The position numbers and the translations under genes were made by a program. A DNA stretch of 39,970 nt from a virus. Location: the IMG/VR virus record IMGVR_UViG_3300031576_000152, positions 1 through 39,970 of that record, one strand, 5' to 3'. The notes under the pieces were generated by a model that saw only the letters and a list, made by a program, of their open reading frames with translations, had not been told where the DNA came from and searched no databases. Shown here in pieces: positions 1-39,970 of the stretch; positions within the stretch are counted from its first letter, which is position 1; each line of letters starts with the position of its first letter.

Positions 1-127
1 TCGATTTTGACAAAGAAGTTGTCCACTGGAACGCCATAGCTAAGCGTATGGGATGGCCTACAGTTAGGACAAAAACAAAGATTCGTGAGTTGCATTTGAG
101 AAAACGGCTGGAAGAACGGCCAACGCT
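1..127. repeat. Contig-end direct repeat (left copy)
   Basis: Bases 1-127 are identical to 39844-39970. A length of exactly 127 is the usual largest k-mer of de Bruijn assemblers, so this is most simply the overlap left when a circular graph is written as a linear contig. The molecule is circular or circularly permuted, and one copy should be removed. The repeat lies inside the replication initiator gene, which supports an arbitrary cut rather than a true phage terminus. Confidence 0.95.
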
Positions 128-374
128 GTGGAATGACATCTTGAACGGTGCGCTAAAAGTGTCTTTCAGTACATTGAGACTCGGATTTTTTACGTTTGAC
201 TGGTTCGTGAAGTCGCCAAACAACTTGGCTAAGTTCATGGATGGCAACTATGAAGAACGACGATCTACTGGAAGCATGGGGACCCCCGGGAAGTACCGGG
301 ACCCCAGATGGCACGATTCCAAGTTCAAAGCCCTCAGCCAAGATGGAAAACAAAGCCCAACAGAGCCATTCTGA
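1..374 (+). CDS. Replication initiator, lambda O-like (C-terminal part; gene continues from the right end)
   Basis: The reading frame is open from base 3 with no start at the left edge and ends at a stop at 372-374. Joined to the right end of the window (39844 equals 1), it forms one gene of about 900 nt beginning at 39318 (or 39300). This part holds the C-terminal domain. The segment FDWFVKSPNNLAKFMDGNY is the conserved ending of many phage O-like replication proteins, where a WxxDFDWL-type stretch precedes a pattern like NfxkilEGxY. The ATG at 48 is therefore internal. The following helicase loader gene overlaps its end, the usual initiator-loader pair. The protein would bind origin DNA and recruit the helicase and its loader; this role is inferred from family and context. 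Confidence 0.8.
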   Translation, partial: DFDKEVVHWNAIAKRMGWPTVRTKTKIRELHLRKRLEERPTLWNDILNGALKVSFSTLRLGFFTFDWFVKSPNNLAKFMDGNYEERRSTGSMGTPGKYRDPRWHDSKFKALSQDGKQSPTEPF

Positions 375-990
375 GCCACGCTGGTACCCAGAAGGTCCCA
401 GACCACCAATGGCTTCTCAAGGTCTCAACCCAGAGGCAGCCAATGGCCTTGCTGGGGTCGATACGTGGAAGGTCACCATCTTAAGGCATAAGCGCTGTGA
501 AAGGCTTGGCATCCCAAAGCTCTACTGGGACAGCTCCCCATCGTATTGGGGACAAAAGGTTTGGAATCCGCCCTTCGGTCGGAGAAACTTGCTGATTTTA
601 GGGCCCAATGGGGTTGGCAAGAGCTGCTTTGCGGCATGTCTGGCGCGGTATGATGGCTGTCTTGCTTATTGGTACTCCATGCCATGGCTGCTAATGCGCT
701 ATGACGCTCGCTTTGGGGCTAGAGAGGATACCCAGTGCGAGCTCATTGAGGAAGTGACTGGGCTTCGAGCGATCGTGCTAGACGATGTGATGCGGGTGCG
801 GCAGACTCCTACTGGACTGTGGTTGGTCTACAACATTCTCAACCGAAGATTAGAAGCCCAGCTCATAACCATCGTTACAACGGATAAGAAGTTGCAGGAG
901 ATCGATGCTATCGACCCAGCTATCGCCAGCAGGCTTGCATCGTTTGACCGTATTGTGCTAAAAGGGCCGGACAGGAGGCTTGAAGCATGA
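241..990 (+). CDS. DnaC-like AAA+ replicative helicase loader
   Basis: 249 aa. An AAA+ ATPase core occupies about residues 115-245: Walker A GPNGVGKS (121-128), Walker B IVLDD (178-182), a sensor-1-like TIVTTD (210-215) and a candidate arginine finger in IASRL (R231). This layout matches the DnaC/IstB family, which loads the ring helicase at an origin. The first 70 residues are Pro/Ser-rich and low in complexity. The ATG at 241 overlaps the initiator frame by 134 nt and has no clear Shine-Dalgarno, so the true start could be at 250, 343 or 409; any of these keeps the ATPase domain. It directly follows the initiator and shares ATGA with the next gene, so the three are probably translationally coupled. 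Confidence 0.85.
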   Translation: MATMKNDDLLEAWGPPGSTGTPDGTIPSSKPSAKMENKAQQSHSEPRWYPEGPRPPMASQGLNPEAANGLAGVDTWKVTILRHKRCERLGIPKLYWDSSPSYWGQKVWNPPFGRRNLLILGPNGVGKSCFAACLARYDGCLAYWYSMPWLLMRYDARFGAREDTQCELIEEVTGLRAIVLDDVMRVRQTPTGLWLVYNILNRRLEAQLITIVTTDKKLQEIDAIDPAIASRLASFDRIVLKGPDRRLEA

Positions 991-1469
991 TCTTCATCGG
1001 TATCGATCCCGGAGCCAAGGGTGGAGTGGCATGGATTGAGGAGCGCCTGGGATTGGACGGTGAGATTCTGACTACCCAATGCTTTCCATTGCCAGAAACA
1101 GAAAGAGATATCTTCGGTCTAATCTGGAAAGTTGGCATTTTAAAACTATCGGATAAAATGCTTTGCATGTGCCTTATCGAAAAGGTGCATTCCATGCCGA
1201 AGCAGGGAGTGGCGAGCTCTTTTAAATTCGGGCGGAATTACGGCTTTCTTCGTGGTCTTCTCGTAGCGCTTGAATTGTGCTTTGACGAGGTAACTCCTCA
1301 GCGTTGGCAAAAAGCCATGGGCTGTTTAAGCCATGGTGATAAGAACGTCACCAAGCAAAAAGCCCAGCAGCTTTTCCCGACTATGAAAATCACCCACTCG
1401 ACGGCAGACGCTCTTCTAATTGCCGAGTACTGCCGGCGCACACACAGTAACGATCCTCTATCGTGTTAG
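987..1469 (+). CDS. RuvC-like Holliday junction resolvase
   Basis: 160 aa. The N-terminus MIFIGIDPGAKGG is the first RuvC/RNase H-fold strand with acidic D7. A second acid is E65 in CLIEKVHSM and the third is D141 in HSTADALLIAEY, matching the acidic positions of RuvC-type metal-dependent resolvases; the TPQRWQK segment (103-109) and the Lys-rich stretch before the last acid are also typical. It would cut four-way junctions formed during recombination or rolling replication and help debranch DNA before packaging. The start overlaps the loader stop as ATGA. A 19-bp dyad element lies over its last codons. Confidence 0.85.
   Translation: MIFIGIDPGAKGGVAWIEERLGLDGEILTTQCFPLPETERDIFGLIWKVGILKLSDKMLCMCLIEKVHSMPKQGVASSFKFGRNYGFLRGLLVALELCFDEVTPQRWQKAMGCLSHGDKNVTKQKAQQLFPTMKITHSTADALLIAEYCRRTHSNDPLSC
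1447..1465. repeat. 19-bp dyad element, copy 1
   Basis: GTAACGATCCTCTATCGTG occurs here and again at 2367-2385. It contains an inverted repeat ACGAT-(CCTCT)-ATCGT, that is a 5-bp stem and 5-nt loop. This copy spans the last codons of the RuvC-like gene, just before the lysis-type leader. It could be an operator for a small regulator or a hairpin in the mRNA whose CCTCT loop could pair with an SD sequence; neither is proven. Confidence 0.55.
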
Positions 1470-1484
1470 TTCTAACCAAAAGAA

Positions 1485-1582
1485 AGGAGGTGATGTTAAA
1501 CGGCAGGAGACCAACAGTATCCCGTAAAAGTCGAGAGCTCATCCATTTGTCGTGATGTGGGTGGCAAGCGATGAGCTCTCGA
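1485..1582 (+). promoter_or_regulatory. Leader with orphan perfect Shine-Dalgarno and 13-bp hairpin
   Basis: The 156-nt gap before the lipoprotein gene holds AAGGAGGTGAT (1486-1496), a near-complete complement of the bacterial 16S rRNA 3' end. The only nearby ATG (1494-1496) sits two bases from the GGAGG core, too close for normal initiation, and would encode just 20 residues. Downstream is a perfect 13-bp inverted repeat, 1531-1543 with 1570-1582 (arm core GAGAGCTCATC), enclosing a 26-nt loop. The next gene has its own SD (GAGGGGGA). The leader may act as a ribosome standby or timing element for the lysis-type genes; that is inference. Confidence 0.5.
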
Positions 1583-1625
1583 ATACTTTAATCGATGTTT
1601 GTTCTTTCGATGAGGGGGACTCAAG

Positions 1626-2051
1626 ATGAAATTGCGGTTGATCATCATTCTTGCATTGCCGTTTTTATTCGCCTGTTCTCTGAACCCAGAGATCCAGCGG
1701 GACTTTGATGCACGCTTCACCAAATTAGAGCAGGAGCAAGCCGCACTATTGGAGCAAGACCCAACGGCGTGGACTTCAGCTCGGCTAGCGGAGATCAAGT
1801 CGGAACAGGAGAACTTGAGGGCTGAAGTCGAGGCCACTAAGGCTGCGGCTTTCACCGAGCGCGCCACCAAGGGGATTGAGGTGTCCGATGTGTTTCTGGG
1901 GGCCCTTGCGCCGGCGATGTTGCCTTTCTTCCCAGCTGCCGGGGGAGCACTGGCTGGAGTTGCCGGGCTTCTTGGGCTAATCACTGGGAAAAAGAAGAAC
2001 GGAGGACTTGGGCTAATCACTGAGAAAAAGAAGAACGGAGGAATCGCGTGA
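1626..2051 (+). CDS. Lipoprotein with C-terminal hydrophobic segment (possible unimolecular spanin)
   Basis: 141 aa. A hydrophobic signal ends in a lipobox LFAC with Cys17 as the predicted lipidated residue. Residues 18-85 are charged and Glu/Ala-rich with coiled-coil character. Residues about 88-118 (FLGALAPAML...) are hydrophobic and are followed by Lys-rich tails. An outer-membrane lipid anchor, a periplasmic coil and a C-terminal inner-membrane segment are the architecture of u-spanins (T1 gp11 type), and the length fits. Prolines and glycines in the segment and the absence of a recognised endolysin keep this tentative; a plain phage lipoprotein is the alternative. The SD GAGGGGGA precedes the ATG. 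The stop overlaps the next GTG start (GTGA). Confidence 0.65.
   Translation: MKLRLIIILALPFLFACSLNPEIQRDFDARFTKLEQEQAALLEQDPTAWTSARLAEIKSEQENLRAEVEATKAAAFTERATKGIEVSDVFLGALAPAMLPFFPAAGGALAGVAGLLGLITGKKKNGGLGLITEKKKNGGIA
1971..2042 (+). repeat. 36-bp tandem duplication at the lipoprotein 3' end
   Basis: Two adjacent 36-bp units, 1971-2006 and 2007-2042, differ by one base. Each encodes LGLIT(G/E)KKKNGG. The unit ends in AACGGAGGA, which in the second copy is the ribosome binding site of the GTG-started gene at 2048, so the duplication copied the SD along with the C-terminal codons. Confidence 0.9.
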
Positions 2052-2338
2052 CTGAACAACCGATCATTAACCTGCTCGATGCCATCCAGCAGACCAAGAC
2101 CAAGCTTGGGTTTCTGGAAGGCCTGCGTTCCAAGCGCTTCGGGTTTGTTTTGCTCTTCGACAGCGTTCTTTGCGCTCTAGGCGTTCCGCTTCTCAAGTCG
2201 GATGTCTGGGCTGGCGTGGCCATATTCGGGCTCGCTACTCTGAATGTGGCGGCCTATGTGTTCGGGCAGAGCTACGTAGACGGGCAGAGGATGCGGGCGC
2301 TAGGAACGGCGGCGGTTGCTAAGAACCATGAAGCCTAG
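2048..2338 (+). CDS. Small two-helix membrane protein (holin candidate)
   Basis: 96 aa. Two predicted membrane segments: residues about 31-49 (FGFVLLFDSVLCALGVPLL) and 53-73 (VWAGVAIFGLATLNVAAYV), with a charged N-terminus and a short hydrophilic tail. Size, topology and position after a lipoprotein suit a class II holin or another phage membrane protein, but no family signature was recognised. GTG start at 2048 overlaps the lipoprotein stop (GTGA), with a GGAGGA SD 6 nt upstream supplied by the 36-bp repeat. Confidence 0.7.
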   Translation: MTEQPIINLLDAIQQTKTKLGFLEGLRSKRFGFVLLFDSVLCALGVPLLKSDVWAGVAIFGLATLNVAAYVFGQSYVDGQRMRALGTAAVAKNHEA

Positions 2339-2723
2339 ATTCTTCATGAAACCAACCCGAGTCTACGTAACGATCCTCTATCGTGACTTTCTCGGAATCT
2401 CTCCCCATCCCCGGGCGGTCGCCCACCGAGAAGGCAAAGACGATATATCGCAAGAGGCGGGCAAGATGCTTTACCGTGGTGGAAATTGGCTTGAAGCCGT
2501 GAAAGTTCAGAAGCTCTGCAATGAAGGAATGCGCAGGGACCGGCTCGCTTTGATCTTGGCCGCAAGGCTGCAAGCCAAGATCTTGAAACAGCAGCGAGCA
2601 AAGCACTTGAAATTCCTGCGTGATCTTTCCATTCAGAAGAACCAAACCCAATTCCAGTTTTGTGAACATCCATCTTTGCTAGGGAGATGTGAGATACGTA
2701 TCGGAAAGACTTTTGATACCTGA
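2328..2723 (+). CDS. Hypothetical basic protein
   Basis: 131 aa from the ATG at 2328, which overlaps the end of the membrane protein gene; a longer reading from TTG at 2316 is possible. No family was recognised. The middle (GGNWLEAVKVQKLCNEGMRR and on to QQRAKHLKFLRDLS) is basic and probably helical. There is no strong SD. Open frames also exist on the minus strand here, but strand continuity with the genes on either side favours plus. The second 19-bp dyad element lies inside it. It sits in the lysis-type region, but no lysis function can be read from the sequence. Confidence 0.45.
   Translation: MKPRFFMKPTRVYVTILYRDFLGISPHPRAVAHREGKDDISQEAGKMLYRGGNWLEAVKVQKLCNEGMRRDRLALILAARLQAKILKQQRAKHLKFLRDLSIQKNQTQFQFCEHPSLLGRCEIRIGKTFDT
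2367..2385. repeat. 19-bp dyad element, copy 2
   Basis: Exact second copy of the element at 1447-1465 with the same ACGAT-(CCTCT)-ATCGT inverted repeat, here inside the hypothetical gene at 2328. The two copies are 920 bp apart and flank the lipoprotein and membrane protein genes. Confidence 0.55.
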
Positions 2724-2873
2724 ACCACCAGGCCCGGCCATTCAACGAAATGCACAGACTCTTTGTGATTCGTTTCGCTGTATCCTACCTTTCATGGATC
2801 AGTCCTTGATCGAACTCTACTTCAACCATTTCAAGTGCTGAATGAACCTCTAAACGTCAGCTGGGCCTGGTCC
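2705..2873 (+). promoter_or_regulatory. Structured leader element, copy 1 (upstream of the PL6 lyase gene)
   Basis: Similar to 4568-4655. A 36-nt 5' block (2705-2740, AAAGACTTTTGAT then CTGAACCACCAGG) matches the second copy at about 30 of 36 positions. Arms 2727-2738 and 2860-2871 form a 12-bp stem with one G-U pair (core CCAGGCCC with GGGCCTGG). A CCTCTAAAC box sits at 2847-2855. The 121-nt loop holds two further hairpins, AACGAA...TTCGTT near 2744-2775 and GATCA...TGATC near 2797-2811. It occupies the 238-nt gap before the lyase gene. It is a probable RNA leader or processing element. Confidence 0.6.
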
Positions 2874-2961
2874 TTTAACCACGTGGCTTTTCTCCACTTC
2901 ATTTCTGGCGCTCCCCTGACTCCCCACGTCCCCCAGGGGGGCGCCTTTAAAAGATAGGAAA

Positions 2962-4524
2962 ATGATGATGATCTTTACGGCTTGTCTTGTGGCTCTTTTA
3001 TCGCAAGCCCAGTCAGTCAGTGGTCTTGTCGTTACGCCCACCAGGCGCCTCGACGGCAAGCATGACTTAGCAGTCTCATGGACTGGCACAGCCGCTGCTT
3101 ACCGGGTAGTCCTAGAACGTCCAGCGCCATTGATTGCCTTACGGCGTCTGACGACTGCCAAGCGAACGATTTTTAGCGGCCAACCCAATGGAAGTTATCA
3201 TTTGCGTGTTGAAGCCTTGGCCATCATCGACGCTACGGAGACGCGCTACATCGTTCTTCCTTTGGCTGCGCCCCAGCCCCCCTTTGAATTGCATGGATCT
3301 CTGTCGGCATTGCAGGCCGCCATTACGGCCGCGCCCCCAGGGCGAGAACTCGTGCTTGGAGACGGAGACTATACCATGTCTGGGGCGATCAAGATCAGCG
3401 GCAAGACCGATCTTGTGGTCAGATCGAACTCGGTAGGAGGGGTGACCCTCAAGGGCACTGGTGGCATTTTGATTGACAACTGCTCGCGGGTCACAATCAG
3501 CGGCTTTGATGTTCTGGCTACTTGGGACTGGAACCCACCGGATCATCTCTATTCAATCGTGATCCACGGTTCCGATAACGTCCGGGTGACTCGGCTGAAG
3601 ATGCACTGTGCCGAACCGCCAGGAAGTTACCCCTACTGGGTCTTCGTTGACTCGGTAGGCGATGGGAAAAGGTCGGAGCACGTCAGGATCGACCACTGTG
3701 AATTTTACGGGAAAGTCGAGCAGGGCTCTTACATTGTGGTTGAAGGGGACAAGGGCGTGGCTAAGCAGGTCGTGCAGTACTGCCAGATCGATCACAATCT
3801 TTTTCGCGACGTAGTTGGCTTCGATGCCCAGGGCAACAAGGAAACGATCCGCTATGGCTCATCGTCGATTTCGTCTTCCAATTCAGGCTTCTCAGCCATA
3901 GAGGACAATCTCTTCGAGCGCTGCGACGGCGAGGATGAGATCGTCTCAATCAAGTGCTGCGAGCTCATCGTTCGGAGAAACACCTTCCGCGAATGTGTTG
4001 GGGCCTTGGTGCTCCGACACGGGAGTAGGAGTCAGGCACGTGACAATATCTTCCTTGGGAACAACAAACCCAACACTGGAGGCATTAGGATCTTCGGGGA
4101 TGACCATCTTGTGGATGGTAACTTTTTTGGCAGTCTTGCAGGAACGTCGGCAAAAGCAACTACAGCCATCGCCAATGGAACCGTGGATGTAGATGGTACT
4201 TCGGGGGCCAACAGGGTAGACCGTTTAGTTTACTCTAACAACAAGATCAAGGACTGCGAGAAAGGCATCCAAATTGGTTGGAATAACAGTGGGGCGTATC
4301 CCCTCCCGGTTCGCAATGTCATCGTCAGCGGTAACATCATTTCGCTTCTCGGGTCTGCCGTAGACAACCTATCGGTACCAGCGAGCGTGAACTATTCTGG
4401 CAACGTCTTGGCGGCCGATAAGCCGGGGGTCATACCAACTAATGGGTACATCCTTGATCCCGGGGCCGTCTTCAACACGCCGGCTGGATTATCAGTTTCC
4501 CAGGTCGGCCCACTGGGTCCATAA
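2962..4524 (+). CDS. Secreted PL6-family polysaccharide lyase (alginate lyase / chondroitinase B-like)
   Basis: 520 aa. A Sec-type signal peptide spans about residues 1-21 (MMMIFTACLVALLSQAQSVS). Residues about 22-105 look like a beta-sandwich (Fn3-like) domain and about 110-510 like a right-handed parallel beta-helix. The PL6 core is clear: ETIRYG (294-299), EDE (324-326), IK (K331), LRHG (R352) and GIRIFGDDH (374-382). K331 and R352 are 21 residues apart, and E324/E326 lie 7 and 5 residues before K331. These spacings match those known for the chondroitinase B Lys/Arg catalytic pair and Ca2+-binding Glu residues. PL6 enzymes cleave alginate or dermatan by beta-elimination. The gene is outside the virion operon, has a modest AGGAAA SD, and is bracketed by the two structured leaders. 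It may be a cargo gene; the substrate is inferred. Confidence 0.85.
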   Translation: MMMIFTACLVALLSQAQSVSGLVVTPTRRLDGKHDLAVSWTGTAAAYRVVLERPAPLIALRRLTTAKRTIFSGQPNGSYHLRVEALAIIDATETRYIVLPLAAPQPPFELHGSLSALQAAITAAPPGRELVLGDGDYTMSGAIKISGKTDLVVRSNSVGGVTLKGTGGILIDNCSRVTISGFDVLATWDWNPPDHLYSIVIHGSDNVRVTRLKMHCAEPPGSYPYWVFVDSVGDGKRSEHVRIDHCEFYGKVEQGSYIVVEGDKGVAKQVVQYCQIDHNLFRDVVGFDAQGNKETIRYGSSSISSSNSGFSAIEDNLFERCDGEDEIVSIKCCELIVRRNTFRECVGALVLRHGSRSQARDNIFLGNNKPNTGGIRIFGDDHLVDGNFFGSLAGTSAKATTAIANGTVDVDGTSGANRVDRLVYSNNKIKDCEKGIQIGWNNSGAYPLPVRNVIVSGNIISLLGSAVDNLSVPASVNYSGNVLAADKPGVIPTNGYILDPGAVFNTPAGLSVSQVGPLGP

Positions 4525-4567
4525 AGAGGAAGCCTATGGTGGCTTCGAGAGAAGCGACAGAAACCGT

Positions 4568-4655
4568 AAAGATTTTTGATTGCTGAATCACCAGGCTCGG
4601 CTAGTAACCAGTTCTTATACCCTCTAAACTCTTCAACCGTTGGCCGGGCCTGGCC
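4568..4655 (+). promoter_or_regulatory. Structured leader element, copy 2 (upstream of the DHH gene)
   Basis: Second copy of the element at 2705-2873, with the same 5' block (AAAGATTTTTGAT then CTGAATCACCAGG), a CCTCTAAAC box at 4621-4629 and a 12-bp stem, 4591-4602 with 4642-4653, around a 39-nt loop. Relative to copy 1, one pair changes from C-G to U-G and another from G-U to G-C, so pairing is kept while bases differ. It fills the 160-nt gap between the lyase stop and the DHH gene. The shorter loop shows that the stem and 5' block, not the loop, are conserved. Confidence 0.6.
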
Positions 4656-4684
4656 CTTTGAATATCTAAAAGAAAGGATTTCTT

Positions 4685-5632
4685 ATGATGCCTGAGAATC
4701 TCGTGATCTACCATGCCAACTGCTCCGACGGGATGTGCGCTGCCTGGGTGGCGTGGAAGTGCTTCGCTCGACGTGGGGAAGTGGCTGAGTACCGCGCCTG
4801 GAACTACGGCGAGAAACGGAGACTGTCGGCCGAAGACTTCGCAGGGCGTAAGGTCTGGTTCCTCGACTTCTCACTCCCACGTGAGGATCTCATCTTCATC
4901 AAAGAACATGCTAAGGCTCTCATCGTGCTCGACCATCACAAGACCGCAGAAGAAGCGCTTCGTGGGCTTGACTTTTGCACTTTCGACATGGACAAGGCTG
5001 GATGTCGTCTTGCTTGGGAGCATTTTTTTCCAGAAGAAATTCTGCCTCTAAGGCTTGTCAAGTATTGCGAAGATCGCGATCTCTGGCGTTGGAAGCTGCC
5101 GTTCTCTCGGGAAGTCTCGATGATGATTCGGCTCCAGGGCACGAAAGCCCCTGAGGATTTTGTCAAGTGGGAAATCTTTTCGGCGAGGCTAGAAACTGGA
5201 GAGCATCTGAGTTACGGTGGCGCTCCGCTTGGAGATGGGAACCAAGGTCCGCTCGCGAAAGAAGGCGCTGCAATCCTCGCCTCCAATGCGATCATAGAAG
5301 AGCAGCATGTCGAAAGAGCGGTACGTTCCTGCCTTTTTGACCCCAGCGAGCCGCAGTGGACTGGCAGGTACAAAAGCTCGCGACCTCCTTGGGTTGTTTG
5401 GCAATGCAACGCCACTGTGCTTTTCTCCGAAATCGCTGGTAAATTAGCTGAGCGTGGGGACGCCGACTTCGGCTGCTGCTGGTTTGTTCGTCAGGATGGC
5501 CAGTACCAGTACTCGCTCCGCTCCCTGGGCGACTTCGACGTGTCTCTAGTCGCGAAGGCATTCGGTGGAGGTGGGCACAAAGCTGCGGCCGGCTTCGAGA
5601 GCAACCGACTGCTCTTCCGTCTAGTCGATTGA
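4685..5632 (+). CDS. DHH-family phosphoesterase (NrnA/RecJ-like)
   Basis: 315 aa. N-terminal DHH domain: HANCSDGMCAAW (10-21, acidic D15), LDFS (D61) and the DHH triad VLDHHKT (D83-H84-H85), all manganese-binding positions of this superfamily. The C-terminal DHHA1 signature GGGGHKAAAGF (294-304) contacts nucleic acid or nucleotide. The length suits NrnA-type nanoRNA/oligonucleotide or cyclic-dinucleotide phosphodiesterases rather than full RecJ. A phage copy could recycle short oligonucleotides or remove signalling dinucleotides; the sequence does not decide. SD AAAGAAAGGA lies 7-10 nt upstream; ATG 4688 is an alternative start. It follows structured leader copy 2 and is followed by a terminator. 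Confidence 0.85.
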   Translation: MMPENLVIYHANCSDGMCAAWVAWKCFARRGEVAEYRAWNYGEKRRLSAEDFAGRKVWFLDFSLPREDLIFIKEHAKALIVLDHHKTAEEALRGLDFCTFDMDKAGCRLAWEHFFPEEILPLRLVKYCEDRDLWRWKLPFSREVSMMIRLQGTKAPEDFVKWEIFSARLETGEHLSYGGAPLGDGNQGPLAKEGAAILASNAIIEEQHVERAVRSCLFDPSEPQWTGRYKSSRPPWVVWQCNATVLFSEIAGKLAERGDADFGCCWFVRQDGQYQYSLRSLGDFDVSLVAKAFGGGGHKAAAGFESNRLLFRLVD

Positions 5633-5651
5633 CTCCTTTTCGCCACCGTGG

Positions 5652-5694
5652 ACAGCCACTTCTCCGTACCCACACTGTCCCCGGCTGTTTTTTT
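5652..5694 (+). terminator. Intrinsic terminator after the DHH gene
   Basis: ACAGCC (5652-5657) can pair with GGCTGT (5683-5688), followed at once by a run of seven T (5688-5694). An alternative inner pairing, GGACAG with CTGTCC, overlaps the same arms. It lies 20 nt after the DHH stop and would end the transcript carrying the lyase and DHH genes. The rest of the 168-nt gap up to 5801 shows no clear promoter, though a second T run (5780-5787) is present. Confidence 0.65.
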
Positions 5695-5800
5695 CGGTTG
5701 TACTGTCACCTTCGTAGAGCTATGTGAGATCGCGTGGCGCTTTATCTATGACCTCGACCCGATCTCGACATGAGCCGCTTTTTTTGGGTAGACTGACTGC

Positions 5801-6034
5801 ATGGAAACCGCCCTCCTTTTGCTGATGGTCGGCCTGAACTGCGTGATCCTCTGGATCGTGTGGGACCACGCGCTCTGGAGCAAGCAGGCTCGTTGGCGCA
5901 AGGACCTCGACAAGAGCCTCAACCACAAGCTCGGCGGAAAGCTCACCGACCTGGCCGTCCACGATCAGGAGCACCTCGCTATCCTGGAAGCCTTGGAAAA
6001 AAGCCTGCAGAAGTCAAGCGATGAGCCCTCCTGA
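5801..6034 (+). CDS. Small membrane-anchored protein
   Basis: 77 aa. One N-terminal membrane helix, residues about 4-21 (ALLLLMVGLNCVILWIVW), is followed by a basic then acidic helical tail rich in Leu, Lys and Glu, a bitopic layout with the tail probably cytoplasmic. No family recognised. It overlaps the next gene by 14 nt and the two are probably co-translated. SD is weak. A lysis-accessory or membrane-remodelling role is possible but unproven. Confidence 0.6.
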   Translation: METALLLLMVGLNCVILWIVWDHALWSKQARWRKDLDKSLNHKLGGKLTDLAVHDQEHLAILEALEKSLQKSSDEPS

Positions 6035-6449
6035 ACGCGACTTGAGAGAATCCATGGAAGAACTACGTTCCAAGATCGCGGAGAGCATCCATTCCACAAA
6101 GGAGCTGGCTCTCTCGATCCGCGAACAGCTAGGCACCGAGCTCGCCTTGATTAGGCAGACGCTCCAGAATCAGGCTGGCGAAATCATTAAAATTGTCGAT
6201 CTCGTACGCGGCGAGGGCAACGGGGAGCATGGAATCGCCGCGCGCCTCATGGGGCTCAAGATGGGCTTTCAGGCGCTTCAGTCTCGTATAGCCGAAGTAG
6301 AATTACAGCTTGCCACTGATACCTCGCGCATGCATGAGTTGGCCGTAATCAAGGCTAAGGGCCGTTGGGCATTACTGGCACGGGCAGTGGGCAGTATTGC
6401 CGGGGTGCTTGGCGGACTGGCTGGGATATTGGCCTTGATCTTGAAATAA
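6021..6449 (+). CDS. Coiled-coil protein with C-terminal membrane anchor
   Basis: 142 aa. Residues about 5-110 are strongly helical with heptad-like spacing (LRESMEELRSKIAESIHSTK; LIRQTLQNQ). Residues about 118-141 (LLARAVGSIAGVLGGLAGIL) form one C-terminal membrane helix ending in LILK. Tail-anchored coiled-coil proteins of this size occur in phage lysis regions (haemolysin XhlA-like or holin-associated), and the previous gene supplies the opposite topology; the pair could act together. Family assignment is not secure. It is the last plus-strand gene before the convergent terminator. Confidence 0.6.
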   Translation: MSPPERDLRESMEELRSKIAESIHSTKELALSIREQLGTELALIRQTLQNQAGEIIKIVDLVRGEGNGEHGIAARLMGLKMGFQALQSRIAEVELQLATDTSRMHELAVIKAKGRWALLARAVGSIAGVLGGLAGILALILK

Positions 6450-6452
6450 CGG

Positions 6453-6560
6453 TTGACACTAGCAACCCACGTGCCATACTTTTGGTGTAGGCTTTCTCCA
6501 GTGCCTACTTAAAGTTAGAGCCCGAGTCCCTGTGTGGTACATGCTCGGGCTCGTTTATTT
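6453..6560 (+). ncRNA. Candidate small RNA between convergent operons
   Basis: TTGACA at 6453-6458 is followed 18 nt later by TACTTT (6477-6482), a weak -10, giving a possible start near 6489. The transcript would contain hairpin GTAGGC (6487-6492) with GCCTAC (6503-6508), an AU-rich linker and then the strong terminator hairpin 6518-6552 with its T-rich tail, about 65-70 nt in all. The arrangement promoter, hairpin, terminator with no open frame is that of a small RNA gene. The poor -10 box makes this tentative. Confidence 0.35.
6518..6560. terminator. Bidirectional intrinsic terminator
   Basis: A perfect 9-bp inverted repeat, GAGCCCGAG (6518-6526) and CTCGGGCTC (6544-6552), is followed on plus by GTTTATTT. 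It closes the plus block (last gene ends 6449). On minus it starts 3 nt after the stop of the last late gene (6555), with the U-poor tail TAACTTTAAG, so it probably serves both converging operons. Confidence 0.8.
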
Positions 6561-6677
6561 CGCGGAGTAGCTCTTCTTCTTCGCCTTGTTGATCGCGGCT
6601 TGGCAAACCGCCCAAGGATCGACGGCCCCGCCTTTTTTCTCAACTTTCTTCACGCAGCGATGCAGCTTCTTCGGCAT
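6555..6677 (-). CDS. Small conserved phage protein with two cysteines (last late gene)
   Basis: 40 aa from ATG at 6677 to TAA at 6555. The sequence begins MPKKLHRCVKKVEKKGG and continues to VDPWAVCQAAINKAKKK. The pattern HxCVxxV, then PWAVCxA, is one I associate with very short proteins encoded in many phage and prophage virion regions; their function is unknown to me. Cys8 and Cys25 could form a disulfide or bind metal. It overlaps the upstream ejection-type gene by 38 nt, and its stop codon lies in the terminator T tract. Confidence 0.75.
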   Translation of the reverse strand: MPKKLHRCVKKVEKKGGAVDPWAVCQAAINKAKKKSYSAK

Positions 6678-8973
6678 TGGGCTCTCCTTCTTCTTGACCG
6701 ATGGACATGACAGCTTCGCGAAACTCTGGATCTTGTAACAACAAGTACGTAGTGGCCTTCAGGGCCGTCTGGCCGCCTCGTTCTCGGCGTTCAATGGCTG
6801 CCTTTGCCAAGGCGCGCACCCGTGGGCTCCCGGTCGTGGCTATCCGTTCCAGGACCTCGCCACGGCCAATGAGTCGTCCTAGACGTTGAAGCCCCCTGCC
6901 GGCGAATTCAACGCCCTTGAGCCCAGCATAAACTCCAGCGATCTTGCCAACGTCATGGCCACCAGCCATCGCCAGAGCCCCATAAAAAAGAGCTCTTCGG
7001 GGTGGAGTGAACATGTGCGCCCCCTTCTCCATACCTCGGCCAGCACCAGCCACAAGTTTGGCGGCCACGCGGCGCATGGTGGCAGGAAGAGCTTTGGCAA
7101 CGCGAGTCACCTCAATCGACCGTTCGGTCCAAGGGGATGCTTCAGTTGGAGGGACTGGCCTGAAACGAGCCTCCGGGATTGGCGGCTCGCCAGGCAATGG
7201 AACTGGTTGCCTGGCAACATCGGTAGCCTCACGTGCCATCCTTGCCGGCAATTGCCCTGGAAGCGTAGCCGGAACTCCAGTCTCTGCGATCCTCTCTGGC
7301 AGGCCGGCTTCGGCGGCAATCTTTGCCGGCAACCTTTCAACGGTCAGGGGACCGCCGAGTTGCTCCCCAAGGATCTGCCACTTGCCAGGAACTTCGAAGA
7401 TATGCGGGTTGCCGGCCTCGAAACGATACTGAAGCTGCCGCACTGGTCGCATAGCGATAACCGTGTCAAGCGGGATGTGTCCCCAGCGGTTGCGATCAAC
7501 CACGAATGGTCGTAGTAAGTCGTAGTCATCGGGATTGAAGCTTCCAAGCCCCTGGACCATGCCCTGCTGTGCTTTCCAAAGGGCCTGGGCTACATCGTCT
7601 CGGCTCATCTCGGCGGTGCCGACGATGCCAGACTGTCTGGCTACAGCCCGCGCCTCGTTGAGGTTTTTTGGCAGCGCGGCCTTCAAGGCTTTTTGGTTGA
7701 TGAAACTGGGGGCCTTGAGCTGGGCAATCATGTGGCGCACATGGGCTTGGGGCCCAAGCCGTTGAAGCAGCCTGGCATAGGCGTCTTCTGGGAAGTTGAT
7801 GAGCCCAGGGTTGAATTTGCCGAGTTGTTCAGCAAGCTCACTCGGTGTCGTTCTCGGCACGAAAAGCACCTCAAACTCGGTGCCAGGGGCGTCTTTTGCC
7901 ATCTCGATGAGCTGTTGCTTGACCCTGAAGGCATAGGGGGTAAGCACTCCCTGGCCACGGATGGAAGCTGTGGCGGCGCCGGCGCTAGAAGGAGGGATTG
8001 GCTTGGGACCTTCGATGGCACGTTGTGCTCTGCGGGGGAGTCCTCGAATGAACTCCTGCGAGAATGGCATTTCTGTTCTGGGCGGACGAGCCAAGAGTCC
8101 TGTCTCGCTCGCCAGCGGCGCTCCGGGACCTTCGATGGCACGTTGTCCAGGTAGTGCTCGCTGGCCAACCTCTCCTGGAGCTTCTGCGGCCCCAGCTCCA
8201 GGAGCTTGCAAGGCTCGACCAGCACCGATTCTTTGGGCGGCGGTTGGTGCTTGGCCAAGAGTACCAGGCAGCCTCTCGGCCTTAAAGGTACCGCCTGGCT
8301 GGATCGCCCCAGGGACTGCTTCGGTCGTAGTCCTGAGTGTCTCCTGTGTGACCGGCCTGGTGAAAAGCTTCTGGGCGCCCATCATGAGACCACGAGGGAC
8401 GAACTCGGTAACGCCACCGATGGCCGTCTCCAGGGCGGCGCTTTTTCCAACCTCGCCAAGTGTTGGATCGAGCCCCATGAGCTTGCCAATGCCTTGGAGC
8501 CCAAGCTCGGTCAAACCTGATCCGAGAGCTGCGCCGCCGGTAGCTGAGGCCAAGGCCCCAGGGCCACTAGGAGCCCCTAAAGCCAGGCCACCAAGAGCCC
8601 CAGCGGCCTGTCCGGCACCCTTGGTGACGATGCCCATGATATCAGCGATGTCCATCAAGGGCTCGAAAGACGGATCATCAAAGACGCGCCAGACTTTCTC
8701 GTTTTTCTTCTTGATGGCGAAGTCTAGACCACCAAGCGGATAAACCTCGAAACCCTGCTTGATGAGATAGGCTTGGCCAACTCTCGTATTCGGCGCAATG
8801 CTTTTGACCGCGTAACGGTCCATAAGAGTAACGTCTGGATGTCGTTCAAGAAGAGGATTGTTCGGGTCTTCGCCGATTTCTGGGCCTCGAACCTCTCCTA
8901 TAGATCGACGGTGCTCCTCTACGAGTTCTTTGAAACGTCGTTGCGACTTGTTGGCTTGTGTCTGAGGCGGCAT
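6640..8973 (-). CDS. Large internal virion / DNA-ejection-type protein
   Basis: 777 aa. No family signature was recognised. The N-terminus is charged (FKELVEEHRRSIGEVRG). Residues about 120-180 form a long Gly/Ala-rich stretch (GAGQAAGALGGLALGAPSG) that could insert in membrane. The middle is Pro/Ala/Gln-rich with little complexity. The C-terminus has another Gly/Ala segment (FYGALAMAGGHDVGKIAG) and an acidic tail. Size, composition, alternating amphipathic Gly/Ala stretches and position at the 3' end of a podovirus-type structural operon are typical of ejected core proteins that form the DNA channel, as in T7 gp14-16 or P22 gp7/16/20. The role is inferred from context. Confidence 0.6.
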   Translation of the reverse strand: MPPQTQANKSQRRFKELVEEHRRSIGEVRGPEIGEDPNNPLLERHPDVTLMDRYAVKSIAPNTRVGQAYLIKQGFEVYPLGGLDFAIKKKNEKVWRVFDDPSFEPLMDIADIMGIVTKGAGQAAGALGGLALGAPSGPGALASATGGAALGSGLTELGLQGIGKLMGLDPTLGEVGKSAALETAIGGVTEFVPRGLMMGAQKLFTRPVTQETLRTTTEAVPGAIQPGGTFKAERLPGTLGQAPTAAQRIGAGRALQAPGAGAAEAPGEVGQRALPGQRAIEGPGAPLASETGLLARPPRTEMPFSQEFIRGLPRRAQRAIEGPKPIPPSSAGAATASIRGQGVLTPYAFRVKQQLIEMAKDAPGTEFEVLFVPRTTPSELAEQLGKFNPGLINFPEDAYARLLQRLGPQAHVRHMIAQLKAPSFINQKALKAALPKNLNEARAVARQSGIVGTAEMSRDDVAQALWKAQQGMVQGLGSFNPDDYDLLRPFVVDRNRWGHIPLDTVIAMRPVRQLQYRFEAGNPHIFEVPGKWQILGEQLGGPLTVERLPAKIAAEAGLPERIAETGVPATLPGQLPARMAREATDVARQPVPLPGEPPIPEARFRPVPPTEASPWTERSIEVTRVAKALPATMRRVAAKLVAGAGRGMEKGAHMFTPPRRALFYGALAMAGGHDVGKIAGVYAGLKGVEFAGRGLQRLGRLIGRGEVLERIATTGSPRVRALAKAAIERRERGGQTALKATTYLLLQDPEFREAVMSIGQEEGEPNAEEAASLREES

Positions 8974-8987
8974 GTTAAAGCCAAGCC

Positions 8988-10622
8988 TTATTTGGCTACT
9001 TGATAGCCTTGTTGCAATTTGTCTCGAAGTTCGTTTTCATCGGTAATGTCTACGGAATTCCCTTGCGGAGAAATCAATGTGATGCTGGGCTTTTCGTTCA
9101 ACCCAGGAGGCATCAGTGCCTCAAACAAAATATCCGCATTCATTTCTGGATAGATTGCCAAGAGTCCACTGCCATGCTCTTCCACAAGGGACGACAGAGC
9201 TTGCTTGCCGCTCTTGTCAAAGGCAGCAATAGTATCAAGCAGTTCTTTGCGTTGATCTGCGCTTAATATTCCTCTTGCCAACCTTGATGTGATGTCCGTG
9301 AATTTGTTAACAAGCCCCCATCGGCTGGTGTAGCGGCCGATATCTCTATCCGAAAGCTGGCCGCGCTGACCTTCCATGTATGGCATTTGGCCAGTAGCCG
9401 CCACATCTCCAACTGAACTTTGGAGCCGCAAGAGAGTTCTGATCTTTGACGTTGCCAAAAGCGCCTGCCTGGTAAACTCGTATTCTTTGCTGCGACGGAA
9501 ATTCTGGACCGTGTCCAGCATGATGCCCTTCAGCTTCTCTTCGCGTTCGAAGCCGTACTTCTCCCGTTGAGCACCGGCCTGCAAAACGTCACCAAGAACA
9601 GGCAGAAGCGTCCTGATCTGAGAAGCCGAAGCTCCAGTCAAATCGAGGCCGCTGAGGTCTTTGAGAGCCTTGGTAAGCCGCTGCGTGTATTGGCCCTCCG
9701 GGGCTTCTTGCTCTTCGGCTTTTCGAAGCTTCTCTTCTTCGAGGAGTGACGCGGCCATTTCTCCGAACTGAGAAGGTTCGATCTCGGCTTGAGGAGCACG
9801 CCATGGAACGCCAGCTCGGTTCCAGGCAGCGGTCGTGATGATGTCACCAGCACGGCGAAACGTAGAACCAGCTTCGCCTAGAGCCCTGCGCCGGCCCTCT
9901 TGCTCTCGAAGCTTGCGGAGCTCTGCAATGACTGGGCTTGGTGTATCTGGTTGACCAGCAATGCTGATTGGCGAAGAAGGCAACAACGGCGCGGGCGAAA
10001 CGTTCGAAATTCCAGGTGCCATGCCAAGCTCCCATGGAGGGCCACGACCACGTGAGACGCCTGGAGGTGCAGGCGGGAATGGCCCTGGAAGTCCTGATGC
10101 TGGAGGCAGGTCTGTCCCAGTTGGTGGCCCCATTCCGAACTGCCTTGATAACGCATCGATGATGTCCGCTGGTGCCGTAGGTGATGTCCATGTTCCGGTT
10201 GCTCCACCCATTGCTCCAGGTGCGCCAGTTGGTCCACCAAGCTCTCTACTGCGTGCGGCCATGATCCCAGCTCCTAGACCGGGGCCTACGGCTGGGCCTG
10301 CCATGTCTGGCGGAAGAGGCGATAGCGGTGGACGAAACGTTCGAAAGTCCGGACGAAACGTTCGAAAGTCCGGACGAAACGTTCGAAAGTCCGGGAGTAC
10401 CCCATAGGGTGCTGAAGGAGGCAGAACTGGTGCTGGAGGAGGCAGAACGGCCGGAGGCAATGCCCCGTACTGCGGAAGAACCGGCTTGATCTGCATGGCC
10501 TCCCTGGAAATCCCAGGAGAGATACCGCGCTCTCTGAGCATGGCAAGGATGCGGAGAAGATCCTCGGCTTTCTTCCGGCGCTTCTTTTCATCAAGACCAT
10601 GGAAAAGACCGCGTTCTGCCAT
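8988..10622 (-). CDS. Proline-rich internal virion-type protein with triple DFRTFRP repeat
   Basis: 544 aa. A helical charged N-terminus (about 1-40) is followed by a Pro-rich region (50-230) that includes three tandem DFRTFRP heptapeptides near residues 77-97, then Gly/Pro linkers, and a helical C-terminal half (about 235-540). No known family recognised. The heptapeptides come from three perfect 21-bp DNA repeats whose sequence also occurs elsewhere in other frames. It lies among the large late proteins and is probably another ejection or internal protein. The SD is excellent: GGAGGGAGGACATTAAGAA before ATG, nearly the same leader as the portal gene. Confidence 0.6.
   Translation of the reverse strand: MAERGLFHGLDEKKRRKKAEDLLRILAMLRERGISPGISREAMQIKPVLPQYGALPPAVLPPPAPVLPPSAPYGVLPDFRTFRPDFRTFRPDFRTFRPPLSPLPPDMAGPAVGPGLGAGIMAARSRELGGPTGAPGAMGGATGTWTSPTAPADIIDALSRQFGMGPPTGTDLPPASGLPGPFPPAPPGVSRGRGPPWELGMAPGISNVSPAPLLPSSPISIAGQPDTPSPVIAELRKLREQEGRRRALGEAGSTFRRAGDIITTAAWNRAGVPWRAPQAEIEPSQFGEMAASLLEEEKLRKAEEQEAPEGQYTQRLTKALKDLSGLDLTGASASQIRTLLPVLGDVLQAGAQREKYGFEREEKLKGIMLDTVQNFRRSKEYEFTRQALLATSKIRTLLRLQSSVGDVAATGQMPYMEGQRGQLSDRDIGRYTSRWGLVNKFTDITSRLARGILSADQRKELLDTIAAFDKSGKQALSSLVEEHGSGLLAIYPEMNADILFEALMPPGLNEKPSITLISPQGNSVDITDENELRDKLQQGYQVAK
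9993..10013 (-). repeat. Diverged single copy of the 21-bp dyad element
   Basis: Matches the element at 10330-10392 in 19 of 21 positions. On the minus strand it is read in the frame giving ISNVSP, not the DFRTFRP frame of the tandem copies in the same gene. Confidence 0.7.
10330..10392 (-). repeat. Three perfect tandem 21-bp dyad repeats
   Basis: Units 10330-10350, 10351-10371 and 10372-10392 are identical. Plus-strand unit, split: GGACGAAACG + TTCGAAAGTCC. It has nested inverted arms GGA...TCC and CGAA-ACG-TTCG. Related copies are at 9993-10013 (19/21), 20566-20586 (20/21) and 30865-30878 (14-base core), all inside minus-strand genes. Confidence 0.95.
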
Positions 10623-10656
10623 TTCTTAATGTCCTCCCTCCGGGAGTACCATGGCT

Positions 10657-11643
10657 CTACCCAAATCCCCCTAAACCGTAGATGTCCAAACCTAAGCCAG
10701 CCGCACCACCGACTCCTTCGCCAACGGCTTGGCCAAGCGCTATTCGCTCTGCTCGCCGGCGTTCTTTGAAGCCACCAAGGCCGCCAAGTGCTCCTTCGAG
10801 TCCACCAGCTCTGGCCAATTGTGAGCTGAACAACGCTTGCCGCAGCCTATTCTGGCGATCAAGGTTCGCCTGTTCGGTTTCGTAGCGCAGAAGCGGGTTG
10901 GTGTCGGCGACGCGCTGCCTCTGGCCGACGTTGTAACCCTGTGCCTGCTGCCTTGCTAAAGCTGCATCCCTGGCCGCTTGTGTCCCCAAAGTAGCTACGA
11001 ACTCGTTGAAGCGATTGATGGCATCGGCATTCCTGGAACTGAGAGCGATATCCTCACCCCGTATCTGGCCCCCGAGTGAACCAGCCGCCATGGCTCCACG
11101 GAGACGGTTCTGGATCGCCATCTGTGCAAGATCAATGCCAAAGCCCCTTGAAAGCTCAGCTCCTTGCTGATTGGCGATCATCCTCCCTGCAAGTTCCTCT
11201 CCACCGCCAAGCCGCCCACGCTCGGCAAGGTTGCGGAAAACTTGCATCTGAGCGTTACGGTTCTCACGGGCAACCTCTCTTTGCAATTCTTGTGCCCTGA
11301 GACGGTCCTGAAGCGGCAAGCCTTCTTCACGGACCTGCTCCAGATAACCCAGGCTACGCATCTGAGCGGCCCTGGTTTCTGGAGAATCCACCGCCAGTTT
11401 GACCTCATGGGGGACACGAGCTTCGTAGATTTCAGGCGAGAGCTCGGCTACTACGCGAAGCTGGGGAGGAGTGAGACTGCGGAAGTCAAAAGCCGGGTCT
11501 TGGATAGCCCGCCACAATCGGACAATCTCCTCGAACTCGCCTTTGCCACCCTGGCCGGCAAGGGCATAGCCAATGAGTCCGCCGATGGCTCCGCCAAGTC
11601 CCCCAAGAGCTCCGCCACCTCCTCCTCCGCCTCCGTTTGGCAT
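10657..11643 (-). CDS. Gly-rich internal virion-type protein
   Basis: 328 aa. It begins MPNGGGGGGGGALGGLGG followed by IGGLIGYALAG, a glycine-rich and possibly membrane-active N-terminus. A helical, Gln/Arg/Glu-rich middle (about 35-270) has coiled-coil character. A Gly/Ala-rich tail ends GGAAGLGLDIYGLGGFG. This layout suits an internal or ejection protein; no specific family was recognised. It is tightly packed between two other large late genes (6-nt gap upstream, 34-nt downstream). The SD is weak. Confidence 0.6.
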   Translation of the reverse strand: MPNGGGGGGGGALGGLGGAIGGLIGYALAGQGGKGEFEEIVRLWRAIQDPAFDFRSLTPPQLRVVAELSPEIYEARVPHEVKLAVDSPETRAAQMRSLGYLEQVREEGLPLQDRLRAQELQREVARENRNAQMQVFRNLAERGRLGGGEELAGRMIANQQGAELSRGFGIDLAQMAIQNRLRGAMAAGSLGGQIRGEDIALSSRNADAINRFNEFVATLGTQAARDAALARQQAQGYNVGQRQRVADTNPLLRYETEQANLDRQNRLRQALFSSQLARAGGLEGALGGLGGFKERRRAERIALGQAVGEGVGGAAGLGLDIYGLGGFG

Positions 11644-11649
11644 GGTTGG

Positions 11650-13311
11650 TTATTCCTTCCCGACTCTTCCTGTGGCTTGTCTAAGAGCGATGTCTCCAGC
11701 CACCCCAAGTATCTTACCCCAACGGTACTTTCTTGCATTGCGCCAATTTTGATGGGCATCAGAGGCCATCCCAAGCCATTCTTGGCCCAGACGGCCAAGC
11801 TCGCCTTTGCGGGCCTCAAGGGCGGCTGTTTCGGCATCCAGGAGACCCTTGGCGTCGGCCCCAATAGACGCGGCCTTGAAGGGTTCACCAGCGGCATCTA
11901 GACGGTTGGCTTCCCCGAGGAGCTGGTTGATTCGATTAAAAGTCTCTCTCATATCGGCGCCTGTGACGTTCTCACGGGTTGCTGCTACTCCCGGATCATA
12001 CCGAACGAAGCTCTGGAGCTCCGGAAGAGCAAAACGAGGATCAGCGAAGGCCCCATAGAAAGGCTGGTCTTCTCTCGCTCCATACAATGGCTGGCCGCCA
12101 GGCAATTGTTCAAAGAACGGCGCTAACTCCCCTTGTGTTGGTGTCGTCGCCCCCAGATAGGGTGCCGGATTGAAGGCGGCTTCGATCTCTTTCTGGCGCT
12201 TGTAGAGCTCCACGGCTTGCGGATGTGTGACTCCTTCTGGATAGATGTAAACCTGCTCCCCACGGTTAGTTATGTTAACTGGCAACGGACCGAACTGCTC
12301 GAAGCCTGGATACCTGGAGATGATCTCCTGGTAGATCCTACCGGCGCGCTCCGCCTGCTCCTGGCCTGGGGTCCTCAAGGAAGCCGCCTGGAAGCCCAAT
12401 AGAGAGGGATCGGTGGCTTGGAGCGTCCTCATGTCAGGGGTCTCCTGAAAACGGCTGTACGCCGCTTCTACGGCTCTTCTTTGGGCTTCAGCAGCAGCCA
12501 TCCGCTCCTCAATGCCACGTGTGATCTCCTGTTGGCGACTACCGAGAAGTTCCCTGGCTTGGCGGACAATGTCCTGTTCGCCGGTCTGACGCCGTCTGGC
12601 GAACTCTTCGGCGGCTTTGCGTTCTCTGGAGAACTCCGAAAAGACGCCTTCCACTTCCCGAGCAGCAGGGCCGATGGCGGCCTGGAAGGTTGGGCTTCTT
12701 GTAAGGCGCTGCGCCTCGAAACGTGCCTCCCCTGGGCTGAGTCCTGGCGCAGCCTCGCCGACGAGGGCGGAGAGGCCAAGTCCGCCTCCAAGCGCCCGCT
12801 GTCTGGCCCTGGCAGTTTCGTAGCCCGCTTGAAACTTCTGTGTTTCTGGATCACCAAAGCCGAGAGGCCCCTGGTAGCCAGGAGAGGCAAGGATCTCCTG
12901 GGCTGGCGCGAAGGCTCCCCCGGGTCGGATCGCCGCCTCCAATGTGGCTGGCCCACCAATCGATTCGAAGGTGCGCTCTGGACCAGCCGCTCCGTAGAAG
13001 CTCTCGCGTGCTTGGCCAATCCCTGAGCGCAAGGCTGCCACGTCGCGGCTGATACCAGAAGTCAAACGTTCTTGAAGGGTAGACCCAGGAGAAATGCCCA
13101 TCTGGGGGCTTGGGGCAATCGGCGGTTGGGTTCGTTGAGCTGAACCTTGAAACGTGCCTGAAGCCGATGGTGCGGCTGGCGCCGGACCTTGAAAGGATTG
13201 GGCTTCGGCAGCCAGGGGGATTATAGAGAAGGGGCTCCCAGATGGGGCATTTCCAAGTAGTAGCTGCTGGTTCTCTTCTGCAGTACGAAAGGTTGTTGGG
13301 ACAAATGCCAT
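11650..13311 (-). CDS. Large internal virion-type protein
   Basis: 553 aa. The N-terminal 70 residues are Pro/Ser/Ala-rich and low in complexity. The rest is mostly helical and rich in Glu, Arg, Gln and Ala (ARELLGSRQQEITRGIEERM; ERAGRIYQEIISRYP). No enzymatic motif seen. It is the first of four consecutive large proteins after the nozzle gene, the position where short-tailed phages place ejection proteins. Start context GGGTCATAAGAAATGGCA resembles the starts at 10622 and 29378. A long open frame on the opposite strand (12418-13026) is a shadow. Confidence 0.6.
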   Translation of the reverse strand: MAFVPTTFRTAEENQQLLLGNAPSGSPFSIIPLAAEAQSFQGPAPAAPSASGTFQGSAQRTQPPIAPSPQMGISPGSTLQERLTSGISRDVAALRSGIGQARESFYGAAGPERTFESIGGPATLEAAIRPGGAFAPAQEILASPGYQGPLGFGDPETQKFQAGYETARARQRALGGGLGLSALVGEAAPGLSPGEARFEAQRLTRSPTFQAAIGPAAREVEGVFSEFSRERKAAEEFARRRQTGEQDIVRQARELLGSRQQEITRGIEERMAAAEAQRRAVEAAYSRFQETPDMRTLQATDPSLLGFQAASLRTPGQEQAERAGRIYQEIISRYPGFEQFGPLPVNITNRGEQVYIYPEGVTHPQAVELYKRQKEIEAAFNPAPYLGATTPTQGELAPFFEQLPGGQPLYGAREDQPFYGAFADPRFALPELQSFVRYDPGVAATRENVTGADMRETFNRINQLLGEANRLDAAGEPFKAASIGADAKGLLDAETAALEARKGELGRLGQEWLGMASDAHQNWRNARKYRWGKILGVAGDIALRQATGRVGKE

Positions 13312-13314
13312 TTC

Positions 13315-13689
13315 TTATGACCCTCGCACCATGATTCGGATCAGCACAGGCTTTCCTGGGGCCGCCAGGAACTTGAGCTTGCAACGCAATTGGCTGCCTC
13401 CTCTAGGTTCCCATTCCAGGGGATTATGCCGGCGCATTCCGGTCACAAAAACTACCCAAGCAGCGATGGGTTTTCCTTTCACGACTTGTAAGCTGAGATC
13501 GAACTCTTGATCATCAACAATCGTTATTTCACGGACCTCCTCGTTGATGTTGTCTGTCCCGATGTTCTTCTGAGTCAACTGGGTGAGCTGCTCCAGCGTG
13601 TTGTTCAGCAAGTTTGCAAAACGATGAAACCAGTCCGGAGCTTCTGGATAGTCCGTTGGAGTAAACCTACGTAAGGTTTCTACTTTCAC
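13315..13689 (-). CDS. Small structural-region protein
   Basis: 124 aa from GTG at 13689, overlapping the nozzle gene stop (GTGA). It starts MKVETLRRFTPTDYPEAPDW, then a helical stretch with Asn/Gln repeats (LLNNTLEQLTQLTQKN), then a mostly beta half (REITIVDDQEFDLSLQVVKG). A helix-then-beta layout suggests a small trimeric tail or neck component, but no family was recognised. Translational coupling to the nozzle gene supports a virion role. Confidence 0.6.
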   Translation of the reverse strand: MKVETLRRFTPTDYPEAPDWFHRFANLLNNTLEQLTQLTQKNIGTDNINEEVREITIVDDQEFDLSLQVVKGKPIAAWVVFVTGMRRHNPLEWEPRGGSQLRCKLKFLAAPGKPVLIRIMVRGS

Positions 13690-16502
13690 GTTTCGGTAGC
13701 CGTCTTATCGCTGTAAGCCCTGGCCGTCAATGTCAACTGCAAAATCTCGAACTTCTCGTTGGCCATGCGATGGCGGTAGAGAACACTAAGGGCTCTGGCT
13801 CGCTGGTATTGCGTTGGCACGGGAACACGTAATGGGGTTGCAGCACGTAGGGTGCTCCCTCCCCAAGACGAACTCCCCCAAGGATCAGTTCCCCATCCTC
13901 CGAAGGCCGGATGGACGATGTCGTTGACGTAGGCTTTGGTCGGAAGGATGTCACTGAAGAAACCGATTTCGTGTCGTCTGGCACTGTCTTCTTCCATGTA
14001 AACTTGTGAATAGCTGAACTGCTTCATCACCCCGGCATTCCCCATTGCATCTGGCGCCCAGCGCACCTCGCTGACGATGGCAAGAGAAAGAGTTGCAGCC
14101 CCTGTCGTGATTCCCGTAAGCTGTTTCTCCAGAGTCAAGCGGTAGCTGGTCCCTCCCAGAGAAATCACGACCATCACTTTGGAATTCAGGAAGCCTTGCT
14201 CAAAGAGAAACCCCTTGGCCGGAGGTTGCTCGGTATAAGACCAGTCGATGTCCACTTGGGAAACGGTAATGCCATCCACTCCGATGGTCACGAAGCCAGC
14301 AACGGTGACGGTGCAATCGATAGCTTCATCGCGGTAGTCCTCAAAGGTTGACCCGAAGCGTCGTTCCTCCAGGACAAAGGAATCCACCGCATGACCCACG
14401 TAGAGGGCATCGTTGTCGAAAAGCACCAAAGCTGCCGTCGCTTTCTTGCGCCATTTGGTCCAGGCTTCAGTGATGTAGTTGTACACCCAGGCTACCGACG
14501 TGTTGGCACTTCCTGACTCCCTGGGTGTCCAGACGATGTACTTGCGTTCGCTCTCGTGGGCGACAGCATGCACCAAGGTCTTGAAGTTCTGCATGCCAAA
14601 GACGCGCTTGAAGTCGGCTTCGACTGGTCGCGATACAATGGCGGTGCCCGACTCGTTCACGCGAACAACACCTTGAGTCGTGACACAGTAGACGCTGTTG
14701 TCGAGCACCACCGCTGATTCTGGACAAGTGAGTTTTGTTGAAGGATCGAGCTCGCTGATCTGGCCATCGCTCGAAAACCGATAGATCCCCTCTTCTTTGA
14801 AGATGATGAGTGAATCACGAAGTGCAAGAATACGGAGGATTTCAGATTCCTCGCTGTCGATCGGTTGATCGCTGGAACGCGGCACGGCTTCTGGCTGCTC
14901 GAACTTCGCCCGTGCCAGATTGTTGGCTTTGGTTTCATTGTCGCTAAGGACTGTTGAATCAGTAAGCGGCAAGGCTGGATTCCAGTTATCACTGATAGCC
15001 GTAGTCGATGCAGTTATGTAGAACTGCGGCGTATCCAGAGAACGCCCACGAAAAAGGATGTTACCAGGAGCATCGTCAACCCCCGAGGCGTAGAAAGCAT
15101 AGACTAGTGTGTTGAGTGAATCGCGGTTGACAATCCGCACCAGACTCTGGCAGGTCTTCTTGATGTTCTCCGCCAAAGTCAACTCTGTCGTGAACGCCTT
15201 GAAAGTACGTGTTGCCGCGTTCTCTGCGGTTCCGTAATTATAAGTCAAGACCGTTGTTCCAGAGCGAATCGAGATGGAACCACGTTGCGTCGTTAAAATC
15301 TCCGTGAAGCCCATCGATGTTTGGATTATTCCATCGATGAACCCCATGACTGTCATGCCGCCATCGAATGGACTTGGATCAATGAGTTGAAGCTTCAGGA
15401 AATGCTCTCGCCTGGTGTTGGCGAAGAAGACTTCTCCCTTGAAGAGCGCGATGTCCTTGGCGAACGGAGGCCGTGTGTTGGCCTCCGAAGCCCCTTCAAC
15501 GAACGGGCTGGTGTAGATTTCCTCCCCGAGGAACAAGGGGTCGAAGTCGTCCGTCAGCGTGACGGTTTTGTTCATGATGTCGGATGCCGTCACCTTGCGC
15601 CTAAGAATCTGGAAGAGCCGCTCTCCCGGATCGGTTGTCGCATTGGCAGACAGGTCCGAACGATAAAGCTCGTAGTAATCTCCATCGACGATGTCATCCG
15701 GCACGCTGAAAGTCACGCGGACATTGAACTTCTTCCCGGCGTTGGCAGTTCCAGTTGCCGGGGGGGTGCCAGTCACCGTGTAGGTGTAAGTGTTGGCTCC
15801 AGTCACCGTGATGACATGAGGGCCAGATCCGTAGGCCGCATCGCTTGGGGAAGAAATCTCTACGGTGTCACCAGTCAGGTATCCATGCGCCGTGTGAGTC
15901 ACCGTGACCACTCCGGCAGAGAAAGCCAACGTGACTGCAGTTGTTGCGTTTGCAAGCGTCTCTCTGAATGACGGCTCGCCACGGATCAAGAACATGTTCA
16001 CGTCGGTTTTGGACCACGTGACGGCATAGCCGACCTGGGTATTTGGGGTAAACCAAGAGGCTCCTGTACCAGTCAGAACGAGCTCGATATCGAGGGCTTG
16101 CGGCATCCCGGCCTTGGACGGAATGCCAGTCAAGGTTGAGTTCTTGAAGATCCCTCGCGAAGTCGTGAAGTAGAGATTCTTACGCGCTTCAACGAAGTGC
16201 ATCCGCGTTGAAGCATCTGGGGGCGAGAAGCTGCCCGTCCAGGGAAGGAGCGTCCCAAGGCCGTCAGAGTCGTACTTGAGCGTTGTTCCCTCAAGGGCGA
16301 TAAGGCGGTTCTTGAAGTCCATGAAGCTCAGAGCCTTCACGCCGGCATAACGCTTGAAACCTCGGCGCTTCGAGATCACTCCCTCACGGTCGATGACCAC
16401 ATCGAAAGCTTCAAGGAGGCCCCCCTCGGGGATCTGGTTAATCGGATTGAACTGGCTCCAGAGCCCACGGGCCGTCCGCTTGAGTGTTTGCATCAGCGGC
16501 AT
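13686..16502 (-). CDS. Large tail nozzle-like protein (tail tubular protein B type)
   Basis: 938 aa, almost entirely predicted beta. The opening (NPINQIPEGGLLEAFDVVID then KRRGFKRYAG) is a signature I associate with the large nozzle proteins of short-tailed phages (T7 gp12 / phage stabilisation type), which form a propeller-like hexameric tail tip. Repeated short beta segments with YRFSSDG, VYCVTTQGVVRVN and similar blades fit a beta-propeller. Residues about 195-260 form an inserted module (VTVTHTAHGYLTGDTVEISS) that recurs in phage tail proteins. It follows the adaptor gene by 1 nt and carries its partner's strand and timing. Confidence 0.75.
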   Translation of the reverse strand: MPLMQTLKRTARGLWSQFNPINQIPEGGLLEAFDVVIDREGVISKRRGFKRYAGVKALSFMDFKNRLIALEGTTLKYDSDGLGTLLPWTGSFSPPDASTRMHFVEARKNLYFTTSRGIFKNSTLTGIPSKAGMPQALDIELVLTGTGASWFTPNTQVGYAVTWSKTDVNMFLIRGEPSFRETLANATTAVTLAFSAGVVTVTHTAHGYLTGDTVEISSPSDAAYGSGPHVITVTGANTYTYTVTGTPPATGTANAGKKFNVRVTFSVPDDIVDGDYYELYRSDLSANATTDPGERLFQILRRKVTASDIMNKTVTLTDDFDPLFLGEEIYTSPFVEGASEANTRPPFAKDIALFKGEVFFANTRREHFLKLQLIDPSPFDGGMTVMGFIDGIIQTSMGFTEILTTQRGSISIRSGTTVLTYNYGTAENAATRTFKAFTTELTLAENIKKTCQSLVRIVNRDSLNTLVYAFYASGVDDAPGNILFRGRSLDTPQFYITASTTAISDNWNPALPLTDSTVLSDNETKANNLARAKFEQPEAVPRSSDQPIDSEESEILRILALRDSLIIFKEEGIYRFSSDGQISELDPSTKLTCPESAVVLDNSVYCVTTQGVVRVNESGTAIVSRPVEADFKRVFGMQNFKTLVHAVAHESERKYIVWTPRESGSANTSVAWVYNYITEAWTKWRKKATAALVLFDNDALYVGHAVDSFVLEERRFGSTFEDYRDEAIDCTVTVAGFVTIGVDGITVSQVDIDWSYTEQPPAKGFLFEQGFLNSKVMVVISLGGTSYRLTLEKQLTGITTGAATLSLAIVSEVRWAPDAMGNAGVMKQFSYSQVYMEEDSARRHEIGFFSDILPTKAYVNDIVHPAFGGWGTDPWGSSSWGGSTLRAATPLRVPVPTQYQRARALSVLYRHRMANEKFEILQLTLTARAYSDKTATET

Positions 16503-16503
16503 G

Positions 16504-17466
16504 TCAGAAGATCACCCGACGGGACCTGTTGAAGGTAGAGCCGTAAAGCGGATTGAAGAGGCCCTTGATCTTCTTTGGCTTGGAGTCCACACGGGGAGTG
16601 ATGAGCTCCATCGCATCACGGAGCTCCCTGGTAAGCTCAGAGCCGTGCGCCCTTAGACTTTCAATATCACCTCCGGCCTCTGCAAGCCGGCAGACGGCAG
16701 CCTGAGCCAAGGCGACATGCAACTCCCGAGGAAGAGCCGGAATGACCGCTTGCTCTTGGCTGACAAGGTAGTCCCCCACTTCGACTGGTCTGGTGCCATA
16801 GACAGAGCCATTGATTGCCTCGTTGAAAGTCACGGTGGTTGCTGTCGTCGAGGCAACCGTGAGATCCCAGGCATGGATCTCTGAGCCGGAGTTCTCCGAA
16901 TGGATGTCTAGTAGACTTCCTGCAATCCATCCGCTCACGAGGCTTGCCACCGTGACAGTCTTGGTCCCAAGATTGACCGCCGTGATGCGTCTGCCGTTGG
17001 CGATCAGGGCAAGCTCGCCTGGACGGAAGAAGTAACTCATCTCCAGGAAGGCACCGTTGGCCGAGGAAAGATCAGGCCGCAGCACCACGTGATTGCCTTC
17101 GATGAAAAAGGCCATCGGGATATCGCTGGTATCGGCGCTGAAGAGTTCTGCTTCTCTCCTTGAGATGAAGTCAACAGTACTCCGAGCGCCATCGCTCGAT
17201 GTGTAGACGAGGCTGCGAAGCTTCTGGCCAGCAGCACGTTTTGGCAAACGGTAAGCCGATTGATTGGAGACCAATGGCACTCGTTCAGCTTGAACGAAAT
17301 AATCCTCACGCGCCCTCATGAGATGAGGCATGATCTTGGAGTACAGCTCCTCGTTGAGATAGGCGAGGATGTCTGCTCCGGCAGAACCGGCGGACTCTAC
17401 ATCTGGAACAGCCGCACGGCGCCGCACCAGGTCAATGAGCTCGTCAGCGGTGTACTTCTTTGCCAC
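16504..17466 (-). CDS. Head-tail adaptor (tail tubular protein A type)
   Basis: 320 aa from GTG at 17466. A helical N-terminus (ADELIDLVRRRAAVP; ADILAYLNEELYSKIMPHLM) leads to a beta-rich middle (about 60-230) and a helical C-terminus (PRELHVALAQAAVCRLAEAG; SELTRELRDAMELITPR). Helices that grip the portal surrounding a beta domain, with the nozzle gene next, match adaptor proteins of the T7 gp11 / P22 gp4-like class. It would form the ring between portal and nozzle. Specific subfamily uncertain. Confidence 0.75.
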   Translation of the reverse strand: MAKKYTADELIDLVRRRAAVPDVESAGSAGADILAYLNEELYSKIMPHLMRAREDYFVQAERVPLVSNQSAYRLPKRAAGQKLRSLVYTSSDGARSTVDFISRREAELFSADTSDIPMAFFIEGNHVVLRPDLSSANGAFLEMSYFFRPGELALIANGRRITAVNLGTKTVTVASLVSGWIAGSLLDIHSENSGSEIHAWDLTVASTTATTVTFNEAINGSVYGTRPVEVGDYLVSQEQAVIPALPRELHVALAQAAVCRLAEAGGDIESLRAHGSELTRELRDAMELITPRVDSKPKKIKGLFNPLYGSTFNRSRRVIF

Positions 17467-17468
17467 AG

Positions 17469-17696
17469 TCAGCTAGTCTTGGAAGTGTAGGAGGGGATGT
17501 AATGCTCAACACCGTTGACGTTGATGACGATCCAGGAATTCACAGTGCCTGGAGTAACCTTCGTTGTTCCGGCATCTACGACGGAATGCGTTCCTGCTGC
17601 CGCTGGGAAGCGGAACATCTCGTCTGGGCCAGTCTCGAATTCAAGCCGTTCATTGCCATCGTAGTTAATGAGTTGCTTTTTCACATCGAGTTTCAT
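17469..17696 (-). CDS. Small beta-rich virion-region protein
   Basis: 75 aa with predicted beta strands throughout (ERLEFETGPDEMFRFPAAAG; SWIVINVNGVEHYIPSY). A good SD, AAAGGAAG, precedes the ATG at 17696. No family recognised; it may be a head-decoration or neck component. It lies 2 nt upstream of the adaptor gene, so the two are probably translated together. Confidence 0.65.
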   Translation of the reverse strand: MKLDVKKQLINYDGNERLEFETGPDEMFRFPAAAGTHSVVDAGTTKVTPGTVNSWIVINVNGVEHYIPSYTSKTS

Positions 17697-17734
17697 GAAA
17701 TCTTCCTTTCTTAGGTCCAGCTGTTCTTGTTTGG

Positions 17735-20008
17735 TTAGATCTCTAAATCAACAACACAACGGATATCAAGCGTAGCTGCCGGAAGAAGCGTAGCTGTACT
17801 ACTGATACGAACATCAATGAGATTATTGGCAGCGAACGTATCGAGGTCTTTGGCTTGAAGGGTGGCCTTGAAAGACGGATTCGTAATATCCAAAACGGCG
17901 GTCAACCCAGTCGTGACGCCTCCAAAGAACACTTCGGCTGTGATAGAACCCGCCGTTACGTTCGCATTCGAGTGTATCGCAATCCCAGTGATAGATCCAG
18001 AACGTAGAGGTATGATCGATTCAGGGTTATTCGTTGCAGCTGTTAATCTCGATGCCTTGACAAGGGATTGACTGATTGCCACGTCATTCTGATAGAACGT
18101 ATCGATGACTTGACGATAGCCACCCTGGACATTTATGTCGCTCGTGAGCGCCGTAAGATCCCCAGCAGTAATGGTAATCCCCCCAGCAGTCACGGTCAAT
18201 CCGCCAGCACTAACCGTAAGGACTCTTGAGAACGTCCCCTTGGCAGCCAGAAATACCGCCTCATCCGGCGTCTGGTTTGGAAGTACAACGCTGAGTTCGT
18301 GGATTCCAGACAAACTGGCATGGGCTACCTGAGCAACGATCCCGGACCCAAGGTAAGCTCGTCCGTTAGAATTCCCATTAGCATACTCATTATTGCAATG
18401 GAGAGCTCGAAATGTTCCAGTAGATGATAAACGAAGGACATTGAATGTCCCAATAGAGCTCTTGCTCCAATTGTAATAAGTATTGCCCGACAAGACCACG
18501 TGCTCGATGATCCGACCAGCACCAAAAGCAAGGGCTATACAGCCTTTGTCCGATTCTCTGATGGTATTTCCACGAAAAGAAAATACTCCAATGTCATAAG
18601 GAGTAGGCGCCGTTCCGGTTTGATTGACCAACCCAACGATCGCACTCTCCGACGTGTTCCCAGTACAGAGAGACATATGATTGCCTTCAATGGAAATCAC
18701 ATCGACGGGTTGATCTGCGCTGCTGACAAGCACAGCATATGAGCAGTTTTCGAAGACGTTCCCACGAATTGACAGACATGATAGCCTATGCCCGGTGATT
18801 ACTGCATCGCCGGATTGGGCCTTGACGCCAATGCCCTTGATAAGACGGCTGTTGGCGACCGTGACCACACTGCTTCCGATTGTGTAAACATTGTTCACTT
18901 CAAGATTCGAGAATGCCTCAAGTTCACAGTCTTCTATGCTGACCTGTTTACAGCGGTTGCAATTGATCGTCGGGACTACAGAGGCTATGCCCCCAGTGCA
19001 AAGAAGATTACTCCTGATCCGACACTGCCGAGCTGATACACTTTGCACGTCTGCACTAGTCCCTCCATCGACATAGAGGCCGATATCAAAGCCGGTTATG
19101 TCCAAAGTGTCTATGGCTACCTTGGTCTGTGCAACAGGTGTCGAAACAAGATAGTCCAACCGAAGCGCCCCCCATTGTGTATCCGACGCAAAATCGGCTC
19201 GCGTCATGGTCAGCCCTGAAACCGAAAAGGGGGCTTGAAACAAGAAAGCATGATGACCCTGTGTGGTCACATTAATCGTTACTGATGATCTGGATTCCCC
19301 AATTATGCGCGTTGGATTGGCAAATGTGACAGCGGTAACAGATGGTGTAGAGACAAGGGTGTACACCCCTTTCGGAAAATATAGAACACCACCTACCGAT
19401 GTAAGGGCCGTCCCCGCTGCCGATATTGCCGCCTTGTCATCCAACCCATCATCTGGAATGGCCCCAAACTCTTGAACATTGATGATCCTTTGGCCAAGAG
19501 AGAACCACTGCGAACCCTGATCCATCCAAAGTCCCCTGGCATCATCGGTAACCCGAGCCAGTCTTCCAATGGTGCTTGCCGCTGGCAACCCCGCTTTGGT
19601 GTAACTGGTGAACTTCGGATTGACCAGATTCCCAAGGGGAGAGATATCTCCTGTCACGCTTAGGCCGCCTGTTCCTTGGATGTCTACTGCTCCGGCATCT
19701 GCCGTGATAATCCTCCCACCATCATAGGCCACATCCAAACTTGAAGCGGCGCTTGTAAGACTCAGGGTACCATCTGTGGCGATCTGCAAAAACTGAGGCG
19801 AGCTCGGCAAGGCCGAGGGCAGCGTCATCGTGTAGCTAGAACCAACAGCGCTTGGAGCTCTCAGACCGACGTACTGATTGCCGTTCGTGACATCCTCAAC
19901 GAAACGGATTTCGCCTTGGTCATCCATACGGAGGATGCGGCCGGCTCCCATCACCAGAATGGCTAACAGGACTACCCAGCCAATTCGTTTTCTGCTAGTG
20001 CGTACCAT
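17735..20008 (-). CDS. Tailspike with pectate-lyase-fold beta-helix
   Basis: 757 aa from the ATG at 20008 (a TTG lies one codon earlier). Residues about 165-215 carry the entry signature of pectate-lyase-superfamily tailspikes: INVQEFGAIPDDGLDDKAAI, then GGVLYFPKGVYTL. After this comes a long right-handed beta-helix with regular turns (IRGNVFENCSY; FRGNTIRESDKG; LSGNTYYNWS) and a beta-rich C-terminal domain. Such proteins bind and usually cleave host surface glycans. Unusually, the N-terminus (SRKRIGWVVLLAILVMGAG) looks like a signal peptide or membrane anchor, where virion proteins normally have a particle-binding domain. Catalytic residues cannot be assigned by eye. Confidence 0.8.
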   Translation of the reverse strand: MVRTSRKRIGWVVLLAILVMGAGRILRMDDQGEIRFVEDVTNGNQYVGLRAPSAVGSSYTMTLPSALPSSPQFLQIATDGTLSLTSAASSLDVAYDGGRIITADAGAVDIQGTGGLSVTGDISPLGNLVNPKFTSYTKAGLPAASTIGRLARVTDDARGLWMDQGSQWFSLGQRIINVQEFGAIPDDGLDDKAAISAAGTALTSVGGVLYFPKGVYTLVSTPSVTAVTFANPTRIIGESRSSVTINVTTQGHHAFLFQAPFSVSGLTMTRADFASDTQWGALRLDYLVSTPVAQTKVAIDTLDITGFDIGLYVDGGTSADVQSVSARQCRIRSNLLCTGGIASVVPTINCNRCKQVSIEDCELEAFSNLEVNNVYTIGSSVVTVANSRLIKGIGVKAQSGDAVITGHRLSCLSIRGNVFENCSYAVLVSSADQPVDVISIEGNHMSLCTGNTSESAIVGLVNQTGTAPTPYDIGVFSFRGNTIRESDKGCIALAFGAGRIIEHVVLSGNTYYNWSKSSIGTFNVLRLSSTGTFRALHCNNEYANGNSNGRAYLGSGIVAQVAHASLSGIHELSVVLPNQTPDEAVFLAAKGTFSRVLTVSAGGLTVTAGGITITAGDLTALTSDINVQGGYRQVIDTFYQNDVAISQSLVKASRLTAATNNPESIIPLRSGSITGIAIHSNANVTAGSITAEVFFGGVTTGLTAVLDITNPSFKATLQAKDLDTFAANNLIDVRISSTATLLPAATLDIRCVVDLEI

Positions 20009-20014
20009 CAAGTT

Positions 20015-20452
20015 TTACCTCGCCATCAATAGCCACATGTCTGCCGTGGCTGAAGTAGCTGCATCGCTGGCAGTGGTGATCTTGATCTGAATCTTCATGT
20101 ATTCAGGGATCTTCACAAGATCCGCCAACGCTCCGATGGTCAATCCAGCAGAAAGAGGCGCGAGCCCTTGGCGAATTACCAACTGGATCGTGCCAGTTAC
20201 GCTTGAAGACAACCCCGTAGCCAATGTCTCAGTACGAAGAATCGTTATGCCATCCCTTTCAAAGATGACCGCCTCAATCGCAAATACGCCTACGGTTGCA
20301 GCCCCAGTGACCGTTACAATCCATTGCATGTAGAATTGACCAAACCGTCTCACATCAATAACGGGCGTGGCATATATGGTATTGGCGGCCGCCTTGAGAT
20401 TTACATTGTCGATGCCAAGATCACTCGGAGAAAGTCCAAGCTTTTTGATCAT
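20015..20452 (-). CDS. Beta-rich structural-region protein
   Basis: 145 aa, rich in Thr, Ala and Ile with predicted strands (QFYMQWIVTVTGAATVGVFA; YMKIQIKITTASDAATSATA). The C-terminal half, ending ADMWLLMAR, resembles small phage proteins I associate with tail/adsorption regions, but no named family can be given. SD GGAGGGAGATAAACG before ATG is strong. It sits just upstream of the tailspike and may be a fibre-attachment or chaperone component. Confidence 0.6.
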   Translation of the reverse strand: MIKKLGLSPSDLGIDNVNLKAAANTIYATPVIDVRRFGQFYMQWIVTVTGAATVGVFAIEAVIFERDGITILRTETLATGLSSSVTGTIQLVIRQGLAPLSAGLTIGALADLVKIPEYMKIQIKITTASDAATSATADMWLLMAR

Positions 20453-20469
20453 CGTTTATCTCCCTCCAA

Positions 20470-20631
20470 TTATGAGGATTTGGCCTCTTCCCTTAGACGC
20501 TGGTAGCGCTTCTTCTTCTTGTCCTTGATCCAGGCACGAAGACCCTTGGCCTTGATGGCCAGATTAGACGAAACGTTCGAAAGTCCGGAACTCTTCTTTC
20601 GCGAATCGTCGTAGTACGCCTTCTCATGCAT
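20470..20631 (-). CDS. Small basic protein carrying a 21-bp dyad copy
   Basis: 53 aa from ATG at 20631 to TAA at 20470, overlapping the preceding gene's stop by 8 nt. Sequence starts MHEKAYYDDSRKKSSGL and ends in a basic helix (AWIKDKKKKRYQRLREEAKSS). Its codons 15-21 (GLSNVSS) are written by one copy of the 21-bp dyad element (20566-20586). No family recognised. Tight packing and the upstream GGGAGGAG SD support translation; a nucleic-acid-binding role is only suggested by charge. Confidence 0.55.
   Translation of the reverse strand: MHEKAYYDDSRKKSSGLSNVSSNLAIKAKGLRAWIKDKKKKRYQRLREEAKSS
20566..20586 (-). repeat. Single copy of the 21-bp dyad element
   Basis: Matches the tandem units at 10330-10392 in 20 of 21 positions, about 10 kb away and in a different reading frame (LSNVSS). 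Confidence 0.85.
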
Positions 20632-21076
20632 TGCGAGTCAACTCCTCCCACAGAGCTCTTGAAGCTGACCAGCGATAAGCAATCGCCTGGCCGAGCCCTA
20701 ACGTGATGTCTCCGTTCTGATCCACCGTCCCAGAATCTTCGATGGTCACAGTGTTCGTGTTGTTCGTACCGATCAAAAGCAAGTACTGGCCTTCCTTGGA
20801 ACCCGCCGCAATCGGTGTGGTCGTACTGAGCGTCACCGCACCTGGAGTCCCAGAGACACGATGGCATGTCTGGCTCGGGGTCAGAGTGGCCGCTTGTGCC
20901 AAACTGGTGTCCGTCTTGGGGATTACCGGGAATGGAATGTTGCTCACGAGCGTGATCAGCGCATCCAGAGCAGTAGAAACATCCACCAACCAGTTCGTGA
21001 CCTGAGTTCCCCAGCCGGTTTCATCCGTCTCTGGAATGATTCTCGAAACCCCAAAGAGGGTCTTGGTGATCGACAT
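20624..21076 (-). CDS. Tail-fibre-like structural protein
   Basis: 150 aa. It starts SITKTLFGVSRIIPETDETG then WGTQVTNWL, a pattern seen at the N-termini of phage fibre or appendage proteins (ETGWG-type). A helical segment (LVDVSTALDALITLVSN) is followed by a beta C-terminus (EGQYLLLIGTNNTNTVTIED) with a terminal YRWSASRALWEEL. It probably forms a small trimeric appendage. Exact role unknown. Confidence 0.65.
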   Translation of the reverse strand: MSITKTLFGVSRIIPETDETGWGTQVTNWLVDVSTALDALITLVSNIPFPVIPKTDTSLAQAATLTPSQTCHRVSGTPGAVTLSTTTPIAAGSKEGQYLLLIGTNNTNTVTIEDSGTVDQNGDITLGLGQAIAYRWSASRALWEELTRNA

Positions 21077-21077
21077 C

Positions 21078-21887
21078 TCAGTCCCTGCTCCTTCTGAGAA
21101 TCGGCAGCTCTGGAGGGTAGCGGCGCGGTTCTTCCATGGGCCAGGCCCATTCCATTTTCATCACTGGAGGCGGAGGCGCCACGATCTCAACTAGGACCGA
21201 TGCGACTCCAAGATTGGCGCGAGCCCGAGGAAACATTGGAGAACTGAGGCCCTGATACCAACTGGCCATCGATGGAACGACTGCGGCAACCGGCTCGACA
21301 AAGAAATTGGCATCTCCAGGATTGATCCGATACTCTGGATTGGCTGGCCTTGAAAGCTCACGATACCACGAGTCCATCGTAGGAATTGATGGCGGCAGCT
21401 CCACCAGGAAGTTGCTGTCTCCTACGTTGAGCTTTCTGGATAGGCTTCTCGGCCTGGAGAACTCCTGGTACCAGGAACTCATGGAAGGAACCACCGGCAG
21501 CGGTACTGTGAAATCTACCAGGAAGTTGGCATCTCCTGGATTTATCTTGCGCCCTGGGGCTCTTGGCAGAGCCAGCTCCTGGTACCAAGAATCCATCGGG
21601 GGAACCGGAGCAAAAACTGGCTCTACGAAGAAGACAGCATTTCCTACATTCAGGGGCTGTGGAGGAAGGGTCGGTTCCGAGAGAGGCGCATACCAGGAGT
21701 CCATCGGCGGAACTGCCTGGTCTGGTATGGGGAAGAGGAACGCAACGAACTCCCCACGGTTCGGCGGAACCAACGGAAGAGTAGGCCGTGACAGCTCGAC
21801 ATACCATTTGTCGATGGTGATGACTTCCGGTGGTGCCACATCCGGAAGCGGATCAAACCTCGTTGGATATTGCCAGCGCCGTGGCAT
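21078..21887 (-). CDS. Tandem SWY-repeat structural protein
   Basis: 269 aa made of six repeats of about 33-37 residues plus a degenerate seventh. Each has a P-x-M-D/S-S-W-Y box followed by ELSRP-like residues, then an N-P/V-G-D-A-N-F-x-V-E box. SWY-type cores begin near residues 27 (KWY), 63, 98, 135, 170 and 205. Example: PPMDSWYQELALP then INPGDANFLVD. A one-copy version is encoded at 22604-22735. Many phages seem to encode short proteins with one W-x-x-x-L-S-x-P motif in this region; here it is expanded. A linear binding array or fibre-sheath role is conceivable; no function is known to me. Confidence 0.65.
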   Translation of the reverse strand: MPRRWQYPTRFDPLPDVAPPEVITIDKWYVELSRPTLPLVPPNRGEFVAFLFPIPDQAVPPMDSWYAPLSEPTLPPQPLNVGNAVFFVEPVFAPVPPMDSWYQELALPRAPGRKINPGDANFLVDFTVPLPVVPSMSSWYQEFSRPRSLSRKLNVGDSNFLVELPPSIPTMDSWYRELSRPANPEYRINPGDANFFVEPVAAVVPSMASWYQGLSSPMFPRARANLGVASVLVEIVAPPPPVMKMEWAWPMEEPRRYPPELPILRRSRD

Positions 21888-21892
21888 GACGA

Positions 21893-22147
21893 CTATCTAA
21901 GAACCTTCAACTTCCCAGCCTCGTAGAGATCCAATTTCTTCAGAAATGGGATGCAGTCATAGCATCTTGGGCCGCAAACCGGGCCCATGCAGTTGAGGCA
22001 GAAGCCGCGCTTTCTTCCTGAGCCCTTCAGAGACACCCAATGATGGCCACAGTGCACACATTGAAGCGTGTTGGCCACTTCATGGCCATCGACGAACAGC
22101 GTTCCCTTGGCTTTCCGTTCTGCTTGGGCTGTTTTGTAAGGGTTCAT
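21893..22147 (-). CDS. Small zinc-ribbon-like phage protein
   Basis: 84 aa with eight Cys: CVHCGHHW (about 30-37), then FCLNCMGPVCGPRCYDCIPF (about 49-68), plus His residues. CxxC-type pairs and the ending CxxCxPF suggest one or two zinc sites. Short proteins with this HCGxHW...CGxxCxxC layout occur in structural clusters of many phages; their role is not established as far as I know. It shares ATGA with the upstream gene, indicating coupled translation. Confidence 0.7.
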   Translation of the reverse strand: MNPYKTAQAERKAKGTLFVDGHEVANTLQCVHCGHHWVSLKGSGRKRGFCLNCMGPVCGPRCYDCIPFLKKLDLYEAGKLKVLR

Positions 22148-22587
22148 TCCTCGAAGTGGATGCAGAAGTCCACCGAGAAAGCCGTAGATGGCGTATCAGC
22201 CTGAACGCCCAGACCATTGGCTGCCGCTGGGAGGATAAGCTCCCCCCCAGGAGACGCCACCCAGCGCACACTTGCGCGCATGTTGGCCGTCAATCTCAGA
22301 AGAATTGCCGCGGCGGTATAAATCGGCTCGACTGTATGCGCCTTTCCAGCAGACGCGAGAGAAACTGGGTCTCCAGAGTCCAGGACTTGCGGGGTCACTG
22401 CCGTCGAAGTCCCAGCCGTGGTTGTCCGTTGCAGCTCGTAGCCGCAAGCATTGTCGGCGGGAGCGGCTTTCGAACCGAAATTGACATCGTACACCCTGGG
22501 ACGGATTGTCGTTGCAGATCGCAACTCCAAGATGGTGGTGTTGTCGGTGTTGGTATCACCACCATCGATCGAGTATCTTCTTCCCAT
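22144..22587 (-). CDS. Conserved beta-sandwich virion-type protein
   Basis: 147 aa. It starts MGRRYSIDGGDTNTDNTTIL; the pattern of beta strands, a VYDVNFGSKAAPADNACGYE segment, an LDSGDP turn and the C-terminal WVASPGGELILPAAANGLG match a small phage structural protein type that I have seen in many metagenomic phages, probably a tail or head-surface component. No enzyme motif. It has its own start 16 nt after the mini-gene and couples to the zinc-ribbon gene by ATGA. Confidence 0.65.
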   Translation of the reverse strand: MGRRYSIDGGDTNTDNTTILELRSATTIRPRVYDVNFGSKAAPADNACGYELQRTTTAGTSTAVTPQVLDSGDPVSLASAGKAHTVEPIYTAAAILLRLTANMRASVRWVASPGGELILPAAANGLGVQADTPSTAFSVDFCIHFEE

Positions 22588-22603
22588 GTCCTAAGCGCTC
22601 CTT

Positions 22604-22735
22604 TCAGTAAGCGACCACTTCTAGTTCTTCTTGAACCGGAGGAACAAACTCCCGGTACCATTGATCCATTGTAACTGCCGCTCCAAACGAAATGTCGAAT
22701 GTTGGAACGCCATTATCTCTGAGGATGATGTTCAT
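22604..22735 (-). CDS. Mini-protein with single SWY-type motif
   Basis: 43 aa from ATG at 22735, overlapping the preceding stop as TAATG. It begins MNIILRDNGVPTFDISFG and contains MDQWYREFVPPVQ, the same W-Y-x-E-x-x-x-P core as the repeat protein at 21078. This supports both as real genes and links them as one-copy and multi-copy versions of a motif. Function unknown. Confidence 0.6.
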   Translation of the reverse strand: MNIILRDNGVPTFDISFGAAVTMDQWYREFVPPVQEELEVVAY

Positions 22736-24687
22736 TATACCGCCAGTCCATCGTTGCTACGGCCAACGTGCCCAGAATCCTGGCGTGCATGAGCGTACAC
22801 TTGAATGGTATTGTCATACCAGTTCATCGTGTAAGCACCGCCGACTAAGGTCGTGGATTGATCGATCTTCTCGTCGGTATCGCTTCTGTGAGCCTCGACG
22901 ATGATTCCGCTCCCATCCCCAACAAAGCCGGTTACGTTGCCAGCAATCGTAAATACCAGGGCGTGAAAGGTGATCAGCATGTAACTTTGCATCAATGCTT
23001 CAGGATCAGTGTTGCACCTGTACCTCCTCAGACTGCCGATTTTCAAGCCTATTTCCTTGGGATCATTTGGATAACGATCCCATTTATCTGTACTGTCCTG
23101 CCATCCGAAGAACTGGCCATTTTCTTCGTCTGATGAGATGGTGGCCGTTGCAATATCTTCAAACCCGTCATTGGGCGGCTTATCCGCCAGACGCTCAGAC
23201 GATATCACGTGCCAGACATTCGCGTTCTTTCCAAGACCAGTGAATAAATACCAGGCGATGCCTACCGAGTTCAACCAATGAGTCGTCTCTTTGATTGTAG
23301 GAGCAGTAGTCGTGGAAGTTACTTGTTCTCTGGCGAAAGTGGTTGTTGCATCAGCGAAATCAAACAGAATATGGCTAATCGTATGATTATGAGCCCCATC
23401 GCCCACGGAAGCCTTCCCACTTGTGTAGTTTATTATCGCCAAACCACAAAGAAAAGCCGTGAGATTTCCATTGGCGCTGGTGGTTCGGAAGGCATCGAAG
23501 TTCAATGTATTCTTCCCACGATTCGGAACGAATCCAGAGGTACCACCGACAGCCCCTGAGTCCAGGCGCCTGGAAAAGAATACGCTTCCAACCCTGATTG
23601 CGGCCGGGTGGGTGAATATTCTTGATGGTTGTGAGCCAATCCTGAGGTCTATCGTCATGGTTCCAGAGTCACAACACGAGCAAAGTATCCCGCTCTGTAC
23701 GAGTGCGATGGTAACTGGCTCTTCGATCATCAAGACCATCTGTACACGCGACTTGTCTCCGGTTACGGTTCCGCCAAGATAACCGCGCTGGAAGAGAAGT
23801 GGAATTTGCAGGCTCTGAATAATCGAAGTGGAAGTGTCGGTATTATATTCATAAGTGACCGTCAGGATAACCGCCAGATCCGAAAATGGCATATTGACAT
23901 TGTCCGTACTGGCCTTTAGATCGTGGGTCGCACTCGTAGTCATATCCGTGCGCTTCCAGATCCTGTAATAAGAACGAGCCGAAGCATTGGCATCTTCATG
24001 CAGACCGTCCGGGGAGGCCGCTTCGGCGTCTAAAGCCAGATTCAATGCTGGATTTGTCGCCGAGGCCGCAGCAGTCTCATCGTTGCAGTAAATCTCGAAA
24101 AAGATATCTCTATAGACCTTACTCAACTCCGGGAGGAATGTATCCAGGGCCGGGACCTGATTGGCCTGACCCACGCTGGTCAGCACGGTGGTAAGAGCTC
24201 CGGTATTTCCATCGAGTGGAATCTTTACGGTCTTGATCCGTGTTGGTCCAGCCATGCTGTCCTGGTATTCATAAGTGATGATTAGTTTTGCACTAACGTT
24301 TTGACTGGAAATGCCAGTAATCGTGATCCTGGCGTCCGCTGTCATCGTAGTGCCTGTATAATTAGTTGCGAAATAGCTAGTTACATCACGAAGAAAATTC
24401 CAACATTGAGCTTCCCCGCTGTTGGTTATCCCAGCCCAAGTTTGAGTCACATCGTTCCGCGCCACCGCGCCCAATGCTATCCCAATCAACACAGAAGTAG
24501 GCATATTAGTCATCACGGTTTCAGCATCCTGCGCATGGATCTCCAAGATCACTGACTTGAAAGCCCTGGCGACAGTTTCTGGTATAGCCAGGGCAGCAAG
24601 TTGGGTGAAGTCCCTGGCAACGGCAGTGGCCACTGTCGCAATCGATTGCACGAAAGCGTATTCAATGGTCTTGCTTCGGAGGGCCAT
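22735..24687 (-). CDS. Large beta-rich tail/adsorption protein
   Basis: 650 aa. An N-terminal helix (about 1-45) is followed by repeated beta domains with recurring phrases (AKLIITYEYQDS; VILTVTYEYNTDTST; VKIPLDGNTG / LQIPLLFQRG), suggesting internally duplicated sandwiches. A C-terminal module of about 75 residues (FTIAGNVTGFVGDGSGIIVE) resembles carboxypeptidase-regulatory-like or Ig-like adhesion domains common at phage tail tips. It is the first large gene after the capsid cluster. Probably a tail or receptor-contact protein; exact role unknown. Confidence 0.6.
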   Translation of the reverse strand: MALRSKTIEYAFVQSIATVATAVARDFTQLAALAIPETVARAFKSVILEIHAQDAETVMTNMPTSVLIGIALGAVARNDVTQTWAGITNSGEAQCWNFLRDVTSYFATNYTGTTMTADARITITGISSQNVSAKLIITYEYQDSMAGPTRIKTVKIPLDGNTGALTTVLTSVGQANQVPALDTFLPELSKVYRDIFFEIYCNDETAAASATNPALNLALDAEAASPDGLHEDANASARSYYRIWKRTDMTTSATHDLKASTDNVNMPFSDLAVILTVTYEYNTDTSTSIIQSLQIPLLFQRGYLGGTVTGDKSRVQMVLMIEEPVTIALVQSGILCSCCDSGTMTIDLRIGSQPSRIFTHPAAIRVGSVFFSRRLDSGAVGGTSGFVPNRGKNTLNFDAFRTTSANGNLTAFLCGLAIINYTSGKASVGDGAHNHTISHILFDFADATTTFAREQVTSTTTAPTIKETTHWLNSVGIAWYLFTGLGKNANVWHVISSERLADKPPNDGFEDIATATISSDEENGQFFGWQDSTDKWDRYPNDPKEIGLKIGSLRRYRCNTDPEALMQSYMLITFHALVFTIAGNVTGFVGDGSGIIVEAHRSDTDEKIDQSTTLVGGAYTMNWYDNTIQVYAHARQDSGHVGRSNDGLAV

Positions 24688-24868
24688 TCTTCAAGCTCTT
24701 CACAGAGTCTTCAATCGCAATCGTCCCAGCTCCACCCACGCAGAGATAAAGAATCAACTCCAGCTTGCGTTCATCGATCCCAAGAAGACCGCTGAGCGCC
24801 ACAATCACTACGGCAAGGAGCACCAGAAAGCTCTTTCTTCCACCGACTGAGTTGATGATCGCTTGCAT
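24662..24868 (-). CDS. Small membrane protein with two hydrophobic segments
   Basis: 68 aa if started at the ATG at 24868. An upstream in-frame ATG at 24913 would place the first codons across a 12-bp hairpin and is less likely. Two hydrophobic stretches: FLVLLAVVIVALSGLLGI and LELILYLCVGGAGTIAI, followed by a charged tail ending NGPPKQDH. Two-helix mini-proteins inside structural operons are common in phages and are sometimes holin-like; no assignment is possible. It overlaps the next gene by 26 nt. Confidence 0.6.
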   Translation of the reverse strand: MQAIINSVGGRKSFLVLLAVVIVALSGLLGIDERKLELILYLCVGGAGTIAIEDSVKSLKNGPPKQDH

Positions 24869-24881
24869 GCGCCCTCTAAGA

Positions 24882-24910
24882 ATCGGGGGAGATGTGGAAT
24901 CTCCCCCGAT
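24882..24910 (-). terminator. Strong hairpin after the capsid gene (terminator or processing site)
   Basis: A perfect 12-bp inverted repeat, 24882-24893 (ATCGGGGGAGAT) with 24899-24910, has a 5-nt loop. It lies 46 nt after the major capsid stop. On minus it is followed by TCTTAG, a poor U tract, so it is more likely a partial terminator or an mRNA-stabilising 3' end that lets capsid be made in excess over downstream genes. Confidence 0.65.
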
Positions 24911-24955
24911 CATGGGGTGGTGAACAATGGTCTGTTTCTACTTCCGTGCATTGGT

Positions 24956-26215
24956 TTACGCTGCGTTGACAATGCCCGTTAGCAGCGCCGTCCTACCAGC
25001 ACTCTTGGTGAACAGCGCCTGGTTGGAATAGTTGCGGAGCTCGTAGGCCGTCACCGAAGGATCGTGGAGGAAGAACTCGTTGAGCGAAGCTGGGCTCTGA
25101 ATGCGGAAGGTGATGTCCGTCGCTCCAACACGCTTGTACTTCTTCTGGTCGATGAGGTATCCGTAGCCCTCCTTGACGTAAGTGCTGGCCTTGATGGTGA
25201 CCATCCCAGTTTGGGTGTAAAACTCGATGCCATTGGCGCCAACCTTGTAGTTGGCCCTTCCGCCTTCGTTGTGACGGCGCACGGCGACTTCGTTGGCCAG
25301 AAGATCAGCCCAGGTGCTCGGGTTGATGTAGAGGATCGTGTCGTCATCGAGGCCCTTCGACATGGCCCTGGCCAAGAGTTTGTTGACATGTTGGAAGGTC
25401 AAGCTTGTCGAGCCTACCGCATAGCTAGTCGGCTTCCAGAGGCTGAACGAGGTGTTGTCGATGCCGAAGAGCGATCCTGAAGAGTTCGCAACGCCATCGA
25501 GACCAAGGAACTCCTTGAAACCTGTGTTGGTTCTGGAAGTCTTCCACCAAAGAAAATCACCAGCGACAGTCCCGGTTGTCAGGGTGCCAACCGTTACGGT
25601 TCTAGCATCAAGATCAACTGCAGTGATGGTCATGGAATCGCCATTGGTCGTGTCGGTTCCACGCATGGTGGTTGCCGCCGCGACACTGGAAGAAGCAACG
25701 ATCTTGGCATTTTCCATGCCACTCCAGTTGCCAGGTGCCCATTCTGCCGTGGTGATCGTCAGAACGCTTCCGGCAATACTGGCGATCTTGCCCAGCGCGC
25801 GCTGCCCGTTGAAGAGATTGATCTCCAGACGCTTGCTGGATGCCTCCCACATGTTTTCGACCAGTGTCTCGGTGATGCGCCGGAAGACCTGCTTGTCAGA
25901 AGCAGCCCGCGCCGCCGCTTCATACCCCACTCTGGAGCGAAGGATCTGCTGCGTTCCAAGGATCGTAGCATCCTTCGATTCAGCGGCCACAGCCAGGTCG
26001 AGGGTGACCGCATCGACCCCAGATGCCTCGTAGGTGAAGCCCTGCTCGTAGCGAAGCAGGACGGGTTGATGGTAGGTGCCGCCGGGCTTGCGGTCGGCGT
26101 CAAATGCCACATCTTTTTGAAGCTTGACTGCCTTGGGACGGGCATCTTCAAGCTTCGGGGCGTAGATTTCGTAAAAGTACCCTGAGAGGGTAGTTACGGT
26201 GTTTTCGCCCGCCAT
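24956..26215 (-). CDS. Major capsid protein, HK97-fold
   Basis: 419 aa. It begins MAGENTVTTLSGYFYEIYAP and has a long N-terminal helical region (DKQVFRRITETLVENMWEAS), an inserted beta domain (about 140-215; SIAGSVLTITTAEWAPG) and a C-terminal P-domain-like part (DDDTILYINPSTWADLLANE; GYGYLIDQKKYKRVG). Length, order after the scaffold and high-quality SD (ATATGGAGGCACT before ATG) fit the major capsid of a short-tailed phage. No protease gene was seen, consistent with a separate scaffold rather than a cleaved delta domain. Confidence 0.85.
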   Translation of the reverse strand: MAGENTVTTLSGYFYEIYAPKLEDARPKAVKLQKDVAFDADRKPGGTYHQPVLLRYEQGFTYEASGVDAVTLDLAVAAESKDATILGTQQILRSRVGYEAAARAASDKQVFRRITETLVENMWEASSKRLEINLFNGQRALGKIASIAGSVLTITTAEWAPGNWSGMENAKIVASSSVAAATTMRGTDTTNGDSMTITAVDLDARTVTVGTLTTGTVAGDFLWWKTSRTNTGFKEFLGLDGVANSSGSLFGIDNTSFSLWKPTSYAVGSTSLTFQHVNKLLARAMSKGLDDDTILYINPSTWADLLANEVAVRRHNEGGRANYKVGANGIEFYTQTGMVTIKASTYVKEGYGYLIDQKKYKRVGATDITFRIQSPASLNEFFLHDPSVTAYELRNYSNQALFTKSAGRTALLTGIVNAA

Positions 26216-26300
26216 AGTGCCTCCATATCTTCATGCCATTCCCTCGTGAAATGGCCATGTGTGATCCGTGCTGCGTTGTTGAAGAACCAAGAACGCGAAA

Positions 26301-27257
26301 CTACTCCGCGTTCATGAGCTCATCGAAAGTGCCCGTTCGGATCACTCCTCGCTTAGGAGGCTTTGTGGTGGACCCCCCTGTTTGGTTGGAGGCCGCCTTG
26401 CCAGTCTTGGTGGAGAGTGCTTGTTGAGCCAGGGCTTTGTTCTTGTCTCGTTGCTTGGCTTCATCTGCTGCCAAGCGCTTCGCGAGCTCTCGCTTAACTA
26501 TCGCAACTGCTTCCTTCGGTGTCAAGTCGATTTCCGCTTCCCAGCTTTCTGCCAGAATTCGCCCAACCTCAATACAGTTCTCATCGGTCTTCTCAAGCTT
26601 GGCGGTATCCAGCGCTTCATCGATCTCGCCAAGTGTCTTCTTCCAGAGGATCGCTTGCTTGCGCTCATTGTCTTGAGCTTCTTTGAGGCCCTGGGCCTGT
26701 TGAATCTCCTGCTGGATACGCTCCAATTCCCGTTTCTTCTGGGCGAGCGTCCTCTCCTCGGGGCTCATCGTCAGCTCCTCGACGACAGGGGCCAAGAACT
26801 GTTCAGCCTTGGAGGTCAGGTATTGCCGAATCTGGTCTTCTGAGTAACCAGCCTTACGCAGTTGCTTCTCTGCCAGGCCGATTGGGTCCCCCACGAAGCT
26901 CTTCAGGACGTACTCCGCGTCCTTGCGGACCTCAGCCGCTTCTTGCATCTTCTTGTAAGAAGCCCGCTCAAGCTGGTAGCCGCGGATGAGCTCATCGATT
27001 GTCTTGAGTTCCTCTGCGCCATCGATGACAACCTTGTGGCGAACCGGTTCCTCGCCTGGAGATTCTGACGCAGTCAGTGGTTCTTTTTGGGATTCGGCGG
27101 TTTTCTCTTCGCCATCAGGCGCTCCAGTAGCTTCTTGCGATCCCTCGGCCCCAGAAGCTCCATCAGCTTCTTCCAGAATACCAGGAACGGTTGCTTCTTC
27201 TTTTGGCTTTGGGTCATCATCGCTATCATATTGATAGAGTTCGCTGTCGCTTGGCAT
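26301..27257 (-). CDS. Capsid scaffolding protein
   Basis: 318 aa, highly charged. An acidic, low-complexity N-terminus (DSDDDPKPKEEATVPG) is followed by a long helical coiled-coil centre (EERTLAQKKRELERIQQEIQ) and a basic C-terminus (AKRLAADEAKQRDKNKALAQ, then TTKPPKRGVIRTGTF). Acid-coil-base organisation and the position between portal and capsid are typical of phage scaffolds, whose basic C-terminus contacts the shell. The SD is weak. Confidence 0.8.
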   Translation of the reverse strand: MPSDSELYQYDSDDDPKPKEEATVPGILEEADGASGAEGSQEATGAPDGEEKTAESQKEPLTASESPGEEPVRHKVVIDGAEELKTIDELIRGYQLERASYKKMQEAAEVRKDAEYVLKSFVGDPIGLAEKQLRKAGYSEDQIRQYLTSKAEQFLAPVVEELTMSPEERTLAQKKRELERIQQEIQQAQGLKEAQDNERKQAILWKKTLGEIDEALDTAKLEKTDENCIEVGRILAESWEAEIDLTPKEAVAIVKRELAKRLAADEAKQRDKNKALAQQALSTKTGKAASNQTGGSTTKPPKRGVIRTGTFDELMNAE

Positions 27258-27266
27258 AGTATTTGC

Positions 27267-29378
27267 TTAGGCAGCCGTAGTCGATGCCGCCGGCATACCT
27301 CCTTTGGCTTCTGGCATCCCTGGAACTTGCGGAGGTCTCGCTTGTTGAACTGGCACCTGCGATGGCTTGGTTGGCTCAGCAGGCCCAGGAAGGCCTCCCG
27401 GAGCCCCATCCTGTGGTCTTCCCCCGAGGTCTTGAGGTTTTCTGCCAGGGATGCCTCCTGGAGCCGCCTGGGCCATTGCAAGCGGATTTGGATAGCCCAG
27501 CGCCATCTGAAGAAGCTGAACCCCTGGGTCCATCATAAGCTGAATGTGGGTCATGACATGGCCGAGGATAGTCGAGACTCGCTTCTGGTCAAGGCGGATC
27601 TCCGGGTCAGAAAGTTTTGCTGCATGTTCTCTTATGTCAAGCACATGGTAGTCAGTGGCCAGTGGAGGCGGAATTTCAGTCCCCTTCATCATGGCCTCGT
27701 TTTCGAGTCTGATCCTGGTAAGGTTGGAACGCTCTGACTCGAAGAGTGGCTCGATGTTTCCGGTCTCGATCAAGGTGATGATCTGGCTAACATCGCGGAT
27801 AAGTCCTTGTTGGACTGCCATTTCGGCGATTTGCATCTTCCCAGCCATGGTGTTGGTCAAGGCATTGCCAGGTTGTGCCATGACACGATCAATCTTCTGC
27901 AGGTCCTCGGAACTGAACGAGACGAGTTCTGCTCGGTTGTGTTCTCCGAGGATGCTCACCACCCGCTTGGTATTGGCATAGCGCTTCAATGTCCGGAGGA
28001 TGTGAGTTCCGAGGTCCTCTTGAAGCATGATGTAGTTCTGGATGAAGGTGGTGGCGAACTGCACCGCCTGGGCATGGATCACCGCAAGCGCTGTGCCGCT
28101 TTTCAGTGACGCTTCTGGCTGGCCCCTGGCGACGGAGTTGATGCCAATGAGATACTCGGCCTGCTGAATAAGGAAGTTGGCGAAGTTGAGAATGCCAGGG
28201 TTCTCACTGAGAAGGTTGAGCGGCTCTGGCTTCTGGTCACTCTGGTAATTGGTCGTGGTATCGTCGATCACCTCGCGATTGAGGGTATCCCCGGTCCTGG
28301 TCCATACCTTGTTGAAGCCAAAATTTTTGTGGTTTGTCAGGGTGGTGCTGATCTCGGCGTTGATCGCTTCGGCGATCCCCTGAATGTCCTCAGCGGGAGA
28401 GTACCCAAAGCAAGTCAGCAAAAGCTCGCCGGCTGCCATTCTGAAGATCGGCAAACCATCGTATGGAAACGGCAAATCGGCGGCCTGGGTGTCCATGAAG
28501 ACTGATTTGGCGCCGGCAAACGCGAAGTGGCGTCCCTGGGGGAGGGCGTCTGTTGGCTTATGGAAGAAGTGCCAGACTGGGATGCGATCTGTCTTCGATC
28601 GTTCGTAGCCGCCGAGGCTGATCGCCAGAAATGGCTCATTGGCCTTGCTGTAGGCATCGACAAGGAGCAGGTCTTCTTTGAGCTCAGGATATCTGGCGAT
28701 CATATCCCAGCGGTTTTCGAAGGTCCGTATCAACGTCCACTGCCACTCTTCCTGGCTTCTACTCACCGGATCGTAGACCACATCAAGGCAGGTAAGATTC
28801 TCGATGTGGAGATCGCCCTCGTAGTCAATGATCGGCTCGATCATGTCGCCGGATTCAGGATCGTAGCTGCCAGGATTCAACCCTTGCGCCTCACCGATAT
28901 TTGGGTTCCAGGGTGCGAAGATGTAGCCGACCTTGAGAACCAGGGCATGCTCAGCGGCAGTCTTGAAGTTGCGCTCGATTCGCTTTTGCTGCTTGTAGTA
29001 CTCAAGGAGTTGGTTCCCGATTCTCGACTGGTCGAGGGACTTCTGGTCGCTGTTGACTGCCTTCGTCTGCCAGCTCACTCGATGTTGGGTCGAAAGATTG
29101 AGGGCATGTTGGATGAGGTTGCGGTAGTGGTTGGCGGTCAGCGCCGCCACTTCGTTCTCTTCGCCAAGGTGCTTGATGGCGAAGGTGGTTGAGTCGAGGG
29201 CCTCCGGGAAGTAGAGGTTGTGGTACATGCGCCAGGAACGGAGAACGGAAGCGAATGCCGAGCTTTCGCGGATAACCTCCCAGAACGAATCGCGGCGCTC
29301 GATGAGATTGGCGACCATCTTCTCTGGGTCTTCTTCTGAGGCCCAGTAGTACTCGAACTGATCTGATTCTCCTGCCAT
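27267..29378 (-). CDS. Portal protein
   Basis: 703 aa, in the size range of podovirus portals. The N-terminal half has helical and wing regions (FWEVIRESSAFASVLRSWRM; HALVLKVGYIFAPWNPNIGE; DVVYDPVSRSQEEWQWTLIR). A middle segment (FGYSPAEDIQGIAEAINAEI) is typical for the portal stem. The C-terminal 90 residues form a Pro/Gly/Gln-rich tail (GRKPQDLGGRPQDGAPGG), perhaps disordered or a barrel connection. It sits between TerL and scaffold. The start has GGAGGACATTGAGAA before ATG, shared with the gene at 10622. Confidence 0.85.
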   Translation of the reverse strand: MAGESDQFEYYWASEEDPEKMVANLIERRDSFWEVIRESSAFASVLRSWRMYHNLYFPEALDSTTFAIKHLGEENEVAALTANHYRNLIQHALNLSTQHRVSWQTKAVNSDQKSLDQSRIGNQLLEYYKQQKRIERNFKTAAEHALVLKVGYIFAPWNPNIGEAQGLNPGSYDPESGDMIEPIIDYEGDLHIENLTCLDVVYDPVSRSQEEWQWTLIRTFENRWDMIARYPELKEDLLLVDAYSKANEPFLAISLGGYERSKTDRIPVWHFFHKPTDALPQGRHFAFAGAKSVFMDTQAADLPFPYDGLPIFRMAAGELLLTCFGYSPAEDIQGIAEAINAEISTTLTNHKNFGFNKVWTRTGDTLNREVIDDTTTNYQSDQKPEPLNLLSENPGILNFANFLIQQAEYLIGINSVARGQPEASLKSGTALAVIHAQAVQFATTFIQNYIMLQEDLGTHILRTLKRYANTKRVVSILGEHNRAELVSFSSEDLQKIDRVMAQPGNALTNTMAGKMQIAEMAVQQGLIRDVSQIITLIETGNIEPLFESERSNLTRIRLENEAMMKGTEIPPPLATDYHVLDIREHAAKLSDPEIRLDQKRVSTILGHVMTHIQLMMDPGVQLLQMALGYPNPLAMAQAAPGGIPGRKPQDLGGRPQDGAPGGLPGPAEPTKPSQVPVQQARPPQVPGMPEAKGGMPAASTTAA

Positions 29379-29394
29379 TTCTCAATGTCCTCCG

Positions 29395-31014
29395 TTAGTT
29401 CAACCTCCCAACAAGGCGTAAAAGTCCATCGCGGCGAACGACCGCATTGGAGCCTGGAACGTGGAAAGTCTCTGGGTTCGTGAAGAGCATCTCATCCGGG
29501 TAGGGGTTCTCACGCCAGTTGGCGACGCGGTGCATGTAGATCAAGGCGGCCAGGGCATCGCAGTGTCCCAGCTGCTTGGAGCGCTCGAACTCGGTGCGCT
29601 GCTTGTTCCAGATGCCGTTGCGAAGCTGAAAGATCAGGTGGCGGCATCGTCTATGGATCTTGATCTTCCGGCGCTGCACTGTGGTTCGCAGTCCGGCGAT
29701 TGCCGAGTCGCGGTCCCACTTCTCGACGGGTTGGATGTACATGCGATGATCAACGCGGAGGTCATGGAGGGCCTGTTCTTTGAGATCTCCGCGTCTTCGA
29801 AGCGGCATGCCGGGATAAAGCGCCGTCTCTTTCTTCCGCATGGCTTCGGCGATTTCTCCGGTTGACTTGTACCGCGCAACGACTTCATCTTCGACCACAA
29901 GTGTTTGTTTGAGGAAGTCGAGGTAGCCATAGACGACCGCGTTCCAGTCCAGCCATCCGGTATCGAGGATGCTCATGGGCTTGAAGTGTGAAGGGCGTTC
30001 GTAGTCATCGACCACAATGTCGTTTTCCGCTTCAAGGAACTCCGGCACGATCATCTCTTCGGCATCGGTGACGAGCTCGCACTGGGCTTCGCGGCGCCAG
30101 GCGATGGAATCCTTGCTTCCGCAGAAACCAAGGATCATCTCCTGGTCTTCTTTGGTCCAGTCCTTGTTAGCCGATGACGGCATTACCAGGTACTGGCCTT
30201 TACGCATGGCTTCTTTGACGTAGATGTCAACGAAGTCATGAGCTGGGCTCTTCGGTGGGGTCGAGATGAGGAGAAGCTCCGGGTCTTCGCGCTTAACGAA
30301 CTGGAAGCTCAGAACGTGTTTGACGATATAGTCAAGGTTGCGGATGTCCCGGCATTCGTCGAGGCAGACCTGGTCAGAGGCCATGCCGCGAAGGTTGTTC
30401 CCCTGCTCTTCGTTGCATCCGACGATCAGCAAATTTGAACTGAGAGCATTATGGCCCCAGGCTGGATTGTGGAACTTCCAGAGCATGCCCGAGGGCTTCG
30501 GGCGGAGTTCTGGAGGGCAGTCTTCAAGGATGAGGTGGAGATTGGGGACCGCCATGGAACGGCACTGCTTTTCTGTGGGGCCGCCGTATTTGAGCATCTG
30601 GCCAGGATGGCGGAGGGCTGCTTCGCACTTCCTTAGAAGGCAAAGGTAGGTCTTGCCGAATCTCCGATGCATGTTGAGAACTATCGGCTCGGCTGAGCAT
30701 GGATGCTTTTTACGGATGGCTTCTATGGCGTCGTAGACGTGCTGCTGGCCATCTTCGCGGAGCTTGTACTGGAGGTTGGCGCGGAACCAGCTCTCGCGGA
30801 TGAGGTTGTGCCTGGTGGTTGGTTCAGCGGCAACGGTGCAGACTTTTTCGCGGAGGTCGCAATCGGACGAAACGTTCGCTAGAGTCGCCTCTGTCAACTG
30901 GGCATCAAGTGAGCGCTGGGTAGAGCGCCGCCGGAGTTTCTGGCGGCACACTGAGATGTTTCGCTCTCGCTGAAGCATGCGCTGTTTGTCTGAGGGCGTG
31001 GGTGAGGTCTGCAT
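29395..31014 (-). CDS. Terminase large subunit
   Basis: 539 aa. ATPase: Walker A-like HRRFGKT (116-122), Walker B VCLDE (216-220), coupling motif LISTPPKS (249-256). Nuclease, RNase H-like: D351 in SILDTGWLDW, an acidic cluster VVEDE (373-377) and D486 in CDALA. All fit a TerL that pumps and cuts concatemers. The listed ATG (31014) overlaps the probable TerS gene by 110 nt without an SD; M13 at 30978 is an alternative. Codons 45-50 (LANVSS) coincide with a partial copy of the 21-bp dyad element. Packaging mode cannot be deduced directly, but circular permutation suggests headful. Confidence 0.9.
   Translation of the reverse strand: MQTSPTPSDKQRMLQRERNISVCRQKLRRRSTQRSLDAQLTEATLANVSSDCDLREKVCTVAAEPTTRHNLIRESWFRANLQYKLREDGQQHVYDAIEAIRKKHPCSAEPIVLNMHRRFGKTYLCLLRKCEAALRHPGQMLKYGGPTEKQCRSMAVPNLHLILEDCPPELRPKPSGMLWKFHNPAWGHNALSSNLLIVGCNEEQGNNLRGMASDQVCLDECRDIRNLDYIVKHVLSFQFVKREDPELLLISTPPKSPAHDFVDIYVKEAMRKGQYLVMPSSANKDWTKEDQEMILGFCGSKDSIAWRREAQCELVTDAEEMIVPEFLEAENDIVVDDYERPSHFKPMSILDTGWLDWNAVVYGYLDFLKQTLVVEDEVVARYKSTGEIAEAMRKKETALYPGMPLRRRGDLKEQALHDLRVDHRMYIQPVEKWDRDSAIAGLRTTVQRRKIKIHRRCRHLIFQLRNGIWNKQRTEFERSKQLGHCDALAALIYMHRVANWRENPYPDEMLFTNPETFHVPGSNAVVRRDGLLRLVGRLN
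30865..30878 (-). repeat. Core of the 21-bp dyad element inside TerL
   Basis: GGACGAAACGTTCG matches the first 14 bases of the element exactly; the remaining seven diverge (CTAGAGT). On minus it is read ANVSS. Confidence 0.5.
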
Positions 31015-31846
31015 TGCTGACGGTTCTCAAGTCGATGTTCACCAATGGGGCGATCATGCGCTCAGCTTGCTTCTGTTCGTCGATCAAGCGTACCGCAACT
31101 GAGGTCAGGATGCCAGCAGCTTGAAGCTGGATGTTTGGTTGCTGGTGCTTCAGGAGGTTCTTGAGGGTATCGATACTCTCGATGGCAGCCACCGTGGAGG
31201 AGCTCTTCAGGGCTTGGAAGTACTGGTCTCGAAGGCCGTGGATGGCCGGCAGAAGGTCGTCTTTGCGGACCATGTCCCTGACTTCCAGCCAGGAGCAGCC
31301 CAGTTCTTCGCCGATCTGGCGTGGGGTGCAGCCCATGGCGGCCATCTCCACGAGGCGAGTTTGGCGGTCTTTGTAGAAACCGACCTTGCCCATGGTTTTC
31401 AGGAGCGCCTTGGCCCGGGATTGGCGGTAGATGTGCTTTTTGGTCTTGGTGTCGAGTTGGTCTGTCTTAAGCTTTGAGCGTTCCGATCGAGAGAGCGTGA
31501 CGAAGTCCTCGTACTTGATCTTCGAGGGTATTGAGGCGGTAGAGGATGGCGGTATCGCGTTCTTTCTGGGCCTCCCAGGCTTGCGCTTGGGAACTAACGC
31601 TTGTTGGCGCATCTCTTGTCGAGTCTTTTTGCGGTTCTTTGATCCCACTGGCCTGCCGCGCTTCTTCTTTGGCGAGGTCGTAGAGTCGAAAGAGGGCGTT
31701 GAAGACGTGCTCGCTTGGTTCACTGTCGGAGTCGATTCTCCTAAGGATGGAGGCGAAGGCTGCATCCAGTCTTCTGGAGAGTTTGAAGCTGTGCGTGTGA
31801 AGTCTGCTTGCGGGTTTTCCGGCGTCTGTGGATCGCTTGGGGTCAT
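30905..31846 (-). CDS. Probable terminase small subunit with two AT-hooks
   Basis: 313 aa. The N-terminal 60 residues are Pro/Ser/Thr-rich and disordered. Two AT-hook-like motifs follow: KKKRGRPVGSKN (60-71) and KRKPGRPRKN (87-96), both with the minor-groove-binding GRP core. A helix-turn-helix lies at about 165-195 (MAAMGCTPRQIGEELGCSWL). The C-terminal half is helical (AAIESIDTLKNLLKHQQPNI), as expected for oligomerisation. Position just before TerL makes it the likely pac-site binder. Its N-terminal part overlaps another open frame (31467-31943) by 380 nt. AT-hooks are unusual for a TerS; a separate DNA-binding regulator is the alternative. Confidence 0.7.
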   Translation of the reverse strand: MTPSDPQTPENPQADFTRTASNSPEDWMQPSPPSLGESTPTVNQASTSSTPSFDSTTSPKKKRGRPVGSKNRKKTRQEMRQQALVPKRKPGRPRKNAIPPSSTASIPSKIKYEDFVTLSRSERSKLKTDQLDTKTKKHIYRQSRAKALLKTMGKVGFYKDRQTRLVEMAAMGCTPRQIGEELGCSWLEVRDMVRKDDLLPAIHGLRDQYFQALKSSSTVAAIESIDTLKNLLKHQQPNIQLQAAGILTSVAVRLIDEQKQAERMIAPLVNIDLRTVSNADLTHALRQTAHASARAKHLSVPPETPAALYPALT

Positions 31847-31943
31847 GGTAAGGAAAATCTGCTGTGGTGCTTCGCGGAACGGCTTGAAGAGGAGGGGAAT
31901 CTACGGCAGGAAGCCGTGGTTCATTTTTTGGCATTGATGGCAT
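31467..31943 (-). CDS. Hypothetical protein overlapping the TerS frame
   Basis: 158 aa in another minus-strand frame. The last 80% lies within the first third of the probable TerS gene. It has protein-like composition: LSRRLDAAFASILRRIDSDS, VFNALFRLYDLAKEEARQAS and a C-terminal leucine-spaced helix (DTAILYRLNTLEDQVRGLRH). It overlaps the upstream gene by 23 nt, consistent with operon packing, and the TerS frame could be entered from inside it. Alternatively it is an accidental frame, or the TerS gene starts later, near residue 100 or beyond. No family recognised. Confidence 0.45.
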   Translation of the reverse strand: MPSMPKNEPRLPAVDSPPLQAVPRSTTADFPYHDPKRSTDAGKPASRLHTHSFKLSRRLDAAFASILRRIDSDSEPSEHVFNALFRLYDLAKEEARQASGIKEPQKDSTRDAPTSVSSQAQAWEAQKERDTAILYRLNTLEDQVRGLRHALSIGTLKA

Positions 31944-32205
31944 ATGACTCGGCGAAGGATTGAAAGATGCCAGCTTTCAATTGCTCATGAAGGAACGAGA
32001 TCAAAATGCTTCCTGTGCCTCGCGGGTGATGGCAGTACAGAACGTCGCCCTTGATCTCCCAGGAGCACTTTCCGGCAATGCTCTCGACGATCTCTTGGAA
32101 CGCTAGTTCGATGGGCTTATCGCGCCCGATGATCACTTCGCGGAGCTCGGCGGTTTCAGAAGGAGGATCAAGTACGGTGTTGGGTTTGTTTGGCGGTTCT
32201 TTCAT
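31921..32205 (-). CDS. Small hypothetical late-operon protein
   Basis: 94 aa. Mixed alpha/beta with a central VLYCHHPRGTGSILISFLHE segment and a helical end. No family recognised. It starts by ATGA overlap with the preceding gene (32202-32205), so coupling is likely. No metal or catalytic motif is convincing. Confidence 0.55.
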   Translation of the reverse strand: MKEPPNKPNTVLDPPSETAELREVIIGRDKPIELAFQEIVESIAGKCSWEIKGDVLYCHHPRGTGSILISFLHEQLKAGIFQSFAESYAINAKK

Positions 32206-32375
32206 GAGTTGCTTCTGAAGATATCCTGAAGGAGAAGAAAGGCGACACGGACGGAGGCTTCAGCATCGGCAAGGCCACGAAATGGCCGGGAATCGCAGAA
32301 GTGCTGTAGACGCTGAAGTAACTCAGAGGTCAAACGGACAAGTTCTTGTAGCTCATTGAGATGTTCTTGGTTCAT
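32202..32375 (-). CDS. Small helical protein
   Basis: 57 aa from ATG at 32375: MNQEHLNELQELVRLTSELL, then an Arg/Ala/Leu-rich helix to LLLQDIFRSNS. The frame is open up to an ATG at 32447, but the shorter form starts at the end of the preceding gene and is more compact. The leucine spacing suggests a helical hairpin. Function unknown. Confidence 0.5.
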   Translation of the reverse strand: MNQEHLNELQELVRLTSELLQRLQHFCDSRPFRGLADAEASVRVAFLLLQDIFRSNS

Positions 32376-32781
32376 TTTGGTACTGTGGTGATTCTCGATA
32401 AAGCACCTCTGAAAAGATCGCCGGCCGGAACTCGAAAGCTTCATCATACCACGATGGCGGCTTCCATCGTAAATACCAAAATCGCGCTAATCGGTATGAA
32501 CCAAGAAGATCAAGCCACCAAACACTGAAAGCCGATAAACGAGAGATATGCCGTGAAGGCCGAGAGCACTTCTTAAAAACCGTTTGCTTCGAGGCCTCTG
32601 TCACAATTCCCCATCTTTTCAGTCCTGGCTGATACATCCAAGTCCAACGACCAACATAAAACCAGGTCTCACCATCTTCGTAAAACGTGGAAGGCTTGGA
32701 AGGCTTGAAATACCATTTCATGCTTGGAATGCTATCTTCGTTGGATTTGGTTTTCAATCCAAATTTTAAAAAAAATTTCAC
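32353..32781 (-). CDS. Hypothetical aromatic-rich protein (first late gene)
   Basis: 142 aa from GTG at 32781, or 122 aa from ATG at 32721 (MKWYFKPSKPSTFYEDGETW). Very rich in Trp, Tyr and Phe (FYVGRWTWMYQPGLKRWG; FSVWWLDLLGSYRLARFWYL). No family recognised, and no SD supports either start. It is the most upstream minus-strand gene I can defend, so the late promoter probably lies between here and about 32870, an AT-rich tract with TAAAAT at 32765-32770 (minus strand TTTTAAAATTT). Confidence 0.45.
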   Translation of the reverse strand: MKFFLKFGLKTKSNEDSIPSMKWYFKPSKPSTFYEDGETWFYVGRWTWMYQPGLKRWGIVTEASKQTVFKKCSRPSRHISRLSAFSVWWLDLLGSYRLARFWYLRWKPPSWYDEAFEFRPAIFSEVLYRESPQYQNEPRTSQ

Positions 32782-33253
32782 AAAAAACGCAGGCGGAATT
32801 CTTCATTTTCAGACTTTTGCCCTGTTTTCATCATCTTCAGCCGTTGATCTAAGTTAACTGGGATGCTAAGTCTGGGGTGGGAAAGGCGTGGGGGAAAACC
32901 GCCGTTCACAGATCGCCAGGGAAACCTACCCGGGGTGCTGGCACGCCGTTTGCGTCGCCATCGCCATGGCATGGGACTTGCACCACGCCGTTGTGGCATG
33001 TCGATTGCGTGGCCGATGGGCCTCAGCGGGATGTTCAGTCGTTTCAGCCGCAACAGAAATGGCTGAAATACCAGTCACGCCAGAAGCTACTGCCGACGCC
33101 TTGGGACCTGACGTAGCTCTAAGTCTCCAAACCGCCCAGCCATAGCAGCCATGGCATCGACGCTATCCAGCCGTTTACTAGGTCACGCCAGGCCGTAGTC
33201 CCGACACCCGCTGAAGTCAAGCTGTAGCCCTGGTCAAGCGGGGAGAAGACCGC

Positions 33254-33289
33254 GACAGAGCGCTAGCGCTCAGCCGCTCTGCTAGTAGC
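33254..33289. repeat. Palindrome module, copy 1
   Basis: A perfect 14-bp palindrome GAGCGCTAGCGCTC (33258-33271) inside ACAGAGCGCTAGCGCTCAG, then 9 nt, then GCTAGTAGC (33281-33289), with GTCAAG about 17 nt further. The same order occurs at 39770-39803 inside the replication initiator gene. A binding site for the initiator or another dimeric protein, or part of an origin, is likely. Confidence 0.7.
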
Positions 33290-33414
33290 ACAACTTTCAT
33301 CTTTTGTCAAGATTCAGCATTTTTCATGCCAAAGCGCTCCGATTTCTTAATATGGTTTCCTTGTGTGTTTTACCTCACTTCAAAAATCGTGAAATTTTGT
33401 GAGAAAAAAGTTAC

Positions 33415-33441
33415 TTGACACCATGAAAGTTGTGTTATAAT
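33415..33441 (+). promoter_or_regulatory. Sigma70-type early promoter
   Basis: Exact TTGACA (33415-33420) and exact TATAAT (33436-33441) with a 15-nt spacer, slightly short of the ideal 16-18. An A/T-rich stretch lies just upstream (GTGAGAAAAAAGTTAC). It faces the early genes and gives a leader of about 55 nt before the ATG at 33502. It is the best promoter in the window. Confidence 0.8.
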
Positions 33442-33501
33442 GCGGCAGTTTAATCGAAAGCGGTTTAGATTCAAGAGTTGACTAGTGGAAAGGAAAGAAA
33501 C

Positions 33502-34008
33502 ATGAAGTACCAAAGCCTCAACACCATTTCTGGTGTTGCGTTTCGCACCGAAGGTCGTGGTCGTACCAAAGCGGAGGCGCTCCGCGACTTTGCAATCCAA
33601 ATGCGGGCGGTTGAAGACGCTGCCTACGAACTTCCCCAGCTCCGTGTGTGTGTGGACACGATCGTCCTGGCTTACGCGGAGCCAGGCGGGGCATTCTACG
33701 TCCACATTCCCTTGACTGCGCCGGACGGGTTCCGTCCTTGCCGGCATTTCCTCTCTGGTGAAACGGTCCGCTCCGCTCTGGGCCGTGGGCTCATGCACGC
33801 AGCGAGCAATGCCTTGACGCCAGACACACACCAGGCCTGTTTAGATGCACTTCGCGACTTCCCAGTTCACCGTACCGAGCTTCTTGAGCGCATCCCTTGG
33901 TGGATAGCAGCCAGCGAGGCCAAGAAACGCGGAGAATCAGACCCGCATGCTTGGGCGTGTGCTCATTACAAGGAGTTTTCAGCCCCTGTGCCTGCTTCAG
34001 CAAGCTAA
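33502..34008 (+). CDS. First early gene, hypothetical
   Basis: 168 aa from ATG at 33502, preceded by GGAAAGGAAAGAAAC; a TTG at 33478 lengthens the frame by eight codons but has no SD. The N-terminal region is GVAFRTEGRGRTKAEALRDF and the middle AYAEPGGAFYVHIPLTAPDG. Ends in Ala/Ser-rich residues. No family recognised. The repeated R-T-x-A-E-A-L-R-D-F pattern recalls short dsRBD-like helices but is too weak for assignment. Being first after the strong promoter, it is a candidate host-takeover or anti-defence protein (position-based inference). Confidence 0.7.
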   Translation: MKYQSLNTISGVAFRTEGRGRTKAEALRDFAIQMRAVEDAAYELPQLRVCVDTIVLAYAEPGGAFYVHIPLTAPDGFRPCRHFLSGETVRSALGRGLMHAASNALTPDTHQACLDALRDFPVHRTELLERIPWWIAASEAKKRGESDPHAWACAHYKEFSAPVPASAS

Positions 34009-34051
34009 GCGGTAGCCGGCACAGCAAACCCAAGTCAGCAAGGAGAATCCC

Positions 34052-34279
34052 ATGTCTCAATGCATGCATCTCGGCTGTCAAGCAAGGGCCACAAGGGGCA
34101 TCTCGTGGAGAACATGTCATGCCCATGATTTGACTTGTGCGATCTGTGATGCTCAATTGACCATCGCCACTCCAGAGGGGCCTCTGTGCCGCGCACACGA
34201 AGCCGTTCTTGCCAAAGACTGGCGCGGCTATCCAGTGTCGGGTGCCATTGCAGACTTCATCGAAAGTCAACGTCGTTAG
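34052..34279 (+). CDS. Small zinc-finger-like early protein
   Basis: 75 aa with SD AGCAAGGAGAATCCC. Cys and His are arranged as CMHLGCQARATRG, RTCHAHDLTCAICDAQ and LCRAHEAVL, giving at least two potential metal sites (C4, C9, C22, H23, H25, C29, C32, C46, H49). The layout resembles treble-clef or DksA-like fingers but no family can be named. Early position suggests a DNA or RNA polymerase-binding role, unproven. Confidence 0.65.
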   Translation: MSQCMHLGCQARATRGISWRTCHAHDLTCAICDAQLTIATPEGPLCRAHEAVLAKDWRGYPVSGAIADFIESQRR

Positions 34280-34324
34280 TTTTCTGTCGTAGTAGCCAGC
34301 TAGGTCTGGCAAGGAGAATCCAAA

Positions 34325-34537
34325 ATGTTTCACAACGTTCTTTCGCCAGCCTACGGCCGCGACTACAAATCGGCAGCTGCCGTCAAAGCCGATTGGATCG
34401 ACAACAAGGACTTCATTCTCGAAGATCCTTTAGACCCGTATTGCGGGCAACCCGTAAACAGAGAGCAGTTCCCGGCCGGAAGGCAAGTCAACATCCGGTA
34501 CGCCAACTTCCGGAAGATTGTCGTTCTGACTGTCTAA
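34325..34537 (+). CDS. Conserved small phage protein, paralogue A
   Basis: 70 aa with SD GCAAGGAGAATCCAAA. Sequence starts MFHNVLSPAYGRDYKSAAAV and contains FILEDPLDPYCGQPVNR and VNIRYANFRKIVVL. The SPAYGRDYKS...VNIRYxxxxKV pattern is one I associate with very small early proteins in diverse phages; function unknown to me. About 69% identical (48 of 70) to the next gene, a tandem duplication. Confidence 0.75.
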   Translation: MFHNVLSPAYGRDYKSAAAVKADWIDNKDFILEDPLDPYCGQPVNREQFPAGRQVNIRYANFRKIVVLTV

Positions 34538-34639
34538 AACGTTCTGTGCCCGGCTGGGGAGGCCAGAGTATCCCCAGCACCATGTACGTGCTCCGGCATG
34601 GAGCGCAGCGTTCGGTCCAAACTTGGAACATTGCTACTA

Positions 34640-34873
34640 ATGGACAAAGGAGAACCCAAAATATTTCACAGCGTTCTTTCACCCGCCTGCGGCCGTGACT
34701 ATAAATCAGTTGCTGCCGTCAAGGCAGACTGGTTAGACAATCAGTATTTCATCCTTGAAGACCTCGGGGATTGGTACTGTGGCCAGCCGGTCAACCGGCC
34801 GCAGTTCGCATGTGGCTGGATAGTCAACATCCGATACGACAACCTCAGCAAGGTTGTCATCTTGAAGGCATAA
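34640..34873 (+). CDS. Conserved small phage protein, paralogue B with altered start
   Basis: 77 aa if read from ATG 34640 (MDKGEPKIFHSVLSP). The paralogue's ATG is replaced here by ATA (34661) at the same distance from the conserved AAGGAGAA SD. Translation therefore must use the upstream in-frame ATG 34640 (or 34598), the rare ATA/ATT codons, or be lost. The body (SPACGRDYKSVAAVKADWLD; VNIRYDNLSKVVILKA) is intact, arguing for continued use. Confidence 0.6.
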   Translation: MDKGEPKIFHSVLSPACGRDYKSVAAVKADWLDNQYFILEDLGDWYCGQPVNRPQFACGWIVNIRYDNLSKVVILKA

Positions 34874-34876
34874 ACC

Positions 34877-35527
34877 ATGGCGAAAACAACTGAAAAAATT
34901 ACCGTAGACCTACTAAAAGCCCACGGGGCCTGCGCCAAAGCAGTGGAAGACTTCGGCGTCCTGCACCCCGACGGCTACCAGATCGGGGAGTGGAGCTCCA
35001 CCGAGCAGATCGCGGCTGTAACAAGCCCGCTCCGCTGGTGCATCGGCTGGGCGGTCGGCAGGTGCATTCTTCCCACGGTTGTCCTGCATGGCGCCGATCT
35101 CTCCGGCGCCAACCTAGCCGGCGCTGATCTCGAAGGCGCCGATCTCGACGGAGCCAAGCTAGTCCAAGCCAACCTGGAAAAAACCAAGCTAGTCCGAGCC
35201 AACCTGGCAAACGCCGACCTCTCAGGCGCAAATCTCACTGGCGCCAATCTCACCGGCGCCTACCTGGCCGCCGCCGACCTCTCAGGCGCCAACCTAACCG
35301 CCGCCTACCTGACCGGCGCCAGCCTCTACGGCGCCAAGCTCACCGGCTCCAAACTCTCCGGCGCCAATCTCACCGGCGTTGATCTTGATGGCGCCAACCT
35401 AGCCGGCGCCAACCTAGTCCGAGCCAACCTAGTAAACGCCCATCTAACCCGAGCCAACCTAGCCGGCGCTGATCTCGAAGGCGCCGATCTCGACGGAGCT
35501 AACCTCACCAACGCCATATCGATATGA
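34877..35527 (+). CDS. Pentapeptide-repeat protein
   Basis: 216 aa. The N-terminal 65 residues are ordinary (KITVDLLKAHGACAKAVEDF). From about residue 70 to 214 comes an uninterrupted run of A(D/N)LxG-type pentapeptides (ADLSGANLAGADLEGADLDG), forming a right-handed quadrilateral beta-helix. Family members include DNA mimics such as MfpA and Qnr that act on gyrase, but many have no known role. In an early phage operon, a DNA-mimic or anti-restriction role is plausible, not shown. The acidic charge seen in the first and last coils is balanced by Lys/Arg in the middle. The stop overlaps the next start (ATGA). Confidence 0.85.
   Translation: MAKTTEKITVDLLKAHGACAKAVEDFGVLHPDGYQIGEWSSTEQIAAVTSPLRWCIGWAVGRCILPTVVLHGADLSGANLAGADLEGADLDGAKLVQANLEKTKLVRANLANADLSGANLTGANLTGAYLAAADLSGANLTAAYLTGASLYGAKLTGSKLSGANLTGVDLDGANLAGANLVRANLVNAHLTRANLAGADLEGADLDGANLTNAISI
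35108..35154 (+). repeat. 47-bp direct repeat within the pentapeptide gene (other copy 35453-35499)
   Basis: Bases 35108-35154 and 35453-35499 are identical, encoding LAGADLEGADLDGA at the beginning and end of the repeat domain. Perfect identity over 47 bp, while intervening repeats diverge, suggests recent copying or gene conversion and could allow in-frame deletion of 115 codons. Confidence 0.9.
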
Positions 35528-35778
35528 TCGATTACCGTGTTTGGACCATTGTTGAAGGCAAATGTGATATTCGTCTGGCCGCCAAAACAGCTTTGATAAG
35601 AGAGCGGCTAGCTTTCGAGCTTGAAGAGGAGCTCCTTGACGGAGATGAAACAGCTGGCCCTTACCAATGGGAAATCTGGACCGCCGATGTTCCGGTTGGG
35701 TCCTCATGGAACCTTCACCCAATTGGAATGGAACTTTTCGAAAGCTCCAAGCCGTCTAAAACTGAAGAGGAGATTTAA
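35524..35778 (+). CDS. Small acidic early protein
   Basis: 84 aa. MIDYRVWTIVEGKCDIRLAA then LAFELEEELLDGDETAGPYQ and a Glu-rich end. No family recognised. Net acidic, mixed alpha/beta. The ATG overlaps the pentapeptide gene stop and the next gene begins 2 nt after its stop, so it is part of a coupled early operon. Confidence 0.6.
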   Translation: MIDYRVWTIVEGKCDIRLAAKTALIRERLAFELEEELLDGDETAGPYQWEIWTADVPVGSSWNLHPIGMELFESSKPSKTEEEI

Positions 35779-35780
35779 GC

Positions 35781-36065
35781 ATGCCAACATTTAGGCAATA
35801 TGCAGAGATAATCACCAGAATCAATGCCTTCCATCGCATCCCTCCCATGAAGACACTGGTGACCCTGGACTACGTCTTCGACAACTCCAGGCCGTTCACG
35901 TTAATTCCCGAAGAAGGCGAGCGCAGGAGCTTTGGGAATTTCGAGGAAACGTGTCTCGCCGTGCTAACTTGGGACGACAAGCCAGCTGCCGTCGCCGACG
36001 AAGATGCTTTCCATTCCATGCCATCTCCAATAACCTTGGTTGCCTTGGTTCAGAGAAAGACATGA
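35781..36065 (+). CDS. Small early protein, hypothetical
   Basis: 94 aa: MPTFRQYAEIITRINAFHRI, then a beta-rich middle (TLVTLDYVFDNSRPFTLIPE) and an acidic region. No family recognised. Two nt after the previous stop and sharing ATGA with the next gene. Confidence 0.6.
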   Translation: MPTFRQYAEIITRINAFHRIPPMKTLVTLDYVFDNSRPFTLIPEEGERRSFGNFEETCLAVLTWDDKPAAVADEDAFHSMPSPITLVALVQRKT

Positions 36066-36448
36066 CATACGACCGGCCATCACCACCGGCTTCTAAGCGT
36101 GACCTCCGGCACCGGCGTTCCAGGAAACAGCTCCTCACCTGGGACCAGAACCGCATCGGCGTGGGACGGCGATGCAAACGCTGCCAGGAGTACCGCAATC
36201 ACTACGCCAAGGGATACTGCCGGCCATGCTACTATAAACGCTGGAAAGAGAAACGCGCCGGATGGTGGGAGTCTTATCAGCGGAACTATCAAGCGGCCTA
36301 CCAGCCAGCTTACCAAAAAGAATACCGAGCCCTCGCCAAGCTCCGTAAACACTTTGGACTCCCAAAGAAAAAGCCTCACAAGAAAAAACCGAGGAATCGT
36401 GACGTTGGAGGCCAAGTGCCAAAACTTGGCGATGATTATTTTGGTTGA
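36062..36448 (+). CDS. Basic Cys-rich early protein
   Basis: 128 aa from ATG 36062, coupled by ATGA; the frame is open further upstream but that region belongs to the previous gene. A C4 cluster CKRCQEYRNHYAKGYCRPCY (about 40-59) is a likely zinc knuckle, followed by an aromatic repeat (WESYQRNYQAAYQPAYQKEY) and a very basic tail (KKKPHKKKPRNR). It probably binds nucleic acid. It resembles the zinc-knuckle part of HNH-type proteins, but no HNH triad is present. Confidence 0.65.
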   Translation: MTYDRPSPPASKRDLRHRRSRKQLLTWDQNRIGVGRRCKRCQEYRNHYAKGYCRPCYYKRWKEKRAGWWESYQRNYQAAYQPAYQKEYRALAKLRKHFGLPKKKPHKKKPRNRDVGGQVPKLGDDYFG

Positions 36449-36495
36449 AATCCTCATTGGACTTCCGTATCCTACTGTAGGATTTTCCTTTTCAC

Positions 36496-37650
36496 ATGGG
36501 AGCCGCTTGGCTTGACAGGCGACTCCCTCTTCTCCCAACCGGCAAAGGAAAACAAAATTTGGAACCTAAAGCCACGAAACTCGCACCGCGGCGCGAACAC
36601 CATCCACAAGGACCTTCCCAGTTGGGGCGCTTGGCAAGCTGCAGTGGAAGCCATCGACTGATCCAGGCTTACGGCCTGAAACCCATACAAGGACCCGACG
36701 CAAGCTGGGGCGAAGACATGCACGCTTGCGTTGTGAGCGGCATTTTGCCAGAAAACGACGCGGATGCCGTTTTCGTCCAGCGTTGTCTGGATTATCGAGA
36801 AAAAGTCATTGGGAAGTATTGCCTCAAGATTTGGGATAACGAAGTCCAGCTGAACGCGCCCGATGGCCGATGGGGATACGCGGATTTCCTAGGAAGCAAT
36901 TCCAACAAGGTTGGAGTAATCCGCGACTGGAAATTCTACCGCAATCCATTGGACAGGCAATCCACCTGGTACCAGTTAGCCGACCTTGCTTGGATGTATT
37001 TGTCATGGGATACAATCTTGAAATACGTCCATGTTGGAGCATACAACCCGATCAGCGACCAAGAATACGTCGAAGAATTCCAGCGCAGGGACATACCGTA
37101 TCTGACTGATACCATCGGTTCGATAATCGCCAACGGATTAACCGGGCCTTTCGAGCTCAAACCACACGAAACGATCTGCCGTCATTGCCCGGCGCTTGGT
37201 ATTTGCCCGGCAGTCAGGACTACTGCTGAAGAGTTTCGTCTTGAAATGATTGACAAGGATCTCAAGACGCTTCCGGGGGCAATCCTATCCGAGCTCGGAC
37301 GAAAATCGAAGATTCTTGAGCCTTTGGCGAAAGCAATTCTTTCGGAGATCCGCTCTAGGATCGAAGCTGGGGAGAATGTCGAGGGGTGGAAAATCTGGGA
37401 ACAGGCAGCGGCGCGGGAAATTGAAAGCTTGCCGGAGTTGGTGGGGCTAATGGTTGGCAAGCTTGACGTTTCGGAAATCCTGCAATGCGCCAAGGTGGCG
37501 ATGGGTAAACTCGAAGAAAAGTTTACCACTAAGCGTGAAAAAAACGTCAGCAAGGCGGCTTCCTTGGCGGAATTCAACGCCTTGATTCAACCGTGCTTGA
37601 AAACCAAAGAACCAGTCAAGGTACTGAAAGAGGTGCGTCATGCCGAATGA
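36496..37650 (+). CDS. RecB/Cas4-like PD-(D/E)XK exonuclease with probable Fe-S cluster
   Basis: 384 aa. Nuclease core: E116 (DNEVQL), D130 (GYADF), D144-W-K146 (VIRDWKFY) and the helper Q160 in QLADLAWMY. Four Cys fit an iron-sulfur arrangement: C50 (LASCSGSHR) before the core and C228, C231, C237 (CRHCPALGIC) after it, as in Cas4/AddB/DUF2800-type nucleases. Next to RecT it would resect DNA ends to give 3' strands for annealing. The first 40 residues look unlike the family, there is no SD, and a later start is possible. The C-terminal helical region (about 245-384) is an extension. Confidence 0.8.
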   Translation: MGAAWLDRRLPLLPTGKGKQNLEPKATKLAPRREHHPQGPSQLGRLASCSGSHRLIQAYGLKPIQGPDASWGEDMHACVVSGILPENDADAVFVQRCLDYREKVIGKYCLKIWDNEVQLNAPDGRWGYADFLGSNSNKVGVIRDWKFYRNPLDRQSTWYQLADLAWMYLSWDTILKYVHVGAYNPISDQEYVEEFQRRDIPYLTDTIGSIIANGLTGPFELKPHETICRHCPALGICPAVRTTAEEFRLEMIDKDLKTLPGAILSELGRKSKILEPLAKAILSEIRSRIEAGENVEGWKIWEQAAAREIESLPELVGLMVGKLDVSEILQCAKVAMGKLEEKFTTKREKNVSKAASLAEFNALIQPCLKTKEPVKVLKEVRHAE

Positions 37651-39250
37651 GACTGTTAAAGTCGAAGACCGCCCGGAGTTGCTGCCGATCAGGACAGCAT
37701 TGGAGGCCAATCGGGACACTCTTCAGGCTTTGCTTCCCAAGCATATGAAAGCCGAGACAGTGATCCAAAGCACCCTCATGTGCCTCTGGAAGACCCCGGA
37801 ATTGCGCGTCTGCACCCCTGAAAGCATCGTCAGAGGAGTCATCGTGGCTTCCCAGCTAGGGCTTGATTGCTCTGGAATCGGTGGGAAGGCTTGGTTGGTG
37901 CCGTTCCGCCACAAAGATACCGGGAAACTGGAAGCGCAATTTATCCCTGGCTATCAGGGACTTCTCGACATTGCCAGAAGGACCGGCATTGTCAAGCAAG
38001 TCGAGGCGCAACTGGTATTCTCCCAAGACACTTTCGAAGTCCAATGGGGGACCAGACGGGAACTTGTGCATCGGCCCCCGGCTTTGGGGTCAAAACGCGG
38101 AACGATCATTGGGGCCTACGCCATCGCTGTTCTTCCAGACGGGCTTGAGCAGTTCGAGGTGATGGACATTCCGCAGCTCGAAGCGATTCGAGCGAAATGC
38201 AAGAGCCAACCCGCCGTGATCGGGGAATGGTACCGGAAGACAGCGCTTCGACGGCTCCTGAAGTACCTCCCAAGCACCCCGGAACTGGACACCGCTCTTG
38301 AAGAAGACAACCACAATTTCGAGTGGGAGAGAACCATCGATGCCCAGACGAAAACCAAAACCCTCCAACGTCCATCCCCTCCTCAAAGACTGGCGGCTAT
38401 CCAGGAGCCTGTGGAAGCGAGCGCATCGGAAGCTTCTAAAAAAGTTGGAAGAATGAGTCCAGGACAACCCCCGACACACGTCGAGAAAGTCAAAGCCGCC
38501 TTCGCTTGGTGGGCGCTCCGTGGGATCGATCCCCAGATGATTCTTGGTTCTCTTGGCAAGACCGACCAAGCAAATGTCACAGAAAGCGACATTGTGATCC
38601 TCCGGACGAAGGCCGAGGCTGTCAAAGCTGGAGCTGAACCACACAAGATTTTTGAGGGAGCAGACTCAACCGGCGAAGCGTCCGGCCGCAGGCCGTACGG
38701 CGAAGCTCCACAAAAGCAGCGAAGCGTCAGGCCTCCAACGAAGCATCCGGCTACAGGCCGTACAAAGAAGCCTCCTCAAAAGCCGGTGTACATGGAAGAC
38801 CCTGCCATGCAACGACGCACGGATAGCATCGACGATGAGACCATAGCTGGGCTTCAGGTCCTGGACGCCGAACATGCAGAGACTCAAGAAGAGCCCTCGC
38901 AAGCTAATCTTGAGAAAGAGTGGGCGACCGAGATTGAAGAGGCCGTTGGAGTCGAAACTGAGGTCAAATTCAAACCCTTCCTCCATGGCGATCCAAATGT
39001 TTTGCCAAAAGCCAACGAGACAAACAAGGGCCGTCTATCCCTGGAATTACAACTTTCTGCCTTGCTAGATGAGGCCGAAAAGTACGGCAACACCCGTCAA
39101 CGCCTTGTTGGGGATGAGCATCCGCGTGACATGAGCGATGGAGATCTCCAGCGAGCCATCCAGGATGTTGCCTTCGTCGTGGAGGCCTCTAAACGCCTCC
39201 AGGCGGGGCGCGAAGCCAAGGAAGGTCCAAGACCACAGCCTGCCTTCTAA
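37640..39250 (+). CDS. recT: RecT-family single-strand annealing protein with long C-terminal extension
   Basis: 536 aa. The RecT core is about 1-230: ASQLGLDCSGIGGKAWLVPF (70-89), FIPGYQGLLDIARRTG (101-116) and EWYRKTALRRLLKYLP (196-211). Then comes a linker and a small helical domain (281-340: VEKVKAAFAWWALRGIDPQM), of the kind sometimes attached to phage recombinases. A basic repeat linker (about 340-380) and an acidic, helical end complete the protein. RecT coats and anneals 3' single strands made by the neighbouring exonuclease. Classical RecT is about 270 aa, so half of this protein is accessory. It overlaps the exonuclease stop by 11 nt. Confidence 0.88.
   Translation: MPNETVKVEDRPELLPIRTALEANRDTLQALLPKHMKAETVIQSTLMCLWKTPELRVCTPESIVRGVIVASQLGLDCSGIGGKAWLVPFRHKDTGKLEAQFIPGYQGLLDIARRTGIVKQVEAQLVFSQDTFEVQWGTRRELVHRPPALGSKRGTIIGAYAIAVLPDGLEQFEVMDIPQLEAIRAKCKSQPAVIGEWYRKTALRRLLKYLPSTPELDTALEEDNHNFEWERTIDAQTKTKTLQRPSPPQRLAAIQEPVEASASEASKKVGRMSPGQPPTHVEKVKAAFAWWALRGIDPQMILGSLGKTDQANVTESDIVILRTKAEAVKAGAEPHKIFEGADSTGEASGRRPYGEAPQKQRSVRPPTKHPATGRTKKPPQKPVYMEDPAMQRRTDSIDDETIAGLQVLDAEHAETQEEPSQANLEKEWATEIEEAVGVETEVKFKPFLHGDPNVLPKANETNKGRLSLELQLSALLDEAEKYGNTRQRLVGDEHPRDMSDGDLQRAIQDVAFVVEASKRLQAGREAKEGPRPQPAF
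38674..38783 (+). repeat. Imperfect direct repeats in the recT linker
   Basis: Units about 38674-38717 and 38739-38783 share the order CGAAGC(G/A)TCCGGC, CAGGCCGTAC, GAAGC and CAAAAGC; a third fragment GCGAAGCGTCAGGCC lies between. They encode the basic linker (GRRPYGEAPQKQRSVRPP and on), which looks like recently expanded sequence. Confidence 0.7.
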
Positions 39251-39317
39251 AGCCAAATCCACAGCCAAAGAGAGGCCTTCCTGAATGAGTTGATATGGAA
39301 TGCGACACCTGCGTAAC

Positions 39318-39970
39318 ATGAAACAGTTGACCATCAAGATCGCCTGGGAGACAAACGATCCTGGCTTCAGAACCGAATGGGTACCGGCGCTGCTCTTCAG
39401 GCACTTTGCGCTTCTTGGATGGTTGGAAGCCCAGACGTTTTGGAAGGCTTGGCCGAAATGGGAAGGCCGATTGTCGTTGACTTTTTCAAAAGACGGTTTT
39501 AGCCAAAAATTTCCATCCATAGAACCATCATCATCCCTAGATCCAATATCGGATGCGGTGCCTGGGCCGTTGACGTCGGCACTTTACCCGGTGAGTGCCA
39601 TTATGGCGCCGGACAGTCCCAGGACCCTTAGCCTCCCTTGTGAGATCTTGGAGCTAGACCCAGCAAGAGAGGCTACATCCGTCGATGGGCTAGGCCCAAG
39701 GATGACAGGATCACCGGGTCTTACGACGGCATCGACTGGGTCTAGGTCCACGGTAGATGGGGTCATCGCACAGAGCGCCAGCGCTCAGTGCTTCGCTAAT
39801 AGCGTAAAAACTCAGAAAAGTCAAGAGGGCTTTTCAACTTCCTTCGATTTTGACAAAGAAGTTGTCCACTGGAACGCCATAGCTAAGCGTATGGGATGGC
39901 CTACAGTTAGGACAAAAACAAAGATTCGTGAGTTGCATTTGAGAAAACGGCTGGAAGAACGGCCAACGCT
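39318..39970 (+). CDS. Replication initiator, lambda O-like (N-terminal part; continues at 1)
   Basis: Start at ATG 39318 (MKQLTIKIAWETNDPGFRTE) or 39300; neither has a strong SD. The frame stays open to the end of the window and continues, via the 127-bp overlap, to the stop at 372-374, giving 299 (or 305) aa. The N-terminal domain (about 1-70: LLFRHFALLGWLEAQTFWKA) is Trp-rich and may be a winged-helix DNA binder. Residues about 75-175 are a low-complexity Ser/Thr/Pro/Gly linker whose DNA carries repeats and a palindrome. The C-terminal domain has the phage O-type ending. Lambda O likewise has its origin inside the linker-coding part, so this gene probably contains the origin. Confidence 0.75.
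   Translation, partial: MKQLTIKIAWETNDPGFRTEWVPALLFRHFALLGWLEAQTFWKAWPKWEGRLSLTFSKDGFSQKFPSIEPSSSLDPISDAVPGPLTSALYPVSAIMAPDSPRTLSLPCEILELDPAREATSVDGLGPRMTGSPGLTTASTGSRSTVDGVIAQSASAQCFANSVKTQKSQEGFSTSFDFDKEVVHWNAIAKRMGWPTVRTKTKIRELHLRKRLEERPT
39654..39840. other. Candidate replication origin inside the initiator gene
   Basis: Related short motifs around TGGGTCTAG occur at 39655-39663 (inverted, TAGACCCAG), 39686-39694 (GGGCTAGGC), 39714-39721 (CCGGGTCTT), 39736-39744 (exact inverse partner, CTGGGTCTA) and 39757-39764 (GATGGGGT). Next comes the palindrome GAGCGC-CA-GCGCTC (39773-39786), then an A/T-rich stretch (about 39795-39843). Iterons, dyad and AT-rich unwinding tract inside the linker-coding part of an initiator gene is the lambda ori arrangement. 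The repeats are degenerate, so confidence is modest. Confidence 0.45.
39770..39803. repeat. Palindrome module, copy 2
   Basis: ACAGAGCGCCAGCGCTCAG, 8 nt, then GCTAATAGC (39795-39803) and GTCAAG about 16 nt further: the same order as at 33254-33289, here coding for SASAQCFANS in the initiator linker. The arms are 6 bp with a CA centre instead of a full 14-bp palindrome. Confidence 0.7.
39844..39970. repeat. Contig-end direct repeat (right copy)
   Basis: Identical to 1-127; redundant copy of the circular assembly. Removing it leaves 39,843 bp. Confidence 0.95.

Follow-up and report, generated by a model that had tools for sequence, protein, structure and literature searches.

A divergent PL6 lyase gene with a probable export signal, encoded outside the structural gene block of a podovirus-like phage

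We analysed the whole of the IMG/VR virus record IMGVR_UViG_3300031576_000152, a window of 39,970 nt. The two ends of the window carry an exact direct terminal repeat of 127 bp, and the genome of this podovirus-like phage therefore appears complete, at about 39.8 kb. A block of structural genes on the minus strand (6640-31014) encodes a P22-like portal, the major capsid protein, terminase, an SU10-type adaptor and internal-virion-like proteins; both genome ends are transcribed from the plus strand and encode a DnaC-like loader, a Holliday junction resolvase, a PDDEXK exonuclease and RecT. On the plus strand, a gene for a PL6 lyase is preceded by the resolvase gene and by two small ORFs of membrane type, one of them a lipoprotein, and stands ahead of a DHH phosphoesterase (Table 1). 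It thus lies outside the structural block, on the opposite strand and beside replication genes, in agreement with the original prediction of a phage-encoded lyase outside the virion module. The codon usage of the lyase gene resembles that of the other phage genes (r=0.86), which together with the exact terminal repeat ruled out a chimeric assembly and identified the lyase as a resident gene rather than an assembly joint. For the portal and terminase (27267-31014), the sole relative in 50,697 phage records was a phage associated with Silvanigrella (24-27% identity), which places the present phage in a group that has been poorly sampled.

Table 1. Coordinates of the lyase gene, its functional residues and neighbouring or related features in the 39,970-nt window
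Feature	Position	Strand	Evidence
DnaC-like helicase loader	241..990	+	phrog_50 E=5e-16
Holliday junction resolvase	987..1469	+	phrog_1770 E=3e-24
Lipoprotein, LFAC lipobox (possible outer spanin)	1626..2051	+	Sequence only
Intergenic hairpin element, upstream of lyase (CACCAGGCCCGGC ... GCTGGGCCTGGTCCTTT)	2712..2880	+	Fold z -3.95
PL6 lyase ORF, 520 aa, starts ATGATGATG	2962..4524	+	ORF, Pfam, PDB sequence and fold
Signal-peptide-like N-terminus MMMIFTACLVALLSQA, residues 1-16	2962..3009	+	Hydrophobic core against background
N-terminal domain, about 95 aa, residues 17-112	3010..3297	+	Searches and low-confidence model
PL6 right-handed beta-helix catalytic domain, residues 114-512	3301..4497	+	Profile and model
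N292, candidate Ca ligand, one-residue shift relative to family (E-2, not E-3)	3835..3837	+	Alignment
E324 and E326, Ca-ligand acids	3931..3939	+	Sequence and alignment of 81 relatives
K331, catalytic base	3952..3954	+	Sequence and alignment; mechanism PMC4954714, PMC6879350
R352 and H353, catalytic Arg and neighbouring His	4015..4020	+	Sequence and alignment; PMC6879350
Second hairpin element copy, downstream of lyase	4575..4665	+	Fold z -2.71
DHH phosphoesterase, downstream of lyase	4685..5632	+	phrog_4771 E=8e-62
Pectate-lyase-fold protein, within structural gene block	17735..20008	-	PF12708 E=2.3e-9

The lyase gene is flanked by two copies of an intergenic hairpin element that have matching arms, and we did not find this element elsewhere in the genome. 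Such flanking hairpins would fit either a transcription unit complete in itself or a cassette that brought its own boundaries along when it was acquired; they are not evidence of mobility. An Rfam search returned nothing. Integron attC sites were rejected by eye as the RYYYAAC/GTTRRRY pair is incomplete, and the single match to the element in IMG/VR (L103) was an unrelated chance match.

To the 520-aa product, the coordinates of which had been given exactly in the original prediction, the Pfam profile Chondroitinas_B (PF14592) matched at E=1.9e-36 and 126 bits (cut-off of 24 bits). A sequence search of the PDB matched 15 chains, all of them PL6, the best being Pedsa0632 from Pseudopedobacter saltans (7o84/7o7a, 4.8e-35), with chondroitinase B at 6e-17. 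We built an AlphaFold model of the lyase from a 50-sequence alignment (pTM 0.78); its block pLDDT was mostly 77-98 across residues 111-470, with a few blocks near 70. When this model was compared with the PDB using Foldseek, it matched PL6 at E=3e-20 and the top 25 matches were all PL6 enzymes, with a TM to Pedsa0632 of 0.82-0.85 (by target length), while chondroitinase B was found at E about 1e-12 and the P22 tailspike at 1e-4. Among predicted viral structures we found no PL6-like match, the best reaching E=2e-8 and TM 0.4. The predicted fold therefore matches PL6 well ahead of chondroitinase B and any viral tailspike. These matches are far beyond chance, and the ORF is a genuine PL6 lyase, as had been claimed from the sequence. 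A structure prediction over chondroitinase B had been proposed as a check; the model covers PL6 structures, among which chondroitinase B is a poorer match than Pedsa0632.

Roles for the Lys, Arg, His and acidic residues of the active site were taken from PL6 biochemistry (PMC4954714, PMC6879350). In an alignment with 81 relatives, K331, R352 and E326 were invariant (81/81), E324 was kept in 76 of the 81 with Asp in the others, and H353 was likewise kept in 76/81. The asparagine ladder, as defined in PMC6879350, is preserved at N279, N316, N340, N362, N387 and N427. By direct reading of the sequence, E324, E326, K331 and R352 are intact and the Lys-Arg spacing is 21, both as originally described.

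One irregularity that the original prediction had not mentioned is a shift in the Asn that would complete the calcium site. In 81/81 relatives this Asn, which we assign on the basis of AlyGC and chondroitinase B, precedes the conserved Glu of E-T-I-R by three residues, whereas the sole nearby Asn in the phage lyase, N292, stands two residues before that Glu. The phage lyase reads GNKE where a virus homologue (L086, described below) reads GNDKE, and the simplest reading would be a one-residue deletion after the Asn. Judging from the alignment, N292 could still serve as a calcium ligand, although this is unproven; a calcium-independent PL6 enzyme is reported among the literature cited in PMC6879350.

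Compared with Pedsa0632, the phage lyase has the same catalytic Lys, Arg, His and acids and is about 25-32% identical, but it differs in having the extra 95-aa N-terminal domain and the shifted Ca-site Asn and in lying outside the clade of that enzyme. In the tree, the lyase was placed among sequences from Bacteroidota and Ignavibacteriota (100/99) and not within the large clade that holds Pedsa0632 and AlyGC, and its position was unchanged after removal of L086. The lyase and L086 also grouped together (97/83); this grouping should be distrusted because it joins two long branches. The branch leading to the lyase has a length of 2.3-2.7 changes per column, indicating strong divergence. We recognised no characterised enzyme in the PL6 clade of the lyase, and the substrate cannot be read from the PL6 subfamily (PMC4954714). 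Alginate is therefore the likeliest guess for the substrate of the lyase, but only a guess.

PL6 was not found in 50,697 named phage records using four PL6 queries (the lyase, L086, L003 and L044), nor was it present in 16 related phage records, most of which were found via the portal and some of which are fragments. The absence from these 16 records makes the lyase gene look accessory among its relatives. A single-protein scan for close viral relatives of the lyase found none, and profile scans of IMG/VR, which rest on one or two short motifs and miss diverged members, returned only L085/L086 and L002. We discarded L002 as a viral relative: this 1709-aa ORF resembles a surface protein, is located at the end of a contig and is probably bacterial. 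L085 and L086 (IMG/VR 3300037070_000739 and 3300037119_003233) are near-identical contigs and represent one virus. Both carry a 1679-aa protein (5476-10512 in L086) that combines a GH46 chitosanase, a PL7 domain, a weak GH16-like match and, as its last part, the PL6 domain; the gene belongs to the tail cluster of a siphovirus, among genes for the tape measure, tail, collagen-like fibre and endolysin, and the product is probably a multi-glycanase virion protein. Its PL6 domain is 30% identical to the phage lyase over 406 aa and shares an IRYG motif with it. Unlike the lyase, this PL6 domain is fused to other glycanase domains, is encoded between tape-measure and tail-fibre genes and belongs to a protein without a signal-like start.

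At the N-terminus of the lyase, the 12-residue mean hydrophobicity is 2.68, a value reached by 0.06% of the phage's own internal protein segments. The hydrophobic core IFTACLVALL is followed by a possible SPase I site, S14-Q-A16, with small residues, and a signal sequence is present at the start of most bacterial relatives. The n-region is MMM, without a basic residue, and no Lys or Arg occurs ahead of residue 28. A basic n-region is a usual, not absolute, feature of Sec signals, and its absence therefore lowers the Sec claim without excluding it. Because an AGGA-type ribosome site lies 2, 5 and 8 nt upstream of the three ATGs, the true start may be M2 or M3. We regard the Sec signal peptide named in the original prediction as reasonable, not proven, with the hydrophobic core and the possible cleavage site in its favour and the n-region lacking Lys and Arg against it. 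The related claim, that the infected cell would export the lyase, was retained in part: the signal-like N-terminus makes export via Sec likely, but in a diderm host Sec alone would deliver the protein to the periplasm, and release at lysis would be the simpler route to the surroundings.

Between this N-terminus and the catalytic domain, residues 17-112 look beta-rich by eye, with low model confidence in this region. They had no match in Pfam, PDB chains or 50,697 phage records, and no similarity was found among the other proteins of this phage, including its virion proteins. An FN3 identity was suspected by eye and dropped, as neither Pfam nor the PDB gave a match even at E 5-10.

The separate pectate-lyase-fold protein that the original prediction had called a tailspike does exist; it is encoded in the structural block (Table 1). 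A model of this protein built without an alignment was uninformative (pLDDT 36). Its most upstream ATG is located a few bases past the previous gene, behind a GGCGAGG ribosome site, and gives MVRTSRKRIGWVVLLAILVMGAG, a signal-like start that is better than that of the lyase; from this context it appears the likeliest start. Either the pectate-lyase-fold protein starts downstream, or it and the lyase both meet the Sec machinery. It had been suggested that these two glycan-directed proteins act at different stages. Both proteins exist, but the suggestion is weakened by the signal-like start of the supposed tailspike, and with such a start on both proteins it cannot rest on the signal peptide alone.

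We consider it probable, though well short of assured, that the gene product is a catalytically competent PL6 uronate lyase that is exported via Sec by the infected cell and is not part of the particle. Several lines of evidence led us to this reading: the protein is PL6 by profile, PDB sequence and fold, with K331, R352 and E326 invariant and H353 and E324 kept; its N-terminus is hydrophobic beyond background and most bacterial relatives bear signals; its gene follows replication genes on the strand opposite to the portal, capsid, terminase and adaptor; and there is neither N-terminal similarity to the virion proteins of this phage nor a PL6 in the 16 related records. The signal would be cleaved near A16, after which the lyase would fold in the periplasm of a diderm host or outside a monoderm one, with most of it reaching the surroundings at lysis. 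There it would cut an alginate-like poly-uronate matrix by beta-elimination and open a path for progeny to neighbouring cells, in the manner of a soluble depolymerase, while the N-terminal domain may anchor it to glycan or surface. Several points count against this reading, namely the n-region without positive charge, the N-terminal domain without a recognised family, which could bind the virion, the out-of-register Ca-ligand Asn, which could reduce or abolish activity, the long branch and the presence of PL6 in a tail-cluster protein of another virus.

The last of these points bears on the possibility that the lyase is a virion component, that is, a separately encoded tailspike or decoration enzyme whose hydrophobic N-terminus is a capsid or tail anchor and not a secretion signal. 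Podovirus beta-helix lyases are usually tailspikes (PMC5380687, PMC6966330), the L085/L086 PL6 domain lies inside a tail-cluster protein, and a hydrophobic N-terminus is likewise seen in the other beta-helix protein of this phage, whose gene is in the structural block. We nevertheless think a place in the particle unlikely, given that the gene is separated from the structural genes, on the other strand and beside replication genes, that the N-terminal domain resembles no virion protein in this phage or in the phage collection, and that the nearest structures are free PL6 enzymes, not tailspikes. The lyase could also be an auxiliary enzyme of metabolism, with export serving to degrade alginate or similar glycans in the environment and so supply carbon to the infected host, as has been proposed for estuarine viral PL6 (PMC12285232); the bacterial relatives, mostly signal-bearing and from Bacteroidota and Ignavibacteriota, provide a setting typical of exported degradative enzymes. 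This seems quite unlikely, as we recognised no sugar-uptake or uronate-catabolism gene in the window and a lysis-bound infection would leave little time to profit.

A broader proposal joins both beta-helix proteins: the infected cell would export two glycan enzymes, the PL6 lyase from its own hairpin-flanked unit and the pectate-lyase-fold protein, both with signal-like N-termini, and depolymerisation would be a public function that infected cells carry out by secretion, beyond its role in the particle. We think this very unlikely. That the PL6 fold has been kept while the lyase became inactive or changed substrate, now binding glycans or cleaving a host-specific capsule that does not resemble alginate, is very unlikely too: the shifted Ca-site Asn with one-residue insertions around it, the very long branch, S300 and some other positions unlike most of the family, and the dermatan lyases also found in PL6 (PMC4954714) would accord with it, but the proton-transfer residues and the ladder are all conserved and, according to PMC6879350, one PL6 enzyme works without calcium.

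The phage lyase is not the first viral PL6, being preceded by those reported in 2025 from estuarine viromes (PMC12285232) and by the IMG/VR tail-cluster PL6. The estuarine enzymes are also virus-encoded, were modelled on 7O7A and were read as products of auxiliary genes; they cluster with Agarivorans and can be likened to the phage lyase by description only, and that study linked its viral alginate lyases to hosts from Gammaproteobacteria and Bacteroidota. Knowledge of phage alginate lyases dates back to 1977, according to PMC5380687 and PMC12772287, both citing Davidson et al. Alginate lyase activity associated with Azotobacter and Pseudomonas phages (Davidson 1977; Glonti 2010) is summarised in PMC5380687, where the enzymes are entered at 30-37 kDa without a listed sequence. 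Soluble depolymerases are a recognised class. The capsule depolymerase of TP-84 has a non-virion soluble form that is thought to weaken the capsules of uninfected neighbours (PMC10131341); it differs from the phage lyase in family, being annotated as a glycosyl hydrolase, and the same protein is also found in the virion.

Phage depolymerases are known mostly as parts of the particle. If the PL6 lyase is stand-alone and exported, as we favour, a single infection would remove matrix on behalf of many particles; this shared benefit could be measured from the growth of halos and from spread through biofilms. Phage genomes very rarely contain PL6, which makes this apparently complete genome a useful test case; its points of interest are the complete genome context, the divergent clade and the probable export signal of the lyase.

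We also noted several small genes elsewhere in the window. No family match was found by profile for the lipoprotein upstream of the lyase; the end of its gene contains a tandem pair of 36-bp repeats (1971-2042, 97% identical) that produces a repeated Lys-rich C-terminus. At the end of the plus-strand block, two overlapping small ORFs (5801-6449; 77 and 142 aa) have membrane segments and no family match, and are candidates for a holin pair. Two adjoining small ORFs (34325-34537 and 34598-34873) encode similar proteins, as tandem duplicates, and directly precede a gene for a pentapeptide-repeat protein (34877-35527; PF00805 E=1e-66).
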